In this document: piece after piece, positions 1 through 64,000 of the stretch | Position numbering within the stretch: position 1 is the first letter of the stretch | Layout: each line of letters begins with the position of its first letter | Assembly: GCF_900115685.1 (NCBI RefSeq) | Contig: NZ_FOXJ01000001.1 | Location: forward strand, 529,796 to 593,795 | Length of the DNA stretch: 64,000 nt | Direction of reading: 5' to 3' | Origin: Variovorax sp. 770b2 | GTDB taxonomy: Bacteria > Pseudomonadota > Gammaproteobacteria > Burkholderiales > Burkholderiaceae_C | Program-made: the position numbers and the translations under genes | Notes under the pieces: model-generated | What the model saw: the letters and a program-made list of their open reading frames with translations, nothing else | Database searches by the model: none | What the model was told of the DNA's origin: nothing

Positions 1-534
1 CGCTTCGATGCCAAGGATCGCGAAGACTGGCGCAACGTCATCAACGACGATGGCACTCGCGTCTTGACCGGGAGCGCAGCGATGAACACGCTCAAGGGCT
101 ACGCCGGCAGCGATACCCTGGACGGCAAAGAGGGAGATGATTTGCTGTCGGGCGGTGCTGGTAACGACACCTATGTGATGGGGCGAGGGTATGGCGTTGA
201 TCGGGTCGACGAGGATGACGCGACAACCGGGAATGCGGACGTAGCCGTGTTTGACGCCAGTGTCGATCAGCTATGGTTTCGTCAAATAGAAAATGACCTG
301 GAAGTCAGCCTGATAGGAACCGGAGACAAGTTGGTTGTCAACGACTGGTACTTGGGTAGCCAGCACCACGTCGAGCAGTTCAAGTCCATCAGCGGCAAGA
401 CGCTGATGGACAGTCAGGTGCAGAATCTTGTTCAGGCCATGGCAAGCTTTGCGCCGCCGGCTGCGGGCCAGACCGCGTTGCCAGCCAACTACCAAGCCAG
501 CCTGATGCCGATCATTGCCGCCAACTGGCATTGA
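1..534 (+). CDS. RTX-type calcium-binding protein, C-terminal fragment (partial at window edge)
   Basis: The reading frame is open from base 1, so only the 3' end of a larger gene is present. The visible part holds two or three glycine/aspartate-rich nonapeptide repeats (GxxGxD type, for example GGAGNDTY at about bases 151-174), which in RTX proteins bind calcium outside the cell. They are followed by a domain with the pattern LWFRQ...DLEVSLIGTGDKLVVNDWY...HVEQF. That pattern is typical of the haemolysin-type calcium-binding related domain (HCBP_related) found at the ends of very large secreted Comamonadaceae proteins. The substrate or enzymatic role cannot be read from this fragment. Export by a type I secretion system is expected for the family, but no such genes are in the window. 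Confidence 0.85.
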   Translation, partial: RFDAKDREDWRNVINDDGTRVLTGSAAMNTLKGYAGSDTLDGKEGDDLLSGGAGNDTYVMGRGYGVDRVDEDDATTGNADVAVFDASVDQLWFRQIENDLEVSLIGTGDKLVVNDWYLGSQHHVEQFKSISGKTLMDSQVQNLVQAMASFAPPAAGQTALPANYQASLMPIIAANWH

Positions 535-558
535 GTGCATCGCAGATCGGTGCTCACA

Positions 559-581
559 CCCGCCCACCGCACGTGGGCGGG
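559..581. terminator. Hairpin between convergent genes, probable bidirectional terminator
   Basis: A perfect 9-bp stem (559-567 with 573-581) with a 5-nt loop lies between the stop of the RTX gene and the stop of the DUF4399 gene on the other strand. The T-rich stretch after it (AACTTCTTCC) is weak, so the terminator call rests on position and stem strength. Confidence 0.55.
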
Positions 582-634
582 AACTTCTTCCTTGTCCTGC
601 GACAGTCAGGCAGTGACGATCAGTGCGTCATCCG

Positions 635-1177
635 CTAGTTGGCCTTCGGCAGCACGGTGATCTCGATCTCCCGGCTGGTCACGTAGTACGGCACGTGCTG
701 GTGGTTGGCGAACAGCAGCCGCAGCTTGTGCTTGCCGGGCGGCAGGTCGAGCACCGCTTCGGTCTCGCCGTTGCCGTAGTGCTTGTAGTGCTGGTGCAAA
801 TACTCATCGGGCTTGTCGAACGGAATCGGCGCCTTGATGTCGACCGGCAGCGGCATGTCGATCAGGATGTGGTGATGCCCGGTGTTCTTGATCTCACCGG
901 CAGCCACGGGCGCGACCCCCATCCCCGAAGCCACGAACGCGACGCGAAACGGCGATCTCACCTGGTCGCCGTTCTTGATGTTCGTGAAGTACAGCAGTTT
1001 CTCCCCGGGCAGGAAGGGCCGCGTGCGGTCGCTCGCGCTGACGTCGCTGATGACGGAGTCGGTGGTCTCCAGCGGCTTGAGCGCGACGTCCGGCGGCGCC
1101 GCGAAAGCGAAGGAGACGCTGATCGACAGCAGGACACCGGCGATGGCCAGCGGTTTCAGGGGGTGATGGATGTTCAT
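635..1177 (-). CDS. DUF4399 domain-containing exported protein
   Basis: The protein has 180 residues. A signal peptide covers about residues 1-27 (hydrophobic core LAIAGVLLSISVSFAFA), so it is probably periplasmic. The body contains YFTNIKNGDQVRSPFRVAF, GHHHILID and LPPGKHKLRLLFANHQHVPY, which match the DUF4399 family. That family is a small beta-sandwich often found near the end of larger proteins and has no established function. I chose the ATG at 1177 because translation from there begins directly with the signal peptide. An in-frame upstream start at 1267 would add 30 residues that would mask the signal. The gene stands alone, and about 215 bases with no recognised gene separate it from the next one. 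Confidence 0.8.
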   Translation of the reverse strand: MNIHHPLKPLAIAGVLLSISVSFAFAAPPDVALKPLETTDSVISDVSASDRTRPFLPGEKLLYFTNIKNGDQVRSPFRVAFVASGMGVAPVAAGEIKNTGHHHILIDMPLPVDIKAPIPFDKPDEYLHQHYKHYGNGETEAVLDLPPGKHKLRLLFANHQHVPYYVTSREIEITVLPKAN

Positions 1178-1392
1178 GGGGAGACTTACGACACCGCCCG
1201 CAAAACGGATGCACGCCCAGCCGATGTTTCCACAAGTGCGCTGCGCCTGGTTCGCCAGCACGCACACCAGCCACGCTTCCCGTGCGCAGGCCGTCGGGTG
1301 CTCCCCGCAGCGAAATCAAGGAGGAGGGCGAAGCCCGGGGGACATTCGCGGAGGGGAGTACCCGGCGGCCTGTGCACCCGCCCTGAATGCAA

Positions 1393-2460
1393 CTACAGCC
1401 GCAGCGGCGCAGCGTAGCCGGTCATCTCCAGATAGCCACGCCCCACGCGCTTTCCCTGCGCATCGAGAAGATCGCTGAGGCCTTCCCAGTACACCCCCCC
1501 AGTCGAACCTCGGCTGTCCAGTTCCTGGTCATCGAGCAACGCGCGCACCTCGAAGTTGCCGGACGGCGTCTGCACGCGCCATTGCGTCGGGTACAACGCC
1601 CGCGTGCGCGGACTGCTCCAGGCGTTGACGCTCTCGAAACGCACCTCGTCGTTCCTGAAGACACGCAGCGCCCCATCGCGCGTGCGAAACGATCCGCCGC
1701 CCCACAGAGCGCTGCCATCCTTGCGGCGCAAATGAAAGGCGGTGAGCGCGCTGCCGTCGTCCAGGTTCATGCCGATCCAGTCCCAGCCCACCGCCTCGGG
1801 GTGCATCAGCGCTTCGCTCCATTCGTGGTCGAGCCACGCGGTGCCATCGACCTCGAAGGCCTGGCCCTTGAGCGTGAGCTTGCCCTGCGTCTTCAACTGG
1901 GGCTCGCTGTAGTAGTAGCTCGCCTGCGCTTCATCGGGCCCCTTGCGCGAGAGGCCGGCGTTGCCTTGCAAGAGCACCGGCTGCGTCGGCGTGAAGCGCA
2001 GGTCGAGCGCGAATTCGCCGGCCGGAATGCGCGCCGCATAGCTGCCGTCCTTGCGCACCAGCGACCAGTCGCGCAACTGCACCTCGGTGTCGGTTTCGCT
2101 GGCCGATGCAACGCCGAAGCCGGCGCGCGCGATGCGCTGGTCGTGCAGCAGCACGCGGCCTTCGAGGTCGGTGACGGCGGCGTGCGCGAACACGAGGTTC
2201 TTCGCGGCGAAGGCCGAGCGCATGTTCTGCGTCGCATCGATGCGCGAGCGGAAGAACGTCACCTGGAAGCCGAACTCGCGCCCCGCCGCGCTCTTCGCGT
2301 GGCCGGTGATGTACCACCACTCGGTGTGCAGGCCGGGGTGGCTGCCGAAGTCGCGCGGGAACTGCAGCGTGCGCGCGGGCAGTGCCCAGCTCGCGGGCGC
2401 GGCGGCCAGTGCGGCGAGCAGCAAGCTGCGCCGCGAGAGGCCGAAGGAACCGGAAGACAT
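1393..2460 (-). CDS. AttH/CrtC-like lipocalin-fold protein, Tat-exported
   Basis: The protein has 355 residues. A twin-arginine signal near the N-terminus (LSRRSLLLAALAAA) indicates folded export to the periplasm. The mature part carries motifs of the AttH / carotenoid 1,2-hydratase-like lipocalin families: HTEWWYITGH near residue 45, FQVTFFRS, WLDHEWSE and WDWIGMNLDDGSALTAFHLR. Although annotated as hydratases, most such proteins occur with FtsX-type ABC transporters and have no proven enzymatic role. The start is the ATG at 2460, which overlaps the stop of the upstream PLP-enzyme gene by one base (TGATG), so the two are translationally coupled. A much longer frame reading through the PLP gene is a shadow. 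The matching FtsX permease and LolD-like ATPase are elsewhere in this window. Confidence 0.8.
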   Translation of the reverse strand: MSSGSFGLSRRSLLLAALAAAPASWALPARTLQFPRDFGSHPGLHTEWWYITGHAKSAAGREFGFQVTFFRSRIDATQNMRSAFAAKNLVFAHAAVTDLEGRVLLHDQRIARAGFGVASASETDTEVQLRDWSLVRKDGSYAARIPAGEFALDLRFTPTQPVLLQGNAGLSRKGPDEAQASYYYSEPQLKTQGKLTLKGQAFEVDGTAWLDHEWSEALMHPEAVGWDWIGMNLDDGSALTAFHLRRKDGSALWGGGSFRTRDGALRVFRNDEVRFESVNAWSSPRTRALYPTQWRVQTPSGNFEVRALLDDQELDSRGSTGGVYWEGLSDLLDAQGKRVGRGYLEMTGYAAPLRL

Positions 2461-3545
2461 CACCCCGCCACCAGCGCATCGACGCGCTGCTGCGCCGGCC
2501 CGATGTCGCCGAACGCGTTCTGCACCCATGCAGCATCGTGGTAGCTGGGCAGGTAGCGCTCGCCCGAATCGCACAGCAGCGACAGGATCGACCCCTGCCG
2601 CCCGGCCGCGCGCAGCTCCTGTGCCACCGCCAGCATGCCGATGAAGTTGGTGCCCGTCGAAGGCCCGACCTTGCGCCCCAGCAGCGCCGAGAGCGCATGC
2701 ATCGCCGCCACCGAATCGAGATTGGGCACCTCGATCATGCGATCGACCAGCGTGCGGATGAAGCTCGGCTCCACGCGCGGCTGCCCGATGCCTTCGATGC
2801 GCGAGCCCACGGCCGTGAGCGTCGCGTCGCCCGTGCGGTGATAGGCCGAGAACACCGAGCCCTCGGGGTCGGGCACGCACACCTGCGTGTCGTGGCAGCG
2901 GTAGCGCAGGTACCGGCCGATGGTCGCGCTGGTGCCGCCGGTGCCCGCACCCACCACGATCCATTCGGGGATCGGATGGCGCTCCCGCGCCATCTGCTGG
3001 AACATGCTCTCGGCGATGTTGTTGTTGCCGCGCCAGTCGGTCGCGCGCTCGGCATACGTGAACTGGTCCATGTAGTGGCCGCCCGTGCGCTCGGCCAGCG
3101 CGCGGGCTTCCTCGTACACCTGTGCGGCGTGGTCCACGAAGTGGCAGCTCGCGCCGTAGAAGGCGATCTGCGCGATCTTCTCGGGCGAGGTGCTGCGCGG
3201 CATCACCGCGATGAAGGGCAGGCCCAGGAGCCGCGCGAAGTAGGCCTCGCTCACCGCCGTCGATCCGCTCGAAGCCTCCACGATGGTCGTGCCCTCGCGC
3301 ACCCAGCCGTTGCACAGTGCGTAGAGAAAGAGCGAGCGCGCGAGCCGGTGCTTGAGGCTGCCGGTCGGGTGGGTGGATTCGTCTTTCAGGTACAGGTCGA
3401 TGCCGGCTGCCGCGAGCGCGGGCAGGGGGAGCGGGATCAGGTGCGTGTCGGCGCTGCGCTGGTAGTCGGCTTCGATGCGGCGGATGGCGCCGCCGAGCCA
3501 GCCGCTGCAGGAGGCGCCAGGGAGGAAGGAGGGTGTGGGCTGCAT
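2460..3545 (-). CDS. PLP-dependent cysteine synthase-family enzyme (Cds1-like)
   Basis: The 361-residue protein has the fold-type II PLP enzyme signature. [11 protein letters not shown] places the Schiff-base lysine at K65, a substrate loop SSGST lies near residue 93, a glycine-rich phosphate-binding segment GAGTGGTSA near 198, and a second conserved loop STGTNF near 295. The sequence resembles the L-cysteine desulfhydrase (Cds1) branch more than biosynthetic CysK/CysM, so breakdown of cysteine to sulfide, pyruvate and ammonia is the likeliest reaction. The assignment between synthase and desulfhydrase is inference. It is the first gene of a two-gene unit with the lipocalin-like protein and diverges from the penicillin-acylase gene across 94 bases. 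Confidence 0.8.
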
Positions 3546-3639
3546 AGCGCGCCAGTCTACAAGTCATGCCTTGTAACCCGGTGGCCGGTGGAAATCGGGA
3601 TACTGTGCGCTGCCGTAAACAAGGCAGGAGACGAGACAC

Positions 3640-6183
3640 ATGAAAAGAACGAGCCCGCGCCTGGCAGCGCGACGCATGCCGAGCCATCGGCTTTCCATCG
3701 GCGCATTGGCCGCCATCGCCCTCGCCGGGTGTGCGTCCAGCCCTCCGGGCAGCGACACGCCCACGCGCCCCTCTTCATCCTTCACCGTCCCCGGCCTCGA
3801 GAAGCCCGCCGAGGTGCTGGTCGACCGCTGGGGCGTGCCGCACCTGTACGCCGGCACGCTCTACGACGCCTTCGTGGCGCAGGGCTTCATCGCCGCGCGC
3901 GACCGGCTTTGGCAGATGGACCTGTGGCGCAAGCGCGGCCTGGGCGAAATGGCCAAGGACTTCGGCCCTGCATGGGTCGAGAGCGACCGCGCCGCGCGCG
4001 CCGTGCTCTACCGCGGCGACATGTACCGCGAGTGGCTGGCCTACGGGTCGGACGCCAAGCGCGTGGCCGAGGCCTTCACCGCTGGCGTCAATGCCTACGT
4101 CGCGCAGGTTCGCGCGCAGCCTGCGCTGCTGCCGACCGAGTTCGCATTGCTGGGCTACCAGCCGGCCACGTGGTCGCCCGAGGACGTGGTGCGCATCCGG
4201 CACCACGGGCTCACGCTCAACTTCACCTCCGAGGTCGACCGCGCACGCGCCTTCTGCGCGGGCGGCCCGGGCATCAAGGCCGACTGGCTGCGCCGTGAGC
4301 TCGATCCGCCGGTCACGCCCAAGGTGCCGGTGGGGTTCGACCCCTGCACCATTCCTGCAGCGGAACTGCGCGCCGCGTACCTGCGGGCGACGGACTCGCC
4401 GCGCTTCACCAAGGACAACACGCGGGTCGGCATGAATGCGGGCACGCCTTCCACGCCGGTGGCCTTGCTGCCCGGCAGCGCCGAATCGATCGCAGCGAAA
4501 GCCGAGCAGGACGAGGCGCAGCAACAGGCGCTGCAAGGCGACCCCACGGGCGCCTACGGCAGCAACAACTGGGTCATCTCGCCGAAGCTCACCTCCACCG
4601 GCCGGCCCATCCTGGCCAACGACCCGCACCGCTCGCATGGCGCGCCCAGCCTGCGCTACATGACGCACCTGAGCGCCCCCGGCATGGACGCCATCGGCGC
4701 GGGCGAGCCCTTCCTGCCGGGCCTGTCGATCGGCCACAACGGCACCATCGCCTTCGGTCTCACGCGCTTCTACATGGACCAGGAAGACCTGTACGTGTAC
4801 CAGCTCAACCCGAAGAACCCCAACGAGTACCGCTACCAGGGCCGCTGGGAGCCGATGACGCGCGTCACCGAGCGCATCGCGGTACGCGGCGAGAGCACGC
4901 CGCGCGAGGTGGTCAACACCTTCACGCGGCATGGCCCCGTGCTGCTCGCGGAGCCCGGCAAGCGGCGCGCGTATGCATTGCGCGCCGCCTGGCTGGAGCC
5001 CGGCATGGCGCCGTATTTCGGTTCGATGGACTACATGCGCGCGCGCAACTGGGACCAGTTCCGCGCCGCGATGAACCGCTGGGGCGCACCGGGCGAGAAC
5101 CAGGTGTATGCCGACAGCAGCGGCAACGTCGGCTGGATTCCGGGCGGGCTCACGCCGATCCGGCCCAACTGGGATGGTCTCATGCCCGTGCCGGGCGATG
5201 GCCGCTACGAGTGGTCGGGCTTTCGCAATGGCGACGAGCTGCCTTCGGAGTTCAACCCCGCGCGCGGCTACGTGGTGACCGCCAACGAGAACAACATTCC
5301 GCCCGACCATCCGGCCGCGAAGAAGGGCATCGGCTACGAGTGGAGCGATGCGGCTCGCGCGCGTCGTTTGAAAGAGCTGTTCGCCACGAAGGTGGCGGCG
5401 GGTTCGCGCTTCACCATCGAGGACTCCGAGCGCATGCAGAACGACATCGTCGCGACGCCGGCGCAGCGGCTCCTGAAGCTGCTGGCGGGCCTGCGCAGCG
5501 ACGACGCGCAAACGGCAGCCGGCCTGCGCCTGCTGCAGGGCTGGGACGGCGCGATGGACCGCGACAGCGCCGCGGCCGCGCTCTACGAGGTGTGGAGCAG
5601 CAAGCCGCTGCGCGCGGCGGTGCTCAAGGCGGGTGCGGGCGATGTGGGCGCGCCGCTGGCGGCGCCAGGCGACAACACGCGCATGGTGCTGCTGCTGGAG
5701 AACCCGTTCGGCTGGGTCACCGACGCGCAGCGCGATGCCCTGCTGCTGCAGACGCTGCCGCCCGCGATGCAGGAGCTCACCGCCAAGCTCGGTCCCGACA
5801 TGAAGGCCTGGAAGTGGGGCACCCTGCATCGCGCGGAGTTCCGCCATCCGCTCGCCGAGGTGGTCGATGCCGCCACGCGCAAGAAGCTGGACGTGGGCGA
5901 CTGGCCGATGTCCGGCTCCAGCTTCACGCCGATGGCGGCGACCTACCGGGCGAGCGACTACCGGTTGACCGCGGGCGCGTCGTTCCGCATGGTGCTCGAC
6001 GTGGGCAACTGGGACGCCTCGCGCGTCATCAACACGCCGGGCCAGTCGGGCAACCCGGACAGCCCCAACTACCGCGACCTTGCGCCGCTGTGGCTCGAAG
6101 GCAAGTACGTGCCGCTGGTCTACAGCCGCGGGGCGGTGGAAAAGGAAACCGTGGAGCGGATCCAGCTGACCCCCGCAAAATAG
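3640..6183 (+). CDS. Penicillin acylase family protein (Ntn-hydrolase lipoprotein)
   Basis: The protein has 847 residues and a lipoprotein signal ending in the lipobox LAGC at about residues 28-31, so the enzyme is probably anchored in the envelope. It matches the penicillin acylase (S45) family in full length. These are precursors that cleave themselves into alpha and beta chains, the new N-terminal serine of the beta chain being the nucleophile. The segment TGAYGSNNWVI puts that serine at S308 after a glycine, and NDPHR and SIGHNGTIAFG follow as expected. Family members hydrolyse amides such as beta-lactams, acyl-homoserine lactones or other N-acyl compounds; the substrate here is unknown. 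The ATG at 3640 is preceded by GGAGACGAG. The methyltransferase gene begins 5 bases after the stop. Confidence 0.88.
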   Translation: MKRTSPRLAARRMPSHRLSIGALAAIALAGCASSPPGSDTPTRPSSSFTVPGLEKPAEVLVDRWGVPHLYAGTLYDAFVAQGFIAARDRLWQMDLWRKRGLGEMAKDFGPAWVESDRAARAVLYRGDMYREWLAYGSDAKRVAEAFTAGVNAYVAQVRAQPALLPTEFALLGYQPATWSPEDVVRIRHHGLTLNFTSEVDRARAFCAGGPGIKADWLRRELDPPVTPKVPVGFDPCTIPAAELRAAYLRATDSPRFTKDNTRVGMNAGTPSTPVALLPGSAESIAAKAEQDEAQQQALQGDPTGAYGSNNWVISPKLTSTGRPILANDPHRSHGAPSLRYMTHLSAPGMDAIGAGEPFLPGLSIGHNGTIAFGLTRFYMDQEDLYVYQLNPKNPNEYRYQGRWEPMTRVTERIAVRGESTPREVVNTFTRHGPVLLAEPGKRRAYALRAAWLEPGMAPYFGSMDYMRARNWDQFRAAMNRWGAPGENQVYADSSGNVGWIPGGLTPIRPNWDGLMPVPGDGRYEWSGFRNGDELPSEFNPARGYVVTANENNIPPDHPAAKKGIGYEWSDAARARRLKELFATKVAAGSRFTIEDSERMQNDIVATPAQRLLKLLAGLRSDDAQTAAGLRLLQGWDGAMDRDSAAAALYEVWSSKPLRAAVLKAGAGDVGAPLAAPGDNTRMVLLLENPFGWVTDAQRDALLLQTLPPAMQELTAKLGPDMKAWKWGTLHRAEFRHPLAEVVDAATRKKLDVGDWPMSGSSFTPMAATYRASDYRLTAGASFRMVLDVGNWDASRVINTPGQSGNPDSPNYRDLAPLWLEGKYVPLVYSRGAVEKETVERIQLTPAK

Positions 6184-6188
6184 GCGCC

Positions 6189-6908
6189 ATGACCCTCGAC
6201 GAGCTCAACCGCAAATTCGCTGAAGTCCCCGCACGCCACAAGGAGGTCTCGATCATCGCGAGCATGGATGACGAGCCTGCCCGGCCCAGCCGGCGACTGA
6301 TGGAGGTCGCCCTCAAGGCATGTGCGATGGCGATGGACGTGGCATTGCCCGTCTACGAGGGCCGCGCGTCGAAGGAGCCGCACTGGTTCGACACCTGGCC
6401 CGGCGAACACTACCGGCTGCTGGCCGCGCTGGTGCGCACGCTGAACCCGAAGACGGTGATCGAGATCGGCACCTTCACCGGCATGGGCACGCTGGCGCTC
6501 GCACAGGACCTGCAGCCTTCGGGAACCCTGGCCACCTTCGACCTGCTGGCGTGGAACGGCTTTGCCGACACCTGGCTCGCGCCTTCCGACTTCGCCGGAG
6601 GCCGCGTGCGGCAGGTGCTGCACGACATCTCCACGCCGGGCGGCATCGAGCCGCATCGCGCGCTGTTCGAGTCGGCCGACCTGGTCTTTGTCGATGGGCC
6701 CAAGGACGGCATCACGGAGGCGAACATCCTCGCCAACCTGGGCACGTTGAACCTGTCGCGCGATGTGATCGTCATGTTCGACGACATCCGCGTCGTGAAC
6801 ATGATCGACATCTGGCGCCGCATCGGCCGGCCCAAGATGGACCTCACTTCCTTCGGCCACTGGAGCGGCACGGGCCTGATCGACTGGAACGGAACGTCCG
6901 ACCTCTGA
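6189..6908 (+). CDS. Class I SAM-dependent methyltransferase (O-methyltransferase-like)
   Basis: The protein has 239 residues. The SAM-binding motif I reads VIEIGTFTGMGTLALAQ at about residues 81-97, and a later acidic stretch LVFVDGPKDG matches the metal/substrate-side aspartate of catechol O-methyltransferase-like enzymes. It therefore looks like a cation-dependent small-molecule O-methyltransferase, but the substrate cannot be deduced. The start ATG at 6189 lies 5 bases after the acylase stop, so the two genes are probably co-transcribed. The stop is 19 bases from the end of the convergent permease gene. Confidence 0.78.
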   Translation: MTLDELNRKFAEVPARHKEVSIIASMDDEPARPSRRLMEVALKACAMAMDVALPVYEGRASKEPHWFDTWPGEHYRLLAALVRTLNPKTVIEIGTFTGMGTLALAQDLQPSGTLATFDLLAWNGFADTWLAPSDFAGGRVRQVLHDISTPGGIEPHRALFESADLVFVDGPKDGITEANILANLGTLNLSRDVIVMFDDIRVVNMIDIWRRIGRPKMDLTSFGHWSGTGLIDWNGTSDL

Positions 6909-6927
6909 GCACTGAAAGAGGAGGGCG

Positions 6928-9543
6928 CTACCAGTCCTCTTTCACCGCCAGCACCACATCCTTGCCCGCGGCCGCCCGTCCCGCCAGCCACGCGGTGACC
7001 GTGCCCGCCACCACCACCGCGCCGCACAGCGCGATAAGGCGCGTCCACGGCACGAGCAGGTCCATCGTCCAGTGAAAGCTCTGCGGGTTCACCACCTTCA
7101 CGAGCACCACCGACACCGCCAGCCCGAGCACCAGCCCGGCCACGGCGCCGATGGCCGTCCACGCCGCGCCTTCGCCCGCCACCACGGCCAGCACCTGCCG
7201 CCGCGTGAACCCCAGGTGCGCGAGCAGCCCGAATTCCTTGCGCCGCGCGAGCACCTGCGCGCTGAAGCTCGCCGCGATGCCGAAGAGACCGATGGCGATG
7301 GCCACGGCCTGCAGCCAGTAGGTGACTGCGAAGCTGCGGTCGAAGATGCGCAGCGACGTCGCGCGGATCTGCCCGACCGAGGCGATCTCGACCGAGTCGG
7401 GCGACCCGCCGCCCTGGCGCGCGGCGAGCGCGCGCACGGCCGCCTGCACGGCGCCTTCGGAGGCGCCCGGCGCGAGCCACAGCGAGATGTCGCTCACGTC
7501 GCGCTGGCCGGTGATGCGCGCGTAGTCGCGCGCATCCATCGTGACCGCGCCGAACTGCCGCGCATAGTCGCGCCACACGCCCGCGACGAAGAAGGTGTTC
7601 GCGACTTTCGTGGGGAGCGCAGTGGCCGACAGCGCGGCGGCCAGCGGCGCGAAGGCGGTGCCCGGCTTCGCGCCGTAGAGTTCCACCATCGGCTCGCTCA
7701 CGTAGATGCCGATCTGCCCCGAGGGCACGGGCAATGCCGCGCCCACCAGCGGCAGCGATTGGGACGCGCTGCCTTCCAGGCTGCGCGCGATCAGCGTCAC
7801 GGCCGGCTGCGAGGCATCCAGCTGCAACGACTGCGTGCGCAGCGTGCCCGTGCGCGCCACGCCGGGCAGTTGCGCCAGCGCCTGCACGAAGGCGGGCGGG
7901 AAGGTCGCGGTGTCGGTGCTGCTCGTGCCGCCGCTGTTGCCGCCGCGGCCGCCCGAGGTGGCGCGCACGTACAGGTCGGCCGGCAGCACCACGTCCAGCC
8001 AGTGCGTCACCGAATCTCGAAAGCTCGCGACCATCACCGTGAGCGCCACCGCGAGGCTCAGGCTCGCGACCACGCCGCTGACCGCCACGGCGGCGGTGCC
8101 GCGCATGCGCCGCGCACGCTCGATGGCCAGCATCGGCAGCACGCGCTCGGCGAACGCGGGCGCGATGCGGTCGTACAGCAGCGCGATGAGCCAAGGCAGG
8201 GCGGTGATGCCGCCCACCAGCAGGCACGCCACCGACACATACGCCGCCACCGGAATGCCGCCGATGGCCGGAATGTTCGCCAGCGCCGCACTGAGCGCGA
8301 TCAGCCCGAGCGCGAGCCAGTGGCTGCGGCTCTGCGTGGGCGCGGCGCCCAGGCCCTTGAGCGTCTGCGCCTCGGGCAGCGCCTGCGCCGCGCGCGCAGG
8401 CCACCAGCCACCCACCAGTGCTGCCGCCACGCCGAGGCCACCGTACAGCAGCGCCGCGCCGCCGCTCCAGTGCAGCTTGGGCGCGACGCCTTCGAAGTAC
8501 CCCCCGCCCAGGTCGCCGCCCAGCACCCGCAGCGCGAAGGCCGCGAGCGCGGTGCCCAGCGCAAGACCGGCGGCGCTGCCGATCACGCCGAGCACCAGCG
8601 ATTCGGCCAGCACCAGCCGCAGCCGCTCGCGCGGCGTGAGGCCGAGCACGCCGAGCAGCGCGAACTGCTGCGCACGCTTGGCCACGCTCAACGCCAGCAC
8701 CGAGAACACCAGGAACGCGCCCGTGAACAGCGCCACCAGCGCCAGCACCGTGAGGTTGACGCGGTAGGCGCGCGAGAGGTTGCTCACGCGCTCGGCCGCA
8801 TCGCCCGGTTCCGCGAACTGCACGCCCGCGGGCCAGCCGGGGGATTTCTGCAGCGCATCGGTGAAGGCTGCGCGGTCGGTGCCGGGCGCCAGGCGCAGGT
8901 CGATGCGGCTCAACCGGCCGACCTGGTCGAACAGCTCCTGCGCAGCCGCGATGTCCATCACCGCGAGCGCCGTGCCGCTGGCGGCGACGTGGCCCGCCAC
9001 GTCGAGCCGGTGCCACGTGGCGCCGCTGCGCAACTGCACCGTCTCGGTGGCATCGCCGCTGGCTTGCGCCGGCAGGCCGAGCACGCCGCGCGCGGCGGCA
9101 TTGAGGAACACATGCCCCGGCGCGAAGAGCGCGAAGCGGTCGGCGCCCGCGGCGGGTTGCGGCATCAGCGCGGGCGCGATGGTGGGGAGCACCAGCGCAT
9201 CGACGCCGATCACGCGCATCGGCACCTGGCGCTCGCCGCTGGGCAGAACCAGGGCCAGGCCCTGGAACTCGAGCACCGGGCTGGCGAGCGTCACCTGCGG
9301 ATGGCGGGCCAGTTGCGCGAACACGGCCTCGTCGAAGCCGCCCTGCACGGCGCGCACCTCCAGGTCGGGCTGCCCGTTGACCGAGCGCACCGCACTGGAG
9401 AACTCGTCCAGCGCCGAGGCGTTGATGAGCTGCACCGAGAACGCGAGCGCCACGCCCAGCATCACGGCCAGCACGGCCGCCGCGTTGCGCCAGGGGTGGT
9501 GGCGCAGTTCCTGCCAGGAGAAGGTGGTGAGCAATGCACGCAT
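6928..9543 (-). CDS. FtsX-like ABC transporter permease (MacB/LolE type)
   Basis: The 871-residue membrane protein has one N-terminal membrane segment (WRNAAAVLAVMLGVALAFSV), a long periplasmic region, a central cluster of membrane segments, a second periplasmic region and a C-terminal cluster of three (near residues 740-860, for example YWLQAVAIAIGLFGIAASF). This is the duplicated FtsX-domain arrangement of large permeases that extract or move lipids and lipoproteins rather than import solutes. I chose the ATG at 9543 because the protein then opens with the short amphipathic segment and membrane helix usual for the family. No ATPase gene is adjacent. The LolD-like ATPase at 16905-17555 and the lipocalin-like protein at 1393-2460 are the usual partners of such permeases. 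Confidence 0.85.
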   Translation of the reverse strand: MRALLTTFSWQELRHHPWRNAAAVLAVMLGVALAFSVQLINASALDEFSSAVRSVNGQPDLEVRAVQGGFDEAVFAQLARHPQVTLASPVLEFQGLALVLPSGERQVPMRVIGVDALVLPTIAPALMPQPAAGADRFALFAPGHVFLNAAARGVLGLPAQASGDATETVQLRSGATWHRLDVAGHVAASGTALAVMDIAAAQELFDQVGRLSRIDLRLAPGTDRAAFTDALQKSPGWPAGVQFAEPGDAAERVSNLSRAYRVNLTVLALVALFTGAFLVFSVLALSVAKRAQQFALLGVLGLTPRERLRLVLAESLVLGVIGSAAGLALGTALAAFALRVLGGDLGGGYFEGVAPKLHWSGGAALLYGGLGVAAALVGGWWPARAAQALPEAQTLKGLGAAPTQSRSHWLALGLIALSAALANIPAIGGIPVAAYVSVACLLVGGITALPWLIALLYDRIAPAFAERVLPMLAIERARRMRGTAAVAVSGVVASLSLAVALTVMVASFRDSVTHWLDVVLPADLYVRATSGGRGGNSGGTSSTDTATFPPAFVQALAQLPGVARTGTLRTQSLQLDASQPAVTLIARSLEGSASQSLPLVGAALPVPSGQIGIYVSEPMVELYGAKPGTAFAPLAAALSATALPTKVANTFFVAGVWRDYARQFGAVTMDARDYARITGQRDVSDISLWLAPGASEGAVQAAVRALAARQGGGSPDSVEIASVGQIRATSLRIFDRSFAVTYWLQAVAIAIGLFGIAASFSAQVLARRKEFGLLAHLGFTRRQVLAVVAGEGAAWTAIGAVAGLVLGLAVSVVLVKVVNPQSFHWTMDLLVPWTRLIALCGAVVVAGTVTAWLAGRAAAGKDVVLAVKEDW

Positions 9544-9628
9544 GCGCCGATTGTGGCTCTGGCCGCGTGTTACATCCGCGTGGCACGATGGCGCCTCTTT
9601 CGATGACGATGCCCCGAGGAATTCGACG

Positions 9629-11104
9629 ATGCGGCTCCTGCCCCCAGCCTTGTCCACACGCATGTTCCCGGTGATGCGCCGCCGCTGCTTCGCGGCCTGG
9701 CTTCTTGCCCCGCTGCTGGCCGGCAATGCCGCCGCACAGCTCCAGCCGCCGCAGCAACCACAACAGCAGCAGCAACCGCTGTCCCTCGCGAGCGACCCGG
9801 CCGTGCTGGCCAAGGCGGCGCTGGGGGCCGAGCGCGGAACGCTCGTCATCGGCCTCTTGCGCAACGGCAAGGCCTCGTATGGCGCGGCCTACAACCCCGA
9901 GCCGCTCTCGCCCCCGCGCCCCATCGAGCCCAACAGCGCCGAGCAGCCGATGTTCGAGATCGGCTCGGTCACCAAGGTCTTCACCGGCCTCCTGCTCGCA
10001 CAGGCGGTGGAGCGCGGCGACCTGAAGCTGGACGACACCGTGGGCAAGGTGCTTGCCGGCAAGGTCCAGGGGGTGCCGCCCGCGGTGGCCGCGGTCACGC
10101 TGAAGCAACTGGCCACGCACACGGGCTGCATGCCCGTGATGGCCGACGGCGTGACGGGCGGTGCGCCGCTGGCCGAGCAGCTGCGCACCTTCGACAAGGC
10201 CATGTTCTGGGCAGCCCTCTCGCGCATCAAGCTCACCGCATTGGCGGCGCCGTGCGAAGCCGCGTACAGCAACTTCGGCATGGCGCTGCTCGGGCAATTG
10301 CTGGCCGAGCGCTACAACACCTCGTGGGGCGAACTGGTGCGCGCGCGCATCACCGAACCGCTGGGCATGAACGACACCGTGATCCCGCTCGGCGACAAGG
10401 CCTCGCGCATGGCCCCGGCCTTCGCCGGCGACCGGCGCCGGCCGCTCCTGGACATGATGGCCTACGCGCCGGCCAGCGCGCTGCGCTCCACGGCCGCCGA
10501 CATGATGACCTTCAGCCGCGCGGTCCTCGCCGGCGCGAGCGGCCCGCTGGGCCCGGCCGCTGCGCGCATGCTCACGCCGCTCGCGCGCTACGAGGGCGCC
10601 GAGATCGGCTATGCGGTGATGGTGCGCGGCCCCGAGGGCGGGCGCCGCACCTACTGGCACGCGGGGCTCACCGAGGGCTACCGCACGCTGTGGCTGATCG
10701 CGCCCGACACGGGCGAGGCGCTGATCGTGCTCAGCAGCAACGCGCGCGCGCCGCTGCAGCCGGTGATGCTGGCGATCGGCAAGAACCGCTACCCGGTGTC
10801 GACCACGGAGGTGCCGGTCGATCCGAAGCGGCTGGAGGACTACAAGGGCGAGTACCGCATCAGCAAGACCAAGGCCCTGGGCTTCACGGTGCGCAACGGG
10901 CGCCTGCTGGTGCGCGAGACGGGGCGCGGCTACAACGCGCTCACGCCGACGGGCACCGACCGCTTCGCGGTGGCCACCATCGGTGCGCAGATCGTGTTCC
11001 AGCGCGGGGAGGGCAATGCGGTGGTGGGCGTGACGCTGGCGCAGGGCGGGAGCCAGCTCGAAGGGCGGCGCGTGGGCGAGGCGGTCGCCGTGCCGCAGGA
11101 ATAA
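9629..11104 (+). CDS. Serine hydrolase of the beta-lactamase (class C / AmpH-like) family
   Basis: The protein has 491 residues with a signal peptide (FAAWLLAPLLAGNAAAQ) and a glutamine/proline-rich linker. Catalytic motifs of the penicillin-binding beta-lactamase family are present: S113-V-T-K116, Y213-S-N and H344-A-G. It probably acts in the periplasm as a peptidoglycan carboxypeptidase/endopeptidase or esterase; resistance activity is not implied. The C-terminal part (after about residue 390) is an added lipocalin-like beta domain (DYKGEYRISKTKALGFTV). GAGGAATTCGACG before the ATG at 9629 gives a good ribosome site. The gene diverges from the FtsX permease over 85 bases and ends 12 bases from the convergent sigma-factor gene. 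Confidence 0.85.
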   Translation: MRLLPPALSTRMFPVMRRRCFAAWLLAPLLAGNAAAQLQPPQQPQQQQQPLSLASDPAVLAKAALGAERGTLVIGLLRNGKASYGAAYNPEPLSPPRPIEPNSAEQPMFEIGSVTKVFTGLLLAQAVERGDLKLDDTVGKVLAGKVQGVPPAVAAVTLKQLATHTGCMPVMADGVTGGAPLAEQLRTFDKAMFWAALSRIKLTALAAPCEAAYSNFGMALLGQLLAERYNTSWGELVRARITEPLGMNDTVIPLGDKASRMAPAFAGDRRRPLLDMMAYAPASALRSTAADMMTFSRAVLAGASGPLGPAAARMLTPLARYEGAEIGYAVMVRGPEGGRRTYWHAGLTEGYRTLWLIAPDTGEALIVLSSNARAPLQPVMLAIGKNRYPVSTTEVPVDPKRLEDYKGEYRISKTKALGFTVRNGRLLVRETGRGYNALTPTGTDRFAVATIGAQIVFQRGEGNAVVGVTLAQGGSQLEGRRVGEAVAVPQE

Positions 11105-11116
11105 AAGAACCGCTGC

Positions 11117-12349
11117 TCAGAGCCGCTGCGACATCCCATTGAGATACGCCCGCACCGCCGCATTCGCACTCAGCCCGATCGCGCGGTCATAAGCCTGCCG
11201 CGCCGCGGCACGCGCCCCGCCGGCCGCCAGCAGGTGCGCGCGTGCGGCCCAGAAGGGCTGGTAGCTCGCCACCTCGTCCGAGGGAATCGCTTCGAGTGCG
11301 CGCAGTCCGACTTCGGGCCCGCGCGCATTCGCGAGCGCACAGGCGCGGCTTACCTGCGCGCCGATGCTGGGCCGCAGCGCCAAGAGGCCCTCGTACAGCG
11401 ACACCAGCACCTCGGGCGCCACCGGTGCACCCACGCGGCGTTCGCAATGGGCCGACTGGATGGCGGCTTCCAGCTGGTACGCACCGAGGGATTTCATCTC
11501 CGATGCCAGCCGCAGGCACCGCTCGGCCTCCGCGAGCAGGTCGGGGTCCCAGCGCAGGGTGTCCTGCTGGTCGAGCGGCACGTAGGCACCGGTCTCGCTG
11601 CGCCGGGCGGCGGCGCGGCTTTCGCAGAAGAGCATCAGCGCGCGCAGGCCCAGCGGCTCGGGCTCGTCGGGCATGAGGTGGCAGAGGATGCGGCCCAGGT
11701 CGATGGCTTCGGCCGTGAGGCCGCGCGGCAGCGCATCGGCGCCGTCCACGTCGTCCCAGCCGGTGCCGTAGGCGGCGTAGATGCCGTCGAGCACGTCCTG
11801 CAGCCGCTGCGGCAGGTCGCGCGCCTGCGGATATTCGAAGGGAATGCCCGCTGCGCGGATGCGCGCCTTGGCCCGCACCAGCCGCTGGCCGAGCGTGGAA
11901 GGCGCGGTGAGAAAGGCGCTGGCCATGCGCGCCGCGTCCAGGCCCAGCACGGTCTGCAGCATCAGCGGCGCGCGGGCCGCCGCATCGATGGCGGGGTGCG
12001 CGCACACGAAGAGCAGGCGCAGCCGCTCGTCGGGTACGGCGGTGCCTTCGGCGCTGGCTTCGTCCATCTCGCCGGCCAGCAGCAGCAGGGTCTGGGTGGC
12101 TTGGTCCTGCACACGGGTGTGGCGCCAGGCGTCCAGCTTGCGGTGCCGCGCCACGCTCAGGAGCCACGCATCGGGTTGCGCGGGAATGCCGTCGGCCGGC
12201 CAGCGTTCGAGCGCGCGCGCAAAGGCGTCGGCGAGCGCGTCTTCGGAGGCGGCGATGTCGTGCGTGCGCGCCGACAGGATCGCCAGCAGCCGGCCGTACG
12301 ACTCGCGCGCCGCCTTGTCGGCGGCCTGATGAGCCGCCGGGTCGTTCAC
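11117..12349 (-). CDS. ECF sigma factor with TPR-like C-terminal extension (ECF42 type)
   Basis: The protein has 410 residues. The N-terminal third has sigma-70 region 2 features (SEDALADAFARALERW, AWLLSVARHRKLDAWR) and region 4, followed by a 200-residue helical extension (DUF6596/TPR-like). ECF42 sigma factors have this architecture and usually work without a classical anti-sigma factor, the extension being needed for activity. The start is a GTG at 12349 whose last two bases form the first two bases of the TGA of the preceding DGPF gene (GTGA), so the pair is translationally coupled. ECF42 loci characteristically encode DGPF/YCII proteins, as here. The target promoters are unknown, but autoregulation of this pair is likely. 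Confidence 0.87.
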   Translation of the reverse strand: MNDPAAHQAADKAARESYGRLLAILSARTHDIAASEDALADAFARALERWPADGIPAQPDAWLLSVARHRKLDAWRHTRVQDQATQTLLLLAGEMDEASAEGTAVPDERLRLLFVCAHPAIDAAARAPLMLQTVLGLDAARMASAFLTAPSTLGQRLVRAKARIRAAGIPFEYPQARDLPQRLQDVLDGIYAAYGTGWDDVDGADALPRGLTAEAIDLGRILCHLMPDEPEPLGLRALMLFCESRAAARRSETGAYVPLDQQDTLRWDPDLLAEAERCLRLASEMKSLGAYQLEAAIQSAHCERRVGAPVAPEVLVSLYEGLLALRPSIGAQVSRACALANARGPEVGLRALEAIPSDEVASYQPFWAARAHLLAAGGARAAARQAYDRAIGLSANAAVRAYLNGMSQRL

Positions 12350-12708
12350 GATGTGGCTGCCGTGGCCGTGAAGACGGGCCGCACTTCCACGCCCCCGCTC
12401 GATGCGCAGGGTGCGCGCGCCGCCCATTCGAGTGCGGCGTCCAGGTCCGGCACGTCCACCACGAAGTAGCCGCCGAGCTGCTCCTTGGTGTCGGCGAAGG
12501 GGCCGTCCTGCACCTGGCGCTTGTCGCCGCGCACGCGCAGCGTGGTGCCGGTCATGGGCGGGAAGAGGCCGTGGCCGCCGAGCGCGACGCCCGACTGGCG
12601 CACCGCATCGGCATACGCGATCCAGCTGGACCGGTATGCCTTTGAGGACGCGTCGTCGCGGTGTTCGAATTCGGCCGCGGGCTGATAGAACATCAACATG
12701 TACTGCAT
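12346..12708 (-). CDS. YCII-related DGPF protein
   Basis: The protein has 120 residues and starts MQYMLMFYQP. It contains the family's name-giving stretch VQDGPFADTKEQLGGYFVVD at about residues 63-82 and the C-terminal segment EWAARAP..SGGVEVRPV. YCII-fold proteins are small ferredoxin-like alpha+beta dimers. In ECF42 loci their role is undefined, possibly as effector enzymes or ligand sensors. It is the upstream gene of a two-gene unit with the sigma factor, overlapping by four bases. The 167 bases upstream hold no gene but do hold a 15-bp odd palindrome (12834-12848). Confidence 0.87.
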   Translation of the reverse strand: MQYMLMFYQPAAEFEHRDDASSKAYRSSWIAYADAVRQSGVALGGHGLFPPMTGTTLRVRGDKRQVQDGPFADTKEQLGGYFVVDVPDLDAALEWAARAPCASSGGVEVRPVFTATAATS

Positions 12709-12833
12709 GGTGTCTCTCCGTCATGGAAAAGATGACTGAGCAAGATCGCTCACCACAATGACGGCCCGCAGCCGGTCATTTCGACACGGAAGGTCCGTGC
12801 CGTGCAGATTATTTTTTACGCGATTGCCGTTTG

Positions 12834-12848
12834 GCGCAACGGTTGCGC
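12834..12848. repeat. 15-bp palindrome between DGPF and SAF-oxidoreductase genes
   Basis: GCGCAAC-G-GTTGCGC, two perfect 7-bp arms around one base. It lies 28 bases beyond the oxidoreductase stop and about 126 bases upstream of the DGPF gene. It could be an operator for the sigma/DGPF unit or a weak terminator stem; there is no T run next to it. Confidence 0.4.
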
Positions 12849-12875
12849 TACCTACGTCTTTCGGCTGGTACGCCT

Positions 12876-14237
12876 TTAGGCCGCCTTCTCGTTGACGGAC
12901 GCGGAGAACATGCTTTCCATCTCGTTGCGCAGGCGATAGGCGGCGGTCGAGGTGTCGATCGCCACGTCGGCCCAGCCGAGGCTCTGGCCCTTCTTCACCG
13001 GCCGCACGAGCTTGACGTTGTGCGCAAGGCCGAGCGGCAGGCCGCCCAGGCGCAGCGACCGCTCGGCCGGCAGCAGCTTGCCCCACACGGTGTAGCCGCC
13101 TTCGCCGTCGAGCATCTCGCCCGCCGCGAGGTCGCGCTTGGCGGTGGCGACCACGTCGGCGTTCCAGCAGGTGGCCACGCCGGTCGCCTCGCCGCGCAGC
13201 GCCACGCTCGCGACCGACATGCCGACTTCCAGGCCGATGAGGTGCCAGCGCTTGTAGAGCGTGAAATAGCGCCCGCTCGGGTCGGTGTGGGCGTTGTATT
13301 CCTCGAAGCAGTTCTTGATGTAGTCGGTCTCGGCCTCGACCGTGACCCACACGCCCATGCGGATGTCGTACGGAATCTTGCGGCCGTCGGCTTCGAGCGA
13401 GGAGATCACCTCGACCATGCCCTTGCGTTCCAGCACGCCGCCTTCGCTCTGCGGGCGGGTGACGAAGGGAATGTCTTCCACGCTCGCGGGCGGGTAGAGG
13501 AGGCCGTCCGACGGCACGGTGAGCCCGGTGGCGTTGGCCACCGCCGAGCTTTCTATCGACGGCTTGGAGCCGTCGAGAAAGCTGTTGAACATCTTCGGGT
13601 TGAGCCCGCCGCGCAGCGCCTGCTCGGGCGTGAGGCCGTAGTTGCCCCACACGGTCTCGGGCGTCGATTCGGTGAAGTGCGGCAGCCACTTGTGGCCGCG
13701 CCCGGCCGCCACGACCGGAAAGCCGCAGGTGCGCGCCCAGTCCACCAGGTCGCAGATCAGCGCGGGCTGGTCGCCGAAGGCCAGCGAATAGATCACGCCG
13801 GCCTGCTGCGCCCTGTGCGCGAGCAGCGGGCCGCAGAAGGCATCGGCTTCGACCGTCACGTTGACCACGTGCTTGCCGTGCGCGAAAGCGTCCAGGCAGT
13901 GGTCGACGGCGGCGACCGGGTTGCCGGTGCACTCGACCACGATGTCGATCGACGGCTCACGCGTCACGGCCTGCCAGTCGTCGGTGATCCAGGTGGTGCC
14001 GGTCTTCAGGGCTTCCTGCACCGAGCGCGCGGCCGCACGCTCGGGCTTCCAGCCCACGCGTTCGAGATTCACGCGCGCCGCATCGGGCGACAGGTCGGCA
14101 ATCGCGACGAGCTGCACGCCGGGCGTGCGCGGAATCTGCGCGAGGTACATCGAGCCGAACTTGCCGGCGCCGACGAGGCCGATGCGGATGGGACGGCCTT
14201 CGGCGGCGCGCTGCTGCAGGCGGGTGTAGAGGCTCAT
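12876..14237 (-). CDS. NAD(P)-dependent oxidoreductase with SAF domain (homoserine dehydrogenase-like)
   Basis: The protein has 453 residues. The N-terminal Rossmann domain has the dinucleotide motif IGLVGAGKFGSMYLAQ at about residues 18-33 and a homoserine-dehydrogenase-like core (VVECTGNPVAAVDHC, HVVNVTVEADAF). The C-terminal quarter is a SAF domain (AKRDLAAGEMLDGEGGYTVWG...LLPAERS). The family is widespread in operons for sugar-acid or polyol breakdown, but the substrate of this group is not established. It is not the threonine-pathway enzyme. It is the last gene of a GntR-PhyH-oxidoreductase operon, starting 4 bases after the dioxygenase stop, so both enzymes probably act on the same compound in succession. 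Confidence 0.82.
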   Translation of the reverse strand: MSLYTRLQQRAAEGRPIRIGLVGAGKFGSMYLAQIPRTPGVQLVAIADLSPDAARVNLERVGWKPERAAARSVQEALKTGTTWITDDWQAVTREPSIDIVVECTGNPVAAVDHCLDAFAHGKHVVNVTVEADAFCGPLLAHRAQQAGVIYSLAFGDQPALICDLVDWARTCGFPVVAAGRGHKWLPHFTESTPETVWGNYGLTPEQALRGGLNPKMFNSFLDGSKPSIESSAVANATGLTVPSDGLLYPPASVEDIPFVTRPQSEGGVLERKGMVEVISSLEADGRKIPYDIRMGVWVTVEAETDYIKNCFEEYNAHTDPSGRYFTLYKRWHLIGLEVGMSVASVALRGEATGVATCWNADVVATAKRDLAAGEMLDGEGGYTVWGKLLPAERSLRLGGLPLGLAHNVKLVRPVKKGQSLGWADVAIDTSTAAYRLRNEMESMFSASVNEKAA

Positions 14238-14241
14238 GGGG

Positions 14242-15117
14242 TCAGGCCTCCGCGGTGTCGCGCACTTCGAGCGAAGTCTGCAGCGCGCTCTCGGGCAGGC
14301 CGTGCTTCCACGGCACGTCGACGGGGTAGGGCTTCAGGAGGCAGTCGTCCGGCAGCATCTCGATGGGCGTGAAGTCGCGGTGCGCGATGTACTCGGGCCG
14401 CTTGTGGCGGCGGATGTGGTTGCTCACGGCGCACAGGCTCAGGTACACCGCCACGCGGTTGAAGGGCGAGAGGTTGCTGCCCGAGGCATGCACGAGGCAG
14501 CTGTGGAACAGGATCATCGAGCCGGCCGGGCCCTTGGGCGAGACGATGCCGCCGTTGCGGCCGCCAGCGCGGTCCACCAGTTGCGCGATCAGCTCGTTGT
14601 CCACCGTCCAGAGCGGGTAGCTCGTGGTCGTGAGGTCGTGCCTGGCATCGACCACGCCCTTGCAGTGGCTGCCCGGAATGAACATCAGCGGGCCGTTGTG
14701 CTCGCTCACGTCGTCCAGGAAGATCGCGACGTTCATCGCGCGTTCGGTGGGCATGAGGTCGTCGTTGAGCCAGGTGCCGTAGTCCTGGTGCCACTGCCAC
14801 ACCTGGCCCTCGAAGGCCATCTTTCCGTTGATCTTGAACTGGTGCATGTAGACCTCTTCCTCGAAGAGATACATCACCGGGCCGACCATGCGCGGATGGC
14901 GCGCGAGCCGGGCGAAGGGCTCGCTGATCAGGTGCGCCGCGAAGTTCGTGCGCACGGCGTCGGAGCCTTTCTCGCGCACGTTGAAGGCCTCGCGCTTGCT
15001 GTAGAGGTCGGGCACGGCATCGGTCAGCGCCTTGGTCTCTTCGGGCGAGAAATGGCCGGGGAAGAACAGGTAGCCGTCGCGCTCGAACTGCGCGCGTTGC
15101 TCGGGGGTCAGCTTCAT
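14242..15117 (-). CDS. Phytanoyl-CoA dioxygenase (PhyH) family Fe(II)/2-oxoglutarate oxygenase
   Basis: The protein has 291 residues. The iron-binding facial triad is visible as H110-x-D112 in WQWHQDYGTW and H210 in VHASGSN, and the usual opening FERDGYLFFPGHF is present. PhyH-like enzymes hydroxylate small molecules (ectoine, phosphonates, lipids) using 2-oxoglutarate and oxygen. The substrate here is unknown; the closest look is to uncharacterised EctD-like proteins. Its ATG overlaps the stop of the upstream GntR gene (ATGA), and the oxidoreductase gene follows by 4 bases, so all three belong to one operon. Confidence 0.85.
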   Translation of the reverse strand: MKLTPEQRAQFERDGYLFFPGHFSPEETKALTDAVPDLYSKREAFNVREKGSDAVRTNFAAHLISEPFARLARHPRMVGPVMYLFEEEVYMHQFKINGKMAFEGQVWQWHQDYGTWLNDDLMPTERAMNVAIFLDDVSEHNGPLMFIPGSHCKGVVDARHDLTTTSYPLWTVDNELIAQLVDRAGGRNGGIVSPKGPAGSMILFHSCLVHASGSNLSPFNRVAVYLSLCAVSNHIRRHKRPEYIAHRDFTPIEMLPDDCLLKPYPVDVPWKHGLPESALQTSLEVRDTAEA

Positions 15118-15827
15118 GCCTTGTCTCCTTTGTGGGCTTTGTGGGTGGGGGTGTCGGGTGCGTTGCGGGCCTGCTGCTCGGTCAGGCGCCGGGCCAGTGC
15201 CTCACTGGCCTGCGCGACGTGCTCTTCGCTCAGGCGCGCGGCGCGGTCCGCGTTGCCTGCGGCGATGGCGGTGGCGATGGCTTCGTGCTCGTCCCAGAGC
15301 GACTCGCGTTGGGGCTCGGCCTGCAGCACCGCGCCCATGGCGCGGCGCAAGTGGCGCCAGTGCGGGTCGGCGCTCTGGCCGATCAGCGGGTTGCCCGAGG
15401 CGTCGTAGATGGCGCGGTGAAAGGCCACGTCGGCATCGATCATGGCTTCGACATTGCGCCCGCGCGCGGCACGCCGGCCGCGCTCGATGAGCCTGGGGTC
15501 GATGCGAAAGCGCTGCTGCGCCGCAAGGCGCGCGGCCAGCACGTCGAGCACGCCGCGCACCTGGTAGATGTGGCGCATGCCCTCGGCATCGAGCGGCGCG
15601 ACCAGCACGCCGCGGCCGGGCGCGTCGTGCACGAAGCCGTCTTTCTTCAGGAGGCGCAGCGCCTGCAGCACGGGCTGGCGCGACACCGAGAGGCGCTGCG
15701 CGATGTCTTCCTGCGTGATGCGCTCGCCCGGCGCCAGCGAGCCGCTGCTGATGGCGCCGAGCAGGGCGCGATAGACCTGGTCGACGAGGTCGGGGGCGAC
15801 TTCGATGCTGACGAGCTGGGCGGGCAT
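15114..15827 (-). CDS. GntR-family (FCD domain) transcriptional regulator
   Basis: The protein has 237 residues. The N-terminal winged helix (ERITQEDIAQRLSVSRQPVLQALRLLKKDGFV, about residues 37-68) is followed by an FCD ligand domain with probable metal-binding residues (DADVAFHRAIY). FCD regulators usually repress a catabolic operon until a small acid or sugar acid binds. I took the ATG at 15827 (MPAQLVS); further upstream in-frame codons would run across the operator-like palindrome. It is first in the operon with the dioxygenase and oxidoreductase and probably controls it together with the divergent ammonia-lyase gene. Confidence 0.87.
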   Translation of the reverse strand: MPAQLVSIEVAPDLVDQVYRALLGAISSGSLAPGERITQEDIAQRLSVSRQPVLQALRLLKKDGFVHDAPGRGVLVAPLDAEGMRHIYQVRGVLDVLAARLAAQQRFRIDPRLIERGRRAARGRNVEAMIDADVAFHRAIYDASGNPLIGQSADPHWRHLRRAMGAVLQAEPQRESLWDEHEAIATAIAAGNADRAARLSEEHVAQASEALARRLTEQQARNAPDTPTHKAHKGDKA

Positions 15828-15843
15828 GGGCGGCTTTCTTTGA

Positions 15844-15859
15844 ACTCTGTATACAGAGT
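15844..15859. promoter_or_regulatory. Perfect 16-bp palindrome, probable GntR operator
   Basis: ACTCTGTATACAGAGT is perfectly symmetric and lies 17 bases upstream of the GntR start codon, in the region shared with the divergent ammonia-lyase gene. The TGTATACA core is the type of half-site arrangement bound by FCD-subfamily GntR regulators. Placement suggests autoregulation and control of the divergent promoter. Confidence 0.75.
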
Positions 15860-15941
15860 ACGAAGATCCGGACCGTCGCGTATCCCGGGTTTTTACCGAC
15901 GAGGGCTGCAAAAAAACGTAAGCCTTCGCTAAGCTCGACCC

Positions 15942-16898
15942 ATGCAACTACCTACCTACGACGACGTCACCGCCGCGGCCGCGCGGCTCGAAGGCCACGC
16001 CCACCGCACGCCGGTGCTGCAATCGACCACCGCCAACGAACGCTGGGGCGCGCAGTTCTTCTTCAAGTGCGAGAACTTCCAGCGCATGGGCGCGTTCAAG
16101 TTCCGCGGTGCGTTCAACGCGCTCTCCAAATTCGATGCCGCGCAGCGCAAGGGCGGCGTCATCGCGTTCTCCTCGGGCAATCATGCGCAGGCCATCGCGC
16201 TGTCGGCGCGCCTCCTGTCGATGCCGGCCGTGATCGTCATGCCCAAGGATGCGCCGGCCGCCAAGGTCGCGGCCACCAAGGGCTACGGCGCCGAAGTGGT
16301 GATGTACGACCGCTTCACCGAAGACCGCGAGGCGCTCACGAAGCGGCTCGCGCAAGAGCGCGGCATGACGATGATTCCGCCCTACGACCATCCCGACGTG
16401 CTCTCGGGGCAGGGCACGGCGGTGAAGGAACTCATCGAGGAGACGGGGCCGCTCGATCACCTGTTCGTGTGCCTGGGCGGCGGCGGGCTGCTGTCGGGCT
16501 CGGCGCTGTCGGCGCGGGCGCTCTCGCCCGATTGCAAGGTCTACGGCGTGGAGCCCGAGGCGGGCAACGACGGGCAGCAGTCGTTTCGCACGGGGAAGAT
16601 CGTGCACATCGAAACGCCCAAGACCATTGCCGATGGCGCGCAGACGCAGCACCTGGGCCAGTACACCTTCGGCATCATCCAGCGCGACGTGGACGACATC
16701 TTCACCGTGACCGACGATCAGCTCGTCGAGGCGATGCGCTTCTTCGCCGAGCGCATGAAGATGGTGGTGGAACCGACGGGGTGCCTCGCGTTCGCGGGCG
16801 CGATCGCTGCGGGCCAGGCCATCGCTGGAAAGCGCGTGGGCATCGTGATCAGCGGCGGCAACGTCGACCTGTCGCGCTACGCGTCGCTGCTCGCGTAA
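15942..16898 (+). CDS. threo-3-hydroxy-L-aspartate ammonia-lyase (serine/threonine dehydratase family)
   Basis: The protein has 318 residues, shorter than biosynthetic threonine deaminase because it lacks the regulatory ACT domains. The PLP lysine is K53 in MGAFKFRGAFN, with the asparagine/serine loop SSGNHAQAIA and the phosphate-binding glycine loop CLGGGGLLSG. Length and motifs fit the serine racemase / threo-3-hydroxyaspartate dehydratase group, which converts hydroxyaspartate to oxaloacetate and ammonia. Exact substrate preference within that group cannot be proved from sequence. It diverges from the GntR operon and shares the region with the 16-bp palindrome. It ends 6 bases from the convergent ABC ATPase gene. 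Confidence 0.82.
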   Translation: MQLPTYDDVTAAAARLEGHAHRTPVLQSTTANERWGAQFFFKCENFQRMGAFKFRGAFNALSKFDAAQRKGGVIAFSSGNHAQAIALSARLLSMPAVIVMPKDAPAAKVAATKGYGAEVVMYDRFTEDREALTKRLAQERGMTMIPPYDHPDVLSGQGTAVKELIEETGPLDHLFVCLGGGGLLSGSALSARALSPDCKVYGVEPEAGNDGQQSFRTGKIVHIETPKTIADGAQTQHLGQYTFGIIQRDVDDIFTVTDDQLVEAMRFFAERMKMVVEPTGCLAFAGAIAAGQAIAGKRVGIVISGGNVDLSRYASLLA

Positions 16899-16904
16899 GC
16901 CGTT

Positions 16905-17555
16905 TCAGGCGCGGATGCCTGCTGCCGTCAGGTGCAGCAGGCGGTCCGCACGGGCGGCGGCGCTCTCGGAGTGCGTCACCAGCACCAGCGAGGCGCCGTG
17001 CTCGCGCGTCTGGCCGATCAAGAGTTCCATCACCTTCGCTGCCGTGGTCGGGTCGAGGTTGCCCGTGGGCTCGTCGGCGAGCAGCAGTGCGGGCCGGTGC
17101 ACGAGCGCGCGCGCGATCGCCACGCGCTGCAGCTGGCCGCCCGAGAGCGTCTGCGGCAGCCGCGCGCCCATGCCGGGCAGGCCGACCGCGTCGAGCATGT
17201 GCGCGACGCGGCCGTCGTCTTTTTTCTGGCCCAGCAGCATGAGCGGCAGCGACACGTTCTGCGCCACGTCCAGGTGCGGCAGTACATGGAAAGCCTGGAA
17301 CACGAAGCCGACGTGCTTGCGGCGCCAGAGCGCGCAGGCTTCGCCGTCGAGCGCGCCGATGTCGGTGCCGTCGTGCGTCACCGTGCCCTGGTCCCAGCTG
17401 TCCAGGCCCGCCATGCAGTTGAGCAGCGTCGACTTGCCGACGCCCGACTCGCCCACGATGGCGACGAACTCGCCGGGCTGGACTTCCAGCGTCACGTTCT
17501 CGAAGACCGGCACTTCGCCATAGTGCTTGCCGAGGTTGGAAATGCGCAGCGTCAT
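16905..17555 (-). CDS. ABC transporter ATP-binding protein (LolD/MacB type)
   Basis: The 216-residue ATPase has Walker [12 protein letters not shown] (about residues 35-45), the signature [15 protein letters not shown] and Walker [14 protein letters not shown]. The small size, TGNLD tail and general pattern are those of ATPases that drive FtsX-type permeases (LolCDE, MacB), not importers. No permease gene is adjacent. The orphan FtsX permease at 6928-9543 on the same strand is the obvious candidate partner, by inference. The start overlaps the miaA stop by 4 bases, so it is expressed with miaA. Confidence 0.85.
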
Positions 17556-18577
17556 CCGGGGGAGGTGGTCTTTGAGATCAGTTGGACGGCGGTCTGCACC
17601 GCGTTGGGCGCGTCGCAGGCGATCACGGTGCGCTGCGGCATGCTGCGCAGCCAGGTGATCTGCCGCTTGGCGAGTTGGCGCGTGGCGGCGATGCCGCGCT
17701 CGCGCAGGTCATCCATGGCCCTGGCGTCGGGCACGGAGGTGCCGCATGCATCGAGCATTTCCCACGCCTGCCGGTAGCCGACGCAGCGCATCGAAGGCAG
17801 GTCGGTCGAGAGATCGCCGCGCGCGCGCAGCGCCTTCACTTCGTCCAGAAAGCCCGCGGCGAGCATCGCGTCGAAGCGATCGGCGATGCGCGCATGCAGC
17901 CAGGCGCGATCGGTGGGTTCGAGCGAGAAGAGCACGCCGCCGTTCACGGCCTTGGCGGTCTTGTTGTCGCTCGCATGAAAGCTGGAGAGCGGCTGGCCGC
18001 TGCTTTCCCACACCTCGAGCGCGCGCTGGATGCGCTGGCTGTCTTGCGGCGCGAGGCGCGCGGCCGTCACGGGGTCGACCTCGGCGAGCCGTGCGTGCAG
18101 CGCGGGCCAGCCACGTTCGGCGGCTTCTGCGTCGATGCGCGCGCGCACGGCCGCATCGGCCGCGGGCATCGCGTCGATGCCGTCGAACAGCGCCTTGAAA
18201 TACAGCATCGTGCCGCCCACCAGCAGCGGCAGCGCGCCGCGTGCGCGGATCTCGCCGATGAGCCGCGTCGCATCGGCCACGAAGGCGGCGGCGCTGTAGC
18301 TTTCGCGCGCGTCGAGGATGTCGATCAGGTGATGCGGTACGGCCGCTTGCTCGGCGGCCGTGGGCTTGGCCGTGCCGATATCCATGCCGCGGTAGACCAA
18401 TGCGGAATCGACCGAGACGATTTCCACCGGCTGCAGTCGCGCAAGGGCCAATGCGGCAGCCGTCTTGCCCGATGCGGTGGGACCGGCGAGCGCCACGTAG
18501 CGCGGCAAGCCGGGGGGCGCAGCGGCGGTCGATGCCGTAGGAGCGGCCTCGGCGGCCGGTGCGGAGCTGGGAAACAT
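17552..18577 (-). CDS. miaA: tRNA dimethylallyltransferase MiaA
   Basis: The 341-residue protein has the P-loop [16 protein letters not shown] at about residues 31-46, [19 protein letters not shown] and the closing VGYRQAW, all diagnostic of MiaA. This enzyme adds a dimethylallyl group to A37 of tRNAs that read codons beginning with U, which stabilises codon pairing. The protein has a slightly extended, alanine-rich N-terminus (about 25 residues before the P-loop region), and a later start is possible but none has better support. It is co-transcribed with the downstream ATPase (4-bp overlap). In this genus miaA is often close to mutL; here mutL is 5.7 kb away. Confidence 0.95.
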
Positions 18578-18642
18578 GATGCGCCGAGGGTAGCAAATGG
18601 CGCGCGCCGGTCGGCGGGCGGGGCGCGGATGGCCTCGGCAGC

Positions 18643-19551
18643 TCAGGTCGTTTCGCGCATCCGCCGGATATCGCGCAGCGGCGGCGCGCCGAACAGGCGC
18701 GCGTACTCGCGGCTGAACTGCGAGGCGCTCTCGTAGCCCACGCGCACGCCCGCGGTGCCGGCGTCGATGCCCTGGTTCAGCATCAGCTGCCGCGCCTCCT
18801 GCAGGCGCAATTGCTTCAGGTACTGCATCGGGCTCATGCCCGCCACGGCACGGAAATGCTGCCGGAAGGTCGAGGGGCTCATGTGCACCGAGGCGGCCAG
18901 ATCATCTGCGAGCACGGGCTGCGTGAAATTCATCTTGAGCCAGGCCATGCTCTGCACCACCTGCTGGCTCGGCGAGCCGACCGCCACGAGGCGCTGCAGT
19001 TGCGGGCCGTGGCGCCCGGCGAGCAGCCGCACCAGGATCTCCTGCTGCAGCAGCGGCGCGAGTTGCGGGAGCAGCCGGGGCTCGTGGAGCAGTTCGATGA
19101 GCCGCGTCACTGCGCCCAGCAGCGTTGCATCGAGATCGCCGAGCGACATGGCGCGGTAGCTGAAATCCTTGCCCGGCTGGGGCAACGCCATCTCGGCCGC
19201 CGCCTGCACGATGGCGCGCGGGTCGAGCCGGAGCATGAGGCCCATGAAAGGCTGTGCGGCGCTCGCGTGCGTGATGTGCGTCACGACGGGCAGGTCGGCC
19301 GTCGTCAGCAGCGACTGGCCCGCCGAATAGTCGAACACCTCCTCGCCGAGCGCCACCCGCTTCTGCCCGCTCACGGTGATGCCGACGCCGAAGCCGTACA
19401 GGCAGTGCATGGGCTCCGTCGTCGCGCTGCGGCGGTGCACGGAGAGCTCGGGAATGGCGGTGAGGTAGTCGCCATCGCCCTGCGCAATGCGCGCGACCGC
19501 CCGGGTCAGGTCGCCCAGGACGCCCGATGCCTCTTGCTGTGCCGCTTCCAT
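18643..19551 (-). CDS. AraC-family transcriptional regulator (AraC_N type)
   Basis: The protein has 302 residues. The N-terminal AraC_N sensor domain ([34 protein letters not shown]) is followed by two helix-turn-helix motifs: [23 protein letters not shown] and [23 protein letters not shown] prefer the ATG at 19551 because AAAGGA stands 5 bases before it; a TTG at 19575 would add eight residues. It diverges from the cytochrome/molybdenum hydroxylase genes across about 230 bases and probably activates them in response to an aldehyde or related substrate. The intergenic region holds a small hairpin at 19591-19607. Confidence 0.85.
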
Positions 19552-19778
19552 CTGAATCCTTTCGAATGACGTCAACGAAAAAGTCTAGCTGGCGCATTTC
19601 GTGCGCCGCGCGTTTACGGTGCAGTCTCGTTGTTTCAGGCAAGAACACGCGCGGATTGGGCAAACGGCCGGAGGGTCTTCGCCCGACACTGGCCCGCGAT
19701 GTGCCGGCGTGCGTGCGGTGTCATGCACCGAGGGCCATCCGTCGATTCCGACAACTCCCTTTTTTCCACGATCCCACG

Positions 19779-20120
19779 ATGAAAACAGAAAAGACCGCCT
19801 CCATCACCGCGTCCCTCGCGATGGTCCTGTGCCTCGGCGCAGGTGCCGTGTGGCCGCAGCACGCCGCCGCGAGCCTGGCGCTGGCGCAGAAGTATTCGTG
19901 CGTCGCTTGCCACCAGCCCGCCACCAAGGTGGTGGGCCCGTCGTGGAAGGACATCGGCGCGAAGTACGGCGACGGCAAGGGCACGGCCGCGCAGCTGGCC
20001 GCCAGCATCAAGGCCGGCAGCTCGGGCAAGTGGGGCGCGATGCCGATGCCGCCGCAGGCCCAGGTTCCGGATGCGGACCTGCAGGCGCTCGCGCAGTGGC
20101 TGCTCGACGGCGCCAAGTGA
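19779..20120 (+). CDS. Periplasmic class I cytochrome c (c551-like)
   Basis: The protein has 113 residues with a signal peptide to about residue 31. The haem motif is C41-V-A-C44-H45, and the methionine ligand is probably in GAMPMPPQ near residues 85-90. The size and [14 protein letters not shown] segment fit small cytochromes c that accept electrons from periplasmic dehydrogenases. The gene lies 40 bases before the 2Fe-2S subunit gene of a molybdenum hydroxylase, so it is the likely electron acceptor for that enzyme, passing electrons to the respiratory chain. Confidence 0.9.
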
Positions 20121-20160
20121 ACCAGATCATTTCAACGACCCACCTACGGAGAAAAAGAAC

Positions 20161-20634
20161 ATGAGTACGCTCCACGTCAATGGCCGTGACCACACGGTCG
20201 ATGCCGATCCCGGCACCCCCATCCTCTGGGCCCTGCGCGACACGCTGGGCATGACCGGCACCAAGTTCGGCTGCGGCGCCGCGCTGTGCGGCGCCTGCAC
20301 CGTGCACATGGACGGCCAGGCGATCCGTTCGTGCATCACGCCGATCTCCGCCGCGGAGGGCAAGAAGATCACCACCATCGAAGCCACCACCGATGGCAGC
20401 GACCCCGTTGGCGCCTCCGTGCATGCCGCGTGGGTCAAGCACGACGTGGCGCAGTGCGGCTACTGCCAGAGCGGCCAGATCATGAGCGCGACCGCGTTCC
20501 TGAAGTCGCTGCCCAAGGGCAAGCAGCCCAGCGTGGACGAGATCGATTCGGCCATGGCCGGCAACATCTGCCGATGTGGCACCTATGTGCGCATTCGCGC
20601 CGCCGTGGCCGATGCGGCCCGCAACCTCGCCTAA
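20161..20634 (+). CDS. 2Fe-2S subunit of a molybdenum hydroxylase (IorA-like)
   Basis: The protein has 157 residues. The first plant-type 2Fe-2S cluster is bound by C38, C43, C46 and C58; the second by CGYCQSG and CRCG in the C-terminal helical domain. It corresponds to the small subunit of isoquinoline 1-oxidoreductase-type enzymes and carries electrons from the molybdenum site to an acceptor. It has no signal peptide of its own and is presumably exported in complex with the Tat-bearing large subunit. The large-subunit gene follows after 12 bases. Confidence 0.92.
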
Positions 20635-20646
20635 GGAGCCGCCACC

Positions 20647-22893
20647 ATGTTGCCCAACATCAACTACGACGAACTCCCGCGCGCGCTGCAGCGCCTGATG
20701 GCCCAGCCCCCGACCGATGAGGCCGCCGCGCTGCCGCGCCGCAGCTTCCTGAAGATGGCCGGCGCCGGGGGCCTCGTGCTCGGCGCCTTTCCCCATCTGG
20801 CCATGGCGCAGGCCGACGGCGCGAAGCCGGCGGCCGGTGGCTTGAAGCCTACGCAGCAGCCCTCGGCCTTCGTGCAGATCGCACCCAACGGCGAAGTCAC
20901 GGTGACCATCAACCGGCTCGAATTCGGCCAGGGCGTGCAGACCGGCCTGCCGATGATCCTGGCCGAGGAACTGGACGCCGACTGGGCCTTGGTGCGCAGC
21001 CGCAGCGGCACCAACGATGCTGCCTACGCCGACCCGCTCTTCGGCATTCACCTGACCGGCGGCTCCAACACGATCAAGAACAGCTTCACGCAGTACCGCG
21101 AACTGGGCGCGCGCGCCCGCGCCATGCTGCTGTCGGCCGCGGCGGCTCGCTGGAAGGTCGACGTGGCCACGCTGCGGACGCAAGCCGGCACGGTGATCGG
21201 CCCGGGTGGCCGCAAGCTGGGCTACGGCGAACTGGCCGAAGCAGCCATGGCACTGCCGGTGCCCGAGAAGGTGGTGCTCAAGGACCCGAAGGATTTCCGC
21301 ATCATCGGCCGCGCGACCACGCGCCTCGATCAGCGCGCCAAGAGCAGCGGACGGCAGGACTTCGGCATCGACGTGCGGCAGCCCGGCCAGCTCACGGCGG
21401 TGGTGGCCCATCCGCCCGTGTTCGGCGCCCGCCTGACGTCGGTGGACGACAGCGCCGCACGCGCCGTCAAGGGCGTGAAGGCGGTGGTGCGCATTCCGCT
21501 GGACCGCGGCGCCGAAGGCGTGGCCGTGGTGGCCGACGGCTACTGGCCGGCCAAGCTGGGCCGCGATGCGCTGAAGCTGCAGTGGGACACGGCCGCCGCG
21601 GAAAAGGTGGATTCCGACAAGCAACTGGCCCAGTACCGCGAGCTGGCCGGCCGCCCCGGCCACCGCAAGTTCGACGCCGACATGGCGCCGCTGGCCAATG
21701 CGCCGCGCAAGCTGGAGGCCGAGTTCGTGTTTCCGTACCTCGCGCACGCGCCGATGGAGCCGCTGAACTGCACCGTGAAGCTGTCGGACGGCCGCGCCGA
21801 GCTGTGGGTCGGCACCCAGTCCGCAGATCTGGACGGCCAGGCCGCGGCGCGCACGCTGAACCTCAAGCCCGAGCAGGTCAAGGTGAACGTGCAGATGGCG
21901 GGCGGCGGCTTCGGCCGGCGCTTCGTGGGCTCGAGCGACTTCGTGGTCGAGGCCTGCCAGATCGCCAAGGCCGCGCGTACTGCGGGCCTGGACGCGCCCG
22001 TGCGCCTGCTGTGGAGCCGCGAGGACGACATCAAGGGCGGCTACTACCGCCCGATGCACCTGCATCGCGCGCGCATCGGCTTCGACGAGCGCGGCAAGAT
22101 CCTCGCGTGGGACCACGTCATCGTGGGCCAGTCCATCACCTCGGGCACGGTGTTCGCCGGCATGATGGTGAAGGACGGCATCGACGCCACGGCGGTGGAG
22201 GGCATGCGCGATCCGTACCCGGTGCCGATGCGCCTGACGGTGCATCACCCCGAGGTCAACGTGCCGGTGCTGTGGTGGCGCAGCGTGGGCTCCACCCACA
22301 CCGCCTTCGTGATGGAGACGCTGATCGACGAGATCGCTCGCAGCACGAAGCAGGACCCGGTGGCCTACCGCATGCAGCTCTTCGGCGACAAGCACCCGCG
22401 CCATCGCGCCGCGCTGCAGCTGGCCGTGGACAAGAGCGGCTACGGCAAGAAGAAGCTGGCGGACGGCCGCGCCTGGGGCGTGGCGGTGCACGAGTCCTTC
22501 GAGTCGGTGGTGGCCTATGTGGTGGAGGCCTCGGTCAAGGACGGCCAGCCGGTGCTGCACCGCGTGACCAGCGGCGTGCACTGCAACCTGGTCGTCAATC
22601 CGCGCAGCGTGGAAGCGCAGGTGCAGGGCGCGGCGGTGATGGGGCTGTCGACGTGCCTGGCCGGCAGCGCGATCACGCTGAAGGACGGCGTCGTGCAGCA
22701 GGGCAACTTCGGCGACTTCACCGTGGCCCGCATCACGCAGGTGCCGGAGTTCGACATCCACATCGTGCCCAGCGCCGATGCGCCCAAGGGGATGGGGGAG
22801 CCGGGGCTGCCGCCGCTGGCGCCCGCGTTCGCCAATGCCGTGGCGCAGATCACGGGCAAGCCGTTGCGGCAGTTGCCGTTCAACCTGGCTTGA
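20647..22893 (+). CDS. Molybdopterin-binding subunit of a periplasmic molybdenum hydroxylase (IorB-like)
   Basis: The protein has 748 residues. A Tat signal with R31-R32-S-F-L-K starts about 30 residues in, so the enzyme is exported folded with cofactor. Molybdopterin-cytosine-dinucleotide binding motifs include AGGGFGRRF near residue 418, and the catalytic glutamate is E718 in GMGEPGLPP. The family oxidises aldehydes or hydroxylates N-heterocycles such as isoquinoline with water as oxygen source. No FAD subunit gene is present, which fits the cytochrome-linked two-subunit type. The substrate is unknown; the AraC neighbour suggests inducible use. Confidence 0.92.
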   Translation: MLPNINYDELPRALQRLMAQPPTDEAAALPRRSFLKMAGAGGLVLGAFPHLAMAQADGAKPAAGGLKPTQQPSAFVQIAPNGEVTVTINRLEFGQGVQTGLPMILAEELDADWALVRSRSGTNDAAYADPLFGIHLTGGSNTIKNSFTQYRELGARARAMLLSAAAARWKVDVATLRTQAGTVIGPGGRKLGYGELAEAAMALPVPEKVVLKDPKDFRIIGRATTRLDQRAKSSGRQDFGIDVRQPGQLTAVVAHPPVFGARLTSVDDSAARAVKGVKAVVRIPLDRGAEGVAVVADGYWPAKLGRDALKLQWDTAAAEKVDSDKQLAQYRELAGRPGHRKFDADMAPLANAPRKLEAEFVFPYLAHAPMEPLNCTVKLSDGRAELWVGTQSADLDGQAAARTLNLKPEQVKVNVQMAGGGFGRRFVGSSDFVVEACQIAKAARTAGLDAPVRLLWSREDDIKGGYYRPMHLHRARIGFDERGKILAWDHVIVGQSITSGTVFAGMMVKDGIDATAVEGMRDPYPVPMRLTVHHPEVNVPVLWWRSVGSTHTAFVMETLIDEIARSTKQDPVAYRMQLFGDKHPRHRAALQLAVDKSGYGKKKLADGRAWGVAVHESFESVVAYVVEASVKDGQPVLHRVTSGVHCNLVVNPRSVEAQVQGAAVMGLSTCLAGSAITLKDGVVQQGNFGDFTVARITQVPEFDIHIVPSADAPKGMGEPGLPPLAPAFANAVAQITGKPLRQLPFNLA

Positions 22894-22935
22894 TGCGGTA
22901 TTGGGTCAGGTGGTCTGCAAGGACCAGAGCCAGAG

Positions 22936-22995
22936 CCGTTCGGGCTGAGCTTGTCGAAGCGTCGCGCAGCGCTTCGACAGGCTCAGCGTGAACGG
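22936..22995. repeat. REP-like inverted repeat
   Basis: Two 25-base arms (22936-22960 and 22971-22995) are inverted copies with three mismatches, separated by 10 bases. Each begins CCGTTC and ends with TGTCGAAGC on its own strand. The arm sequence (GCTGAGC-TTGTCGAAGC) is, from memory, a very abundant extragenic palindrome in beta-proteobacterial and some other genomes. It sits between two convergent genes, where it could act as a terminator or mRNA-stabilising element. Confidence 0.8.
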
Positions 22996-23023
22996 ATCGG
23001 GCCAACGGCAAACGGATCGGGCT

Positions 23024-23995
23024 TCAGATCGCCGCGGGCACGCTGCTCGCGCGCGCCTCGCCGCGCACGTCCTGCGGCGACACCGCCGGCGGCAGCGCCA
23101 GCGAGGGCGGCGACAGCTTCGGCTGGCTGCGCGCCATCATGCTGTCGGGCTTCATGCGGAACAGCTGCGTCAGCGCCGCGCGGTACTGCGCCTCGCCCAC
23201 CGAATTGGTGTTGTGGTGCGAGCCGCCTTCGACCAGCACGAAGAGCTTGGGCACCGTGGCCGCGTCATAGAGCTTGCGGCCCAGCGTGGGGTTGATCAGG
23301 CTGTCGGCCGTGCCATGCACCACCAGCAGCGGCGCGCCGATGTCCTTGACGGTGTTGATGGCCTCGAAGCGCTGCGTGATGAAGGGTCCCAGCGGCAGCC
23401 AGCCCCACTTGAAGCTGCTGACCACGTCGGCGATGGAGCTGAAGGTGCTCTCCACGATCGTGCCGCTCTCGTCGTTCACATGCGCTGCCAGGTCGATGCC
23501 GATGGCGCCGCCCAGCGAGTGGCCGAAGATGTAGCGGTGCTGCTTGGGGTGGCGTGCGGCCAGCCAGGTCCAGGCGGCGCGGGCGTCTTCGCGGGCCGAT
23601 TCCTCCGAAGGCAGGCCCTTGGAGCTCTTGCCGAAGCCGCGGTAGTCGATGGCCAGCACCGAGAAGCCCAGCTCGTGCATGCGCTGGATGCGCGGCGCCG
23701 AGCCGGCCACGTTGTAGCGGGCGCCGTGCAGGTACAGCAGCACGGGGGTGTCGGTGGTTTCGGGGGCGCCGCCCAGCCACAGGCCGTGCAGGCGCGCGGG
23801 TTCGCCGCTGATGGAGGACTGGAAATCGATCCAGACGTCCTGCATCCCTTCGGTCATGGTGGCGGTGTTGCCCCAGCTGCGGTCGCTGGGTTGGAAGATC
23901 CATTCGCGCTGTTGCTCGTCGAGCGTGGAGCACCCGGCGGCGAGCAGGGCGCAAAGCGAGAGGACAGACGCGAGGAGGGTCCAGCGTTTCATCAT
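23024..23995 (-). CDS. Alpha/beta hydrolase lipoprotein
   Basis: The protein has 323 residues. The signal ends in a lipobox (LLAAGCS, cysteine near residue 22). The fold is recognisable from LYLHGARYN (oxyanion region), the nucleophile elbow FGHSLGG, the acid region VVHGTADSLI and a histidine in GGSHHNT, giving a Ser-Asp-His triad. It resembles the ABHD12/BEM46-like group of membrane-associated hydrolases. The substrate is unknown. It ends 130 bases from the convergent molybdenum-hydroxylase gene with a REP-like repeat in between; the first codons MMKR leave two possible starts three bases apart. Confidence 0.85.
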   Translation of the reverse strand: MMKRWTLLASVLSLCALLAAGCSTLDEQQREWIFQPSDRSWGNTATMTEGMQDVWIDFQSSISGEPARLHGLWLGGAPETTDTPVLLYLHGARYNVAGSAPRIQRMHELGFSVLAIDYRGFGKSSKGLPSEESAREDARAAWTWLAARHPKQHRYIFGHSLGGAIGIDLAAHVNDESGTIVESTFSSIADVVSSFKWGWLPLGPFITQRFEAINTVKDIGAPLLVVHGTADSLINPTLGRKLYDAATVPKLFVLVEGGSHHNTNSVGEAQYRAALTQLFRMKPDSMMARSQPKLSPPSLALPPAVSPQDVRGEARASSVPAAI

Positions 23996-24162
23996 GGGGT
24001 TGAGGGACAGCGATGCCGGCCGAAAGTTTCATCCACTTTCACCACGACGCGCCGGTGTTGCGCCCTGGTAACCCCCCGAAACAGCGCTCATCGGCGCTTT
24101 GCTGAGACCATGCAACGTGCGTGCCCGGTCCTCGGATGACCCGCCAAAACCCTAAGAAATGG

Positions 24163-24258
24163 GCTCGCCCCCAGGCTGCGCGCACTTCGTGTCGCTTCGC
24201 CTACCCCCCTACCGGGGGCAACGCCAGAGGCCCGGCAAAGCCGGTTCCTCGGCGTTCC
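24163..24258 (-). repeat. Dispersed intergenic repeat, copy A
   Basis: About 95 bases, matching copies B (33166-33258) and C (45172-45264) in reverse orientation. Shared blocks are GAACCGGCTTTGCCGGG, a run GCCCCCGG-AGGGGG, GCGAAGCGACACGAAGTGCGCG and a terminal GCCTGGGGGCGA. Two hairpins are internal (CCGGC/GCCGG and CCCCC/GGGGG). This copy begins about a dozen bases after the mutL stop. Confidence 0.85.
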
Positions 24259-24270
24259 TGGGGTTATTGC

Positions 24271-26154
24271 TTAGCGGCCGCGCATGAACAGCGTGTCGAG
24301 CTCGCGGATCGACAGCTGGCGCCAGGTGGGCCGGCCGTGGTTGCACTGGTCCGAACGCTCGGTCGCCTCCATCTGGCGTAACAGTGCGTTCATCTCGTCG
24401 ATGGTGAGCTTGCGGTTGGCCCGCACGGCGCCGTGGCAGGCCATGGTGGACAGCAGTTCGTTCTGGGCGCGCTGCACCACGGTGCTGGCGTCGTGCTGGC
24501 CCAGTTCGGCCAGGACGCTGCGCGCCAGCTCGACCGGGTCGCCGTCGGCCAACGTGCCGGGCACGGCGCGCACCGCGAGCGTGCGTGCCGAGAACGCGGT
24601 GATTTCCAGCCCCAGCGTGGGCAGCACCTCCGCGCAGGCCTCGGCCGTGGCCACTTCCTGCGGCGTGGCCGCGAAGGTGGCCGGAATGAGCAGCGGCTGG
24701 CTGGTGATGGCGGCGCCATCGAGCTGCGTCTTGAGCCGCTCGTAGACGATGCGCTCGTGGGCCGCATGCATGTCCACCACCACCAGGCCCTGGGTGTTCT
24801 CGGCCAGGATGTAGATGCCCTGCAGCTGGGCGAGCGCACGGCCCAGGGGCCAGGCTTCCTCGTCGGTAGAGGCGGAGGCTGCGGCGGGCTCTTCCAGTCC
24901 CACGGGGGCCCGGAAGGTCATCGGCGCCGCGCCCGTCAGGGGCCAGTGCGAGGGCGTGGAATCGGGCGCGTGCCCGAGCTCGTCGGTGCGGCGCGGCCAC
25001 ATGGCCTCGAAATCGCCGGCGCCGCGCTCCCGTGCCACGAAATTCATGGCCGGCTGCGACCAGCTCGCGCTCTCGGGCAGCGCGGTTTCCTTGAAGAAGG
25101 GCTGCGGCGCACCGGACGGCGCCGCGGCGTCCCCGGCGCGCGGCGCGGCCAGCGCGTCCTCGATGGCGTGGCGCACCGCCTGGTGCACTTCGCGGCCATC
25201 GCGAAAGCGCACCTCGATCTTGGTGGGGTGCACGTTCACGTCGACGCGCGACGGATCGATCTCCAGGTACAGCGCGTAGATCGGCTGGCGCTGGCCGTGC
25301 AGCACGTCCTCGTAGGCGCTGCGCACCGCGTGCGAGAGCACCTTGTCGCGCACGAAGCGGCCGTTGACATAGAAGAACTGCTGGTCGCCGCGCGAGCGCG
25401 CCGCATCGGGAATGCCGGCGCGGCCGACCACGCGCACCACGCCGCCCAGGCGCTCGACGGCCACGCTGTTGGCCACGAAGTCGTCGCTGAGCGCATCGGC
25501 CAGCCGCTGCTCGCGTGCGTCGGCGGCGCGCCATTGCTCGACCAGCTTGCCGTCGTGCCAGACCGAGAAGCCAACCTCGGGCCGTGCCAGCGCATGGCGG
25601 CGCACGGCCTCGATGCAATGGGCCAGCTCGGTGGCATCGGTCTTGAGGAATTTGCGGCGCGCGGGCGTCGCGAAGAAGAGTTCGCGCACCTCGACGGTCG
25701 TGCCGACCGAGCGCGCCACGGGGCGCAGTTCGCCGGTGCGGCCATCGAGCGCGAAGGCGCTGTCGGCGCCGGTGAAGCGGGAGAGGATGCTGAGCTCGGC
25801 AATCGCATTGATGGCAGCGAGCGCCTCGCCGCGAAAGCCCATGGTGCCGACGGTCTCCAGGTCGTCCAGGCTCGCGATCTTGCTGGTCGCATGGCGGCGC
25901 AGGGCGACCGTGAGTTCTTCGCGCGGAATGCCCAGGCCGTCGTCTTCCACCGAAATCAGCCGCACGCCACCCGAGGCCAGGCGCACGGTGACCTGGCTCG
26001 CGCCGGCGTCCAGCGCGTTGTCGAGCAGCTCGCGCACCACCGAGGCCGGCCGCTCGACGACCTCGCCGGCGGCGATCTGGCTGATCAGCTCGTCGGGCAA
26101 TTCGCGGATCGGGCGGCGTGGGGAGGGGGGGATGGAGGAGGGTAGTGCGCTCAC
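24271..26154 (-). CDS. mutL: DNA mismatch repair protein MutL (endonuclease type)
   Basis: The protein has 627 residues. The N-terminal GHKL ATPase is complete: ELISQIAAGEVVERPASVV, ELLDNALDAGAS, DDGLGIP and GFRGEALAAI. The C-terminal domain carries the metal-binding nuclease motifs of MutL from organisms lacking MutH: a DxHA-x2-E-x4-E motif starting at D461 (here D-M-H-A instead of the common D-Q-H-A), SMACHGAVRAN and CNHGRP near the end. It links MutS recognition to strand nicking in mismatch repair. The protein starts at ATG 26154. The repeat copy A follows the stop. Confidence 0.95.
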   Translation of the reverse strand: MSALPSSIPPSPRRPIRELPDELISQIAAGEVVERPASVVRELLDNALDAGASQVTVRLASGGVRLISVEDDGLGIPREELTVALRRHATSKIASLDDLETVGTMGFRGEALAAINAIAELSILSRFTGADSAFALDGRTGELRPVARSVGTTVEVRELFFATPARRKFLKTDATELAHCIEAVRRHALARPEVGFSVWHDGKLVEQWRAADAREQRLADALSDDFVANSVAVERLGGVVRVVGRAGIPDAARSRGDQQFFYVNGRFVRDKVLSHAVRSAYEDVLHGQRQPIYALYLEIDPSRVDVNVHPTKIEVRFRDGREVHQAVRHAIEDALAAPRAGDAAAPSGAPQPFFKETALPESASWSQPAMNFVARERGAGDFEAMWPRRTDELGHAPDSTPSHWPLTGAAPMTFRAPVGLEEPAAASASTDEEAWPLGRALAQLQGIYILAENTQGLVVVDMHAAHERIVYERLKTQLDGAAITSQPLLIPATFAATPQEVATAEACAEVLPTLGLEITAFSARTLAVRAVPGTLADGDPVELARSVLAELGQHDASTVVQRAQNELLSTMACHGAVRANRKLTIDEMNALLRQMEATERSDQCNHGRPTWRQLSIRELDTLFMRGR

Positions 26155-26389
26155 CGGGGCATTCTAAAAGCCGGGGGGATTCAAGGTGTCACACGGGATT
26201 TCGGTGTATTTGGCGCGCTTATACGGCTCCTCAACCGATCTCATTGGCGCCCGCGAAGGCCTTTGCCTAAGCTTGCGCCCGCACCACAAGAACGCACCGG
26301 AGACACCCGACCGAATCGCGATGGAAAAGCCATCTCGCGAGGGGCCGTCTCGCGCGCTCTTTCCGCTCACCCCACTGAACAGAGACGCC

Positions 26390-28180
26390 ATGACAACAAC
26401 CCGCCCCCTCCGCTCCGCCGCGTGGTTCAACAACCCCGAGCACAGCGAACTCTCGGTCCTGCACCTGGCCTGGTACCTGAACTACGGCCTCACGCGCGAA
26501 GAACTGCAGTCCGGCAAACCCATCATCGGCATCGCGCAGAGCGGCTCCGACCTCACGCCCTGCAACCGCCACCACCGCGAGCTGGCGCAGCGCGTGCGCG
26601 ACGGCATCCGCGAGATGGGCGGCATCGCGATGGAGTTTCCGATGCACCCGATCCAGGAGAACGGGCGCCGGCCCACCGCCGCGCTGGACCGCAACCTCGC
26701 GTACCTGGGCCTGGTGGAAATCCTCACGGGCTACCCGATCGACGGCGTGGTGCTCACCACCGGCTGCGACAAGACCACGCCCGCCGCGCTCATGGCCGCG
26801 GCCACCGCCAACATCCCCGCGATCATCCTGTCGGGCGGGCCGATGCTCAACGGCTGGCACGAGGGACAGCGCACGGGCACCGGCACCACGCTGTTCAAGG
26901 CGCGCGAGCTGTTTGCCAAGGGCAGCATCGACTTTCCCGGCTACATCGACCTGGTCGCCTCCACGGTGCCCTCCGCCGGCCATTGCAACGTGATGGGCAC
27001 GGCCAGCACGATGAACGCGCTGGCCGAGGCCCTGGGCATGAGCCTGCCCGGCTGCGCCGCCATTCCGGCGCCCTATCGCGAGCGCGGACAGATGGCCTAC
27101 GAGACGGGGCGCCGCATCGTGGAGATGGTGCGCGAGGACCTGAAGCCCTCGGACATCCTCACCCGCTCGGCCTTCGAGAACGCGATCGTCGTCAACTCGG
27201 CCATCGGCGGCTCGACCAATGCGCCGATCCACCTGGTCGCCGTGGCCAAGCACGCGGGTGTGGACCTGACCGTGCAGGACTGGGAGACCGTCGGGCTGGA
27301 GGTGCCGCTCATCCTGGACATGCAGCCGGCCGGCAAGTACCTGGGCGAAGAGTTCTACCGCGCGGGCGGCGTGCCGGCCGTGGTGGCGGAACTGCATCGC
27401 CACGGCCTCATCCGCGAGGACGCGCTCACCGTCAACGGCAAGACTCTGGCCGTCAATTGCGCCGATGCGCCGGTGAAGGATGCCGACGTGATCCGCTCCT
27501 TCGGCAATGCGCTGAAGGAGAACGCCGGTTTCCTGGTCATGTCGGGCAACCTGTTCGACAGCGCGATCATGAAGACCAGCGTGATCTCGGACGAGTTCAG
27601 GGCGCGCTACCTCAGCACGCCGGGCGATACCGACGCCTTCGTCGGCCGCGCCATCGTGTTCGACGGGCCGGAAGATTTCGAGCGCCGCATCGAAGACCCG
27701 TCGCTCGACATCGACGCGCGCTGCATCCTGTTCATGCGCGGCGTCGGCCCCATCGGGCATCCGGGCTCGTCCGAGGTGGTCAACATGCGCGCGCCGGCGC
27801 ACCTGCTCAAGAGCGGCGTGTCGGCGCTGCCGTGTATCGGCGATGGGCGGCAGTCGGGCACCTCGGGCTCGCCTTCGATCCTGAACGCCTCGCCCGAGGC
27901 GGCCGCCGGCGCGGGCCTTGCGCTGCTGCAGACCGGCGACGAGGTGCGCGTCGATCTCAAGCACCGCACCGTGAACATGCTGGTGAGCGACGACGTGCTG
28001 CAGGCGCGTGCGCGTGCGCTCGAAGCGAGCGGCGGCTACCCGATCCCCGAGAGCCAGACGCCCTGGCAGGAGATCCAGCGCGCCATGGTGGACACCCTCT
28101 CGGAAGGGATGGTGCTCAAGCCCGCCACCAAGTACCAGCGCGTTGCGCAGACGGCGGGCATCCCGCGCCGCAACCACTGA
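26390..28180 (+). CDS. IlvD/Edd-family dehydratase, probably for a sugar acid
   Basis: The protein has 596 residues, full length for the family. Iron-sulfur and magnesium ligands appear in [14 protein letters not shown] and in [15 protein letters not shown]. Length and segments such as [21 protein letters not shown] resemble pentonate/hexonate dehydratases (L-arabinonate or D-xylonate type) more than branched-chain IlvD. It probably removes water from an aldonic acid to give a 2-keto-3-deoxy acid. The next genes encode an FAH-family enzyme and an MFS organic-anion carrier, which supports a sugar-acid pathway. The ATG at 26390 follows ACAGAGACGCC; longer upstream starts lack family similarity. 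The 235 bases upstream contain a TTATAC -10-like stretch near 26219. Confidence 0.85.
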
Positions 28181-28232
28181 CGCCACCACCGGCGCAGCGA
28201 AGCCAGATTTTTTCAACCATCGGAGTCGAGTA

Positions 28233-29054
28233 ATGAAGTGGATGACTGTTCGAACGCAGGACGGCCTGCGCGTGGGCTATGTGAAGGAGGGCGCGTTGCA
28301 ACCGGTCGATGCGCCGAACCTGCAGGCGATCGTGGAAGGCGCGGACTGGCGCGATGACGGTGCGGCCGTGCCGCTCGCGAGCGTGGAGCCGGTGGCCCCG
28401 CTCGTTCCGCGCAACATCGTCTGCGTGGGCGCGAACTACCGCGACCACTGCATCGAGACGGGCCTGGCCATCCCCGAGAAGCCGGTCATCTTTGCGAAGT
28501 TCGGCAACACGCTGGCCGCGCACGGCGACCCGATCGCCTGGCCCGAAGGCTTCACCGAGAAGGTCGACTGGGAGGCCGAGCTCGGTGTCGTCATCGGCCG
28601 CCGCGCTTGCGGCGTGCGCGAAGCCGATGCGCTCTCGCACGTGTTCGGGTACGTGGCGGCCAACGACGTGAGCGCGCGCGACGTGCAGCTGGGCGAGGCG
28701 CAGTGGGTGCGTGGCAAGTCGCTCGACGGCTTCTGCCCGCTGGCGCCCACGCTGGTGACGCGCGACGAGATCGCCGACGTGCAGTCGCTGGGCATCTACT
28801 GCCGCGTCAACGGCGAGGCGGTGCAGTCGTCGAACACGCGCGAGATGATCTTTTCGGTTGCGTACCTCATCGCCTACCTCTCGCGCGCCATGACGCTGGA
28901 GCCCGGCGACCTGATCCTCACCGGCACGCCCGCGGGCGTGGGGCTCGGGCTCAAGCCGCCGCGCTTCCTGAAGCGCGGCGACGTGGTGACGGTGGAGATC
29001 GATGGCCTGGGCGCGGTCACGAACCCCGTCCATGGCGCCGTCGCCCGCGGCTGA
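28233..29054 (+). CDS. Fumarylacetoacetate hydrolase (FAH) family protein
   Basis: The protein has 273 residues. The catalytic domain starts at VPRNIVCVGANYRDHCIE (about residue 60). Metal ligands are expected in DWEAELGVVIGR and ANDVSARD, with the lid GKSLDGFCPLAP and DLILTGTPAGVG following. FAH-fold enzymes act on 2-keto-3-deoxy or 2,4-diketo sugar acids as dehydratases or hydrolases, so it would take the product of the dehydratase encoded 52 bases upstream. Whether it dehydrates or cleaves cannot be decided. CGGAGTCGAG precedes the ATG at 28233. Confidence 0.85.
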   Translation: MKWMTVRTQDGLRVGYVKEGALQPVDAPNLQAIVEGADWRDDGAAVPLASVEPVAPLVPRNIVCVGANYRDHCIETGLAIPEKPVIFAKFGNTLAAHGDPIAWPEGFTEKVDWEAELGVVIGRRACGVREADALSHVFGYVAANDVSARDVQLGEAQWVRGKSLDGFCPLAPTLVTRDEIADVQSLGIYCRVNGEAVQSSNTREMIFSVAYLIAYLSRAMTLEPGDLILTGTPAGVGLGLKPPRFLKRGDVVTVEIDGLGAVTNPVHGAVARG

Positions 29055-29103
29055 CGGCCCGGCCCACCCGCACGGACACAACAACCCCCCGGAGACAACA
29101 ACA

Positions 29104-30465
29104 ATGACAACGAGCCCCTACAGCGGCCTGGTGAGCGGCGCGATCCGCAAGGCGCGCTGGCGCCTTCTTCCGATGCTGATCGTCATGTACATCATGTCGA
29201 TCCTGGACCGGGTCAACGTCGGCTTCGCCAAGAACGCGCTGCAGATCGACACCGGCATCAGCGACAGCGCCTTCGCGCTGGGCGCCGGCATCTTCTTCGT
29301 GAGCTACGCGATCTTCGAGGTGCCGAGCAACGTGATCCTCTCGCGCGTCGGCCCGCGCATCTGGCTGTGCCGGATCATGGTGACCTGGGGGCTCGTGGCC
29401 TCGGCCATGATGTTCGCCACCAGCGAGGTGTCGTTCTACGTGCTGCGCTTCCTCCTGGGCATCGCGGAGGCCGGCTTCTACCCGGGCGTGCTGCTCACGC
29501 TGACCTACTGGTTCCCCGCGAAGGTGCGGGCGCAGGCCAACGGCATCCTCCTGTTCGGCTTTGCGGGCGCGCTGGTCATCGGCGGGCCGGTTTCCGGCGC
29601 TCTGCTCGACATGCACGGCATCGGCGGCCTGAAGGGATGGGAGTGGATGTTCCTGATCGAGGGCGCGATGGCGGTGGTGGTGGGCATCGTCGCGTTCTTC
29701 GTGATCGTGGACCGGCCGCATGCCGCCCCGTGGCTCACGCGGCCCCAGCAGGACGCGCTGCAGGCCGTGCTCGACCAGGAGGCGGCCGAGAAATCGGTCG
29801 ACAGCCCGCACACGGTGATGCAGACGCTGCGCAACCCGAAGGTGATGTTCTTCGCGGTGAACTTCTTCATCGTGCAGATCGCCGCCTACGGGCTGATCTT
29901 CTACCTGCCGAGCCAGGTGGCGCAGATCCTGGGCCAGAAGATCGGGCTCATGGTGGGCCTCGTCACCAGCATTCCGTGGGTGCTGGCGCTGTTCGTCGTG
30001 TACTTCGTCACGCGCTGGTCGGACCGCCACCACGACCGGCGGCGCGTCACGGTGGCAACGCTGTACACGATCTTCGGCGTCTGCGTGTGCCTGTCGGCGC
30101 ATGGCTCGCCCGTCTTCGCGATCGCGGTGCTGTCGATCGGCGCCTCGACCTACCTCTCGGGCACGCCGATCTTCTATGCCTTCCTGTCGGAGCGGCTCTC
30201 GGGGCTGGGCATTGCCACGGGCATCGCGCTGGTGAACTCCATCGGCAACCTCGGCGGCTTTGTGGCGCCTAGCCTCAGGACCTATGTGGAGCAGCACCAC
30301 GGCGGCTCGGCGGCCGGGCTGTACACGCTGGGAAGCGCGGCACTGCTCGCAGCGCTGATGCTGGCCTGCATGCCCAAGGGATGGCGCCGTGTCGCGGCCG
30401 CGCCGGTGCGCGGTGCGGCGCGGCCCGACGCCGCGCTCAATGCGATGGCGCAGCGCCGGGTCTGA
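29104..30465 (+). CDS. MFS transporter, anion:cation symporter type
   Basis: The protein has 453 residues and twelve predicted membrane segments split by a central loop around residues 200-250. The N-terminal pattern RWRLLPMLIVMYIMSILDRVNVGFAK and SYAIFEVPSNVIL are typical of the ACS family, which carries tartrate, glucarate, galactonate and similar organic acids. It probably brings in the acid metabolised by the two preceding enzymes. The ATG at 29104 follows a purine-rich CCCGGAGACAACAACA. It ends 12 bases from the convergent LysR gene. Confidence 0.88.
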   Translation: MTTSPYSGLVSGAIRKARWRLLPMLIVMYIMSILDRVNVGFAKNALQIDTGISDSAFALGAGIFFVSYAIFEVPSNVILSRVGPRIWLCRIMVTWGLVASAMMFATSEVSFYVLRFLLGIAEAGFYPGVLLTLTYWFPAKVRAQANGILLFGFAGALVIGGPVSGALLDMHGIGGLKGWEWMFLIEGAMAVVVGIVAFFVIVDRPHAAPWLTRPQQDALQAVLDQEAAEKSVDSPHTVMQTLRNPKVMFFAVNFFIVQIAAYGLIFYLPSQVAQILGQKIGLMVGLVTSIPWVLALFVVYFVTRWSDRHHDRRRVTVATLYTIFGVCVCLSAHGSPVFAIAVLSIGASTYLSGTPIFYAFLSERLSGLGIATGIALVNSIGNLGGFVAPSLRTYVEQHHGGSAAGLYTLGSAALLAALMLACMPKGWRRVAAAPVRGAARPDAALNAMAQRRV

Positions 30466-30477
30466 GGCCCGCGCAGT

Positions 30478-31416
30478 TCAGAGCGCGCGCCGCCATGCAC
30501 GCGACAGGGCCTGCCGGGCGCAGGCCACCTCCGGGCGCTTGAGCGCCCCGGCAAGGCAGACGAAGCGCAGGTCGCAGTCGATGCTCACCCGGTCGGCGAT
30601 CACCAGCCCGTCGCGCTGGCTGGCGCGCAATGCCACGGCATCGCGCGCCAGCGAAATGCCCACGCCTGCGCGCACCAGCGCGAGCATCGATGTCTCCTGG
30701 TCGGCCTGCGCTGCCTTCTTCAGCACGAGCCGGTGCGCCTGCAACACGGGTGCCAGCAGGCGCGAATGCGAGGAGGTCGGTGGCGCGAGCACCCATGGCA
30801 GGCAGGCCAGGTCGGGCCATTCGCGCCCCAGCACCTGCGGCGCCCAGCCGCTCGGGCCGATCACCTGGTAGGCGAAGCGCGTCAGCACCTCCGAGTGGAA
30901 GGTCTTGCCGTCGCTGCGCCGTGCGGCCGAACTGGCCTGCGGCAAGTCGCTTGCATCGGGGTCGCCCAGGTAGAAGCCGATGTCCAGCTCCTTGCCGAGG
31001 AGCTTGGCGAGCACTTCGCCGCTGGTGCCGTGGTGCAGCTCGGTCTCCAGTTCGGGCGCGAGCGCGACCAGCTCTTTCAGGAGCGGGCTGAGCCGCGTGA
31101 ACGCCGGGTCGAGGATGGTGCCGATGCGCAGCGACCCACGCACGCCGCCTTTGAGCCGGTCCGCGGCCACCGCGAAATCGTTCAGCCCTTCGAGCGCGTG
31201 CTCGGCGTGGTTCAGCAGCGCCGCGCCGTCGCGCGTGAGCAGGAGGCCCGTGGGCGTGCGCTGGAACAGCTCCAGCTCGACCAGTGCGCCGAGCTCCTTC
31301 AGCTGCAGGCTCACCGCCGGTTGCGTGAGGAAGAGGCGCTGCGCGCCGCGCGACACCGAGCCCTCGCGCGCGACCGCCACGAAGGCCTGCAGGAGCCGTG
31401 GATCGATCTTCTTCAT
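30478..31416 (-). CDS. LysR-family transcriptional regulator
   Basis: The protein has 312 residues. The N-terminal winged helix-turn-helix (DPRLLQAFVAVAREGSVSRGAQRLFLTQPAVSLQLKELG) is followed by a substrate-binding-like effector domain from about residue 90. The start overlaps the stop of the upstream GNAT gene (ATGA). It is convergent with the sugar-acid operon; LysR proteins more often regulate divergent genes, so control of that operon is possible but not shown by layout. Confidence 0.87.
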   Translation of the reverse strand: MKKIDPRLLQAFVAVAREGSVSRGAQRLFLTQPAVSLQLKELGALVELELFQRTPTGLLLTRDGAALLNHAEHALEGLNDFAVAADRLKGGVRGSLRIGTILDPAFTRLSPLLKELVALAPELETELHHGTSGEVLAKLLGKELDIGFYLGDPDASDLPQASSAARRSDGKTFHSEVLTRFAYQVIGPSGWAPQVLGREWPDLACLPWVLAPPTSSHSRLLAPVLQAHRLVLKKAAQADQETSMLALVRAGVGISLARDAVALRASQRDGLVIADRVSIDCDLRFVCLAGALKRPEVACARQALSRAWRRAL

Positions 31417-31937
31417 GCCGCGCCTGTGCCCCCGGTATCCACGGAATTTTGCAACTGCTTGTACATGACGAAGGCATCCACGAAGCCCTGCTGCGGATGC
31501 CGGAAAGCGCCCGGCAGCGTGCCGACGATGGCAAAGCCCATCCGTTGCCAGAGCCGCACCGCGCGCTCGTTGGTGGACACGACGAAGTTGAACTGCATCG
31601 CCAGAAAGCCCATGCGCAGGGCCTGCTGCTGCGAGTGTTCGCACAGCGCCGAGGCCACGCCTAGGCCGCGCGCGGCCTCGGACACCACATAGCCGCAGTT
31701 GCTCACATGCGCGCCCTGGCCGGGCTGGTTGGGGCGGATGACATAGGTGCCTAGCACCGTGCCTTCTTCGTTGCAGGCCACGAAGGTCAGGGTGGGCACT
31801 TTCGTCCACGAATGGCGGGCCGTATCTTCGCCCACATCGGGCGGGTAGGTGTACGTGTCGCCGCGGCGGAACGTCGGTTCGAGGACGGCCCAGAGGGCGG
31901 GCCAGTCCGCATCGAGGGCTTCGCGTATATGGATCAT
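31413..31937 (-). CDS. GNAT-family N-acetyltransferase
   Basis: The protein has 174 residues. The acetyl-CoA-binding segment is VVSEAARGLGVASALCEHSQ at about residues 84-103 (R-G-L-G-V-A in place of the usual Q/RxxGxG/A), with the C-terminal VSTNERAVRLWQRMGFAIVGTLPGAFRH. It acetylates an amine of an unidentified small molecule or protein. It is the first gene of a two-gene unit with the LysR regulator (4-bp overlap). Confidence 0.85.
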   Translation of the reverse strand: MIHIREALDADWPALWAVLEPTFRRGDTYTYPPDVGEDTARHSWTKVPTLTFVACNEEGTVLGTYVIRPNQPGQGAHVSNCGYVVSEAARGLGVASALCEHSQQQALRMGFLAMQFNFVVSTNERAVRLWQRMGFAIVGTLPGAFRHPQQGFVDAFVMYKQLQNSVDTGGTGAA

Positions 31938-31986
31938 GGGGTGATTCGAAAGGGGCTCAAGACGTCAACAAGGATAATCCGCGGCC

Positions 31987-32649
31987 ATGGAAATCATCAG
32001 CTATCTCATCGACTTCATCCTTCACGTCGACAAGCATCTCGAGGCCTTCGTCATCGCCTACGGCCCCTGGGTCTATGCGCTGCTCTTCCTGATCGTCTTC
32101 GTGGAGACCGGCGCCGTGGTGATGCCGTTCCTGCCAGGCGATTCGCTGCTCTTCATCGTGGGGGCGCTGTGCGGTGCGGGGCTCATGAACTTTCCGCTGG
32201 CCTGCGGCATCCTGATCGCAGCAGCCATTCTCGGGGACCAGTGCAACTATTCGATCGGCCGCTACTTCGGGCCGAAGGTCTTCCAGTGGGAGAACTCGCG
32301 CTTCTTCAACCGCAAGGCTTTCGACCAGGCCCATGGGTTCTACGAGCGCTATGGCGGCATCACCATCATCCTTGCGCGCTTCATGCCCTTCATCCGCACC
32401 TTCGCGCCGTTCGTGGCGGGCGTGGCGGAAATGAGCCGCGCAAAGTTCACCATGTTCAACGTGGTGGGCGCGCTGATCTGGGTGCTGGGCATCGCGACCG
32501 CGGGCTATTTCTTCGGCAACCTGCCGTTCGTGCGGCAGCACCTGGACAAGATCATCTGGGCGCTGATCTTCGTGCCGGGGCTGCTGGCGATCTTCGGCGC
32601 ATGGCGCGCCTCGAAGGCGGAGAAGGCGCGGGCCGCCGCGCAGGCCTGA
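31987..32649 (+). CDS. DedA-family membrane protein
   Basis: The protein has 220 residues. The characteristic DedA/VTT motifs are visible: FVETGAVVMPFLPGDSLLF near residue 38, GDQCNYSIGRYFG, and the re-entrant segment FIRTFAPFVAGVAEMSRAKFTMFNVVGALIW. DedA proteins are inner-membrane proteins that help recycle polyprenyl or phospholipid carriers across the membrane. It diverges from the GNAT-LysR pair and is followed by a bidirectional terminator. Confidence 0.9.
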   Translation: MEIISYLIDFILHVDKHLEAFVIAYGPWVYALLFLIVFVETGAVVMPFLPGDSLLFIVGALCGAGLMNFPLACGILIAAAILGDQCNYSIGRYFGPKVFQWENSRFFNRKAFDQAHGFYERYGGITIILARFMPFIRTFAPFVAGVAEMSRAKFTMFNVVGALIWVLGIATAGYFFGNLPFVRQHLDKIIWALIFVPGLLAIFGAWRASKAEKARAAAQA

Positions 32650-32670
32650 GCCGTTCCTTTCAGCCAAAGA

Positions 32671-32695
32671 AAAAGCGCGTCGATGACGCGCTTTT
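32671..32695. terminator. Bidirectional intrinsic terminator
   Basis: AAAAGCGCGTC (32671-32681), loop GAT, GACGCGCTTTT (32685-32695): a perfect 11-bp stem with A and T runs on the two sides, between the convergent dedA-like and glycine-zipper genes. Confidence 0.9.
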
Positions 32696-32712
32696 CTCAT
32701 GCGAACGGTCGA

Positions 32713-32997
32713 TCAGTAGTTCGGGCCGTTGCCGGGGTAATAGCCGCTGCCTTGCGGATAGCGCTGGCGGTTGTAGTTCCGCTCGTCGGCGTTGCGGCCG
32801 ACCTGGTTGCCGATGAGGCCGCCGATGGCCGCACCGCCTACCGTGCTGCCGGTGTTGCCGCCGATGGCATTGCCCACCAGCGCACCGCCGACCGCGCCCA
32901 CGCCAGTACCGAGGTTCTGGTTGGGGCCGCTCGCACAACCTGCAATGGCCATGACCGAAGTGGCAGCCGCCGCAGCGATCCAGAGACGTGTCTTCAT
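32713..32997 (-). CDS. Glycine-zipper lipoprotein (SlyB/OsmB-like)
   Basis: The protein has 94 residues. A lipoprotein signal ends in AIAGC (cysteine at about residue 21). A glycine-zipper 2TM segment follows (VGAVGGALVGNAIGGNTGSTVGGAAIGGLIGNQVG, about residues 33-67), then a tail rich in Asn, Tyr, Arg and Gly. Such proteins sit in the outer membrane and are often envelope-stress genes. AAAGGTGGACATC gives a good ribosome site for the ATG at 32997, so I discard an 18-residue longer frame. The 261 bases upstream of the gene carry repeat copy B. Confidence 0.88.
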   Translation of the reverse strand: MKTRLWIAAAAATSVMAIAGCASGPNQNLGTGVGAVGGALVGNAIGGNTGSTVGGAAIGGLIGNQVGRNADERNYNRQRYPQGSGYYPGNGPNY

Positions 32998-33165
32998 GAT
33001 GTCCACCTTTCGATTAATGATGGATTCATCATCGGCAAAAGGCCCGTGCACCCTGTGTAGGAGCCTGCCGCGCCTGCCTGTGCGGTGTCACGGGCCGCCC
33101 CGCGTGGGACAAAAAGCGAGCTTTGGCTTTACAAGGCGCAAAGCGCCGCCCATGCGCTCTCGCGG

Positions 33166-33258
33166 GACACCGCAGAACCGGCTTGGCCGGGCCGCTGGTG
33201 TCGCCCCCGGTAGGGGGCAGGAGAAGCGACACGAAGTGCGCGAAGCCTGGGAGCGAGC
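33166..33258 (+). repeat. Dispersed intergenic repeat, copy B
   Basis: About 93 bases matching copies A and C (see copy A for shared blocks). It ends directly at the stop codon of the amidase gene, which reads from the opposite strand. Confidence 0.85.
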
Positions 33259-34797
33259 CTAAAGCTGGCGACTGCGTGCCAACGGCGGGTTCTGCGCGAA
33301 GTAACGCTGGATGCCGCGCATGAGCGCGTCGGCCAGGTTCTCCTGGTAGTCGACGCGGCGCAGGTTGGCTTCTTCCTCGGGATTGCTGATGAAGGCCGTC
33401 TCCACCAGCACGCTCGGAATGTCCGGCGCCTTCAGCACCGCGAAGCCCGCCTGCTCGACCTCGCCCTTGTGCAGTCGCGCACCGATGCCCTTGATCTCGC
33501 CGAGCATCGCGCCGCCGAGCTTCAGGCTGTCGTTGATCTGCGCGGTCGTGCTCATGTCGAGCAGCGCGCGCTGCACCTGCGCCTCGTGGTTGCCGACGTT
33601 CACGCCGCCGACCTTGTCGGCATCGTTCTCCTTGTTGGCCAGCCAGCGCGCCGCGCTGCTCGATGCGCCGCTCTGGCTCAGCGCGAACACGCTGGCGCCG
33701 CGCGCGGCGGGCGTGGTGAACGCGTCGGCATGAATGCTCACGAACAGGTCGGCCTGCACGCGCCGGGCCTTCTGCACGCGCACGCCCAGCGGCACGAAGA
33801 AGTCGGCATCGCGCGTCAAAAAGGCGCGCATCGGGTTGCCGTTGACGCTGCCCGCGTTGATGCGGTCGCGAAGGCGGAACGCGACCTGCAGCACGATGTC
33901 TTTCTCGCGCGTGCCGCTGGGGCCGGTGGCACCGGGGTCTTCGCCGCCGTGGCCGGGGTCCAGCGCCACGATGATGATGCGGTCGGTGCGGCTGGCCGTT
34001 GCGCCACCGCGGGCGGCCGCGACGGGGGGCGACACGGGCCTCACCGGCGCGGTGCCCACCACGGGCGGCAACGGCGCCGGCGCCACGAGCACGGGCGGTG
34101 CGAAGGGGCGGTCGACACCTGCCACGACGGGCGGCGCAGGTGCCGCGGGGCCCGGGCGCATCGACTGCTGCGCCATGAGATCGCCCAGCGGATCGCCCGC
34201 AGGCATCGCGGGGCGCACCGGCGCGGGAGCGGCGCCCGGCACGGGTGCGGGTGACGGCGCAATGCCCGCCACCGCCGAGCCGTTGTTGCTGCTGCCGGTG
34301 CCGGTGCCGGTGCCCGGCTTGGGCGCATCGCGCAGCCGCTCGGCGATCAGCGCCTCCATCGGATCGATGGCCTGCTCGGGATACAGGTCGAGCACCAGCC
34401 GGTGCTTGTAGGCGGCCACGGGCGCCAGCGAGAACACCTGCGGGCGCACCGTCTGCTTCAGGTCGAACACGATGCGCACCACCGTCGGTGCGTTCTGCCC
34501 GACGCGCAGGCCGTTGATGTACGGATCGCCCGGCTTGATCTTGCCGACCAGTTCGCGCAGTTCGCTGTTCAGTTCGATGCCCTCGATGTCGACGGCCAGC
34601 CGCGGCGGGCTGCCCACCACCAGTTGCTGCGAGGTGAGCCGCGCGTCGGACTCGATGGTCACGCGGGTGTAGTCGGCCGCGGGCCAGACGCGCACGGCGA
34701 GGATGGTGGCGCCGCGTGCGATCTGGTGCACGCCGAGCATCAGCGCGATGCTGCCGCCCTGCAGCAGCACGCGCCGTTTCAGGCCGCCCGCCTTCAT
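33259..34797 (-). CDS. amiC: N-acetylmuramoyl-L-alanine amidase AmiC
   Basis: The protein has 512 residues. A Tat-type signal (LKRRVLLQGGSIALMLG) opens it, as in E. coli AmiC. An AMIN domain that binds peptidoglycan at the septum covers about residues 30-130, a proline/alanine-rich linker about 150-275, and the Amidase_3 zinc domain the rest. Zinc ligands are expected at the H of DPGHGGEDPG, a glutamate, the H of VSIHADAF and the E of VETAFISN. It cleaves the amide between MurNAc and the stem peptide to separate daughter cells. Its start overlaps the tsaE stop (ATGA), a common pairing in proteobacteria. Confidence 0.93.
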   Translation of the reverse strand: MKAGGLKRRVLLQGGSIALMLGVHQIARGATILAVRVWPAADYTRVTIESDARLTSQQLVVGSPPRLAVDIEGIELNSELRELVGKIKPGDPYINGLRVGQNAPTVVRIVFDLKQTVRPQVFSLAPVAAYKHRLVLDLYPEQAIDPMEALIAERLRDAPKPGTGTGTGSSNNGSAVAGIAPSPAPVPGAAPAPVRPAMPAGDPLGDLMAQQSMRPGPAAPAPPVVAGVDRPFAPPVLVAPAPLPPVVGTAPVRPVSPPVAAARGGATASRTDRIIIVALDPGHGGEDPGATGPSGTREKDIVLQVAFRLRDRINAGSVNGNPMRAFLTRDADFFVPLGVRVQKARRVQADLFVSIHADAFTTPAARGASVFALSQSGASSSAARWLANKENDADKVGGVNVGNHEAQVQRALLDMSTTAQINDSLKLGGAMLGEIKGIGARLHKGEVEQAGFAVLKAPDIPSVLVETAFISNPEEEANLRRVDYQENLADALMRGIQRYFAQNPPLARSRQL

Positions 34798-35309
34798 GCG
34801 GCGATGCGCGCCAGCAGATCGCTGCCGCGAGGGGTGTTCGCCAGGAGGGTCACGCTGCGTGTGTCGTCTGTCATTGCTTCTATTTTAATAGCTAGGTCGG
34901 CAGGTGGAGTGCGGCCCGCGGCGTTCTGCGGCCACTCGGCCAGCTTGAGGCCCGGGCCCGCGAAGATGTCGCGGAAGCCGGCGTCGTCCCATTCGCGCGG
35001 GTCGGCGAAGCGATAGAAGTCGAAATGGAAGATCGCGAGGCCGTCGGGTGCCTCATGCGGCTCGACCACTGCGTAGGTGGGGCTCTTGATGCGGCCCTGG
35101 ATGCCGAGCGCGCGCAACAGGTGGCGAACGAAGGTGGTCTTGCCGGCACCCAGGTCGCCTTCGAGGGCGATGAAGGCATCGCGCAACGCGGGCGAGGCGG
35201 CGAGCGATCGCGCGAAGGCGTCGGTGTCGGCTTCGCTGCCCCAGCGCAGGATGCGGGTGCGGGGGATGCCCTTGGGCGTTTCTACAATCGGCAAGTGATC
35301 GTCAGCCAT
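34794..35309 (-). CDS. tsaE: tRNA threonylcarbamoyladenosine biosynthesis ATPase TsaE
   Basis: The protein has 171 residues from the ATG at 35309. Walker A is EGDLGAGKTTFVRHLL, and the family block SPTYAVVEPHE and HFDFYRFADPREWDDAG follow. TsaE works with TsaB and TsaD to make t6A37 in tRNAs reading ANN codons. An upstream in-frame start (35360) would extend it into the queG coding region and has no family support. Even with the shorter start, its 5' end overlaps the divergent queG start by about 15 bases. A short AT-rich stretch (34876-34893) near the 3' end is unlike the rest of the gene. Confidence 0.93.
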   Translation of the reverse strand: MADDHLPIVETPKGIPRTRILRWGSEADTDAFARSLAASPALRDAFIALEGDLGAGKTTFVRHLLRALGIQGRIKSPTYAVVEPHEAPDGLAIFHFDFYRFADPREWDDAGFRDIFAGPGLKLAEWPQNAAGRTPPADLAIKIEAMTDDTRSVTLLANTPRGSDLLARIAA

Positions 35310-36389
35310 CCACTCGTTGTTCGTATTCAGGCTTTGGCCCGGGAACTCGGATTCTCCCAAATCGGAATCGCGGGCGTCGATTTATCGAGCGCCGAGGACG
35401 GTCTGATGCAATGGCTGGCCCATGGGTTCCATGGCGAGATGCAATACATGGCAACGCACGGCACGCGCCGCGCGCGTCCGGCGGAACTGGTGCCGGGCAC
35501 GGTGAGCGTGATCACCGCGCGCATGGACTACCTGCCGCGCGATACGCCGCCCGACTGGCAGGCCGTCGAGTTCGACCGCCTCGCGCGGCCCGGCGAGGCC
35601 ATCGTGTCGGTCTATGCGCGGGGCCGCGACTATCACAAGGTCTTGCGCAACCGGCTTGCGAAACTGGCCGAGCGCATCGCCGAGGAGGTCGGCCCCTTCG
35701 GCCACCGCGCGTTCACCGATTCGGCACCGGTGCTCGAGGCCGAGCTCGCCTCGCGCAGCGGCCAGGGCTGGCGCGGCAAGCACACGCTGGTGCTGGACCG
35801 GGATGCGGGCTCGATGTTTTTCCTCGGCGAGATCTACATCGACATGGCGCTGCCCGAGAGCGAACCCGTCACCGCGCATTGCGGCAGCTGCAGCGCCTGC
35901 ATCGATGTGTGCCCGACGCAGGCCATCGTCGCGCCGGGGCGGCTGGACGCGCGGCGCTGCATCTCGTACCTCACCATCGAACACGGCGGGCCGATCCCGG
36001 AAGCGCTGCGGCCCTTGATGGCCAACCGCATCTACGGCTGCGACGACTGCCAGCTGATCTGCCCCTGGAACAAGTTCGCCAAAAAGAGCGCGCTGCCCGA
36101 CTTCGACGCGCGCGAAGGGCTCACGGGCCGCACGCTGGCCGAACTCTTCGCGTGGACCGAAGACGATTTTCTTCGCCGCACCGAGGGCAGCCCGATACGC
36201 CGCATCGGGCACGAGCGGTGGCTGCGCAACATCGCGGTGGCGTTGGGCAACGCGGTGCGATCGGGCGAGAGCGGTGCGAGGGAGGCGCTCGCGACGCGCG
36301 CCGGGCATCCGAGCGAACTTGTGCGCGAACACGTTGCATGGGGCCTGGCCCAGCAGGCCGTGGACCCACGGCCTTCGCCACGGCCTTAG
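35295..36389 (+). CDS. queG: Epoxyqueuosine reductase QueG
   Basis: The protein has 364 residues. Two 4Fe-4S clusters are marked by CGSCSACIDVCPTQAI and by YGCDDCQLICPWN near residues 245-260. DSAPVLEAELASRSGQGWRGKHT is the cobalamin-enzyme signature. It performs the last step of queuosine formation in tRNA. The best start is the GTG at 35295 because the family needs about a dozen residues before ALARELGFSQIGIAG and no ATG is available; a frame running further upstream overlaps tsaE throughout. The stop (TAG, 36387-36389) overlaps the stop of the convergent ArsC-like gene. Confidence 0.93.
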   Translation: MIVSHPLVVRIQALARELGFSQIGIAGVDLSSAEDGLMQWLAHGFHGEMQYMATHGTRRARPAELVPGTVSVITARMDYLPRDTPPDWQAVEFDRLARPGEAIVSVYARGRDYHKVLRNRLAKLAERIAEEVGPFGHRAFTDSAPVLEAELASRSGQGWRGKHTLVLDRDAGSMFFLGEIYIDMALPESEPVTAHCGSCSACIDVCPTQAIVAPGRLDARRCISYLTIEHGGPIPEALRPLMANRIYGCDDCQLICPWNKFAKKSALPDFDAREGLTGRTLAELFAWTEDDFLRRTEGSPIRRIGHERWLRNIAVALGNAVRSGESGAREALATRAGHPSELVREHVAWGLAQQAVDPRPSPRP

Positions 36390-36766
36390 GCGGAGAGGAT
36401 TTCCCGCACGCGCTCCCACGGCCGGCACATCAGCGTGCCGCGCGGCGAGACGACGATGGGGCGCTGCAGCAGGATCGGGTTCTCCACGATCGCATCGAAC
36501 AACTGGTCGTCGGTCCACTTCGGGTCGGCCAGCTTCAGTTCTTCATAGGGCGCTTCCTTCGTGCGCAGCAGGTCACGCGCCGTCATGCCCATGGCCTTGG
36601 CCAGTTCGCGCAGCTTCTTCTTCGAAGGCGGCGTCTCCAGGTACAGCACGATCGTCGGCTCCACGCCGCTTTCGCGGATCAAGCCCAGCACGTTGCGCGA
36701 CGTGCTGCAGTTGGGCTTGTGGTAGATCGTCATCGGGTAATCGGTGGTGGGGGTGCGTGCGGTCAT
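36386..36766 (-). CDS. arsC: ArsC-family arsenate reductase (glutaredoxin type)
   Basis: The protein has 126 residues. The catalytic cysteine is C20 in HKPNCSTSRNVLG, and the later segment ENPILLQRPIVVSPRG contains the conserved arginine. These are the marks of glutaredoxin-coupled arsenate reductase. YffB-like proteins of unknown function share the fold, but the C-x-T-S-R-N motif and RPIV favour ArsC. The start is ATG 36766, with an alternative at 36733 that would begin MTIYHKPNC. No arsenite pump or ArsR gene is nearby. The gene ends within the queG stop codon. Confidence 0.83.
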   Translation of the reverse strand: MTARTPTTDYPMTIYHKPNCSTSRNVLGLIRESGVEPTIVLYLETPPSKKKLRELAKAMGMTARDLLRTKEAPYEELKLADPKWTDDQLFDAIVENPILLQRPIVVSPRGTLMCRPWERVREILSA

Positions 36767-36792
36767 GGCGTCGATTATCGGAAGAGCGGGCC

Positions 36793-37476
36793 TCAGTCCT
36801 TCCTGGCTTCCTCGTCCATCGAGAACGGAAATCGCGCAGCCCAGAAATCGGCCAGGCGCGGATCGGCGTCCACGCGCCGCACCACCCGCGCCATGCGCGG
36901 CGCCACGCGGTAGAAGCGCCGGCGCTGCGGCGTCCAGCGCGACATCACCGTCACGTACAGGTCGAGCATGCCGATCTTCTCGCCGAGCAGGTAGGGCGCG
37001 GGTTCGTCGATCTGCGTGTCCATCAGGTGCCAGCAATGCGCGATGCGCTCGGCCGTGCGTTCGAGCATCACGGCCTGCGCCGCGGGGTCGGGCGTGAGGC
37101 GCGTGGGATCGTCGCGCACCCAGAAGAGCGAATAGATCGAGGCCGGCAGGTAGACCATCCAGCGCAGGTAGCGCGCGCGCAGCGGGTCGCCCGGCGCAGG
37201 GCAGAGCCCGGCTTCGGGGTAACGGTCGCCCAGCCAGATCAGGATCGCCGCGCTCTCGGTCATCACCTCGCCCGAAGGCAGCACGAGCGCGGGCACCTGC
37301 CGCATCGGGTTGACGTTCGACACGCGCTCGCGTTCGGCGTCGCTCTCCCAGGTGGCGATGTCGACGGTCTCGACTTGTGCGCCGATCAGCGTCAGCGCCG
37401 CGTGGACCGGCGTGGCGCCCGAACCGGGCGCGCCGTAGAGGGTGTAGCGATCTCTGGAGGCGGATGGAGAGGCCAT
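36793..37476 (-). CDS. Glutathione S-transferase family protein
   Basis: The protein has 227 residues. The thioredoxin-like N-terminal domain (YTLYGAPGSGATPVHAAL) has the glutathione-binding cis-proline and Glu-Ser pair in RQVPALVLPSGEVMTESAAI. A helical C-terminal domain with GEKIGMLDLYVTVMSRW follows. The catalytic residue would be the serine in GAPGSG; the class is not clear. It may conjugate or reduce electrophiles in the cytoplasm. It stands between the ArsC-like and ribH genes with short gaps and no obvious functional link. Confidence 0.85.
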   Translation of the reverse strand: MASPSASRDRYTLYGAPGSGATPVHAALTLIGAQVETVDIATWESDAERERVSNVNPMRQVPALVLPSGEVMTESAAILIWLGDRYPEAGLCPAPGDPLRARYLRWMVYLPASIYSLFWVRDDPTRLTPDPAAQAVMLERTAERIAHCWHLMDTQIDEPAPYLLGEKIGMLDLYVTVMSRWTPQRRRFYRVAPRMARVVRRVDADPRLADFWAARFPFSMDEEARKD

Positions 37477-37508
37477 CCGCGCAGATTACTGCGGACGGGT
37501 GCCCGTTG

Positions 37509-38021
37509 TCACGCGGCCAGTGCCGCGTCCACCTGCTTCAGCGCCTCGAGCGTCTTGAAGCAGGCCTCGGCCACTTCGGTGCCCTTGATCGCGAAATGGC
37601 GATGGAAGTACTTGCGGTGCTCCACGTGCTCGTGGAAGTGGTGCGGCGTGAGCACGGCCGAGAAGATCGGCACGTCGGTCTCCAGTTGAAGCGACATCAG
37701 CGTGCTCACCACGGTGTTCGCGACGAACTCGTGGCGGTAGATGCCGCCGTCGACCACCAGTGCGCAGCCGATGATGGCCGCGTACTTGCCCGAGTTGGCC
37801 AGGCGCTTGGCGTGCAGCGGAATCTCGAAGGCGCCGGGCACATCGAAGATGTCGATGAGCTCGCGCGCCACGCCCAGGCGCGCCATCTCTTCGAGAAAAG
37901 CGTCGCGTGCCTGGTGGACGATGTCGGAATGCCATTGCGCCTCGACGAAAGCGATGCGCTCGCCGCGCGACGAATTCGACGCGGTGATGGCGGAGAGGGG
38001 AAGGTCGTTGATCTGACTCAT
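37509..38021 (-). CDS. ribH: 6,7-dimethyl-8-ribityllumazine synthase, RibH2 type
   Basis: The protein has 170 residues. It matches type II lumazine synthases (RibH2 of Brucella) rather than the icosahedral RibH1: SRGERIAFVEAQWHSDIVHQAR, FDVPGAFEIPLHAKRLA, VVDGGIYRHEFVA and VLTPHHFHEHVEHRKYFHRHF. The enzyme condenses a pyrimidinedione with dihydroxybutanone phosphate in the penultimate step of riboflavin synthesis. It is monocistronic and preceded by an FMN riboswitch, so expression should fall when FMN is plentiful. A housekeeping ribH is expected elsewhere in the genome. Confidence 0.93.
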   Translation of the reverse strand: MSQINDLPLSAITASNSSRGERIAFVEAQWHSDIVHQARDAFLEEMARLGVARELIDIFDVPGAFEIPLHAKRLANSGKYAAIIGCALVVDGGIYRHEFVANTVVSTLMSLQLETDVPIFSAVLTPHHFHEHVEHRKYFHRHFAIKGTEVAEACFKTLEALKQVDAALAA

Positions 38022-38077
38022 GGTGTGCCTCTGAAAGCAGGTTTCCTGAATCAGGGCGCACGAAACCGCAAGGCACA

Positions 38078-38113
38078 CCGCGCGCTCATGGCAGAGCGCG
38101 CGGGCGTGCCCGC
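38078..38113 (-). promoter_or_regulatory. Mutually exclusive hairpins, probable riboswitch expression platform
   Basis: One 9-bp stem pairs 38078-38086 with 38095-38103; another 6-bp stem pairs 38100-38105 with 38108-38113. They share bases 38100-38103, so only one can form. They lie just downstream (minus strand) of the FMN aptamer. No U run follows, so regulation is more likely by translation or Rho than by an intrinsic terminator. Confidence 0.45.
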
Positions 38114-38117
38114 ATTT

Positions 38118-38280
38118 CGCGCTCTCTTTCATCCGGACTGTGACCGTCGGCTTCGGAATCGCACCGAAATCTGCTGACCCCGTTGCCTGCTTGCGCAGGC
38201 CTCGGGCGCTCGCGGGCTTGTGCAACCTTTCGATCGCCATCACCGCCGGTGGGGAATTGCACCCCGCCCTGAGAACGCTT
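38118..38280 (-). ncRNA. FMN riboswitch (RFN element)
   Basis: Read on the minus strand, the conserved RFN blocks occur in order: AGGGCGGGGTGCAATTCCCC, ACCGGCGGTGATGG, GTCAGCAGA, GGTGCGATTCCGA, AGCCGACGGTCACAGTCCGG and ATGAAAGAGAG. The element sits about 100 bases upstream of ribH on the same strand and is the known FMN sensor of riboflavin genes. The remaining bases to the next gene (38281-38457) show nothing recognisable. Confidence 0.95.
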
Positions 38281-38457
38281 GCCGTCCGGCGAGCCGGACA
38301 ACGGCGCGATTCTAGAAGCCCTCCGCGGCACGGGGTTGTCGCCCGCGCGCCAGACCTTGGGCCGCGCGGGGATTTTCTTCAGAAGCGATACGTCGCACTC
38401 GCAGTCACGGTACGGCGCTGCGTCGGGAGGGTCGATGAACGAAATGAGGGGAGCAGG

Positions 38458-39549
38458 TCAGCGCCCCGCGAGGAACTGCGTCATGCGATGAAGCTCGTCG
38501 TCGAGCGCCGCGCGAAACGCCGTATCGCGCGGCCTCTTGTCGGCGTAGCCGAAGCTGGGTTGCAGCCGGCCTTCGGGTGCCGTCACGTTGGCCCAGCCGA
38601 TCACGCGGTCGTGCCACAGCATCGGCAGCGCGTAGTAGCCGAACTGGCGCTTCGGCGCGGGCGTGTAGGCCTCGAACTTGTACGCCCAGCCCCACAGCAG
38701 CTCGAAGCGGCGACGGTCCCACACGACCGGATCGAAGGGCGCGAGCAGGCGCACCGCGTCATCGGGCGCATGGCGCCTGGAGGCCGGGTTCTCGTCCGCG
38801 GGCCAGTACCAGGTGGTGCCGTCGATGCGGCAACTCGCAAGCGCTTCGCGCGCCAGGCGCAGCGCCGCCTGCGTCTGCGCCGCGAGATGCGGCGCGCCGT
38901 AGCCGAGCAGGCGCGCGAGGTAGGTGAGGCTGGCGGCGGGCAGCGGCGCGTACTTGCGCACGATCAGTTCGATGAGCGCTGCGGCGCGCTGCGCACGGCC
39001 GGCGGGGCTCTCGTCGGCGGGCATGTGCGTCACCGCTTCATAGACCCGCGTGCCGCTGTCGCGCCGCACCACGCGCAGCATGCCGCGGTAGTGCATGCCG
39101 TCGAGCAGGTGCGTGGTCGCGTTGCTCGAGCCGCCCCAGTAGTTCTGGATGCGGCCGTGCGCGAAGTGCTGCTCGACCTGGCGCGGATGCACCGGGCCGT
39201 GCTCGCGCACATAGGCCAGCACGTCGGCGGCCTTGCGCCGGGTGTCGGCGTTCCAGGCTTGCCTGGCCTCGCGCGGGTGCATCAATGCGAGGTGCTCGCG
39301 CGGGAGGAACCCATAGTTGACGAGGCAGTCTTCCTCGATGGCCAGGCGGGTATAGCGGCTTTCGAGATCGCCCGCGCGGTAGTCCTTCACGCGATGGCGC
39401 AGCGTCAGGTCCTGCGCGCGCGCCGGGGCGCGGATCGGGTCGGCCTGCACGAAGCCGAGCTGGCGGATCGCGCCGGGCAAGGTGGTCGGCTTGAAGAGGG
39501 TGCGGGCCACCGCATAGCGGCGCAGGTCGTCGAGGGTCGGGTCAGCCAT
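38458..39549 (-). CDS. YcaQ/AlkX-type winged-helix DNA glycosylase
   Basis: The protein has 363 residues and belongs to the winged helix DNA-binding (HTH_42) family that includes E. coli YcaQ and Streptomyces AlkZ, which excise alkylated bases and unhook interstrand crosslinks. The catalytic Q-x-D motif is Q35-A-D37 in LGFVQADPI, and VKDYRAGDLESRYTRLAIEEDCLVNYGF follows as in YcaQ. The tandem winged helices run to about residue 250, and a beta-rich C-terminal part contains LLAPFDPVVWDRRR. It starts 48 bases after the isomerase gene of the DUF993 operon but is probably an independent repair gene. Confidence 0.88.
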   Translation of the reverse strand: MADPTLDDLRRYAVARTLFKPTTLPGAIRQLGFVQADPIRAPARAQDLTLRHRVKDYRAGDLESRYTRLAIEEDCLVNYGFLPREHLALMHPREARQAWNADTRRKAADVLAYVREHGPVHPRQVEQHFAHGRIQNYWGGSSNATTHLLDGMHYRGMLRVVRRDSGTRVYEAVTHMPADESPAGRAQRAAALIELIVRKYAPLPAASLTYLARLLGYGAPHLAAQTQAALRLAREALASCRIDGTTWYWPADENPASRRHAPDDAVRLLAPFDPVVWDRRRFELLWGWAYKFEAYTPAPKRQFGYYALPMLWHDRVIGWANVTAPEGRLQPSFGYADKRPRDTAFRAALDDELHRMTQFLAGR

Positions 39550-39597
39550 GCAGCGAATTGCAGCACAAGCGGCTGCAGTTCGCTTCGGCGCAACGCG

Positions 39598-40476
39598 TCA
39601 GACTGCGCTGCGGTGTCGCTCGATGCAAACATCCAGCGTCTCGGCCCCTGGCCGCTGCCACCAGTCGAGGTTCGAAAAGATCTCGACCTCGCTGAAGCCC
39701 GCGAAACCTGCGTCTTCAACCCAGCCGCGGATCTTCTTCAGTTCGACCACGCCGTCGCCCATCATCCCGCGGTCGGAGAGCAGGTCGCGCGTGGGCGTGA
39801 GCCAGTCGCAGACGTGGTACGCCAGCAGGCGCTCGCGGCCTGCGCGGGCGATCTGCTGCTGCAGCTTCGGGTCCCACCAGACGTGATAGATGTCCAGCGC
39901 CACGCCGAGCATGCCGCTCTTGCCTGCGTCGAGTTCGTCGCAGAGGTCGAGTGCGTGTTCAAGCGTGTTGATGCACGCGCGGTCGGCCGCCTGCATCGGG
40001 TGCAGGGGCTCGATGGCGAGCGGCATGCCGACCTCGCGGGCGTACGCGAGCGATGCGGCGATGCCGTCGCGCACCTCGTTGCGCGCACGGGCGAGGTCCT
40101 TGTACGCGGCCTTGCCTTCGAGCGCACCGGGCAGGGCGCCGACCACCAGCACGAGGCAGGGCGCGTCGAGCGTCTTCGCTTCGTCGATGGCGCGGCGGTT
40201 GTCGTCGAGCGCGGCCTTCAGGCCCGCTGCATCGGGCGCAGGGAAGAAACCGCCGCGGCAGTAGCCCGAGAGGCCGATGCCGTGCGCCTTCAACTGCTTC
40301 GCAACCTTGTCGAGTCCGACTGCGGCCACCTGGTCGCGCCACGGACTGATCGCGCGGATGCCGCGCTCGGCGCACTGGTCGATGATGCGGTCCAGCGGCA
40401 CCTCGGCGCCCGACTGCTTGCGCACGGTCGCGGTGTTGATCGAGAGCCAGTCGTGGTTCTGCGAGAAATCGCGCAT
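39598..40476 (-). CDS. Sugar phosphate isomerase/epimerase (xylose-isomerase-like TIM barrel)
   Basis: The protein has 292 residues. Likely divalent-metal ligands are E156 (MPLAIEPLHP), D195 (VALDIYHVWWD), H221 (YHVCDW) and E265 (SEVEIFS), spaced as in AP-endonuclease-2/xylose-isomerase-fold enzymes. Members isomerise or epimerise sugars or, in 3-keto-sugar pathways, cleave glycosidic bonds after oxidation. It is the last gene of the enolase-superfamily / Gfo-Idh-MocA / DUF993 operon, 8 bases after DUF993, so it should act on an intermediate of that pathway. The substrate is unknown. Confidence 0.87.
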   Translation of the reverse strand: MRDFSQNHDWLSINTATVRKQSGAEVPLDRIIDQCAERGIRAISPWRDQVAAVGLDKVAKQLKAHGIGLSGYCRGGFFPAPDAAGLKAALDDNRRAIDEAKTLDAPCLVLVVGALPGALEGKAAYKDLARARNEVRDGIAASLAYAREVGMPLAIEPLHPMQAADRACINTLEHALDLCDELDAGKSGMLGVALDIYHVWWDPKLQQQIARAGRERLLAYHVCDWLTPTRDLLSDRGMMGDGVVELKKIRGWVEDAGFAGFSEVEIFSNLDWWQRPGAETLDVCIERHRSAV

Positions 40477-40484
40477 GGGCTCGC

Positions 40485-41672
40485 TCAGCCTTCCACGCCG
40501 TGCAGCGCGAGCAGTGTCTTCATGCGGCGGACCGCCAGCTCCGGCTGCTCGAGCAAGTTCGCCGCATCGGCCAGGCGGAACAGTTCTGCAAAGTGCTGCA
40601 GCGAGCGCGTGCTCTGCTGGCCGCCCACCATCGTGAAGTGCTTCTGGTGGCCGTTGAGCCAGGCCATGAACACCACGCCCGTCTTGTAGAAGCGCGTGGG
40701 CGCCGCAAAGATGTGGCGCGACAGCGGCACCGTCGGGCCGAGGATGGCGTGGAACTTCTCGGTGTTGCCTTGCGCCAGTGCGCCCAGTGCGGCGCTCGCC
40801 GCGGGCGCGATGGCGTCGAAGATGCCGAGCAGCGCATCGCTCTTGCCGTGCGTGGGCTCATCGCCGAAGCCGTCGCCGGCGATCAGCTCGGCGTAGTTGA
40901 AGTCATCGCCCGTGTACATGCGCACACCCTTGGGAAGGCGGCGGCGCATCGCGATTTCCTTGTCCTTGTCGAGCAGTGAGATCTTGATGCCGTCGACCTT
41001 GTCCGGATGCGCCGCGATGATGCCGACGGCCGTGTCCATCGCCGCATCGACGTCCTTCGTGCCCCAGTAGCCGGCGAGCGCCGGGTCGAACATGTCGCCC
41101 AGCCAGTGCAGCACCACGGGCTGCCTGGCCTGGCTCAGGATGCGGTCGTACACGCGCTCGTAGTCCGCGGGGCTCTTCGCCACGCGGGCGAGCGCGCGGC
41201 TGGCCATCACGATCAGCTTGCCGCCGAGCGCCTCGATGGCGGCCATCTGATCCTCGTAGCCGCGGATCACATCGTCCACGCTCTTCACGTCGTCGATGTC
41301 CAGGTGGTCCGTGCCGCAGCCCGAGGCCACCAGCGCGCCCGGCACGTCCTTCGCCGCATCGAGCGAGCGGCGGATCAGTTCGAGCGACGTGGGCCAGTCC
41401 AGGCCCATGCCGCGCTGCGCGGTGTCCATCGCCTCGGCGACGCCCAGGCCCAGCGAGAACAGATGGCGGCGGTAGGCGATGGTGGTGTCCCAATCGACTG
41501 CCGCCTGCAGCCACGGGTCGATGGCGGCGAGCGGGTCGGCCACCACGTGCGCGGCCGAATAGGCGATGCGGTTGAACTTCACGCCCGCATCGGGCTTGAC
41601 GGGCGCGGTGCCGCGCAGCGCGTAGGGCGCGAGCGCGCCGCTCGCGGTGGGAAGGGTCAGCGACAGTGCCAT
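40485..41672 (-). CDS. DUF993 family protein (dihydrodipicolinate-synthase-like)
   Basis: The protein has 395 residues and is usually labelled DHDPS family or DUF993. The segment KVDGIKISLLD places K230 where class I aldolases of the DHDPS group form a Schiff base, and PVVLHWLGDMFDPALAGYWG, ASGCGTDHLDI and YTGDDFNYAELIAGDGFG are well-marked blocks. It is therefore a candidate lyase or aldolase for a carbon chain of 5-6 carbons. I know of no proven reaction. It lies between the oxidoreductase (22 bases upstream) and the isomerase (8 bases downstream), which ties it to a sugar-like substrate. Confidence 0.85.
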   Translation of the reverse strand: MALSLTLPTASGALAPYALRGTAPVKPDAGVKFNRIAYSAAHVVADPLAAIDPWLQAAVDWDTTIAYRRHLFSLGLGVAEAMDTAQRGMGLDWPTSLELIRRSLDAAKDVPGALVASGCGTDHLDIDDVKSVDDVIRGYEDQMAAIEALGGKLIVMASRALARVAKSPADYERVYDRILSQARQPVVLHWLGDMFDPALAGYWGTKDVDAAMDTAVGIIAAHPDKVDGIKISLLDKDKEIAMRRRLPKGVRMYTGDDFNYAELIAGDGFGDEPTHGKSDALLGIFDAIAPAASAALGALAQGNTEKFHAILGPTVPLSRHIFAAPTRFYKTGVVFMAWLNGHQKHFTMVGGQQSTRSLQHFAELFRLADAANLLEQPELAVRRMKTLLALHGVEG

Positions 41673-41694
41673 GGCTTGTTCTTCTTCAGGCTCT

Positions 41695-42858
41695 TCAGAC
41701 CTTGAGCGCGGGCACGTCGACCCAGCGGCGGTCTTTCCACGATTCGAGCGCGGCCTCGACCAATTGCACGCCCTTGGCGCCTTCGGGCAGCGTCCACTTG
41801 TAGGGCTCGTTCTCCACCACGTGGCGAATGAAGTGCTCCCACTGGATCTTGAAGCCGTTGTCGTAGACCTGCGAATCCGGAATCTCCTGCCACTGGTCGA
41901 AGAAATTCATCATCTGCTTCTCGTCGGGGTTCCACACCGGGCGCGGCGTGGCCACGCGCGACTGGGCGCGGCAGCTCGAAAGACCCGCGACGGCCGAGCC
42001 ATCGGTGCCGTCCACATGGAAGGTCACGAGGTCGTCGCGGCGCACGCGCGTGACCCAGCTCATGTTGATCTGCGCGATCACCGGCTCGCCGTTGTGGCCC
42101 GTGAGCTCGCAGGTGGCGTAGGCCGCGTCGTCGGCCGTGGCTTCGTATGGTTTGCCGGCTTCGTCCCAGCGCTTGGGGATGTGCGTGGCGCCGATGCACG
42201 ACACAGACTTCACCTCGCCGAACAGGTTGTCCAGCACGTAGCGCCAGTGGCACATCATGTCCAGGATCATGCCGCCGCCGTCTTCCTTGCGGTAGTTCCA
42301 GCTCGGGCGCTGGATGGGCTGCAGGTCGCCTTCGAACACCCAGTAGCCGAACTCCAGGCGCACGCTGAGCATGCGGCCGAAGAAGCCGGCGCGGCGCAGC
42401 ATGTCCAGCTTGCGCAGACCGGGAAGGAAGAGCTTGTCCTGCACCGCGCCGTGCTTCAGGCCCGAGCCTTCGGCCAGGCGTGCGACTTCGACGGCTTCGT
42501 TCAGGTTGGTGGCGATCGGCTTCTCGCAGTACACGTGCTTGCCGGCGCGGATGGCCTTGGCCAGCAGCGTGGGGCGCATCTGCGTGGTGCCGGCGTCGAA
42601 GAAGATGGTGTCGTCCTTGTTCTCCAGCGCCTTGTCCAGGTCGGTGCCCCAGCGCGCGATGTGGTGGGCCTTGGCGAGCGCTTCCATCTTCTCGGCATTG
42701 CGGCCGATGAGGATCGGGTCGGGCATCACCTTGTCGCCGTTCGACAGCGTGACGCCGCCTTGCGCGCGGATGGCGCAGATCGAGCGGATCAGGTGCTGGT
42801 TCATGCCCATGCGGCCGGTGACGCCGTGCATGATGATTCCTAGACGTTGGGTGGCCAT
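41695..42858 (-). CDS. Gfo/Idh/MocA-family oxidoreductase
   Basis: The protein has 387 residues. The nucleotide-binding N-terminus reads LGIIMHGVTGRMGMNQHLIRS (GxTGRMG rather than the commoner GxGxxG), with the family motif HVYCEKPIATN giving the catalytic EKP lysine at about residue 115. The C-terminal domain has GGGMILDMMCHWRYVLDNLFG and a possible catalytic histidine there. Family members oxidise or epimerise sugars and cyclitols with NAD(P). AAGGAAGAAAACG before ATG 42858 decides the start. It lies 32 bases after the enolase-superfamily gene and 22 before DUF993. Confidence 0.88.
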   Translation of the reverse strand: MATQRLGIIMHGVTGRMGMNQHLIRSICAIRAQGGVTLSNGDKVMPDPILIGRNAEKMEALAKAHHIARWGTDLDKALENKDDTIFFDAGTTQMRPTLLAKAIRAGKHVYCEKPIATNLNEAVEVARLAEGSGLKHGAVQDKLFLPGLRKLDMLRRAGFFGRMLSVRLEFGYWVFEGDLQPIQRPSWNYRKEDGGGMILDMMCHWRYVLDNLFGEVKSVSCIGATHIPKRWDEAGKPYEATADDAAYATCELTGHNGEPVIAQINMSWVTRVRRDDLVTFHVDGTDGSAVAGLSSCRAQSRVATPRPVWNPDEKQMMNFFDQWQEIPDSQVYDNGFKIQWEHFIRHVVENEPYKWTLPEGAKGVQLVEAALESWKDRRWVDVPALKV

Positions 42859-42890
42859 CGTTTTCTTCCTTGGGATGCGAGAGGGGTGCT

Positions 42891-44321
42891 TCAGTAGACG
42901 GAACGCATGGCGTCCCACGAGATGCCGGCGCCGGGAATGCCGGTGGCAAAGCCGGGCGCGGTGGCAAGCGGCGACAAGGCAAGCTGTCCGCCGCGGATGG
43001 CGAGGCGCACGGCGCCGTCGCTGGGTTCGTAGAGGCCGGGGTGCAGCTTCAGCAGGGCTTGCTGCTCGCCCTCGGGCACGGCTGCGAGGCCGTTGACGTA
43101 GTGGTGTCCGTTGCGCTCGACGTGCGAGAGGCCGAGCCAGCCGACGAGCGCGAGGTCCTGCTGTACGCCGACGCCGGCCTGCATGGTGAGGTCTTCACCG
43201 GAAAGGAAATAGCGCGACTTGTCTTCTGCCGCATTCCAGTGCGCGCAACGCGCCGCGTTGACGACGGACTTGTAGAAGCCTTTGCAGCTCTTGCTCGACA
43301 CGCCGGTGTAGCCGAGCGCGCGGGCCTGCACGAAGGCGTCGAGCGTGGCGTCGGATTCGTCGATCAGCAGCGGGATGCGCTTGCCCAGCGCCGACACGCT
43401 GCGCTCCAGGGCGGCGTCGCGGCGGATCGGTTGTTCGACGAAGACGGTCTTCTGCGCGAGCTTCCACAGCACGGGCGTGGAGAGCATGCGATCGAGAAAG
43501 ACGGCGAAGTCATCGGCGTCGGCGTACTGCTCGTTGCCATCGAGCGTCACGAGTTGCGCGTGGCCGTCGATCACGCGGGCGATGCGCTGGAGCCGGTCGA
43601 TGTCCTGCGCGGTGTTGCCGCAGAGCTTGAGCTTGAAGTGGGTAAGGCCGTAGCGTTTCACTGCTGCTGCGAGCGTGGTGGGCAGACCGTCTGCCGGCGC
43701 GTCGGGCAGCGCGTCGCTGTCATCGATGGCATCGGCCAGGCCAACGGTGTGGCGCGCTGCGATGCTTGCGCGCGGCGACTGGCCGGCCAGGAAGGCGGGC
43801 ACGTCGAAGCCCGCAAGGTCGTCGGCGAGGCCACTGCCTGCGATGTCGATGCCGCAGAGGTTGGCGCTCATGGCCGCCGCGAAGCTCGTGCCGGTGTGCA
43901 GGCACAGCGCGTCCATCACGGCGCGGTCGATCAGCGCGGGGCCGTAGCTGGCCACCAGCGCCTGCAGGCCCTTGGCCTTCGCGCGGGCTTGCAGCGCAGC
44001 GTAGTTCGAGGCGAAGTGCGTCCACGCGGTCTGCGCGTCGTCTTCGGCCGCATACGCATCGCGCGCGTCGCGCAGCGCAAAGCGCAGCTGCTCGAAGTTC
44101 TGCTCGTTGTTGAGGGCGGGGTTCTTGTCGAACCACTTGGGCACCATCATCTCGGCCGCGCAGCCTTCGGCCGTGCCGCCGTTCTCGAAGCGGATGCGGG
44201 CCCGCACGTACACCTGCGGGCAAGCGGTGACGGTGGCGGCGCCGAAGCGGAACGGCAGCCGCAGCGCCACGTCGCGCTCGGAAAAACGGATCTCTTGGAT
44301 GTGAAAGCGGGGCGCGTCCAT
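42891..44321 (-). CDS. Enolase-superfamily enzyme (mandelate racemase/muconate lactonizing-like)
   Basis: The protein has 476 residues, longer than the usual 350-400. Active-site residues are recognisable: K230-x-K232 in HFKLKLCGN, metal ligands D261 (VTLDGNEQY), E296 (VFVEQPI) and D321/E322 (LLIDESD), and a second base K344 (VSSKSCKG). Lysines on both barrel sides place it with the muconate-lactonizing subgroup, which performs proton abstraction leading to dehydration, racemisation or lactonisation. The extra length lies at the N-terminus and in an extended C-terminal tail. It follows the ABC ATPase gene by 9 bases, linking import with metabolism. The substrate is not known. Confidence 0.86.
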   Translation of the reverse strand: MDAPRFHIQEIRFSERDVALRLPFRFGAATVTACPQVYVRARIRFENGGTAEGCAAEMMVPKWFDKNPALNNEQNFEQLRFALRDARDAYAAEDDAQTAWTHFASNYAALQARAKAKGLQALVASYGPALIDRAVMDALCLHTGTSFAAAMSANLCGIDIAGSGLADDLAGFDVPAFLAGQSPRASIAARHTVGLADAIDDSDALPDAPADGLPTTLAAAVKRYGLTHFKLKLCGNTAQDIDRLQRIARVIDGHAQLVTLDGNEQYADADDFAVFLDRMLSTPVLWKLAQKTVFVEQPIRRDAALERSVSALGKRIPLLIDESDATLDAFVQARALGYTGVSSKSCKGFYKSVVNAARCAHWNAAEDKSRYFLSGEDLTMQAGVGVQQDLALVGWLGLSHVERNGHHYVNGLAAVPEGEQQALLKLHPGLYEPSDGAVRLAIRGGQLALSPLATAPGFATGIPGAGISWDAMRSVY

Positions 44322-44330
44322 GGCAGGCGT

Positions 44331-45110
44331 TCAGTGGTCCAGAATGCCCTGCGAGAAGAAATGCGCGCGCACCAGCTTCGTGTAGGCGCCGAACTCGGGC
44401 GAGGCCATCATGTCGAGCGTGCGCGGGCGCGGCAGGTCGATGTCGTACACGGCGGCGATCGAGCCGGGGCGCTCGCTCATCACGATCACGCGGTCCGAGA
44501 GAAAGATCGCTTCGGGAATGCTGTGGGTGATCAGCATCACGGTCTTTTTTGACGCCATCCAGATGCGCTGCAGCTCCAGGTTCATCTTCTCGCGCGTCAT
44601 CGCATCGAGTGCGCCGAAGGGCTCGTCCATCAAGAGCACCGAGGGGTCGTGCAGCAGCGCGCGGCAGATCGAGGCGCGTTGCTGCATGCCGCCCGAGAGT
44701 TGCCAGGGGTACTTGCGCTCGAAGCCCTTGAGGCCAGCCATCTCCATCAGCTCGCGCGCCCGGGCCTGCGAGGCGGCCTTGGGCAGGTGGCGCATCTCGG
44801 CCTGCAGCAGGATGTTGTCTTCCACGCTGCGCCAGGGCAGCAGCACCGCGCTCTGGAACACGATGCCCACGTCCTTCTGCGGACCCTTGATCGGCTTGCC
44901 GGCCAGCGTGAGCTCGCCGCCGCTGATGGGCAGCAAGCCCGCGACCATCTTGAGCAGCGTGCTCTTGCCGCAGCCCGAAGGGCCGACGACGGAGACGAAT
45001 TCGCCTTCCCGGATGGCGAAGTCCAGGGGCTTGAGCGACTCGACCGGGCCGTCCTTGCTTGGGTAGGTCTTCGAGACGCCGCGCGCTTCGATCAGGGCAT
45101 TGGTGGACAT
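44331..45110 (-). CDS. ABC transporter ATP-binding protein (NitT/TauT/SsuB type)
   Basis: The 259-residue ATPase has Walker A GPSGCGKSTLLKM, the Q-loop VFQSAVLLPWRSV, signature LSGGMQQRASICRAL, Walker B VLLMDEPFGALD and H-loop THSIPEA. The LLPW and DEPFGALD patterns are typical of nitrate, sulfonate, taurine and pyrimidine-precursor importers. It would energise uptake by the permease and binding protein encoded upstream. The ATG at 45110 is preferred; a longer frame would start inside repeat copy C. Confidence 0.9.
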   Translation of the reverse strand: MSTNALIEARGVSKTYPSKDGPVESLKPLDFAIREGEFVSVVGPSGCGKSTLLKMVAGLLPISGGELTLAGKPIKGPQKDVGIVFQSAVLLPWRSVEDNILLQAEMRHLPKAASQARARELMEMAGLKGFERKYPWQLSGGMQQRASICRALLHDPSVLLMDEPFGALDAMTREKMNLELQRIWMASKKTVMLITHSIPEAIFLSDRVIVMSERPGSIAAVYDIDLPRPRTLDMMASPEFGAYTKLVRAHFFSQGILDH

Positions 45111-45171
45111 GGAGCTTGAAGAGGGAGCGGAAGCGAGCGAGTGAACGAAGTGGCGTTTGGCTTTTTCGGGA

Positions 45172-45264
45172 GACACCGCGGAACCGGCTTTGCCGGGCCG
45201 CTGGTGTCGCCCCCGGAAGGGGGAAGGCGAAGCGACACGAAGTGCGCGCAGCCTGGGGGCGAAC
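45172..45264 (+). repeat. Dispersed intergenic repeat, copy C
   Basis: About 93 bases matching copies A and B. It interrupts the transporter operon between the binding-protein stop (45265, minus strand) and the ATPase start, a 154-base gap where neighbouring gaps are 9-41 bases. Confidence 0.85.
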
Positions 45265-46275
45265 CTATTGCGGCAGGAAATCGAGGGTCACGTAGTCTTC
45301 CGGCTTGCCGCGCGTCGATGCGTCCATGCCGCCGTACTGCACCAGGAGGTCCAGCGAGTCGTTCACGTTCTTCATCGCCACGCGGAACGGCCTCTGGTTG
45401 GCTGTTTCCTTCGTGTGATAGAGCGCCACGCTCTGCTTCATGCCGACGATCAGCGTGTCGCGCACGCCGGCCTTCGGGTTGGCCTTGAGCATCGCGTCCA
45501 CGGCCGCCTCGGGGCTCTTCTCGGCAGCTTCGGCGGCCTTGGTGGAGGCGCGCATGAAGCGCTTCACCAGGTCGGGGTTCTCGGTCAAGAGGTTCTTGTT
45601 GGTGATGATCCCGGAGCTGATCTGGTTCACGCCCGAGTCGGCAAAGCGGATCGGCGTCACGGGCTTGCCGGTGGCGTCCTGCAGCTTGATGGCCTGGTCC
45701 ATCACATAGCCCAGCAGGAGGTCGGCCTGGCCGTTGGTCACCGCATTGAGCTTGGTCTGGCCGTCGCCCGAGACGATCTTCACCTGGTCGGCCGTGATGT
45801 TGTTGACCTTGAGGAACAGCGGCCACATCTGCGACATCGAATCGCCGGGCGTGACGGCCACGGTCTTGCCGATGATGTCCTTGGGCGTCTTGATGTTCTT
45901 CTCGGTGAAGCCCATGACCGACATCGGGCTCACCTGGAACAGCACGCCGGTCGACTTCAGCGGTGCGCCTTTGGCGGCCGCCTTGATCATGGTGGTGACG
46001 TCGATGTAGCCGAAGGTCGCCGACTTGGCGGCCACCGCCTGCGCAGTGACGGCGGAGCCGCGGCCTTCCTGGATGTCCAGGTCGATGCCTTCCTCGGCGT
46101 AGAAGCCCTTTTCCTTGCCGAGGAAGAAGGGCGCGTGCTCGCTGTAGAGGTACCAGTTGAGCATCAGCGTGACCTTGTCCTTGGGCTTCTCAGCCTGGGC
46201 ATGGGCCGGTGCGATGGCGAAGGTCGCGAGGGCCGTGACGGCGACGGCAAGCATCGAGGGAAGCAGTTTCTTCAT
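45265..46275 (-). CDS. ABC transporter substrate-binding protein (NMT1/SsuA-like)
   Basis: The protein has 336 residues with a Sec signal (LAVAVTALATFAIAPAHAQA, cleaved near residue 27). The mature part opens VTLMLNWYLYSEHAPFFLGKEKGFYAEEGIDLDI, the hallmark of the NMT1/THI5-like binding proteins of NitT/TauT importers. Such proteins bind sulfonates, aromatic acids or pyrimidine precursors in the periplasm. GAGACAACCGCC before ATG 46275 gives a plausible ribosome site. The permease gene lies 41 bases upstream. Confidence 0.9.
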   Translation of the reverse strand: MKKLLPSMLAVAVTALATFAIAPAHAQAEKPKDKVTLMLNWYLYSEHAPFFLGKEKGFYAEEGIDLDIQEGRGSAVTAQAVAAKSATFGYIDVTTMIKAAAKGAPLKSTGVLFQVSPMSVMGFTEKNIKTPKDIIGKTVAVTPGDSMSQMWPLFLKVNNITADQVKIVSGDGQTKLNAVTNGQADLLLGYVMDQAIKLQDATGKPVTPIRFADSGVNQISSGIITNKNLLTENPDLVKRFMRASTKAAEAAEKSPEAAVDAMLKANPKAGVRDTLIVGMKQSVALYHTKETANQRPFRVAMKNVNDSLDLLVQYGGMDASTRGKPEDYVTLDFLPQ

Positions 46276-46316
46276 GGCGGTTGTCTCCGGGAGTTTTGTA
46301 GGTATGACGAGGGAAC

Positions 46317-47090
46317 TCAGTGCGCGGGGCGCTGCGAGGCGTGCCACGGAATCATCACGCGCTCGACCATGTCGACGGCGACGAAGAGGATCACGCCGAT
46401 GCTGGACAGCACCACCAGCGCGGCGAACATCAGCGGCAGGTCGAAGTTGCCGTTGGCCACCTGCAGCACGTAGCCGATGCCCGAGTTGGAGCCGACGAAT
46501 TCGCCGACCACGGCACCTACGACGGCCAGCGTGACCGATACCTTCAGGCCGCTGAAGATCGCGGGCAGCGCCTGCGGCAGGCTGATCTTGAAGAAGGTCT
46601 GCAGGCGGCTCGCGCCCATCGAGCGGGCCAGGTCGAGCATGTCGGGCTCGACCGACTTGAAGCCCATCACCGTGGACACCACCACCGGGAAGAAGCCCAG
46701 CAGGAAGGCGCTGATCACCTTGGGCAGGATGCCGAAGCCGAACCACACCACGAAGAGCGGCGCGATCGCCACCTTGGGAATGCTCTGCGAGAACACCAGC
46801 AGCGGGTACACATACGACTCGACCAGCCGCGAGTAGGCGATGACCATCGCGATCGGGATGCCGATGAGGATCGTGAGGCCGAAGCCGCCGAGCGTGGCGA
46901 GCGTGGTCTTCCAGGCTTCGCCGAGCAGGCGCGGCCATTCGGCGACGAGCTGCTTCACGACCTCCCACGGCGGCGGGATCAGGTAGGCCGGGATCTTGAA
47001 AAGCCGGATCACGAGGTCCCACAGCACCAGCAGCAACAGGATCAAGAGGAACGGGCGCAGGGCCGGGGAGAGCAGGAGCTTGCGGAGCAT
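46317..47090 (-). CDS. ABC transporter permease (NitT/TauT/SsuC type)
   Basis: The protein has 257 residues and six predicted membrane segments, the first at residues 13-30 (LRPFLLILLLLVLWDLVIRLF). The cytoplasmic EAA loop is MLDLARSMGASRLQTFFKISLPQALPAIFSGLKV at about residues 150-180, the coupling site for the ATPase. It forms the membrane channel of the importer with the ATPase and binding protein encoded downstream. Confidence 0.92.
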   Translation of the reverse strand: MLRKLLLSPALRPFLLILLLLVLWDLVIRLFKIPAYLIPPPWEVVKQLVAEWPRLLGEAWKTTLATLGGFGLTILIGIPIAMVIAYSRLVESYVYPLLVFSQSIPKVAIAPLFVVWFGFGILPKVISAFLLGFFPVVVSTVMGFKSVEPDMLDLARSMGASRLQTFFKISLPQALPAIFSGLKVSVTLAVVGAVVGEFVGSNSGIGYVLQVANGNFDLPLMFAALVVLSSIGVILFVAVDMVERVMIPWHASQRPAH

Positions 47091-47120
47091 GACGACGACA
47101 GGTGCCTTGTGGAGGGTGGC

Positions 47121-48113
47121 CTACTGCTGGACCTGCAGGCCCGCAGCCTTCACGAGCTGGGCGTTGCTCGCGATCTCTTCCTTGATGTAGGTGTCGAACT
47201 GCTCGGGCTTGAGCGTCCAGGCATCGGCGCCGAGCTTGAGGAAGCGCTCCTTCACCTCGGGCGTGGCCAGCGCCTTCGCCACTTCGTCGTGCAGGCGGTT
47301 GACGATGTCGCGCGGCGTCTTGGCGGGCGCCATCATCCCGATCCAGAAATTGAACTCGGAGCCGGGCACGCCGGCTTCGGTGGTGGTCGGCACGTCGGGC
47401 AGGGCCGCCGCGCGTTTGGGCGAACCGACGGCGAGCGCGAGCAGCTGGCCTTCCTTGATCTGGCCGATCACCGGGGCGATGGGCGAGAAGTAATAGTCGA
47501 CGCGGCCCGAGAGCACTTCGGTCACGGCTTCGCCCGATCCCTTGAACGGGATGTTGGTCGCATCGATCTTCGCGGCCATCTTGAATTTCTCGGCGTTCAG
47601 GTGCGTGGCGCTGCCCTGGCCGGCCGAGGCGAAGTTCATGCTGCCGGGCTTGGCGCGTGCAGCGGCCAGGAGTTGCGGCAGCGTCTTGATGTTCTTCGTG
47701 GGCGAGATGACCAGCGCGTTGGGCAGCGACGAGATCGGCGTGACGCCGGCGAAGTCGCCCACCGTGTCGAACGGCAGCTTGGCGAAGGTCGAGGGGCTCA
47801 CCGTGTGCGACGACGAGTGGATCATGACCGTGTAGCCGTCGGGCGCCGCCGTGGCCACCGCCTGCTGGCCGATGGTGCCGCTCGCGCCGCCGCGGTTGTC
47901 GATGACCAGCGTCTGGCCCATGCTCTGGCTCATCTTGTCGGCGATGGCGCGCGCAATGATGTCGGTGGTGCTGCCCGCTGCGAAGGGAACGATCACGCGG
48001 ATCGGCTTGGTGGGGTAGCCGTTCTGCGCCCATGCCAGGCCCGGCATCAGCGCGGCCAGGCCGGTGAGCGCAGCGAATGCGGTGATGGCGGTGGTGCGTG
48101 CGAGTCGCTTCAT
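47121..48113 (-). CDS. Bug/TctC-family periplasmic binding protein
   Basis: The protein has 330 residues with a Sec signal ending near WAQ (residue 30). The mature start YPTKPIRVIVPFAAGSTTDIIARAIADKMS and VIDNRGGASGTIG are the classic Bug signatures. Bug proteins bind carboxylates or other small anions and serve either TctAB carriers or sensing. No tctA or tctB gene is present here. It is instead the first gene of an operon that also encodes a NitT/TauT ABC importer, 30 bases before the permease. Its role may be to present or sense the same substrate. Confidence 0.9.
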   Translation of the reverse strand: MKRLARTTAITAFAALTGLAALMPGLAWAQNGYPTKPIRVIVPFAAGSTTDIIARAIADKMSQSMGQTLVIDNRGGASGTIGQQAVATAAPDGYTVMIHSSSHTVSPSTFAKLPFDTVGDFAGVTPISSLPNALVISPTKNIKTLPQLLAAARAKPGSMNFASAGQGSATHLNAEKFKMAAKIDATNIPFKGSGEAVTEVLSGRVDYYFSPIAPVIGQIKEGQLLALAVGSPKRAAALPDVPTTTEAGVPGSEFNFWIGMMAPAKTPRDIVNRLHDEVAKALATPEVKERFLKLGADAWTLKPEQFDTYIKEEIASNAQLVKAAGLQVQQ

Positions 48114-48157
48114 GGTTGTTTGTCTCCGCGCGGTCGGGCCGCTGTCTTGAGTCGATC

Positions 48158-48177
48158 AATTCACCAATAAGTGAATT
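48158..48177. promoter_or_regulatory. Palindromic site, probable TetR operator 1
   Basis: AATTCAC-CAATAA-GTGAATT, perfect 7-bp arms, about 45 bases upstream of the Bug-protein start in the region between it and the tetR gene. A related site (48925-48945) lies upstream of tetR. Confidence 0.65.
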
Positions 48178-48261
48178 AACGATTGTAGAAACGGCTGCGC
48201 CGCAGCGTCAACCGACGCCGCCTAGTGAATACCCGAAGGCGTTTTGTAAACGCCCGCGCGC

Positions 48262-48918
48262 TCAGCGCAGGACGTAGCCCAGGACCAGGTCGGTCATGTG
48301 CGAGAGGCGTTGCGCCATCGCCTTGGGCGCACGCAGGTCACGCCCGAAGATGGCCGAGAGCGTGTGGTTGTTCGAGAGATAGAAGTAGCAGAGGGACGCG
48401 ATGGAGATATACAGCTGCACCGGGTCCACGCCCGCGTGGAACAGGTTCTCGCGGCGGCCGCGCTCCAGCACGGTGTCCAGCAGTTGCACCAGCGGCGAGT
48501 TCATCTCCTGGATGCGCTCGGAGCGCTTCAGGTGCGCGGCGCGGTGCAGGTTCTCGCTGTTGAGCAGGGTGATGAACTCGGGGTGTTCGAGGTAGTAGTG
48601 CCAGGTGAACGAGACGAGCTGGCGGATCGCCTCGACCGGTTCGATCTCGTCCAGGTGCAGCCGCTGTTCGGCTTCGCGGATGTCGGCGTAGGTGCGTTCG
48701 AGCACCGCGAGGAACAGGTCGTCCTTGCTGCCGAAGTAGTAGTAGATGAGGCGCTTGTTCAGGCCCGCGCGCGTGGCGATGCTGTCCATGCGCGCGCCGG
48801 CCAGGCCCAGTTGCGAGAACTCCTCGCGCGCCGCGGCGAGGATGGCGAGCTGCGAGCGGTCGGCATCGCGCGAGCGCGGTTCGAGCGTCTCGGGCGGGGA
48901 GTCCTTCGGTGCCTTCAT
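48262..48918 (-). CDS. TetR-family transcriptional regulator
   Basis: The protein has 218 residues. The N-terminal helix-turn-helix reads ILAAAREEFSQLGLAGARMDSIATRAGLNKRLIYYYFGSKDDLFLAVLERTY (about residues 25-77 in pieces). The C-terminal domain resembles the TetR_C_15/RutR-like group (EAIRQLVSFTWHYYLEHPEFITLLNSENLHRA). RutR-like members bind pyrimidine-type ligands, which is of interest beside a NitT/TauT importer, but this is inference. It is in the same orientation as the catabolic operon and 148 bases upstream of it. Confidence 0.88.
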   Translation of the reverse strand: MKAPKDSPPETLEPRSRDADRSQLAILAAAREEFSQLGLAGARMDSIATRAGLNKRLIYYYFGSKDDLFLAVLERTYADIREAEQRLHLDEIEPVEAIRQLVSFTWHYYLEHPEFITLLNSENLHRAAHLKRSERIQEMNSPLVQLLDTVLERGRRENLFHAGVDPVQLYISIASLCYFYLSNNHTLSAIFGRDLRAPKAMAQRLSHMTDLVLGYVLR

Positions 48919-48924
48919 GGCGCG

Positions 48925-48945
48925 AATTTAACCATTTGGGGAATT
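48925..48945. promoter_or_regulatory. Imperfect palindrome, probable TetR operator 2
   Basis: The site starts 6 bases upstream of the tetR start codon and has AATT at both ends. Aligned in reverse, about 14 of 20 positions match operator 1, and both sites are followed by AACG. Its position suggests that TetR represses its own gene. Confidence 0.5.
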
Positions 48946-49011
48946 AACGCAAGGCATGAGGAGCAGACGCACATAATTGCCGGAGACATTGCAGCTGAGG
49001 TTCGACTTCTC

Positions 49012-50733
49012 ATGAGTACATCACAACCCGCAGGCCACCTGATCGTCGAGTGCCTGGTCGCGCAAGGCACGGAGATCGCATTCGGCGTGCCGGGGGAAAG
49101 CTTCCTCGCGGTGCTCGACGGCTTTCATGCCTACGGCGATCGCGCACGCTTCATCGTGAACCGGCAGGAGGGCGGCGCGGCCTTCATGGCCGAGGCGCAC
49201 GGCAAGCTCACGGGGCGGCCGGGCGTGTGCTTCGTCACCCGCGGGCCGGGGGCCACCAATGCATCGATCGGCGTGCACAACGCGTTCCAGGATTCGACGC
49301 CGATGGTGCTGTTCGTGGGCGACGTCGGCAGCGACTTCCGCGACCGCGAGGCTTTCCAGGAGGTGGACTACGGCAGCTTCTTCGGGCCGAGCACGAAGGG
49401 ATTCGCCAAGCGCGTGGAGCGCATCGACGATGCGGACCGCATTCCCGAATACGTGGCGCGCGCCTTCGCCACGGCGATGAACGGTCGGCCGGGGCCGGTC
49501 GTGCTGGTGCTGCCGGAGGACATGCTGCGCACGGAAACTTCAGCGCGGCCGTTGCCGCGCGTGGAGGCGGTGCAGCCCTGGAGCGATCCGGGTGCGCTGC
49601 GTACCTTGCGCGAGCTGCTGCTCAAGTCCGAGCGGCCGTTGGTGATCGCCGGCGGTGGCGGCTGGACGACACAGGCCGCGCAGGCGCTGCAACGGTTTGC
49701 CGAGAACTGGCGCCTACCCGTGGCCAACGCCTTCCGCTACCAGGACACCTTCGACAACCACCATCCGCTGTATGCGGGCGATGTCGGCATCGCGATCAAT
49801 CCGAAGCTCGCGCAGCGCGTGAAAGATGCGGACCTGATCCTCGCGATCGGGCCGCGCCTGGGTGAGATGACCACCGGTGGCTACACGCTGCTCGAAGCGC
49901 CGAAGGCGAGGCAGACGCTGGTGCACATCCATGCAAGCGCCGAGGAGCTCAACCGCGTCTATCAAGCCGACCTCGCGATCAATGCCGGCATGAGCGCCGC
50001 GGCGCGCAGCCTCGAGGTGCTGAGCGCGCCGCCCACCTTGCCTTGGGAGGAGTGGGCCGAACAGGCGCATGCGGACTACGAGGCCAGCCTCGTTCCGCAA
50101 GCGCTGGCCGGCATGCCGGCCGAGACGCCGCGCGGCCCGGTCGACATGGCCGCAGTCGTCGCGCTGCTGCAGAAGCACCTGCCGCCGGATGCGGCCATCA
50201 CCAACGGCGCCGGCAACTTCGCGAGCTGGGTGCATCGCTACTTCCGCTATCACGGGCTCGCCAAGGGGCACAAGACGCAACTGGCGCCGACCAGCGGCGC
50301 GATGGGCTATGGCGTGCCAGCCGGCATCGCGGCGAACCTCACGACGGGGCGCGTGGCCTTCACGATCGCGGGCGACGGCGATTTCCTCATGACCGGGCAG
50401 GAGCTGGCGACGGCCGCGCAGCACGGCGGCAAGAGCATCGTCGTGCTGCTCAACAACGGCATGTTCGGCACGATCCGCATGCACCAGGAGCGCGAGTATC
50501 CGGAGCGAACCAGCGGCACCGCGCTGCGCAACCCAGACTTCTGCGGTCTCGCCCGCGCCTACGGCTATGCGGCCGAACGCGTGACGGAGACGGAGCAGTT
50601 CGAAGCCGCGCTGCTGCGCGCGCTGGCCGCCGAGACCGGGACGCTGATCGAGATCCCGCTGGACCCCGAGGTGATCACCACGCGCGGCACGCTGGCGTCG
50701 ATCACGCGGTCGGCGAAGCAGGCGCGGAGTTGA
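49012..50733 (+). CDS. Thiamine-diphosphate-dependent enzyme (acetolactate synthase-like)
   Basis: The protein has 573 residues with three domains. The ThDP-activating glutamate is in NRQEGGAAFMAEAHG near residue 51, the central domain is FAD-type (VIAGGGGWTTQAAQAL), and the ThDP motif is GDGDFLMTGQELATAAQHGGKSIVVLLNN near residue 455. It resembles large-subunit acetolactate synthases but is in a branch lacking the biosynthetic partner gene, so a decarboxylase or carboligase for another 2-keto acid is likely. It diverges from tetR over 93 bases that include operator 2, so it may share that control. Its 3' end overlaps a convergent small gene by 32 bases. Confidence 0.87.
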   Translation: MSTSQPAGHLIVECLVAQGTEIAFGVPGESFLAVLDGFHAYGDRARFIVNRQEGGAAFMAEAHGKLTGRPGVCFVTRGPGATNASIGVHNAFQDSTPMVLFVGDVGSDFRDREAFQEVDYGSFFGPSTKGFAKRVERIDDADRIPEYVARAFATAMNGRPGPVVLVLPEDMLRTETSARPLPRVEAVQPWSDPGALRTLRELLLKSERPLVIAGGGGWTTQAAQALQRFAENWRLPVANAFRYQDTFDNHHPLYAGDVGIAINPKLAQRVKDADLILAIGPRLGEMTTGGYTLLEAPKARQTLVHIHASAEELNRVYQADLAINAGMSAAARSLEVLSAPPTLPWEEWAEQAHADYEASLVPQALAGMPAETPRGPVDMAAVVALLQKHLPPDAAITNGAGNFASWVHRYFRYHGLAKGHKTQLAPTSGAMGYGVPAGIAANLTTGRVAFTIAGDGDFLMTGQELATAAQHGGKSIVVLLNNGMFGTIRMHQEREYPERTSGTALRNPDFCGLARAYGYAAERVTETEQFEAALLRALAAETGTLIEIPLDPEVITTRGTLASITRSAKQARS

Positions 50734-50992
50734 GCGCCGCGCGATGACGGGCCACCTCGTCGCGCAACGTGGGCGAGCGCAACTCGAACACGTCGAAAAG
50801 ACCCAGCGCTTCGAGGGCGGGCAGCAGGTCGATCAGGTCGCGCTCGGCCGCTTGCTTCGCATCTGCGCTGGCGTTCGGGTCCTGCAGCAACTGCGCGTTG
50901 ACGAGGAAGGCGCCGACAGAGCCCTTGCGCAACGGGAGTCCGTTCCTGACGACGAAATCCTGTCCGTCGGGCAATACGTCCTGGGCTTGCAT
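50702..50992 (-). CDS. Small conserved protein of unknown function
   Basis: The protein has 96 residues, is soluble and has no signal. The central part (LRKGSVGAFLVNAQLLQDPNASADAKQAAERDLIDLLPALEALGLFDVFELRSP) is helical and acidic. I do not recognise a family with a known role. AAAGGAACACCC before ATG 50992 is a good ribosome site, and codon use matches its neighbours, which supports a real gene. It diverges from an AraC gene over 103 bases and overlaps the end of the ThDP-enzyme gene. Confidence 0.7.
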   Translation of the reverse strand: MQAQDVLPDGQDFVVRNGLPLRKGSVGAFLVNAQLLQDPNASADAKQAAERDLIDLLPALEALGLFDVFELRSPTLRDEVARHRAALNSAPASPTA

Positions 50993-51095
50993 GGGTGTTC
51001 CTTTGAAGGCGTTGTGAAGATGGACTCGATGCTAGGCAGCAGGGCGCTTCGCGGCTTGCGGCGCGGGGCCAATCGATACCTCCGGCGGGCCAGGC

Positions 51096-51875
51096 ATGGC
51101 GGCTGAAGCGCCGGTCGGGCTCTGGATCAACGCCTACGAGACGCCGCGCGTCACGGGCTACCACGCGCACGAGACCGGGCAGTTGTTCGCCTTGCGCGAG
51201 GGGCTGCAGGTCATCGAGACGCCTGCCGGGCGCTGGGTGCAGCCGCCGGGGTGGATCGGCTGGATCGCGCCGCGCTGCGCGCATGCGGCTCAGAGCTTCG
51301 GTGCTACCGCGGGTTGGAGCCTGCACATCGAGCCGGCGATGGCGGCCGGCTTGCCCGACGGGCCGCATGTGTTTGCGACGACGCCGCTGATGCGGGCGCT
51401 GGTCGACCGGCTGACATCGCTTGAAGCGTCGTCGGTTGACTTCGAGGCACGTCGCGCCCGTCTTGTGGGCGTGTTGCTCGATGAGCTCGCAGCGAGCGCG
51501 AGGCCGTCGCTCCATCTGCCGATGCCGCAGGACAAGCGCCTGGCCGCGATGGCCGCTGCGTTGGCGAACGATCCCGCGATGCCCGACACCATCGACCAGT
51601 GGGCCGATCGCATCGGCATGGCGCGCAGGACGCTCACACGCCGCTTCACCGCCGAGACGGGGTTGAGCTTCGCGCAATGGCGGCAACAGTCGCGCCTGCT
51701 GAAGGCCGTCGAGCTGTTGAGCCTTGGCGACTCCGTCACGGCCGTGGCGTTGAGTGTGGGCTACAGCTCGGTGAGCGCGTTCATCGAAACCTTTCGCAAG
51801 AACTTCGGCTGCACGCCGGCGCGCTTTTTCGAGGAGGGGATGGCCTTGCCGCAGGCGAAAAAAAAGCCGGCGTGA
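51096..51875 (+). CDS. AraC-family transcriptional regulator
   Basis: The protein has 259 residues. A cupin-like N-terminal sensor (YHAHETGQLFALREGLQVIETPAGRWVQPPGWIGWI) is followed by a C-terminal double helix-turn-helix: TIDQWADRIGMARRTLTRRFTAETGLSFAQWR and VTAVALSVGYSSVSAFIETFRKNFG. The architecture is that of regulators that often control a divergent exporter or enzyme; here the divergent gene is the 96-residue unknown protein. The ribosome site before ATG 51096 is weak (GGCCAGGC). The terminator at 51861 includes the last codons. Confidence 0.87.
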   Translation: MAAEAPVGLWINAYETPRVTGYHAHETGQLFALREGLQVIETPAGRWVQPPGWIGWIAPRCAHAAQSFGATAGWSLHIEPAMAAGLPDGPHVFATTPLMRALVDRLTSLEASSVDFEARRARLVGVLLDELAASARPSLHLPMPQDKRLAAMAAALANDPAMPDTIDQWADRIGMARRTLTRRFTAETGLSFAQWRQQSRLLKAVELLSLGDSVTAVALSVGYSSVSAFIETFRKNFGCTPARFFEEGMALPQAKKKPA

Positions 51876-51886
51876 GCCGGCTTTTT
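51861..51886. terminator. Intrinsic terminator overlapping the araC-like stop codon
   Basis: AAAAAGCCGGC, loop GTGA, GCCGGCTTTTT: a perfect 11-bp stem with A and T runs. The TGA stop of the AraC gene (51873-51875) is in the loop. It can serve both converging genes. Confidence 0.92.
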
Positions 51887-51913
51887 GATTCAGGAGCGCA
51901 AGGCCCCTGGTGC

Positions 51914-52357
51914 TTACTTGACGTGCTTGCCAATCAGCGCGGCCAGTTCGAACATCGACACTTGCGCCTTGCCGAAGATTTCCTTCAGCTTTGCGTCGGC
52001 GTTGATGTTGCGCTTGTTGGCCTTGTCTTGAAGGTTGTTCTTCTTGATGTAGTCCCACAGCTTGCTCACGACAGCGGTGCGCGGCAGAGGCGTCGAGCCG
52101 ACCACGGCAGCGAGTGCCGGGCTGGGGGTCAGGGCCTTCATGAACGCAGCGTTGGGGGTGCGCTTCTTGGCGGGAGCTGCCTTCTTTGCAGGAGTTGCTT
52201 TCTTCGCCGGTGCGGCCTTCTTTGCAGGAGCAGCCTTCTTTGCGGGAGCTGCCTTCTTCGCCGGTGCAGCCTTCTTCGCAGGAGCCGCAGCCTTCTTTGC
52301 GGGAGCGGCCTTCTTTGCCGGAGCTTTCTTGGCCGGAGCCTTCTTTGCAGTTGCCAT
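51914..52357 (-). CDS. SWIB/MDM2-domain protein with histone H1-like Lys/Ala/Pro tail
   Basis: The protein has 147 residues. The first 68 residues are built from about ten tandem copies of a PAKKA-type unit (with AAPAKKA variants), strongly basic and similar to histone H1 tails and bacterial nucleoid proteins. The rest is a SWIB/MDM2 domain: LAAVVGSTPLPRTAVVSKLWDYIKKNNLQD, then KLKEIFGKAQVSMFELAALIGKHV. SWIB domains are known from eukaryotic chromatin complexes and chlamydial topoisomerase. In Comamonadaceae such proteins presumably bind DNA. AAGGAAATCAACC decides the ATG at 52357. The tail repeats are nearly identical at the DNA level and prone to copy-number change. Confidence 0.92.
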   Translation of the reverse strand: MATAKKAPAKKAPAKKAAPAKKAAAPAKKAAPAKKAAPAKKAAPAKKAAPAKKATPAKKAAPAKKRTPNAAFMKALTPSPALAAVVGSTPLPRTAVVSKLWDYIKKNNLQDKANKRNINADAKLKEIFGKAQVSMFELAALIGKHVK

Positions 52358-52512
52358 GGTTGATTTCCTTTTTTGGTTGAACATTCACCAATGAAAAACT
52401 TGCGTCTCCAGTGGCAATGCGGATGCTAAAGGAGAAAAAACGCGTTTCCAAGGGAAAAAGCGGTTTTTTCATTGGGAGTTGTTGTTTTTTCAGAGGGGAG
52501 AAGCCTCGTTTT

Positions 52513-53403
52513 TCACGTTCGGCGCCCAGGCCAGGTCGCAAGCACCACGCCCGCGAGTGCAAGCGCGAATGCAATCAGCTGTGGCGCGGAGAGGTTTTCA
52601 CCGAGCACGAGCACGCCCACGAAGGCCGCACTGACGGGCAGCATCACCGCGAAAACACCGGCCTGCGCAGCGGGAACATGGCGCAAACCGGTCATCCATA
52701 GCCACACCGTCCAGATGCTCGCTGCGAGTGCGTAGACCGCGAGCAGGGCCCAGATGCCGCCGTGCACCGCACCGAAGTCGAACGACAGCGCAAACCAGAT
52801 GCCGAAGGGCATGGAGAGTACGAAGCCCCAGAGGTTGATGAGCGATGCGATGCGCTTGGGCCCCAGGCGCCCCGTGAGCGACTTGCCGATCACCGCATAG
52901 GCGGTCTCGCACAGCACGGCACAGAACACCAGCAGGTTGCCGAGCCACGGCATCGACGACTTCGCCGCATCCGTCGAAGCCGGCGCATGCGCGGGACTGA
53001 GGGCCAAGAGGCCGATGCCGAGCGCGGCGCATGCGATGGCCAGGCCGATGCGCACCGTGATGCGTTCGCGCAGGAACAGCCAACTCGCCACCGCGACCAC
53101 CGCGGGGATCGACGCCATGATCACGCCCGCCGACACCGCGCTCGTCATGCTCACGCCGTACAGCATGCAGATCGAGAACAGGAAATTGCCAAGAAACGAT
53201 TCGAGAAAGACGAGCCAGCGCGTGTGCGCCGTCATCGGCGGTTCGTCGGCACCGCGCTTGAGCCAGTGGGGCATGGCCAGCGCGGCGATGCCGAAGCGCA
53301 GCCACGCGAGCAGCAGCACCGGGAAGGCAGCGACAAGGGGTTTGGAGAGGGCGACGTAGGCGCCGACGAGCGACATGCTCAGGGCCAGGCAGCCATAGGC
53401 CAT
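52513..53403 (-). CDS. EamA/DMT-family exporter
   Basis: The protein has 296 residues and ten predicted membrane segments in two EamA repeats (residues about 1-125 and 140-290). Typical segments include YVALSKPLVAAFPVLLLAWLRFGIAALAM and AGVFAVMLPVSAAFVGVLVLGENLSAPQLIAF. DMT exporters release amino acids or other metabolites; the substrate is unknown. I start at ATG 53403. A TTG at 53436 would add eleven residues before the first helix and is also credible, as neither has a clear ribosome site. Gamma-glutamylcyclotransferase is encoded divergently. Confidence 0.85.
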   Translation of the reverse strand: MAYGCLALSMSLVGAYVALSKPLVAAFPVLLLAWLRFGIAALAMPHWLKRGADEPPMTAHTRWLVFLESFLGNFLFSICMLYGVSMTSAVSAGVIMASIPAVVAVASWLFLRERITVRIGLAIACAALGIGLLALSPAHAPASTDAAKSSMPWLGNLLVFCAVLCETAYAVIGKSLTGRLGPKRIASLINLWGFVLSMPFGIWFALSFDFGAVHGGIWALLAVYALAASIWTVWLWMTGLRHVPAAQAGVFAVMLPVSAAFVGVLVLGENLSAPQLIAFALALAGVVLATWPGRRT

Positions 53404-53472
53404 GAGGCGGCCGGAAGCGGGGGCGGCGGAGTTCAATAGACTGAAGTTTTGTTGTTGCGGAAAGCGGATTCG

Positions 53473-53886
53473 ATGATGCCCCACGTTTTTGTCTACGGCA
53501 CGCTGCGCCGGCACGGGCGCAACGACATCGCGCGCTATCGGCCGGCGCCCGTGTTCGTCGGAGAGGCAAGCATTGCCGGGACGCTGTACGACCTTGGCGC
53601 CTACCCAGGCATCGTGCTTGGCGGCGTGGGGCGCGTGAAGGGCGAGATCTATCGCGTCGAACTCGCGGTCGAGGCAGCGCTCGATCTGCTGGAGGAAGTG
53701 GCCGAGGACGATTCGGGCGAGTACATCAGGCGCGAGGTTCGCGTGGCGCTCGGTGCGCAGTGGCTCGATTGCCTGGTCTACGAGATCCATCCTTCGCGGA
53801 TTGCGGGCCGTCCGGTGATCGGCGGCGGCGACTGGATCGCGCATGCCGCGCAGAAATCGCCGGCGTTTTCACCACCGAAAGGTTGA
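53473..53886 (+). CDS. Gamma-glutamylcyclotransferase (GGCT/AIG2-like)
   Basis: The protein has 137 residues. The substrate-binding loop is VFVYGTLRRHGRN near the start, and the catalytic glutamate is probably in DDSGEYIRREV near residue 80. The fold converts gamma-glutamyl amines or peptides to 5-oxoproline and free amine. Two ATGs in a row (53473, 53476) allow either start. It diverges from the EamA exporter. Role in glutathione or gamma-glutamylamine turnover is inferred from family only. Confidence 0.85.
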   Translation: MMPHVFVYGTLRRHGRNDIARYRPAPVFVGEASIAGTLYDLGAYPGIVLGGVGRVKGEIYRVELAVEAALDLLEEVAEDDSGEYIRREVRVALGAQWLDCLVYEIHPSRIAGRPVIGGGDWIAHAAQKSPAFSPPKG

Positions 53887-53925
53887 TTGCACATCGTGGA
53901 AGGCATGGCTGCTGCGGCGCAATAT

Positions 53926-53946
53926 TTTTTCTCAATATGAGAAAAA
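53926..53946. promoter_or_regulatory. Inverted repeat 1 upstream of aceA
   Basis: TTTTTCTCA-ATA-TGAGAAAAA, perfect 9-bp arms, in a strikingly AT-rich stretch. It follows the cyclotransferase stop by 40 bases and could be a terminator for that gene or an operator for aceA. Confidence 0.5.
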
Positions 53947-54000
53947 TAATTTCGCATTGAGGGATATGCCCGTAAGCCATTGATTTTGTTGAGTGAAAAA

Positions 54001-54020
54001 TATGTCTTCTATAAGACATA
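54001..54020. promoter_or_regulatory. Inverted repeat 2 upstream of aceA, probable operator
   Basis: TATGTCTT-CTAT-AAGACATA, perfect 8-bp arms and 4-base spacer, ending 84 bases before the isocitrate lyase start. No stem-stabilising GC content is present, so a protein-binding site is more likely than a terminator. The cognate regulator is not in this window. Confidence 0.6.
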
Positions 54021-54104
54021 AGAGTCTCGGATCGAATTACAGTTGATCCCAAGGCCGCAGCGCCCAACCGCTTTCAACCCTTCAATCAACCTCACGGAGT
54101 GACC

Positions 54105-55424
54105 ATGCCCCAGACCCTCACAGAACAACTGAGCCGCGAACAGCAGATTGCCGCCCTCGAAAAAGACTGGGCCACCAATCCGCGCTGGAAGGGCATCAAG
54201 CGCGGCTACAGCGCAGCCGACGTCGTGCGCCTTCGCGGCTCCTTCCCCATCGAGCACACGCTGGCCCGCCGCGGCGCAGAGAAGCTCTGGGACCTGGTGA
54301 ACAACGAGCCCTACGTCAACTGCCTCGGCGCACTCACCGGCGGCCAGGCGATGCAGCAGGTCAAGGCTGGCGTGAAGGCCATCTACCTGTCGGGCTGGCA
54401 AGTCGCCGCCGACAACAACAGCTACGCCTCGATGTACCCCGACCAGTCGCTGTACCCGGTGGACTCGGTGCCGACGGTGGTCGAGCGAATCAACAACACC
54501 TTCCGCCGCGCCGACGAGATTCAGTGGTCCAAGAACGTGAACCCCGGCGACAAGGGCTACACCGACTACTTCGCGCCCATCGTGGCCGACGCCGAAGCCG
54601 GTTTCGGCGGCGTGCTGAACGGCTTCGAACTGATGAAGGCCATGATCAAGGCCGGTGCCGGCGGCGTGCACTTCGAGGACCAGCTCGCTTCGGTCAAGAA
54701 GTGCGGCCACATGGGCGGCAAGGTGCTCGTGCCCACCACCGAGGCTGTGCAAAAGCTCATCGCGGCCCGCATGGCTGCCGACGTCTGCGGCACCCCGACA
54801 CTCGTGATCGCCCGCACCGATGCGGAAGCGGCCGACCTGATCACCAGCGACTACGACGAGAACGACAAGCCCTTCATCACCGGTGAGCGCACCGCCGAAG
54901 GCTTCTATCGCACGAACAAGGGCATGGACCAGGCCATCAGCCGCGCCGTCGCCTACGCCTACTACGCCGACCTGGTGTGGTGCGAAACCGGCACGCCCGA
55001 CCTCGAGTTCGCCCGCAAGTTCGCCGAAGCCGTGCACAAGGTGCACCCGGGCAAGATGCTGGCCTACAACTGCTCGCCGTCGTTCAACTGGAAGAAGAAC
55101 CTCGACGACGCGACCATTGCCAAATTCCAGAAGGAACTGGGCGCCATGGGCTACAAGTACCAGTTCATCACGCTGGCCGGCATCCACTCGATGTGGTTCA
55201 ACATGTTCGACCTGGCTCAGGACTACGTGGCACGCGGCATGTCGGCCTATGTCGAGAAGGTGCAGGAGCCCGAATTCGCAGCGCGCGACCGTGGCTACAC
55301 CTTCGTGTCGCACCAGCAGGAAGTGGGCACGGGTTACTTCGACGAAGTGACCACCGTGATCCAGGGCGGCAAGTCCAGCGTCACCGCGCTGACCGGCTCG
55401 ACCGAAGAAGAACAGTTCCACTGA
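54105..55424 (+). CDS. aceA: Isocitrate lyase
   Basis: The protein has 439 residues, standard for the short bacterial form. The catalytic cysteine lies in [14 protein letters not shown] near residue 205, with [11 protein letters not shown] for metal and [13 protein letters not shown] and [14 protein letters not shown] for substrate. It splits isocitrate into succinate and glyoxylate, allowing growth on acetate and fatty acids. CACGGAGTGACC before ATG 54105 gives the start. It is monocistronic: malate synthase is not adjacent, a terminator follows, and the AT-rich upstream region with two palindromes suggests tight regulation. Confidence 0.97.
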
Positions 55425-55456
55425 TCTGCCGACACGGATCTTTCGCTGTCACTTTC

Positions 55457-55483
55457 AAGCCCGGCCATGCGCCGGGCTTTTTT
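55457..55483 (+). terminator. Intrinsic terminator of aceA
   Basis: AAGCCCGGC (55457-55465), loop CATGC, GCCGGGCTT (55471-55479) followed by four more T residues, 33 bases after the aceA stop. Confidence 0.93.
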
Positions 55484-55548
55484 GCGGGCAGCCCGGGCGC
55501 GGCGCGGGGGCTGGAGAACGCCGGCGCCACGGCCTGGGCGGCAGAAGT

Positions 55549-55554
55549 TAGAAT
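55549..55554 (+). promoter_or_regulatory. Putative -10 box of the thrS operon promoter
   Basis: TAGAAT matches the -10 consensus in five of six positions and lies about 45 bases upstream of the leader reading frame. No convincing -35 hexamer is visible 16-18 bases upstream. Confidence 0.4.
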
Positions 55555-55599
55555 TGCCGCTCTTCTGTACTCAACAAGAGCGAGAAAGGCACCTTGGTT

Positions 55600-55674
55600 A
55601 TGACACCGCGAACTACTCCGCAAGGATCGAGCGGCTTTTTCTTCTTCGAAGCGATCGAAGGAAAGGGCCGGTAG
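55600..55674 (+). CDS. Putative Thr/Phe leader peptide of the thrS-pheST operon
   Basis: A 24-codon frame starts ATG at 55600 and stops at TAG 55672-55674; GAGAAAGG about ten bases upstream is a possible ribosome site. It begins M-T-P-R-T-T-P, with Thr codons at 55603, 55612 and 55615, and contains four consecutive Phe codons (55636-55647). The frame is followed by an antiterminator-like segment and an intrinsic terminator before thrS. This is the layout of amino-acid attenuators such as E. coli pheM upstream of pheST. The operon encodes both the Thr and the Phe tRNA synthetases, so both codon sets make sense. The call rests on sequence logic only. Confidence 0.6.
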
Positions 55675-55675
55675 C

Positions 55676-55738
55676 CCGCGCTCGCTGGTTTCTTCCAGCT
55701 CCCAACCAAGCAAAGCGCGGCATCCACCGCGCTTTTTT
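55676..55738 (+). terminator. Attenuator: antiterminator segment and intrinsic terminator before thrS
   Basis: Terminator: AAAGCGCGG (55712-55720), loop CATCCA, CCGCGCTTT (55727-55735) plus T run to 55738. The sequence CCGCGCT occurs a second time at 55676-55682, just after the leader stop codon, and can pair with AGCGCGG (55714-55720) instead of the terminator's own 3' arm. CGAGCG (55628-55633), before the Phe codons, can pair with CGCTCG (55679-55684) and block the antiterminator. A small hairpin, GCTGG/CCAGC (55684-55699), lies in between. Confidence 0.75.
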
Positions 55739-55760
55739 GTTTTTCTCCCGAGGTTTTCAC

Positions 55761-57668
55761 ATGATCCAGATCACGCTCCCCGACAACTCGCGCCGCGAGT
55801 TCCCAGGCCCGGTTTCGGTGGCCGAAGTGGCCCAGTCCATCGGCCCTGGCCTCGCCAAGATGACGGTGGCCGGCAAGGTCGACGGCCGGCTCGTCGATGC
55901 CAGCGACGTCATCGACCATGACGCCAAGCTGCAGATCATCACGCCCAGGGACGACGAGGGCCTGGAGATCATCCGCCACTCCACGGCCCACCTGGTCGGC
56001 CATGCGGTCAAGCAGCTCTACCCGACGGCCAAGATGGTGATCGGTCCGGTGATCGACGAGGGCTTCTACTACGACATCTCCTACGAGCGCCCCTTCACGC
56101 CCGAGGACATGGCCGCGATCGAAGCGCGCATGCGCGAGCTGATTGCGCAGGACTACGACGTCGTCAAGAAGATGACGCCACGCGCCGAGGTGATCGAGGT
56201 CTTCAAGTCGCGCGGCGAGGACTACAAGTTGCGCCTGGTCGAGGACATGCCCGACGAACAGGCGATGGGCCTTTACTACCACCAGGAATACGTCGACATG
56301 TGCCGCGGCCCGCACGTGCCGAACACGCGTTTCCTGAAGGTCTTCAAGCTCACGAAGCTGGCCGGTGCGTACTGGCGCGGCGACGCCAAGAACGAGCAGC
56401 TGCAGCGCATCTACGGCACGGCCTGGGCCGACAAGAAGCAGCTGGACCAGTACATCCAGCGCATCGAGGAAGCCGAGAAGCGGGACCACCGCAAGCTGGG
56501 CAAGGAGCTCGACCTGTTCCACATCGACGAAGTGGCGCCGGGCGTGGTGTTCTGGCATCCCAAGGGCTGGGCGATCTGGCAGCAGGTCGAGCAGTACATG
56601 CGCGGCATCTACCGTGACACGGGCTACTGGGAAGTGAAGGGCCCGCAGATTCTGGACAAGAGCCTGTGGGAGAAAACGGGCCACTGGCAGAACTATCGCG
56701 ACAACATGTTCACGACGGAGTCGGAGAAACGCGAGTACGCGTTGAAGCCGATGAACTGCCCGGGTCACGTGCTGATCTTCAAGAGCGATCTGCGCAGCTA
56801 CCGTGATCTGCCGCTGCGCTACGGCGAGTTCGGCCAGTGCCACCGCAACGAACCGAGCGGCGCGCTGCACGGGATCATGCGCGTGCGCGGCTTCACGCAG
56901 GACGACGGGCACATCTTCTGCACGGAAGACCAGATCCTCGACGAATGCATCGCCTACACGGAACAGCTGCAGAAGGTCTACGCCGACTTCGGCTTCACGG
57001 ACATCCTCTACAAGGTCGCGACGCGGCCGGAGAACCGCGTCGGCTCCGACGAACTGTGGGACAAGGCCGAGCATGCGGTGATGGAGTCGCTGCGCCGCTC
57101 GGGCGTCGACTTCGTCATCTCGCCGGGCGACGGCGCCTTCTACGGTCCGAAGATCGAATACACGTTGCGCGACGCCATCGGGCGCCAGTGGCAATGCGGC
57201 ACGATGCAGGTCGACTTCAACACGGCCGAGCGCCTGGGCGGCGAGTACGTGACGGAATCGAGCGGCCGTGCGCACCCCGTGATGCTGCATCGCGCGATCG
57301 TCGGCAGCCTGGAGCGCTTCATCGGCATGCTGATCGAACACCACTCCGGCGCGATGCCCGCATGGCTCGCTCCGGTGCAGGTGGCGGTGCTCAATATCAG
57401 CGAAGGGCAGGCCGATTACGCTCGAGACGTGGCGAAAGCGCTGCAAAATCAAGGGCTTAGGGTTCAGTTGGACCTGCACAACGAAAAGATTACGTATAAA
57501 ATACGGAAGCATTCGTTGCAAAAGCTCCCTTACATCCTCGTCGTGGGCGACAAGGAAAAGGAAGCAGGTGCCGTCGCAGTGCGCGCCCGGGGCAATCAAG
57601 ACCTCGGAGCAATGTCCCTCGAATCGTTCGTGCAACGGCTCGTCCAGGATGTTGCCGACAAGCGTTGA
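55761..57668 (+). CDS. thrS: Threonyl-tRNA synthetase
   Basis: The protein has 635 residues with all domains: N-terminal TGS domain (residues 1-61), editing domain with [16 protein letters not shown] and CRGPHVPNT, class II catalytic core with the zinc cysteine in [11 protein letters not shown], motif 2 [22 protein letters not shown] and motif 3 [18 protein letters not shown], and an anticodon-binding C-terminus. It charges tRNA-Thr and removes mischarged serine. ATG 55761 follows CGAGGTTTTCAC and lies 22 bases after the leader terminator. It is the first structural gene of the translation operon. Confidence 0.98.
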
Positions 57669-57778
57669 TTTGTCTCTGAAACACCCCATATGTTTCCTTG
57701 CCAAATCGTGCCGCTTGTCCGCGAGGACTGACCGGCGTTCGCTACAGATTTTGTAGCAAATTTTGAAGGATTCTGACC

Positions 57779-58393
57779 ATCGCTACTGCATTTCGCGACC
57801 GCCGCCACCGCGAGGAACGCCAACACCGCCTGAACCGGGAAATCATGGCCCCGGAAGTCCGCCTTGTAGGCCCGGAAAACGAGCCATTGGGTGTTATGAG
57901 TCTCTCGGAGGCCTTGCGCCTCGCCGGCGAGGCCGATGTGGATCTGGTGGAGGTCGTCGCGGCGGCCAATCCGCCGGTATGTCGCCTGATCGAGTACGGC
58001 AAGTTCAAGTACCACGAGCAGAAAAAAGCGGCCGAGGCGAAGTCCAAGCAGAAGGTCATCGAGGTCAAGGAAATCAAGTTCCGGCCCGGTACCGACGACG
58101 GCGACTACAACATCAAGATGCGCAACATCAAGCGCTTTCTTGAAGAGGGCGACAAATGCAAGATCACGCTGCGCTTCCGCGGCCGCGAGATCACGCACCA
58201 GGAGCTCGGTCTGGCACTCTTGCAGCGCATTCGCGATGAGTTGGGCGACCTGATCATGGTCGAGCAGTTCCCGAAGCTGGAAGGCCGGCAGATGATCATG
58301 ATGATCGCGCCGGGCCGCAAGAAGGCCGGTGGCGGTGCTCCCAAGCCGGCAGCAGACGCTGCGCCGGCAACGGCGCCCGCGGCAACCGCTTGA
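57779..58393 (+). CDS. infC: Translation initiation factor IF-3, probable AUC start
   Basis: The protein has 204 residues. The N-domain has [29 protein letters not shown] and the C-domain [31 protein letters not shown], followed by a non-conserved alanine/proline tail. The first ATG in frame (57845) would cut off the conserved basic start [17 protein letters not shown]. The only suitable codon upstream is ATC at 57779, placed 8 bases after AAGGA, with an in-frame stop at 57764. Rare AUU/AUC/AUA starts are known for infC, where IF-3 rejects its own start codon and so limits its own synthesis. IF-3 binds the 30S subunit. Confidence 0.9.
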
Positions 58394-58547
58394 GGCGTTT
58401 GCAGCAGACGAGGTTTTGAAGGGATTTCGTCGTTGCCGGTGCTTTGAAAGAAGCACAGGCAGGGGCGAGATAAAGAAGTGTCTCGGGGCCAACAAGCCCA
58501 TGGAGTTTCCATGGCGCCTCACGAGCACAAACTAAAGGAGCATTCAC
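58394..58547 (+). promoter_or_regulatory. infC-rpmI intergenic leader with inverted repeat
   Basis: The 154 bases before rpmI contain a perfect 7-bp inverted repeat, CCATGGA/TCCATGG (58498-58514), and a weaker GACGA/TCGTC pairing upstream. In E. coli ribosomal protein L20 represses rpmI-rplT by binding structured RNA here. A similar role is plausible, but no L20 site can be proved by eye. Confidence 0.4.
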
Positions 58548-58751
58548 ATGCCCAAAATGAAGACCAAGAGCAGCGCGAAAAAACGTTTCCGCGTTCGTCC
58601 CGGTGGCACCGTCAAGCGCGGTCAAGCTTTCAAGCGTCACATCTTGACGAAGAAGACCACCAAGAACAAGCGTCACCTTCGTGGTGCAGTCGCAGTGCAT
58701 GAGACCAACATGGTTTCTGTCGCCGCCATGCTGCCCGGCCGTGGCATTTAA
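58548..58751 (+). CDS. rpmI: 50S ribosomal protein L35
   Basis: The 67-residue basic protein starts [20 protein letters not shown] and ends with [12 protein letters not shown], full length for L35. AAAGGAGCATTCAC is a strong ribosome site. It is followed after 24 bases by rplT in the conserved infC-rpmI-rplT order. Confidence 0.98.
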
Positions 58752-58775
58752 CTCAGACGAACAAGGAGTACACAC

Positions 58776-59135
58776 ATGCCTCGCGTCAAACGTGGTGTAA
58801 CGGCTCGCGCCCGCCACAAGAAAGTTCTCGCACTCGCCAAGGGTTTCCGCGGTCGCCGCGGCAATGTCTTCCGCGTCGCCAAACAGGCGGTGATGAAGGC
58901 AGGCCAATACGCCTACCGTGACCGCCGTACCAAGAAGCGCGTGTTCCGTCAGTTGTGGATCGCGCGTATCAACGCCGCCTCGCGTGAACTGGGCCTGACC
59001 TACAGCCAGTTCGCCAACGGCATCCGCAAGGCCGGTATCGAGATCGACCGCAAGATGCTTGCGGACATCGCCGTGCACGACAAGGCCGCTTTTGCCGGCA
59101 TCGTGGAGCAGGTCAAGGCCAAGCTGGCTGCTTGA
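58776..59135 (+). CDS. rplT: 50S ribosomal protein L20
   Basis: The protein has 119 residues, basic, with [33 protein letters not shown] and [20 protein letters not shown]. It assembles early on 23S rRNA and in E. coli also represses its own operon. AAGGAGTACACAC precedes the ATG. The pheS gene follows after 113 bases that include a terminator-like hairpin. Confidence 0.98.
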
Positions 59136-59186
59136 TTCTGCACAGCAGGGTGTTGCCTCCGGGCAGCTTCCTGCGCCCACGGCTCA

Positions 59187-59220
59187 AGGGCTGGCGCTTG
59201 AAAAGGCTCCAGCTCTTTTT
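59187..59220 (+). terminator. Terminator-like hairpin before pheS
   Basis: AGGGCTGG (59187-59194) pairs with CCAGCTCT (59209-59216) with one G-U pair; loop 14 bases; followed by TTTTT. It stands between rplT and pheS in the middle of the operon and could reduce or modulate readthrough. No separate leader reading frame is evident. Confidence 0.5.
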
Positions 59221-59248
59221 TATTTCCCCCTCGAAGATTTTTGTTGCT

Positions 59249-60325
59249 ATGAACGAGTTGGACTCCCTGGTCGACACCGCACGCGCCGCCTTCGCCGAAG
59301 CGAAAACGCCCGCCGAACTCGAAAACGCCAAGGCCCAGTTCCTCGGCAAGTCGGGCCGCATCACCGAGCTGATGAAGGGCATGGCCGCGCTGAGTGTCGA
59401 AGAGAAGAAGTCCCGCGGCGCCGCGATCAACGTAGCCAAACAAGCCATCGAGTCCGCGCTGACCGATCGCCGCCAGCAACTGGCCGACGAAGAGCTCTCC
59501 CTGCAGCTGCGCGCCGAAGCGCTCGACGTGAGCTTGCCCGGCCGACGTCATGTGTCGGGCGGCCTGCACCCCGTGAGCCGCACCCTGGAGCGCATCGAGG
59601 AGATCTTCTCGAGCATGGGCTTCGACGTGGCCGACGGCCCCGAGATCGAGAGCGACTGGCACAGCTTCACCTCGCTCAACAACCCGCCGAACCATCCTGC
59701 GCGCTCGATGCAGGACACCTTCTATGTCGACCTGAACGGCGACGACGGCATCCCCTACAACCTGCGTCCGCACACCAGCCCGATGCAGGTGCGCTATGCG
59801 CATCAGCACATCAAGAAGTACGCGGCCGAGTTCGCCGCTGCTGCAGCCGACCCTACCGGCACCGTCAAGGCCCCCGAGATCCGCGTGATCGCCCCCGGCC
59901 GCACCTACCGCGTCGACAGCGACGCCACCCACTCGCCCATGTTCCACCAGTGCGAAGGCCTCTGGCTCGGCGAGAACGTGAGCTTCAAGGACCTGAAGGT
60001 CGTCTTCACCGACTTCTGCCGCACCTTCTTCGAACGCGACGACCTCGTGCTGCGCTTCCGCCCGAGCTTCTTCCCGTTCACCGAGCCCAGCGCCGAAATC
60101 GACATCCAGTTCGCGAGCGGCCCGCTGGCCGGCCGCTGGCTCGAGGTGTCGGGCTCGGGCCAGGTGCATCCGAACGTGGTGCGCAACATGGGCCTGGATC
60201 CGGAGCGCTACATCGGCTTCGCTTTCGGCATGGGGCCCGACCGGCTCACGATGCTGCGCTATGGCGTGAACGACCTGCGCCTTTTCTTCGACGGCGACCT
60301 GCGTTTTCTCTCGCAGTTCCAGTGA
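59249..60325 (+). CDS. pheS: Phenylalanyl-tRNA synthetase alpha subunit
   Basis: The protein has 358 residues. The N-terminal coiled coil that contacts tRNA covers about residues 1-90. The class II core contains [32 protein letters not shown] and the Phe-pocket stretches [17 protein letters not shown] and [17 protein letters not shown]. It forms an alpha2-beta2 enzyme with PheT. ATG 59249 was chosen by alignment with the family start; the frame is open further upstream to 59132 but that part includes the terminator-like hairpin. The ribosome site is weak. Confidence 0.97.
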
Positions 60326-60374
60326 TCCACTGACACGCCCTTTCCACACAGAAAAACAGATCGAGATCGAAGAG

Positions 60375-62834
60375 ATGCAATTCCCGGAATCCTGGCTGCG
60401 CGAGTTCTGCAACCCGCCCCTCGACAGCGCAACATTGGCCGAAACGCTCACCATGGGCGGCTTCGAGGTCGAAGAGCGCCGACCGGTGGCGCCGCCCTTC
60501 ACGCGCATCGTGGTCGGCGAAATCAAGGAAGCGGCGCAGCACCCGAACGCCGATCGCCTGCGCATCTGCCAAGTCGATGTTGGCCAGGTCGATGCCGCGG
60601 GGCAGGGCGCCTTGCTCAACATCGTGTGCGGCGCACCCAACGCGCGCGTCGGCATCAAGGTGCCGTGTGCGCTCGTCGGCGCAGAGCTGCCGCCGGGTGA
60701 AGACGGCAAGCCTTTCCTCATCAAGCTGGGCAAGCTGCGCGGCGTCGAGAGCCAGGGCATGCTGTGCTCGGCGCGCGAACTGCACTTGAGCGAAGACCAC
60801 GGCGGCCTCCTTGAGCTCGACGCAGACGCACCCATCGGCGCCGACGTGCGCGACGTGCTCAAGCTGGACGACGCCCTGCTGACCCTCAAGCTCACGCCCA
60901 ACCTCGCGCATGGCCTGAGCGTCTACGGCGTCGCTCGCGAACTCGCCGCGCTCACCGGTGCGCCGCTCAAGACGCCGGCGATCGCGCCCGTGGCCACTTC
61001 GTTCAACGACGTGCTGCCGGTCAAGGTCGAGGCGCCCGAGCTCTGCGGCCGCTTCTCCGGCCGCATCGTGCGCGGCGTGAACACCACCGTCGCCACGCCG
61101 GCCTGGATGGTCGAGCGCCTCGCGCGCTGCGGCCAGCGCAGCGTGACGCCGCTGGTCGACATCTCCAACTACGTGATGTTCGAGTACGGCCAGCCCAGCC
61201 ACATCTTCGACCTCGACAAGATCCACGGCGGCCTCACGGTGCGCTGGGGCAAGGCGGGCGAACAGCTCAAGCTGCTGAACGGCACCACGATCACCGTCGA
61301 CGACAAGGTCGGCGTGATCGCCGACGACCGCGAAGTCGAATCGCTGGCCGGCATCATGGGCGGCGATGCGACCTCGGTGTCCGACGACACCCGCAACATC
61401 TACGTCGAGGCCGCGTTCTGGTGGCCCGAAGCCGTGCAGGGCCGGTCGCGCCGCTTCAACTTCTCGACCGATGCGGGCCACCGCTACGAGCGCGGTGTGG
61501 ATCCGAGCCGCAGCGTCGAGATCATCGAACGCATCACGCAACTGATCATCGAGATCTGCGGCGGCGAAGCCGGCAGGATGGACGACCAGACGCTGAACGT
61601 GCCGGCAGCCGTGCCCGTCACGCTGCGCGTGGCGCGTGCCGCGCGCGTGATCGGCATGCCGCTGACGCAGGCGCAGTGCGCCGATGCGCTCCACCGCCTG
61701 GGCTTGGCCATCACCGAAGGCGAAGGCACGCTGACCGTGACCCCGCCGCCGCACCGCTTCGACCTGCTGATCGAAGAAGACCTGATCGAAGAAGTCGCGC
61801 GCCTGATCGGCTTCAACAACCTGCCGACCACCGCGCCGCTCGCGCCCATCACCGCCCGCGTGCGGCCTGAAGCACAGCGCAGCCGTTTCGCAGTGCGCCG
61901 CAGCATCGCAGCGCTGGGCTACCAGGAAACCATCAACTTCAGTTTTGTCGAAGCGCACTGGGAGCAGGACCTTGCCGGCAATGCCAACCCCGTCAAGCTG
62001 CTGAATCCCATCGCCAGCCAGATGAGCGTGATGCGCTCGTCGCTGATCGGCTCGCTGCTGCAGGTGCTGAAGTTCAACCTCGACCGCAAGGCGCCGCGCG
62101 TGCGCGTGTTCGAGCTGGGCCGCGTGTTCATGCGCGACGACAGTGTCGTCACCACCGACAGCACCGTGCGTGGCGTCGACCAGCCGATGCGCGTGGCAGG
62201 TCTCGCCTGGGGCGATGCCGATGAAGCGCGCTGGGAAGGCAAGGCCCACCGCGTCGACTTCTACGACGTCAAGGGCGATGTCGAAGCACTGCTCGCGCCG
62301 CTGGTGCCGAGTTTCGAGCCGGCCGAGCATCCCGCGCTGCACCCCGGCCGCTCGGCCCGCGTCTCGATAGACGGCAAGGCCATCGGCTTTGTCGGCGAGC
62401 TGCATCCGCGCTGGCGCCAGAAGTGGGACTTCGCGCAGGCCCCCGTGCTGTTCGAGCTCGACCTGGATGCGATCACCGCGCGCCCCGTGCCCGTGGCGCA
62501 GCCGGTGCCCAAGCACCAGGCGGTCGAACGCGACATTGCCGTCGTGGTCGCCGAGGCCGTCACCCACGACGCGTTGATGCAAACGATCCGCGCGACCGCG
62601 GCTGCACAAGGACTGCTGCGCGACGCGACGCTGTTCGACATCTACCGTCCACAGCCGCTGCAGGGCGGTGCCGTTGCAGCGCCCGGCGCGCTGGCGCAGG
62701 GCGAGAAGAGCATGGCCGTCCGCCTGAGTTTCCAGGGCGACAGCGCCACCCTCATGGACGAGCAGGTCGAGCCCGCGGTCCGTGCAATCGTCGAACAACT
62801 GGGCGCCACGCTGGGCGGCCGCTTGAGAGGATGA
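60375..62834 (+). CDS. pheT: Phenylalanyl-tRNA synthetase beta subunit
   Basis: The protein has 819 residues. Domains in order: tRNA-binding OB domain (about 40-150, VVGEIKEAAQHPNADRLRICQVDVG), B3/B4 editing domain (about 210-380), B5 domain (about 400-475), catalytic-like core and C-terminal anticodon-binding FDX-ACB domain (about 720-818, KHQAVERDIAVVVAEAVTHD). It proofreads mischarged tyrosine and binds the tRNA. It begins 49 bases after pheS and ends overlapping the region of the ihfA start. Confidence 0.97.
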   Translation: MQFPESWLREFCNPPLDSATLAETLTMGGFEVEERRPVAPPFTRIVVGEIKEAAQHPNADRLRICQVDVGQVDAAGQGALLNIVCGAPNARVGIKVPCALVGAELPPGEDGKPFLIKLGKLRGVESQGMLCSARELHLSEDHGGLLELDADAPIGADVRDVLKLDDALLTLKLTPNLAHGLSVYGVARELAALTGAPLKTPAIAPVATSFNDVLPVKVEAPELCGRFSGRIVRGVNTTVATPAWMVERLARCGQRSVTPLVDISNYVMFEYGQPSHIFDLDKIHGGLTVRWGKAGEQLKLLNGTTITVDDKVGVIADDREVESLAGIMGGDATSVSDDTRNIYVEAAFWWPEAVQGRSRRFNFSTDAGHRYERGVDPSRSVEIIERITQLIIEICGGEAGRMDDQTLNVPAAVPVTLRVARAARVIGMPLTQAQCADALHRLGLAITEGEGTLTVTPPPHRFDLLIEEDLIEEVARLIGFNNLPTTAPLAPITARVRPEAQRSRFAVRRSIAALGYQETINFSFVEAHWEQDLAGNANPVKLLNPIASQMSVMRSSLIGSLLQVLKFNLDRKAPRVRVFELGRVFMRDDSVVTTDSTVRGVDQPMRVAGLAWGDADEARWEGKAHRVDFYDVKGDVEALLAPLVPSFEPAEHPALHPGRSARVSIDGKAIGFVGELHPRWRQKWDFAQAPVLFELDLDAITARPVPVAQPVPKHQAVERDIAVVVAEAVTHDALMQTIRATAAAQGLLRDATLFDIYRPQPLQGGAVAAPGALAQGEKSMAVRLSFQGDSATLMDEQVEPAVRAIVEQLGATLGGRLRG

Positions 62835-62836
62835 AG

Positions 62837-63208
62837 ATGAACGCTGCCGAATTCACGCTCGAAGCTTTAGAAACGCCGGCGCTCACCAAGGCGCATCTGG
62901 CCGACCTGCTGTTCGAGCAGATCGGCCTCAACAAGCGTGAGTCCAAGGACATGGTGGAGGCGTTCTTCGAGCTCGTGGCCAGCAGCCTGATCGAAGGCAC
63001 GGACGTGAAGATCTCGGGCTTCGGCAATTTCCAGATCCGCGTGAAGGCGCCGCGGCCCGGCCGCAATCCGCGCACCGGCGAAGCCATTCCGATCGGCGAG
63101 CGTCGCGTCGCCACGTTCCATGCGAGCGCCAAGCTCAAGGAACAGATTCACGGAAGCATCGAGCAGAGTGGCTCATCCGAAGTCGAGTGGAGCCTGGGCA
63201 CCGAATAG
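62837..63208 (+). CDS. ihfA: Integration host factor alpha subunit
   Basis: The protein has 123 residues, with a longer N-terminus (about 15 residues) and C-terminal tail than E. coli IHF-alpha (99). Core features are ALTKAHLADLLFEQIGLNKRESKDMVEAFFELV, KISGFGNFQIRVKAPRPGRNPRTGE (the DNA-intercalating proline arm) and RRVATFHASAKLKEQI. With IHF-beta it bends DNA at specific sites. I chose the ATG at 62837, which has AGAGG six bases upstream; an ATG at 62831 overlapping the pheT stop is the alternative. Confidence 0.95.
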   Translation: MNAAEFTLEALETPALTKAHLADLLFEQIGLNKRESKDMVEAFFELVASSLIEGTDVKISGFGNFQIRVKAPRPGRNPRTGEAIPIGERRVATFHASAKLKEQIHGSIEQSGSSEVEWSLGTE

Positions 63209-63272
63209 TGCTTGGTGCTCGGCGGTTGCGTAGAGTAATCTCTCAGGTTTCCCGCGCACCGTCTTGATTTCA

Positions 63273-63737
63273 ATGGAAATAATGGAGAAAGCGCTCCCGC
63301 CGATTCCTGTCAAACGCTACTTCACCATCGGTGAGGTCGGCGAACTCTGCGGCGTCAAGCCGCACGTGCTGCGCTACTGGGAACAAGAGTTCACGCAGCT
63401 GCGGCCCATGAAGCGACGCGGCAACCGTCGTTACTACCAGCACCACGAGGTGCTCATGATTCGCCGCATCCGCGACCTGCTGTACGACCAGGGCTTCACG
63501 ATCAGCGGCGCGCGCAACAAGCTGCAGGAACTGGTGCAGGGCGAGCGCGATCGCCGCAAGGCCGGCGAAGTGCCGCTCGAAGGCATGGAAGCGATCGAAA
63601 TCGACCAGGAAGAATTCGACGCCGCCGTGCAGGACAGCCCCGATCCGACCGCGCCGCGCACGGTCGATCTGTCGCAGTTGTTGCACCTTCGGCGCGAGCT
63701 TTTTGAAATTCGTGAGCTCCTGACCGTCGGACGCTGA
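63273..63737 (+). CDS. MerR-family regulator next to ihfA
   Basis: The protein has 154 residues. The N-terminal MerR helix-turn-helix reads RYFTIGEVGELCGVKPHVLRYWEQEF and TQLRPMKRRGNRRYYQHHEVLMIRRI. The short C-terminal part lacks metal-binding cysteines. A MerR-like gene directly after ihfA is conserved in many beta- and gamma-proteobacteria, but its targets are not established. Starts at 63273 (MEIMEK) or 63282 (MEK) are both possible. It is separated from ihfA by 64 bases. Confidence 0.87.
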   Translation: MEIMEKALPPIPVKRYFTIGEVGELCGVKPHVLRYWEQEFTQLRPMKRRGNRRYYQHHEVLMIRRIRDLLYDQGFTISGARNKLQELVQGERDRRKAGEVPLEGMEAIEIDQEEFDAAVQDSPDPTAPRTVDLSQLLHLRRELFEIRELLTVGR

Positions 63738-63748
63738 TTTCAGCCGGC

Positions 63749-63754
63749 TATAAT
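63749..63754 (+). promoter_or_regulatory. -10 box of the tRNA-Pro promoter
   Basis: TATAAT, a perfect consensus match, 9 bases before the mature tRNA start, followed by the GC-rich discriminator TGCGGGC typical of stringently controlled tRNA promoters. No clear -35 hexamer at the usual distance. Confidence 0.65.
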
Positions 63755-63763
63755 TGCGGGCTT

Positions 63764-63840
63764 CGGTGTGTGGCGCAGCCTGGTAGCGCACTTGCATGGG
63801 GTGCAAGGGGTCGAAGGTTCGAATCCTTTCACACCGACCA
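63764..63840 (+). tRNA. tRNA-Pro (anticodon GGG)
   Basis: The 77-base cloverleaf includes an encoded 3' CCA. Acceptor stem CGGTGTG/CACACCG, D arm with AGCCTGGTAG, anticodon stem CTTGC/GCAAG with loop ATGGGGT giving anticodon GGG (reads CCC, CCU), T arm GGTTCGAATCC. It has its own promoter and terminator. Confidence 0.97.
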
Positions 63841-63857
63841 AAAACGTTAGTCAGATC

Positions 63858-63892
63858 AACGGGTCAGAGCCACAAGCTCTGACCCGTTTTTC
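63858..63892 (+). terminator. Intrinsic terminator after tRNA-Pro
   Basis: AACGGGTCAGAGC (63858-63870), loop CACAA, GCTCTGACCCGTT (63876-63888) followed by further T residues: a perfect 13-bp stem 18 bases after the tRNA. The remaining bases to the window end show no recognisable gene. Confidence 0.93.
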
Positions 63893-64000
63893 TTTGGTTC
63901 TGACAAACCCGTCGATTCCTGAAAAAGCCGGCCGCTTCACGAGCCTCCCAATTTCCGACGGCCAGAGTTTTCCGGTCGGCACGTTGCGGCGGCACACGCG

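Follow-up and report, generated by a model that had tools for sequence, protein, structure and literature searches.

A probable threonine-sensing attenuator in the thrS leader of Variovorax sp. 770b2 and its relatives

Layout of the thrS leader

The window, a 64,000-nucleotide stretch of Variovorax sp. 770b2 DNA, carries an open frame that we take to be thrS from the family's known sequence and from a first-pass annotation, preceded by a short leader frame and an intrinsic terminator (Table 1). That annotation had described a 24-codon frame with three Thr codons, two of them adjacent, and four consecutive Phe codons. Re-reading the sequence directly confirmed this frame on the + strand, with Thr at codons 2, 5 and 6. 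The same annotation had pointed to an antiterminator-capable segment and a strong terminator before thrS, and both are indeed present: CCGCGCT occupies 55676-55682 and the terminator 5' arm AGCGCGG occupies 55714-55720, with 25 nt between the end of the terminator stem and the thrS ATG at 55761.

Table 1. Features of the thrS leader region, in window coordinates.
Feature	Position	Strand	Basis
TAGAAT, likely -10 element of the leader promoter	55549-55554	+	sequence read; spacing in relatives
AAAGG, Shine-Dalgarno-like, 10 nt before the leader ATG	55585-55589	+	sequence read; position in relatives
CTTGGTT, 5' strand of long-range helix P1	55593-55599	+	aligned pair counts
Nearly invariant core GGTTATGACACCGCGAAC around the leader start	55596-55613	+	substitution count in relatives
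Leader ORF, 24 codons (ATG 55600, stop TAG 55672-55674)	55600-55674	+	sequence read; frame statistics
Region 1, CGCGAACTAC, Thr codons inside; can pair with 55671-55680	55607-55616	+	RNAalifold; duplex strength against shuffles
Putative regulatory Thr codons 5 and 6 (ACT ACT)	55612-55617	+	codon conservation
Hairpin P3, within the frame; 5' arm 55632-55641 (Phe codons 13-14), 3' arm 55661-55670	55632-55670	+	paired cells
Four Phe codons, 13-16	55636-55647	+	sequence read; relatives
GTAGCCCGCG, partner of region 1, stop codon inside	55671-55680	+	RNAalifold; duplex strength against shuffles
Region 2, antiterminator strand CCGCGCTCGCT; can pair with 55709-55720	55676-55686	+	paired cells in alignment A1
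Hairpin P4, GCTGG/CCAGC	55684-55699	+	aligned pair counts
AACCAAG, 3' strand of P1	55704-55710	+	aligned pair counts
Intrinsic terminator, stem 55712-55735, T-rich tail	55712-55745	+	terminator scan; found in relatives
thrS, proposed regulated gene	55761-57668	+	open frame; relatives annotated by similarity to it

The window leader folds more stably than its dinucleotide shuffles (z -2.74, 2/200 shuffles as low). A terminator scan of 1001 bases returned two terminator-like sites, the leader's among them, against 1.1 expected from shuffles, which is weak evidence taken alone. Rfam covariance models, the T-box and the enterobacterial Thr leader included, gave no match in the leader at the gathering threshold, and the four sub-threshold matches obtained between 55400 and 59400 at E up to 5 include neither an attenuator family nor the T-box.

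At the window leader, the promoter prediction tool reported nothing above its sigma-70 threshold. Among 171 distinct upstream sequences, the commonest spacing places TANAAT 34 nt before AAAGG (47/171) and most of the others are near it, with TANAAT absent from 20. AAAGG itself begins 14-16 nt upstream of the ATG in 164/171 sequences, a figure biased upward because AAAGG counted as a bonus in the extraction of leaders.

Conservation of the leader in relatives

Allowing up to three mismatches, we matched the core motif in 194 of 250 family genomes, some of them by chance, and did not match it in 56. A shorter core motif was matched in 96/100 genus genomes and in 86/86 of those of high quality; these counts include chance matches, extra hits at three mismatches being common. 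Leaders were then taken from 238 sources, gamma-proteobacteria included, wherever GGTTATGACACCGCG occurred with at most two substitutions and AAAGG upstream, or with no substitution in the absence of AAAGG. The rule is biased to the motif, and GGTTATGACACCGCG is substituted in only 3 of the 180 rows extracted, or 179 leaders once the duplicate of the window is set aside; L176 and other sources failed it.

All 179 leaders have Thr at codons 2 and 5 and read TPRT over codons 2-5, as is largely fixed by the search motif. Thr also occupies codon 6 in 146 of them and codon 7 in 68. Codons 6-9 lie mostly outside the motif; in the 126 leaders that do not belong to the window's group, Thr makes up 226 of the 504 residues there. 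The stop motif was sought irrespective of frame, and in 45/48 leaders of the window's group its distance from the ATG is divisible by three, the stop motif being absent from the 49th; the distances from stop to terminator are spread 14/14/21 over the three frames in these 49 leaders. A permissive scan finds a terminator in 177/179 leaders, with none in L055 and L229. One of these calls, in L177, looks wrong and was later dropped, leaving 176 leaders for the pairing tests.

The relatives' leaders share with the window a short frame with a putative ribosome site, conserved codons cognate to the gene that would be controlled (Thr at 5 and 6, enriched over 6-9) and, by the permissive scan, an intrinsic terminator between leader and gene. 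Judged on sequence, the Thr half of the leader is the conserved sensor. Two individual frames end unusually: in L006 a TGA within the hairpin precedes the usual stop, and in L154 the frame bypasses the usual stop and extends to 48 codons.

Alternative pairings and ribosome position

RNAalifold applied to 48 leaders yields the terminator conformation, with six region 1 pairs in the consensus. On average, the best duplex that region 1 forms with the spacer outranks those of shuffles in strength, and the partner of region 1 differs among leaders yet stays complementary (GTTCGCG in L078, AGTCGGCCGCGG in L038). The partners of the 1:2 and 2:3 pairings overlap in 93% of the 176 leaders, compared with 58% when spacers are shuffled, and the first base of region 2 lies no more than 8 nt from the stop codon in 77%, compared with 30% in shuffles; the stop codon thus tends to lie at the start of the antiterminator strand. 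Across 87 representatives, the joint pairing energy has a mean rank of 0.18 among shuffles, against an expected 0.5 (t-test p ~2e-23, calculated over rows that are related). For the 2:3 duplex the mean z is -1.18 outside the genus and -1.70 inside it, and for the 1:2 duplex -1.05 and -0.82, respectively. Leader by leader the signals are modest, and a 1:2 or 2:3 duplex reaches the 5% level of its shuffles in only 17-50% of cases.

The aligned helices show different patterns of change. The antiterminator helix has 89.5% of its cells paired in alignment A1 with zero double-sided changes, and standard pairs are no commoner there than in shuffles (106/500 as high). Hairpin P4 has 97.1% of cells paired, and two of its five pairs are changed on both sides. 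When the whole structure is scored, its pair counts are above those of shuffles by each of five measures, and on one of these 2/500 shuffles are as high. The possible long-range contact between CTTGGTT and AACCAAG that had been noticed in the window (P1) is kept in most of 48 leaders, its two parts having 76.6% and 85.3% of cells paired and its two outer pairs showing double-sided changes. A further pairing, of CGAGCG (55628-55633) with CGCTCG (55679-55684), had been put forward as the one that frees the terminator; both sequences are present in the window leader, but both halves occur in only 4/48 aligned leaders, and we rejected this pair as the protector. As a set, the candidate antiterminator and protector pairings are mutually exclusive more often than in shuffles, with an antiterminator that lacks covariation in A1.

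We also modeled how ribosome position would affect folding. With a 13/16 footprint, the antiterminator openness that this fold model predicts for a Thr stall exceeds the value for a ribosome at the stop codon by more than 0.2 in 47/48 genus leaders and 78/128 others, the reverse contrast appearing in no genus leader and in one other. A smaller footprint lowers the count outside the genus to 59/128, with three reversed. Relative to no ribosome, the Thr stall is higher by 0.2 in 24/48 genus leaders and 61/128 others. Overall this thermodynamic model favors Thr over stop, but for the window itself it does not distinguish Thr from Phe.

From the conserved frame, its codons, the terminators and these possible pairings, all present in the DNA, we infer a promoter, translation, stalling, termination and a direction of response as follows. 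When Thr-tRNA is plentiful, the ribosome would reach the stop codon and cover region 2, and the terminator (55712-55735) would form. When Thr-tRNA is short, the ribosome would stall at codons 5-6 atop region 1, near the 5' strand of P1; region 2 would then be free to pair with the terminator 5' arm, and transcription would continue into thrS. In an untranslated leader, region 2 would be sequestered by pairing 1:2, which would leave the terminator free to form. Sequence comparison and fold models together make it very probable (about 0.85) that the thrS leader acts as a ribosome-mediated attenuator, responding to charged tRNA-Thr and governing thrS together with the genes reached by read-through.

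The Phe run, hairpin P3 and the genes downstream

Four consecutive Phe codons and the presence of pheST downstream invite a wider reading, proposed by the first-pass annotation, in which the attenuator is mixed: codons 13-16 would be a second regulatory set that couples the operon to Phe-tRNA charging. Of 48 aligned leaders, 25 have at least three consecutive Phe codons in the hairpin, and by handle or name these 25 belong to the window's genus. Species that lack the run include L122 and L128 (MTPRTTTTALSGASFQGSRR). On a thrS tree in which 35 of 37 rows were placed (L124 and L130 left out), the Phe-run label needs two changes, with a bootstrap range of 1-2. The L154 leader has a Phe run elsewhere, in its read-through frame.

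The run coincides with the 5' arm of hairpin P3, in which CGGCUUUUUC pairs with GGAAAGGGCCG. Over 48 rows, 92.4% of P3 cells are paired, compared with 40-71% when the arms are slid, and 0/500 shuffles are as high. The hairpin is also kept in the 23 rows without the run, with 85.6% of cells paired versus 35-61% slid; it is weak in L125 and L008, which keep 4 and 5 of the 11 aligned pairs. Five of the 11 pairs are changed on both sides, but sliding by 1-3 columns gives 3-6 such pairs, so this count proves little alone and the case for P3 rests on the paired-cell share and the shuffles. Within the run clade the P3 arm is almost invariant, and because it hardly varies, structural and codon constraint are inseparable there. 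Across the alignment, P3 conservation fits a structural constraint better than a codon constraint, and the Phe codons that occupy its pyrimidine arm in part of the window's genus are probably incidental. As a caution, an eye-catching run of codons may simply reflect an underlying RNA stem.

In the window, the simple fold model predicts that a Phe stall leaves the antiterminator open (0.73), as do stalls at the Thr codons (0.76-0.77) and the absence of a ribosome (0.71). In the 34 leaders with FF anywhere, however, predicted openness is 0.40 at Phe codons versus 0.73 at Thr and 0.49 with no ribosome.

The arrangement downstream also argues against coupling to pheST through this leader. The rplT-pheS gap holds a terminator-like hairpin with a T run (window 59186-59217, -19.6 kcal/mol, z -2.13, 9/200 shuffles as low), and similar hairpins are visible by eye in relatives; pheST may therefore not depend simply on the thrS leader. 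pheS follows soon after rplT both in L003 and L004, which have the Phe run, and in L005, L006 and L008, which do not. We saw no Phe-rich leader by eye in the window's rplT-pheS gap and set a pheM-like leader before pheS aside for the window.

We rejected mixed sensing as the main reading, the Phe run being limited to part of one genus, and we consider it improbable. What stands of that proposal is Thr stalling, supported by conservation, frame and exclusive pairings. The alignment of relatives that had been suggested as a check divides in the same way: terminator and Thr codons are conserved and the Phe codons are not.

Further along the operon, infC appears by eye to start with ATC (window 57779-57781), as it does in L003, L005, L006, L055 and L078. 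E. coli infC starts with AUU, likewise a non-standard codon.

A nearly invariant core around the leader start

Positions -4 to +14 of the leader carry 12 substitutions in 171 distinct sequences, synonymous sites included, and eight of these fall at position 12; the sample was selected by this very motif, with mismatches allowed. The core is stricter than the attenuation mechanism needs. A start-codon hairpin, GGU-UAUGAC-ACC, is present in the consensus fold, and its invariance bars a covariation test. It is conceivable, though we would not favor it, that the core GGUUAUGACACCGCGAAC does more than supply codons and region 1. It might fold into a start-codon hairpin that gates leader translation, or be the target of a trans-acting factor such as ThrRS as a second input, with the Phe run perhaps a weak third input in part of the genus. 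tRNA mimicry by the core is not supported, as the base before its GG varies.

A different use of the core would be autoregulation, with the core as an RNA operator bound by ThrRS as in E. coli thrS. ThrRS is the next product, the core is nearly invariant at the nucleotide level, and Pseudomonas-group thrS genes have a UUUGGUA-loop motif next to their start (27/27 loci). However, inspection by eye of the window's terminator-thrS interval shows no such motif, the base before GG varies, and Thr codons are enriched beyond the core; we regard this explanation as very unlikely. That the leader is a plain terminator of the upstream gene, whose frame ends at 55424, beside a chance small frame is hardly credible: the terminator exists, but another hairpin with a T run follows the upstream gene at ~55457-55484 (seen by eye, absent from the terminator scan), and leader conservation and frame statistics stand against it.

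Relation to known systems

The classical amino-acid attenuators are the enterobacterial trp, his, thr, leu and pheA leaders. The proposed thrS attenuator resembles them in its short leader frame with regulatory codons, its 1:2, 2:3 and 3:4 pairings, its terminator and its stop codon beside region 2. Unlike them, it stands upstream of a gene for a tRNA synthetase and not of a biosynthetic operon, has few Thr codons, a nearly invariant start-codon core and no Rfam match and, in the window's genus, contains an extra in-frame hairpin. In E. coli, the pheM leader just before pheS senses Phe and attenuates pheST. The likeness there is a synthetase operon attenuated through a leader peptide, whereas the window leader lies before thrS and conserves Thr codons.

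Other bacteria control thrS by different means. E. coli thrS has a translational operator at its ribosome site that is bound by ThrRS. This operator and the similar-looking Pseudomonas motif share with the window leader the principle of feedback on thrS; the E. coli operator is a protein-binding element at the thrS ribosome site, and none was seen by eye in the window. The Firmicutes thrS T-box binds tRNA directly. Like the T-box, the window leader is proposed to sense tRNA charging at a terminator; unlike it, the leader would need translation, and the window has no T-box match.

The mechanism is well known, and among the matches listed in the open-licence PMC literature no paper reports a beta-proteobacterial thrS leader or its attenuation. 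A Thr leader across the window's family and others, with an apparently different one in Lysobacterales, would be a third solution for thrS control and would bring peptide attenuation to an operon in which a synthetase gene stands with those for IF-3, L35 and L20. The section of PMC3766115 relevant here states that four Rfam attenuator motifs may originate in gamma-proteobacteria, with targets that are mostly biosynthesis enzymes (PMC3766115); a thrS leader would widen the picture given there of attenuator origin and targets.

Putative threonine leaders and other thrS loci beyond the family

We examined 60 thrS upstream regions from other families. A short frame with at least three Thr in codons 2-9 occurs in 15 of them, compared with two on the reverse strand and an average of 1.7 in shuffles, although one of the 15, L295, looks unlikely. 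Examples include MSFRTTTTRER (L273), MFRTSTTTQS (L282), MFRTCTTTWC (L304) and MPRTRTTTGFFSRRG (L321). A looser Thr-frame criterion was dropped as it did not discriminate (26/60 versus 25 on the reverse strand and 18.8 in shuffles). Among 28 further loci outside the family, for which at least five thrS starts were left unplaced, eight look similar by eye (L242, L247, L254 and L258-L262).

Model R1, run against 200 genomes of the order, matched 41 at E up to 0.001. A thrS place was missing for 11 of these; in the other 30, 17 matches lie directly before thrS (four in the window's family, the window included) and 13 do not. Since 13 of 30 lie away from thrS, weak R1 matches are often due to chance.

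In Lysobacterales, an 8-codon frame of the form M[S/R/D]TT.... precedes thrS in 9/11 loci (L011, L012, L014, L017, L018, L020, L022, L026 and L034), and GAGCGTGCGACATG surrounds its start in the loci whose upstream sequence was inspected; L019 (MSTINV) and L016 differ. By its sequence, this frame looks like another Thr leader. The window ThrS is 76-77% identical to those of L011 and L012 (Xanthomonadaceae/Luteimonas) and 68-73% identical to those of several Comamonadaceae (L024, L033, L045 and L078), with L010 (77%) and L009 (84%) as exceptions. A past exchange of thrS is possible.

In Pseudomonas and Stutzerimonas, UUUGGUA with complementary flanking arms lies beside the thrS ribosome site in all 27 loci surveyed, for example L051 at 2931-3003; the survey covered 27 of 30 loci, with L064, L072 and L074 left out. 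To judge by its sequence, the motif resembles the tRNA-Thr anticodon arm. Many loci outside the family have a tRNA-Val(GAC)-like sequence, identified by motif match, directly before the thrS leader, as in L273, L282 and L304. Elsewhere in the window, an FMN riboswitch lies at 38117-38280 on the - strand (103.9 bits).
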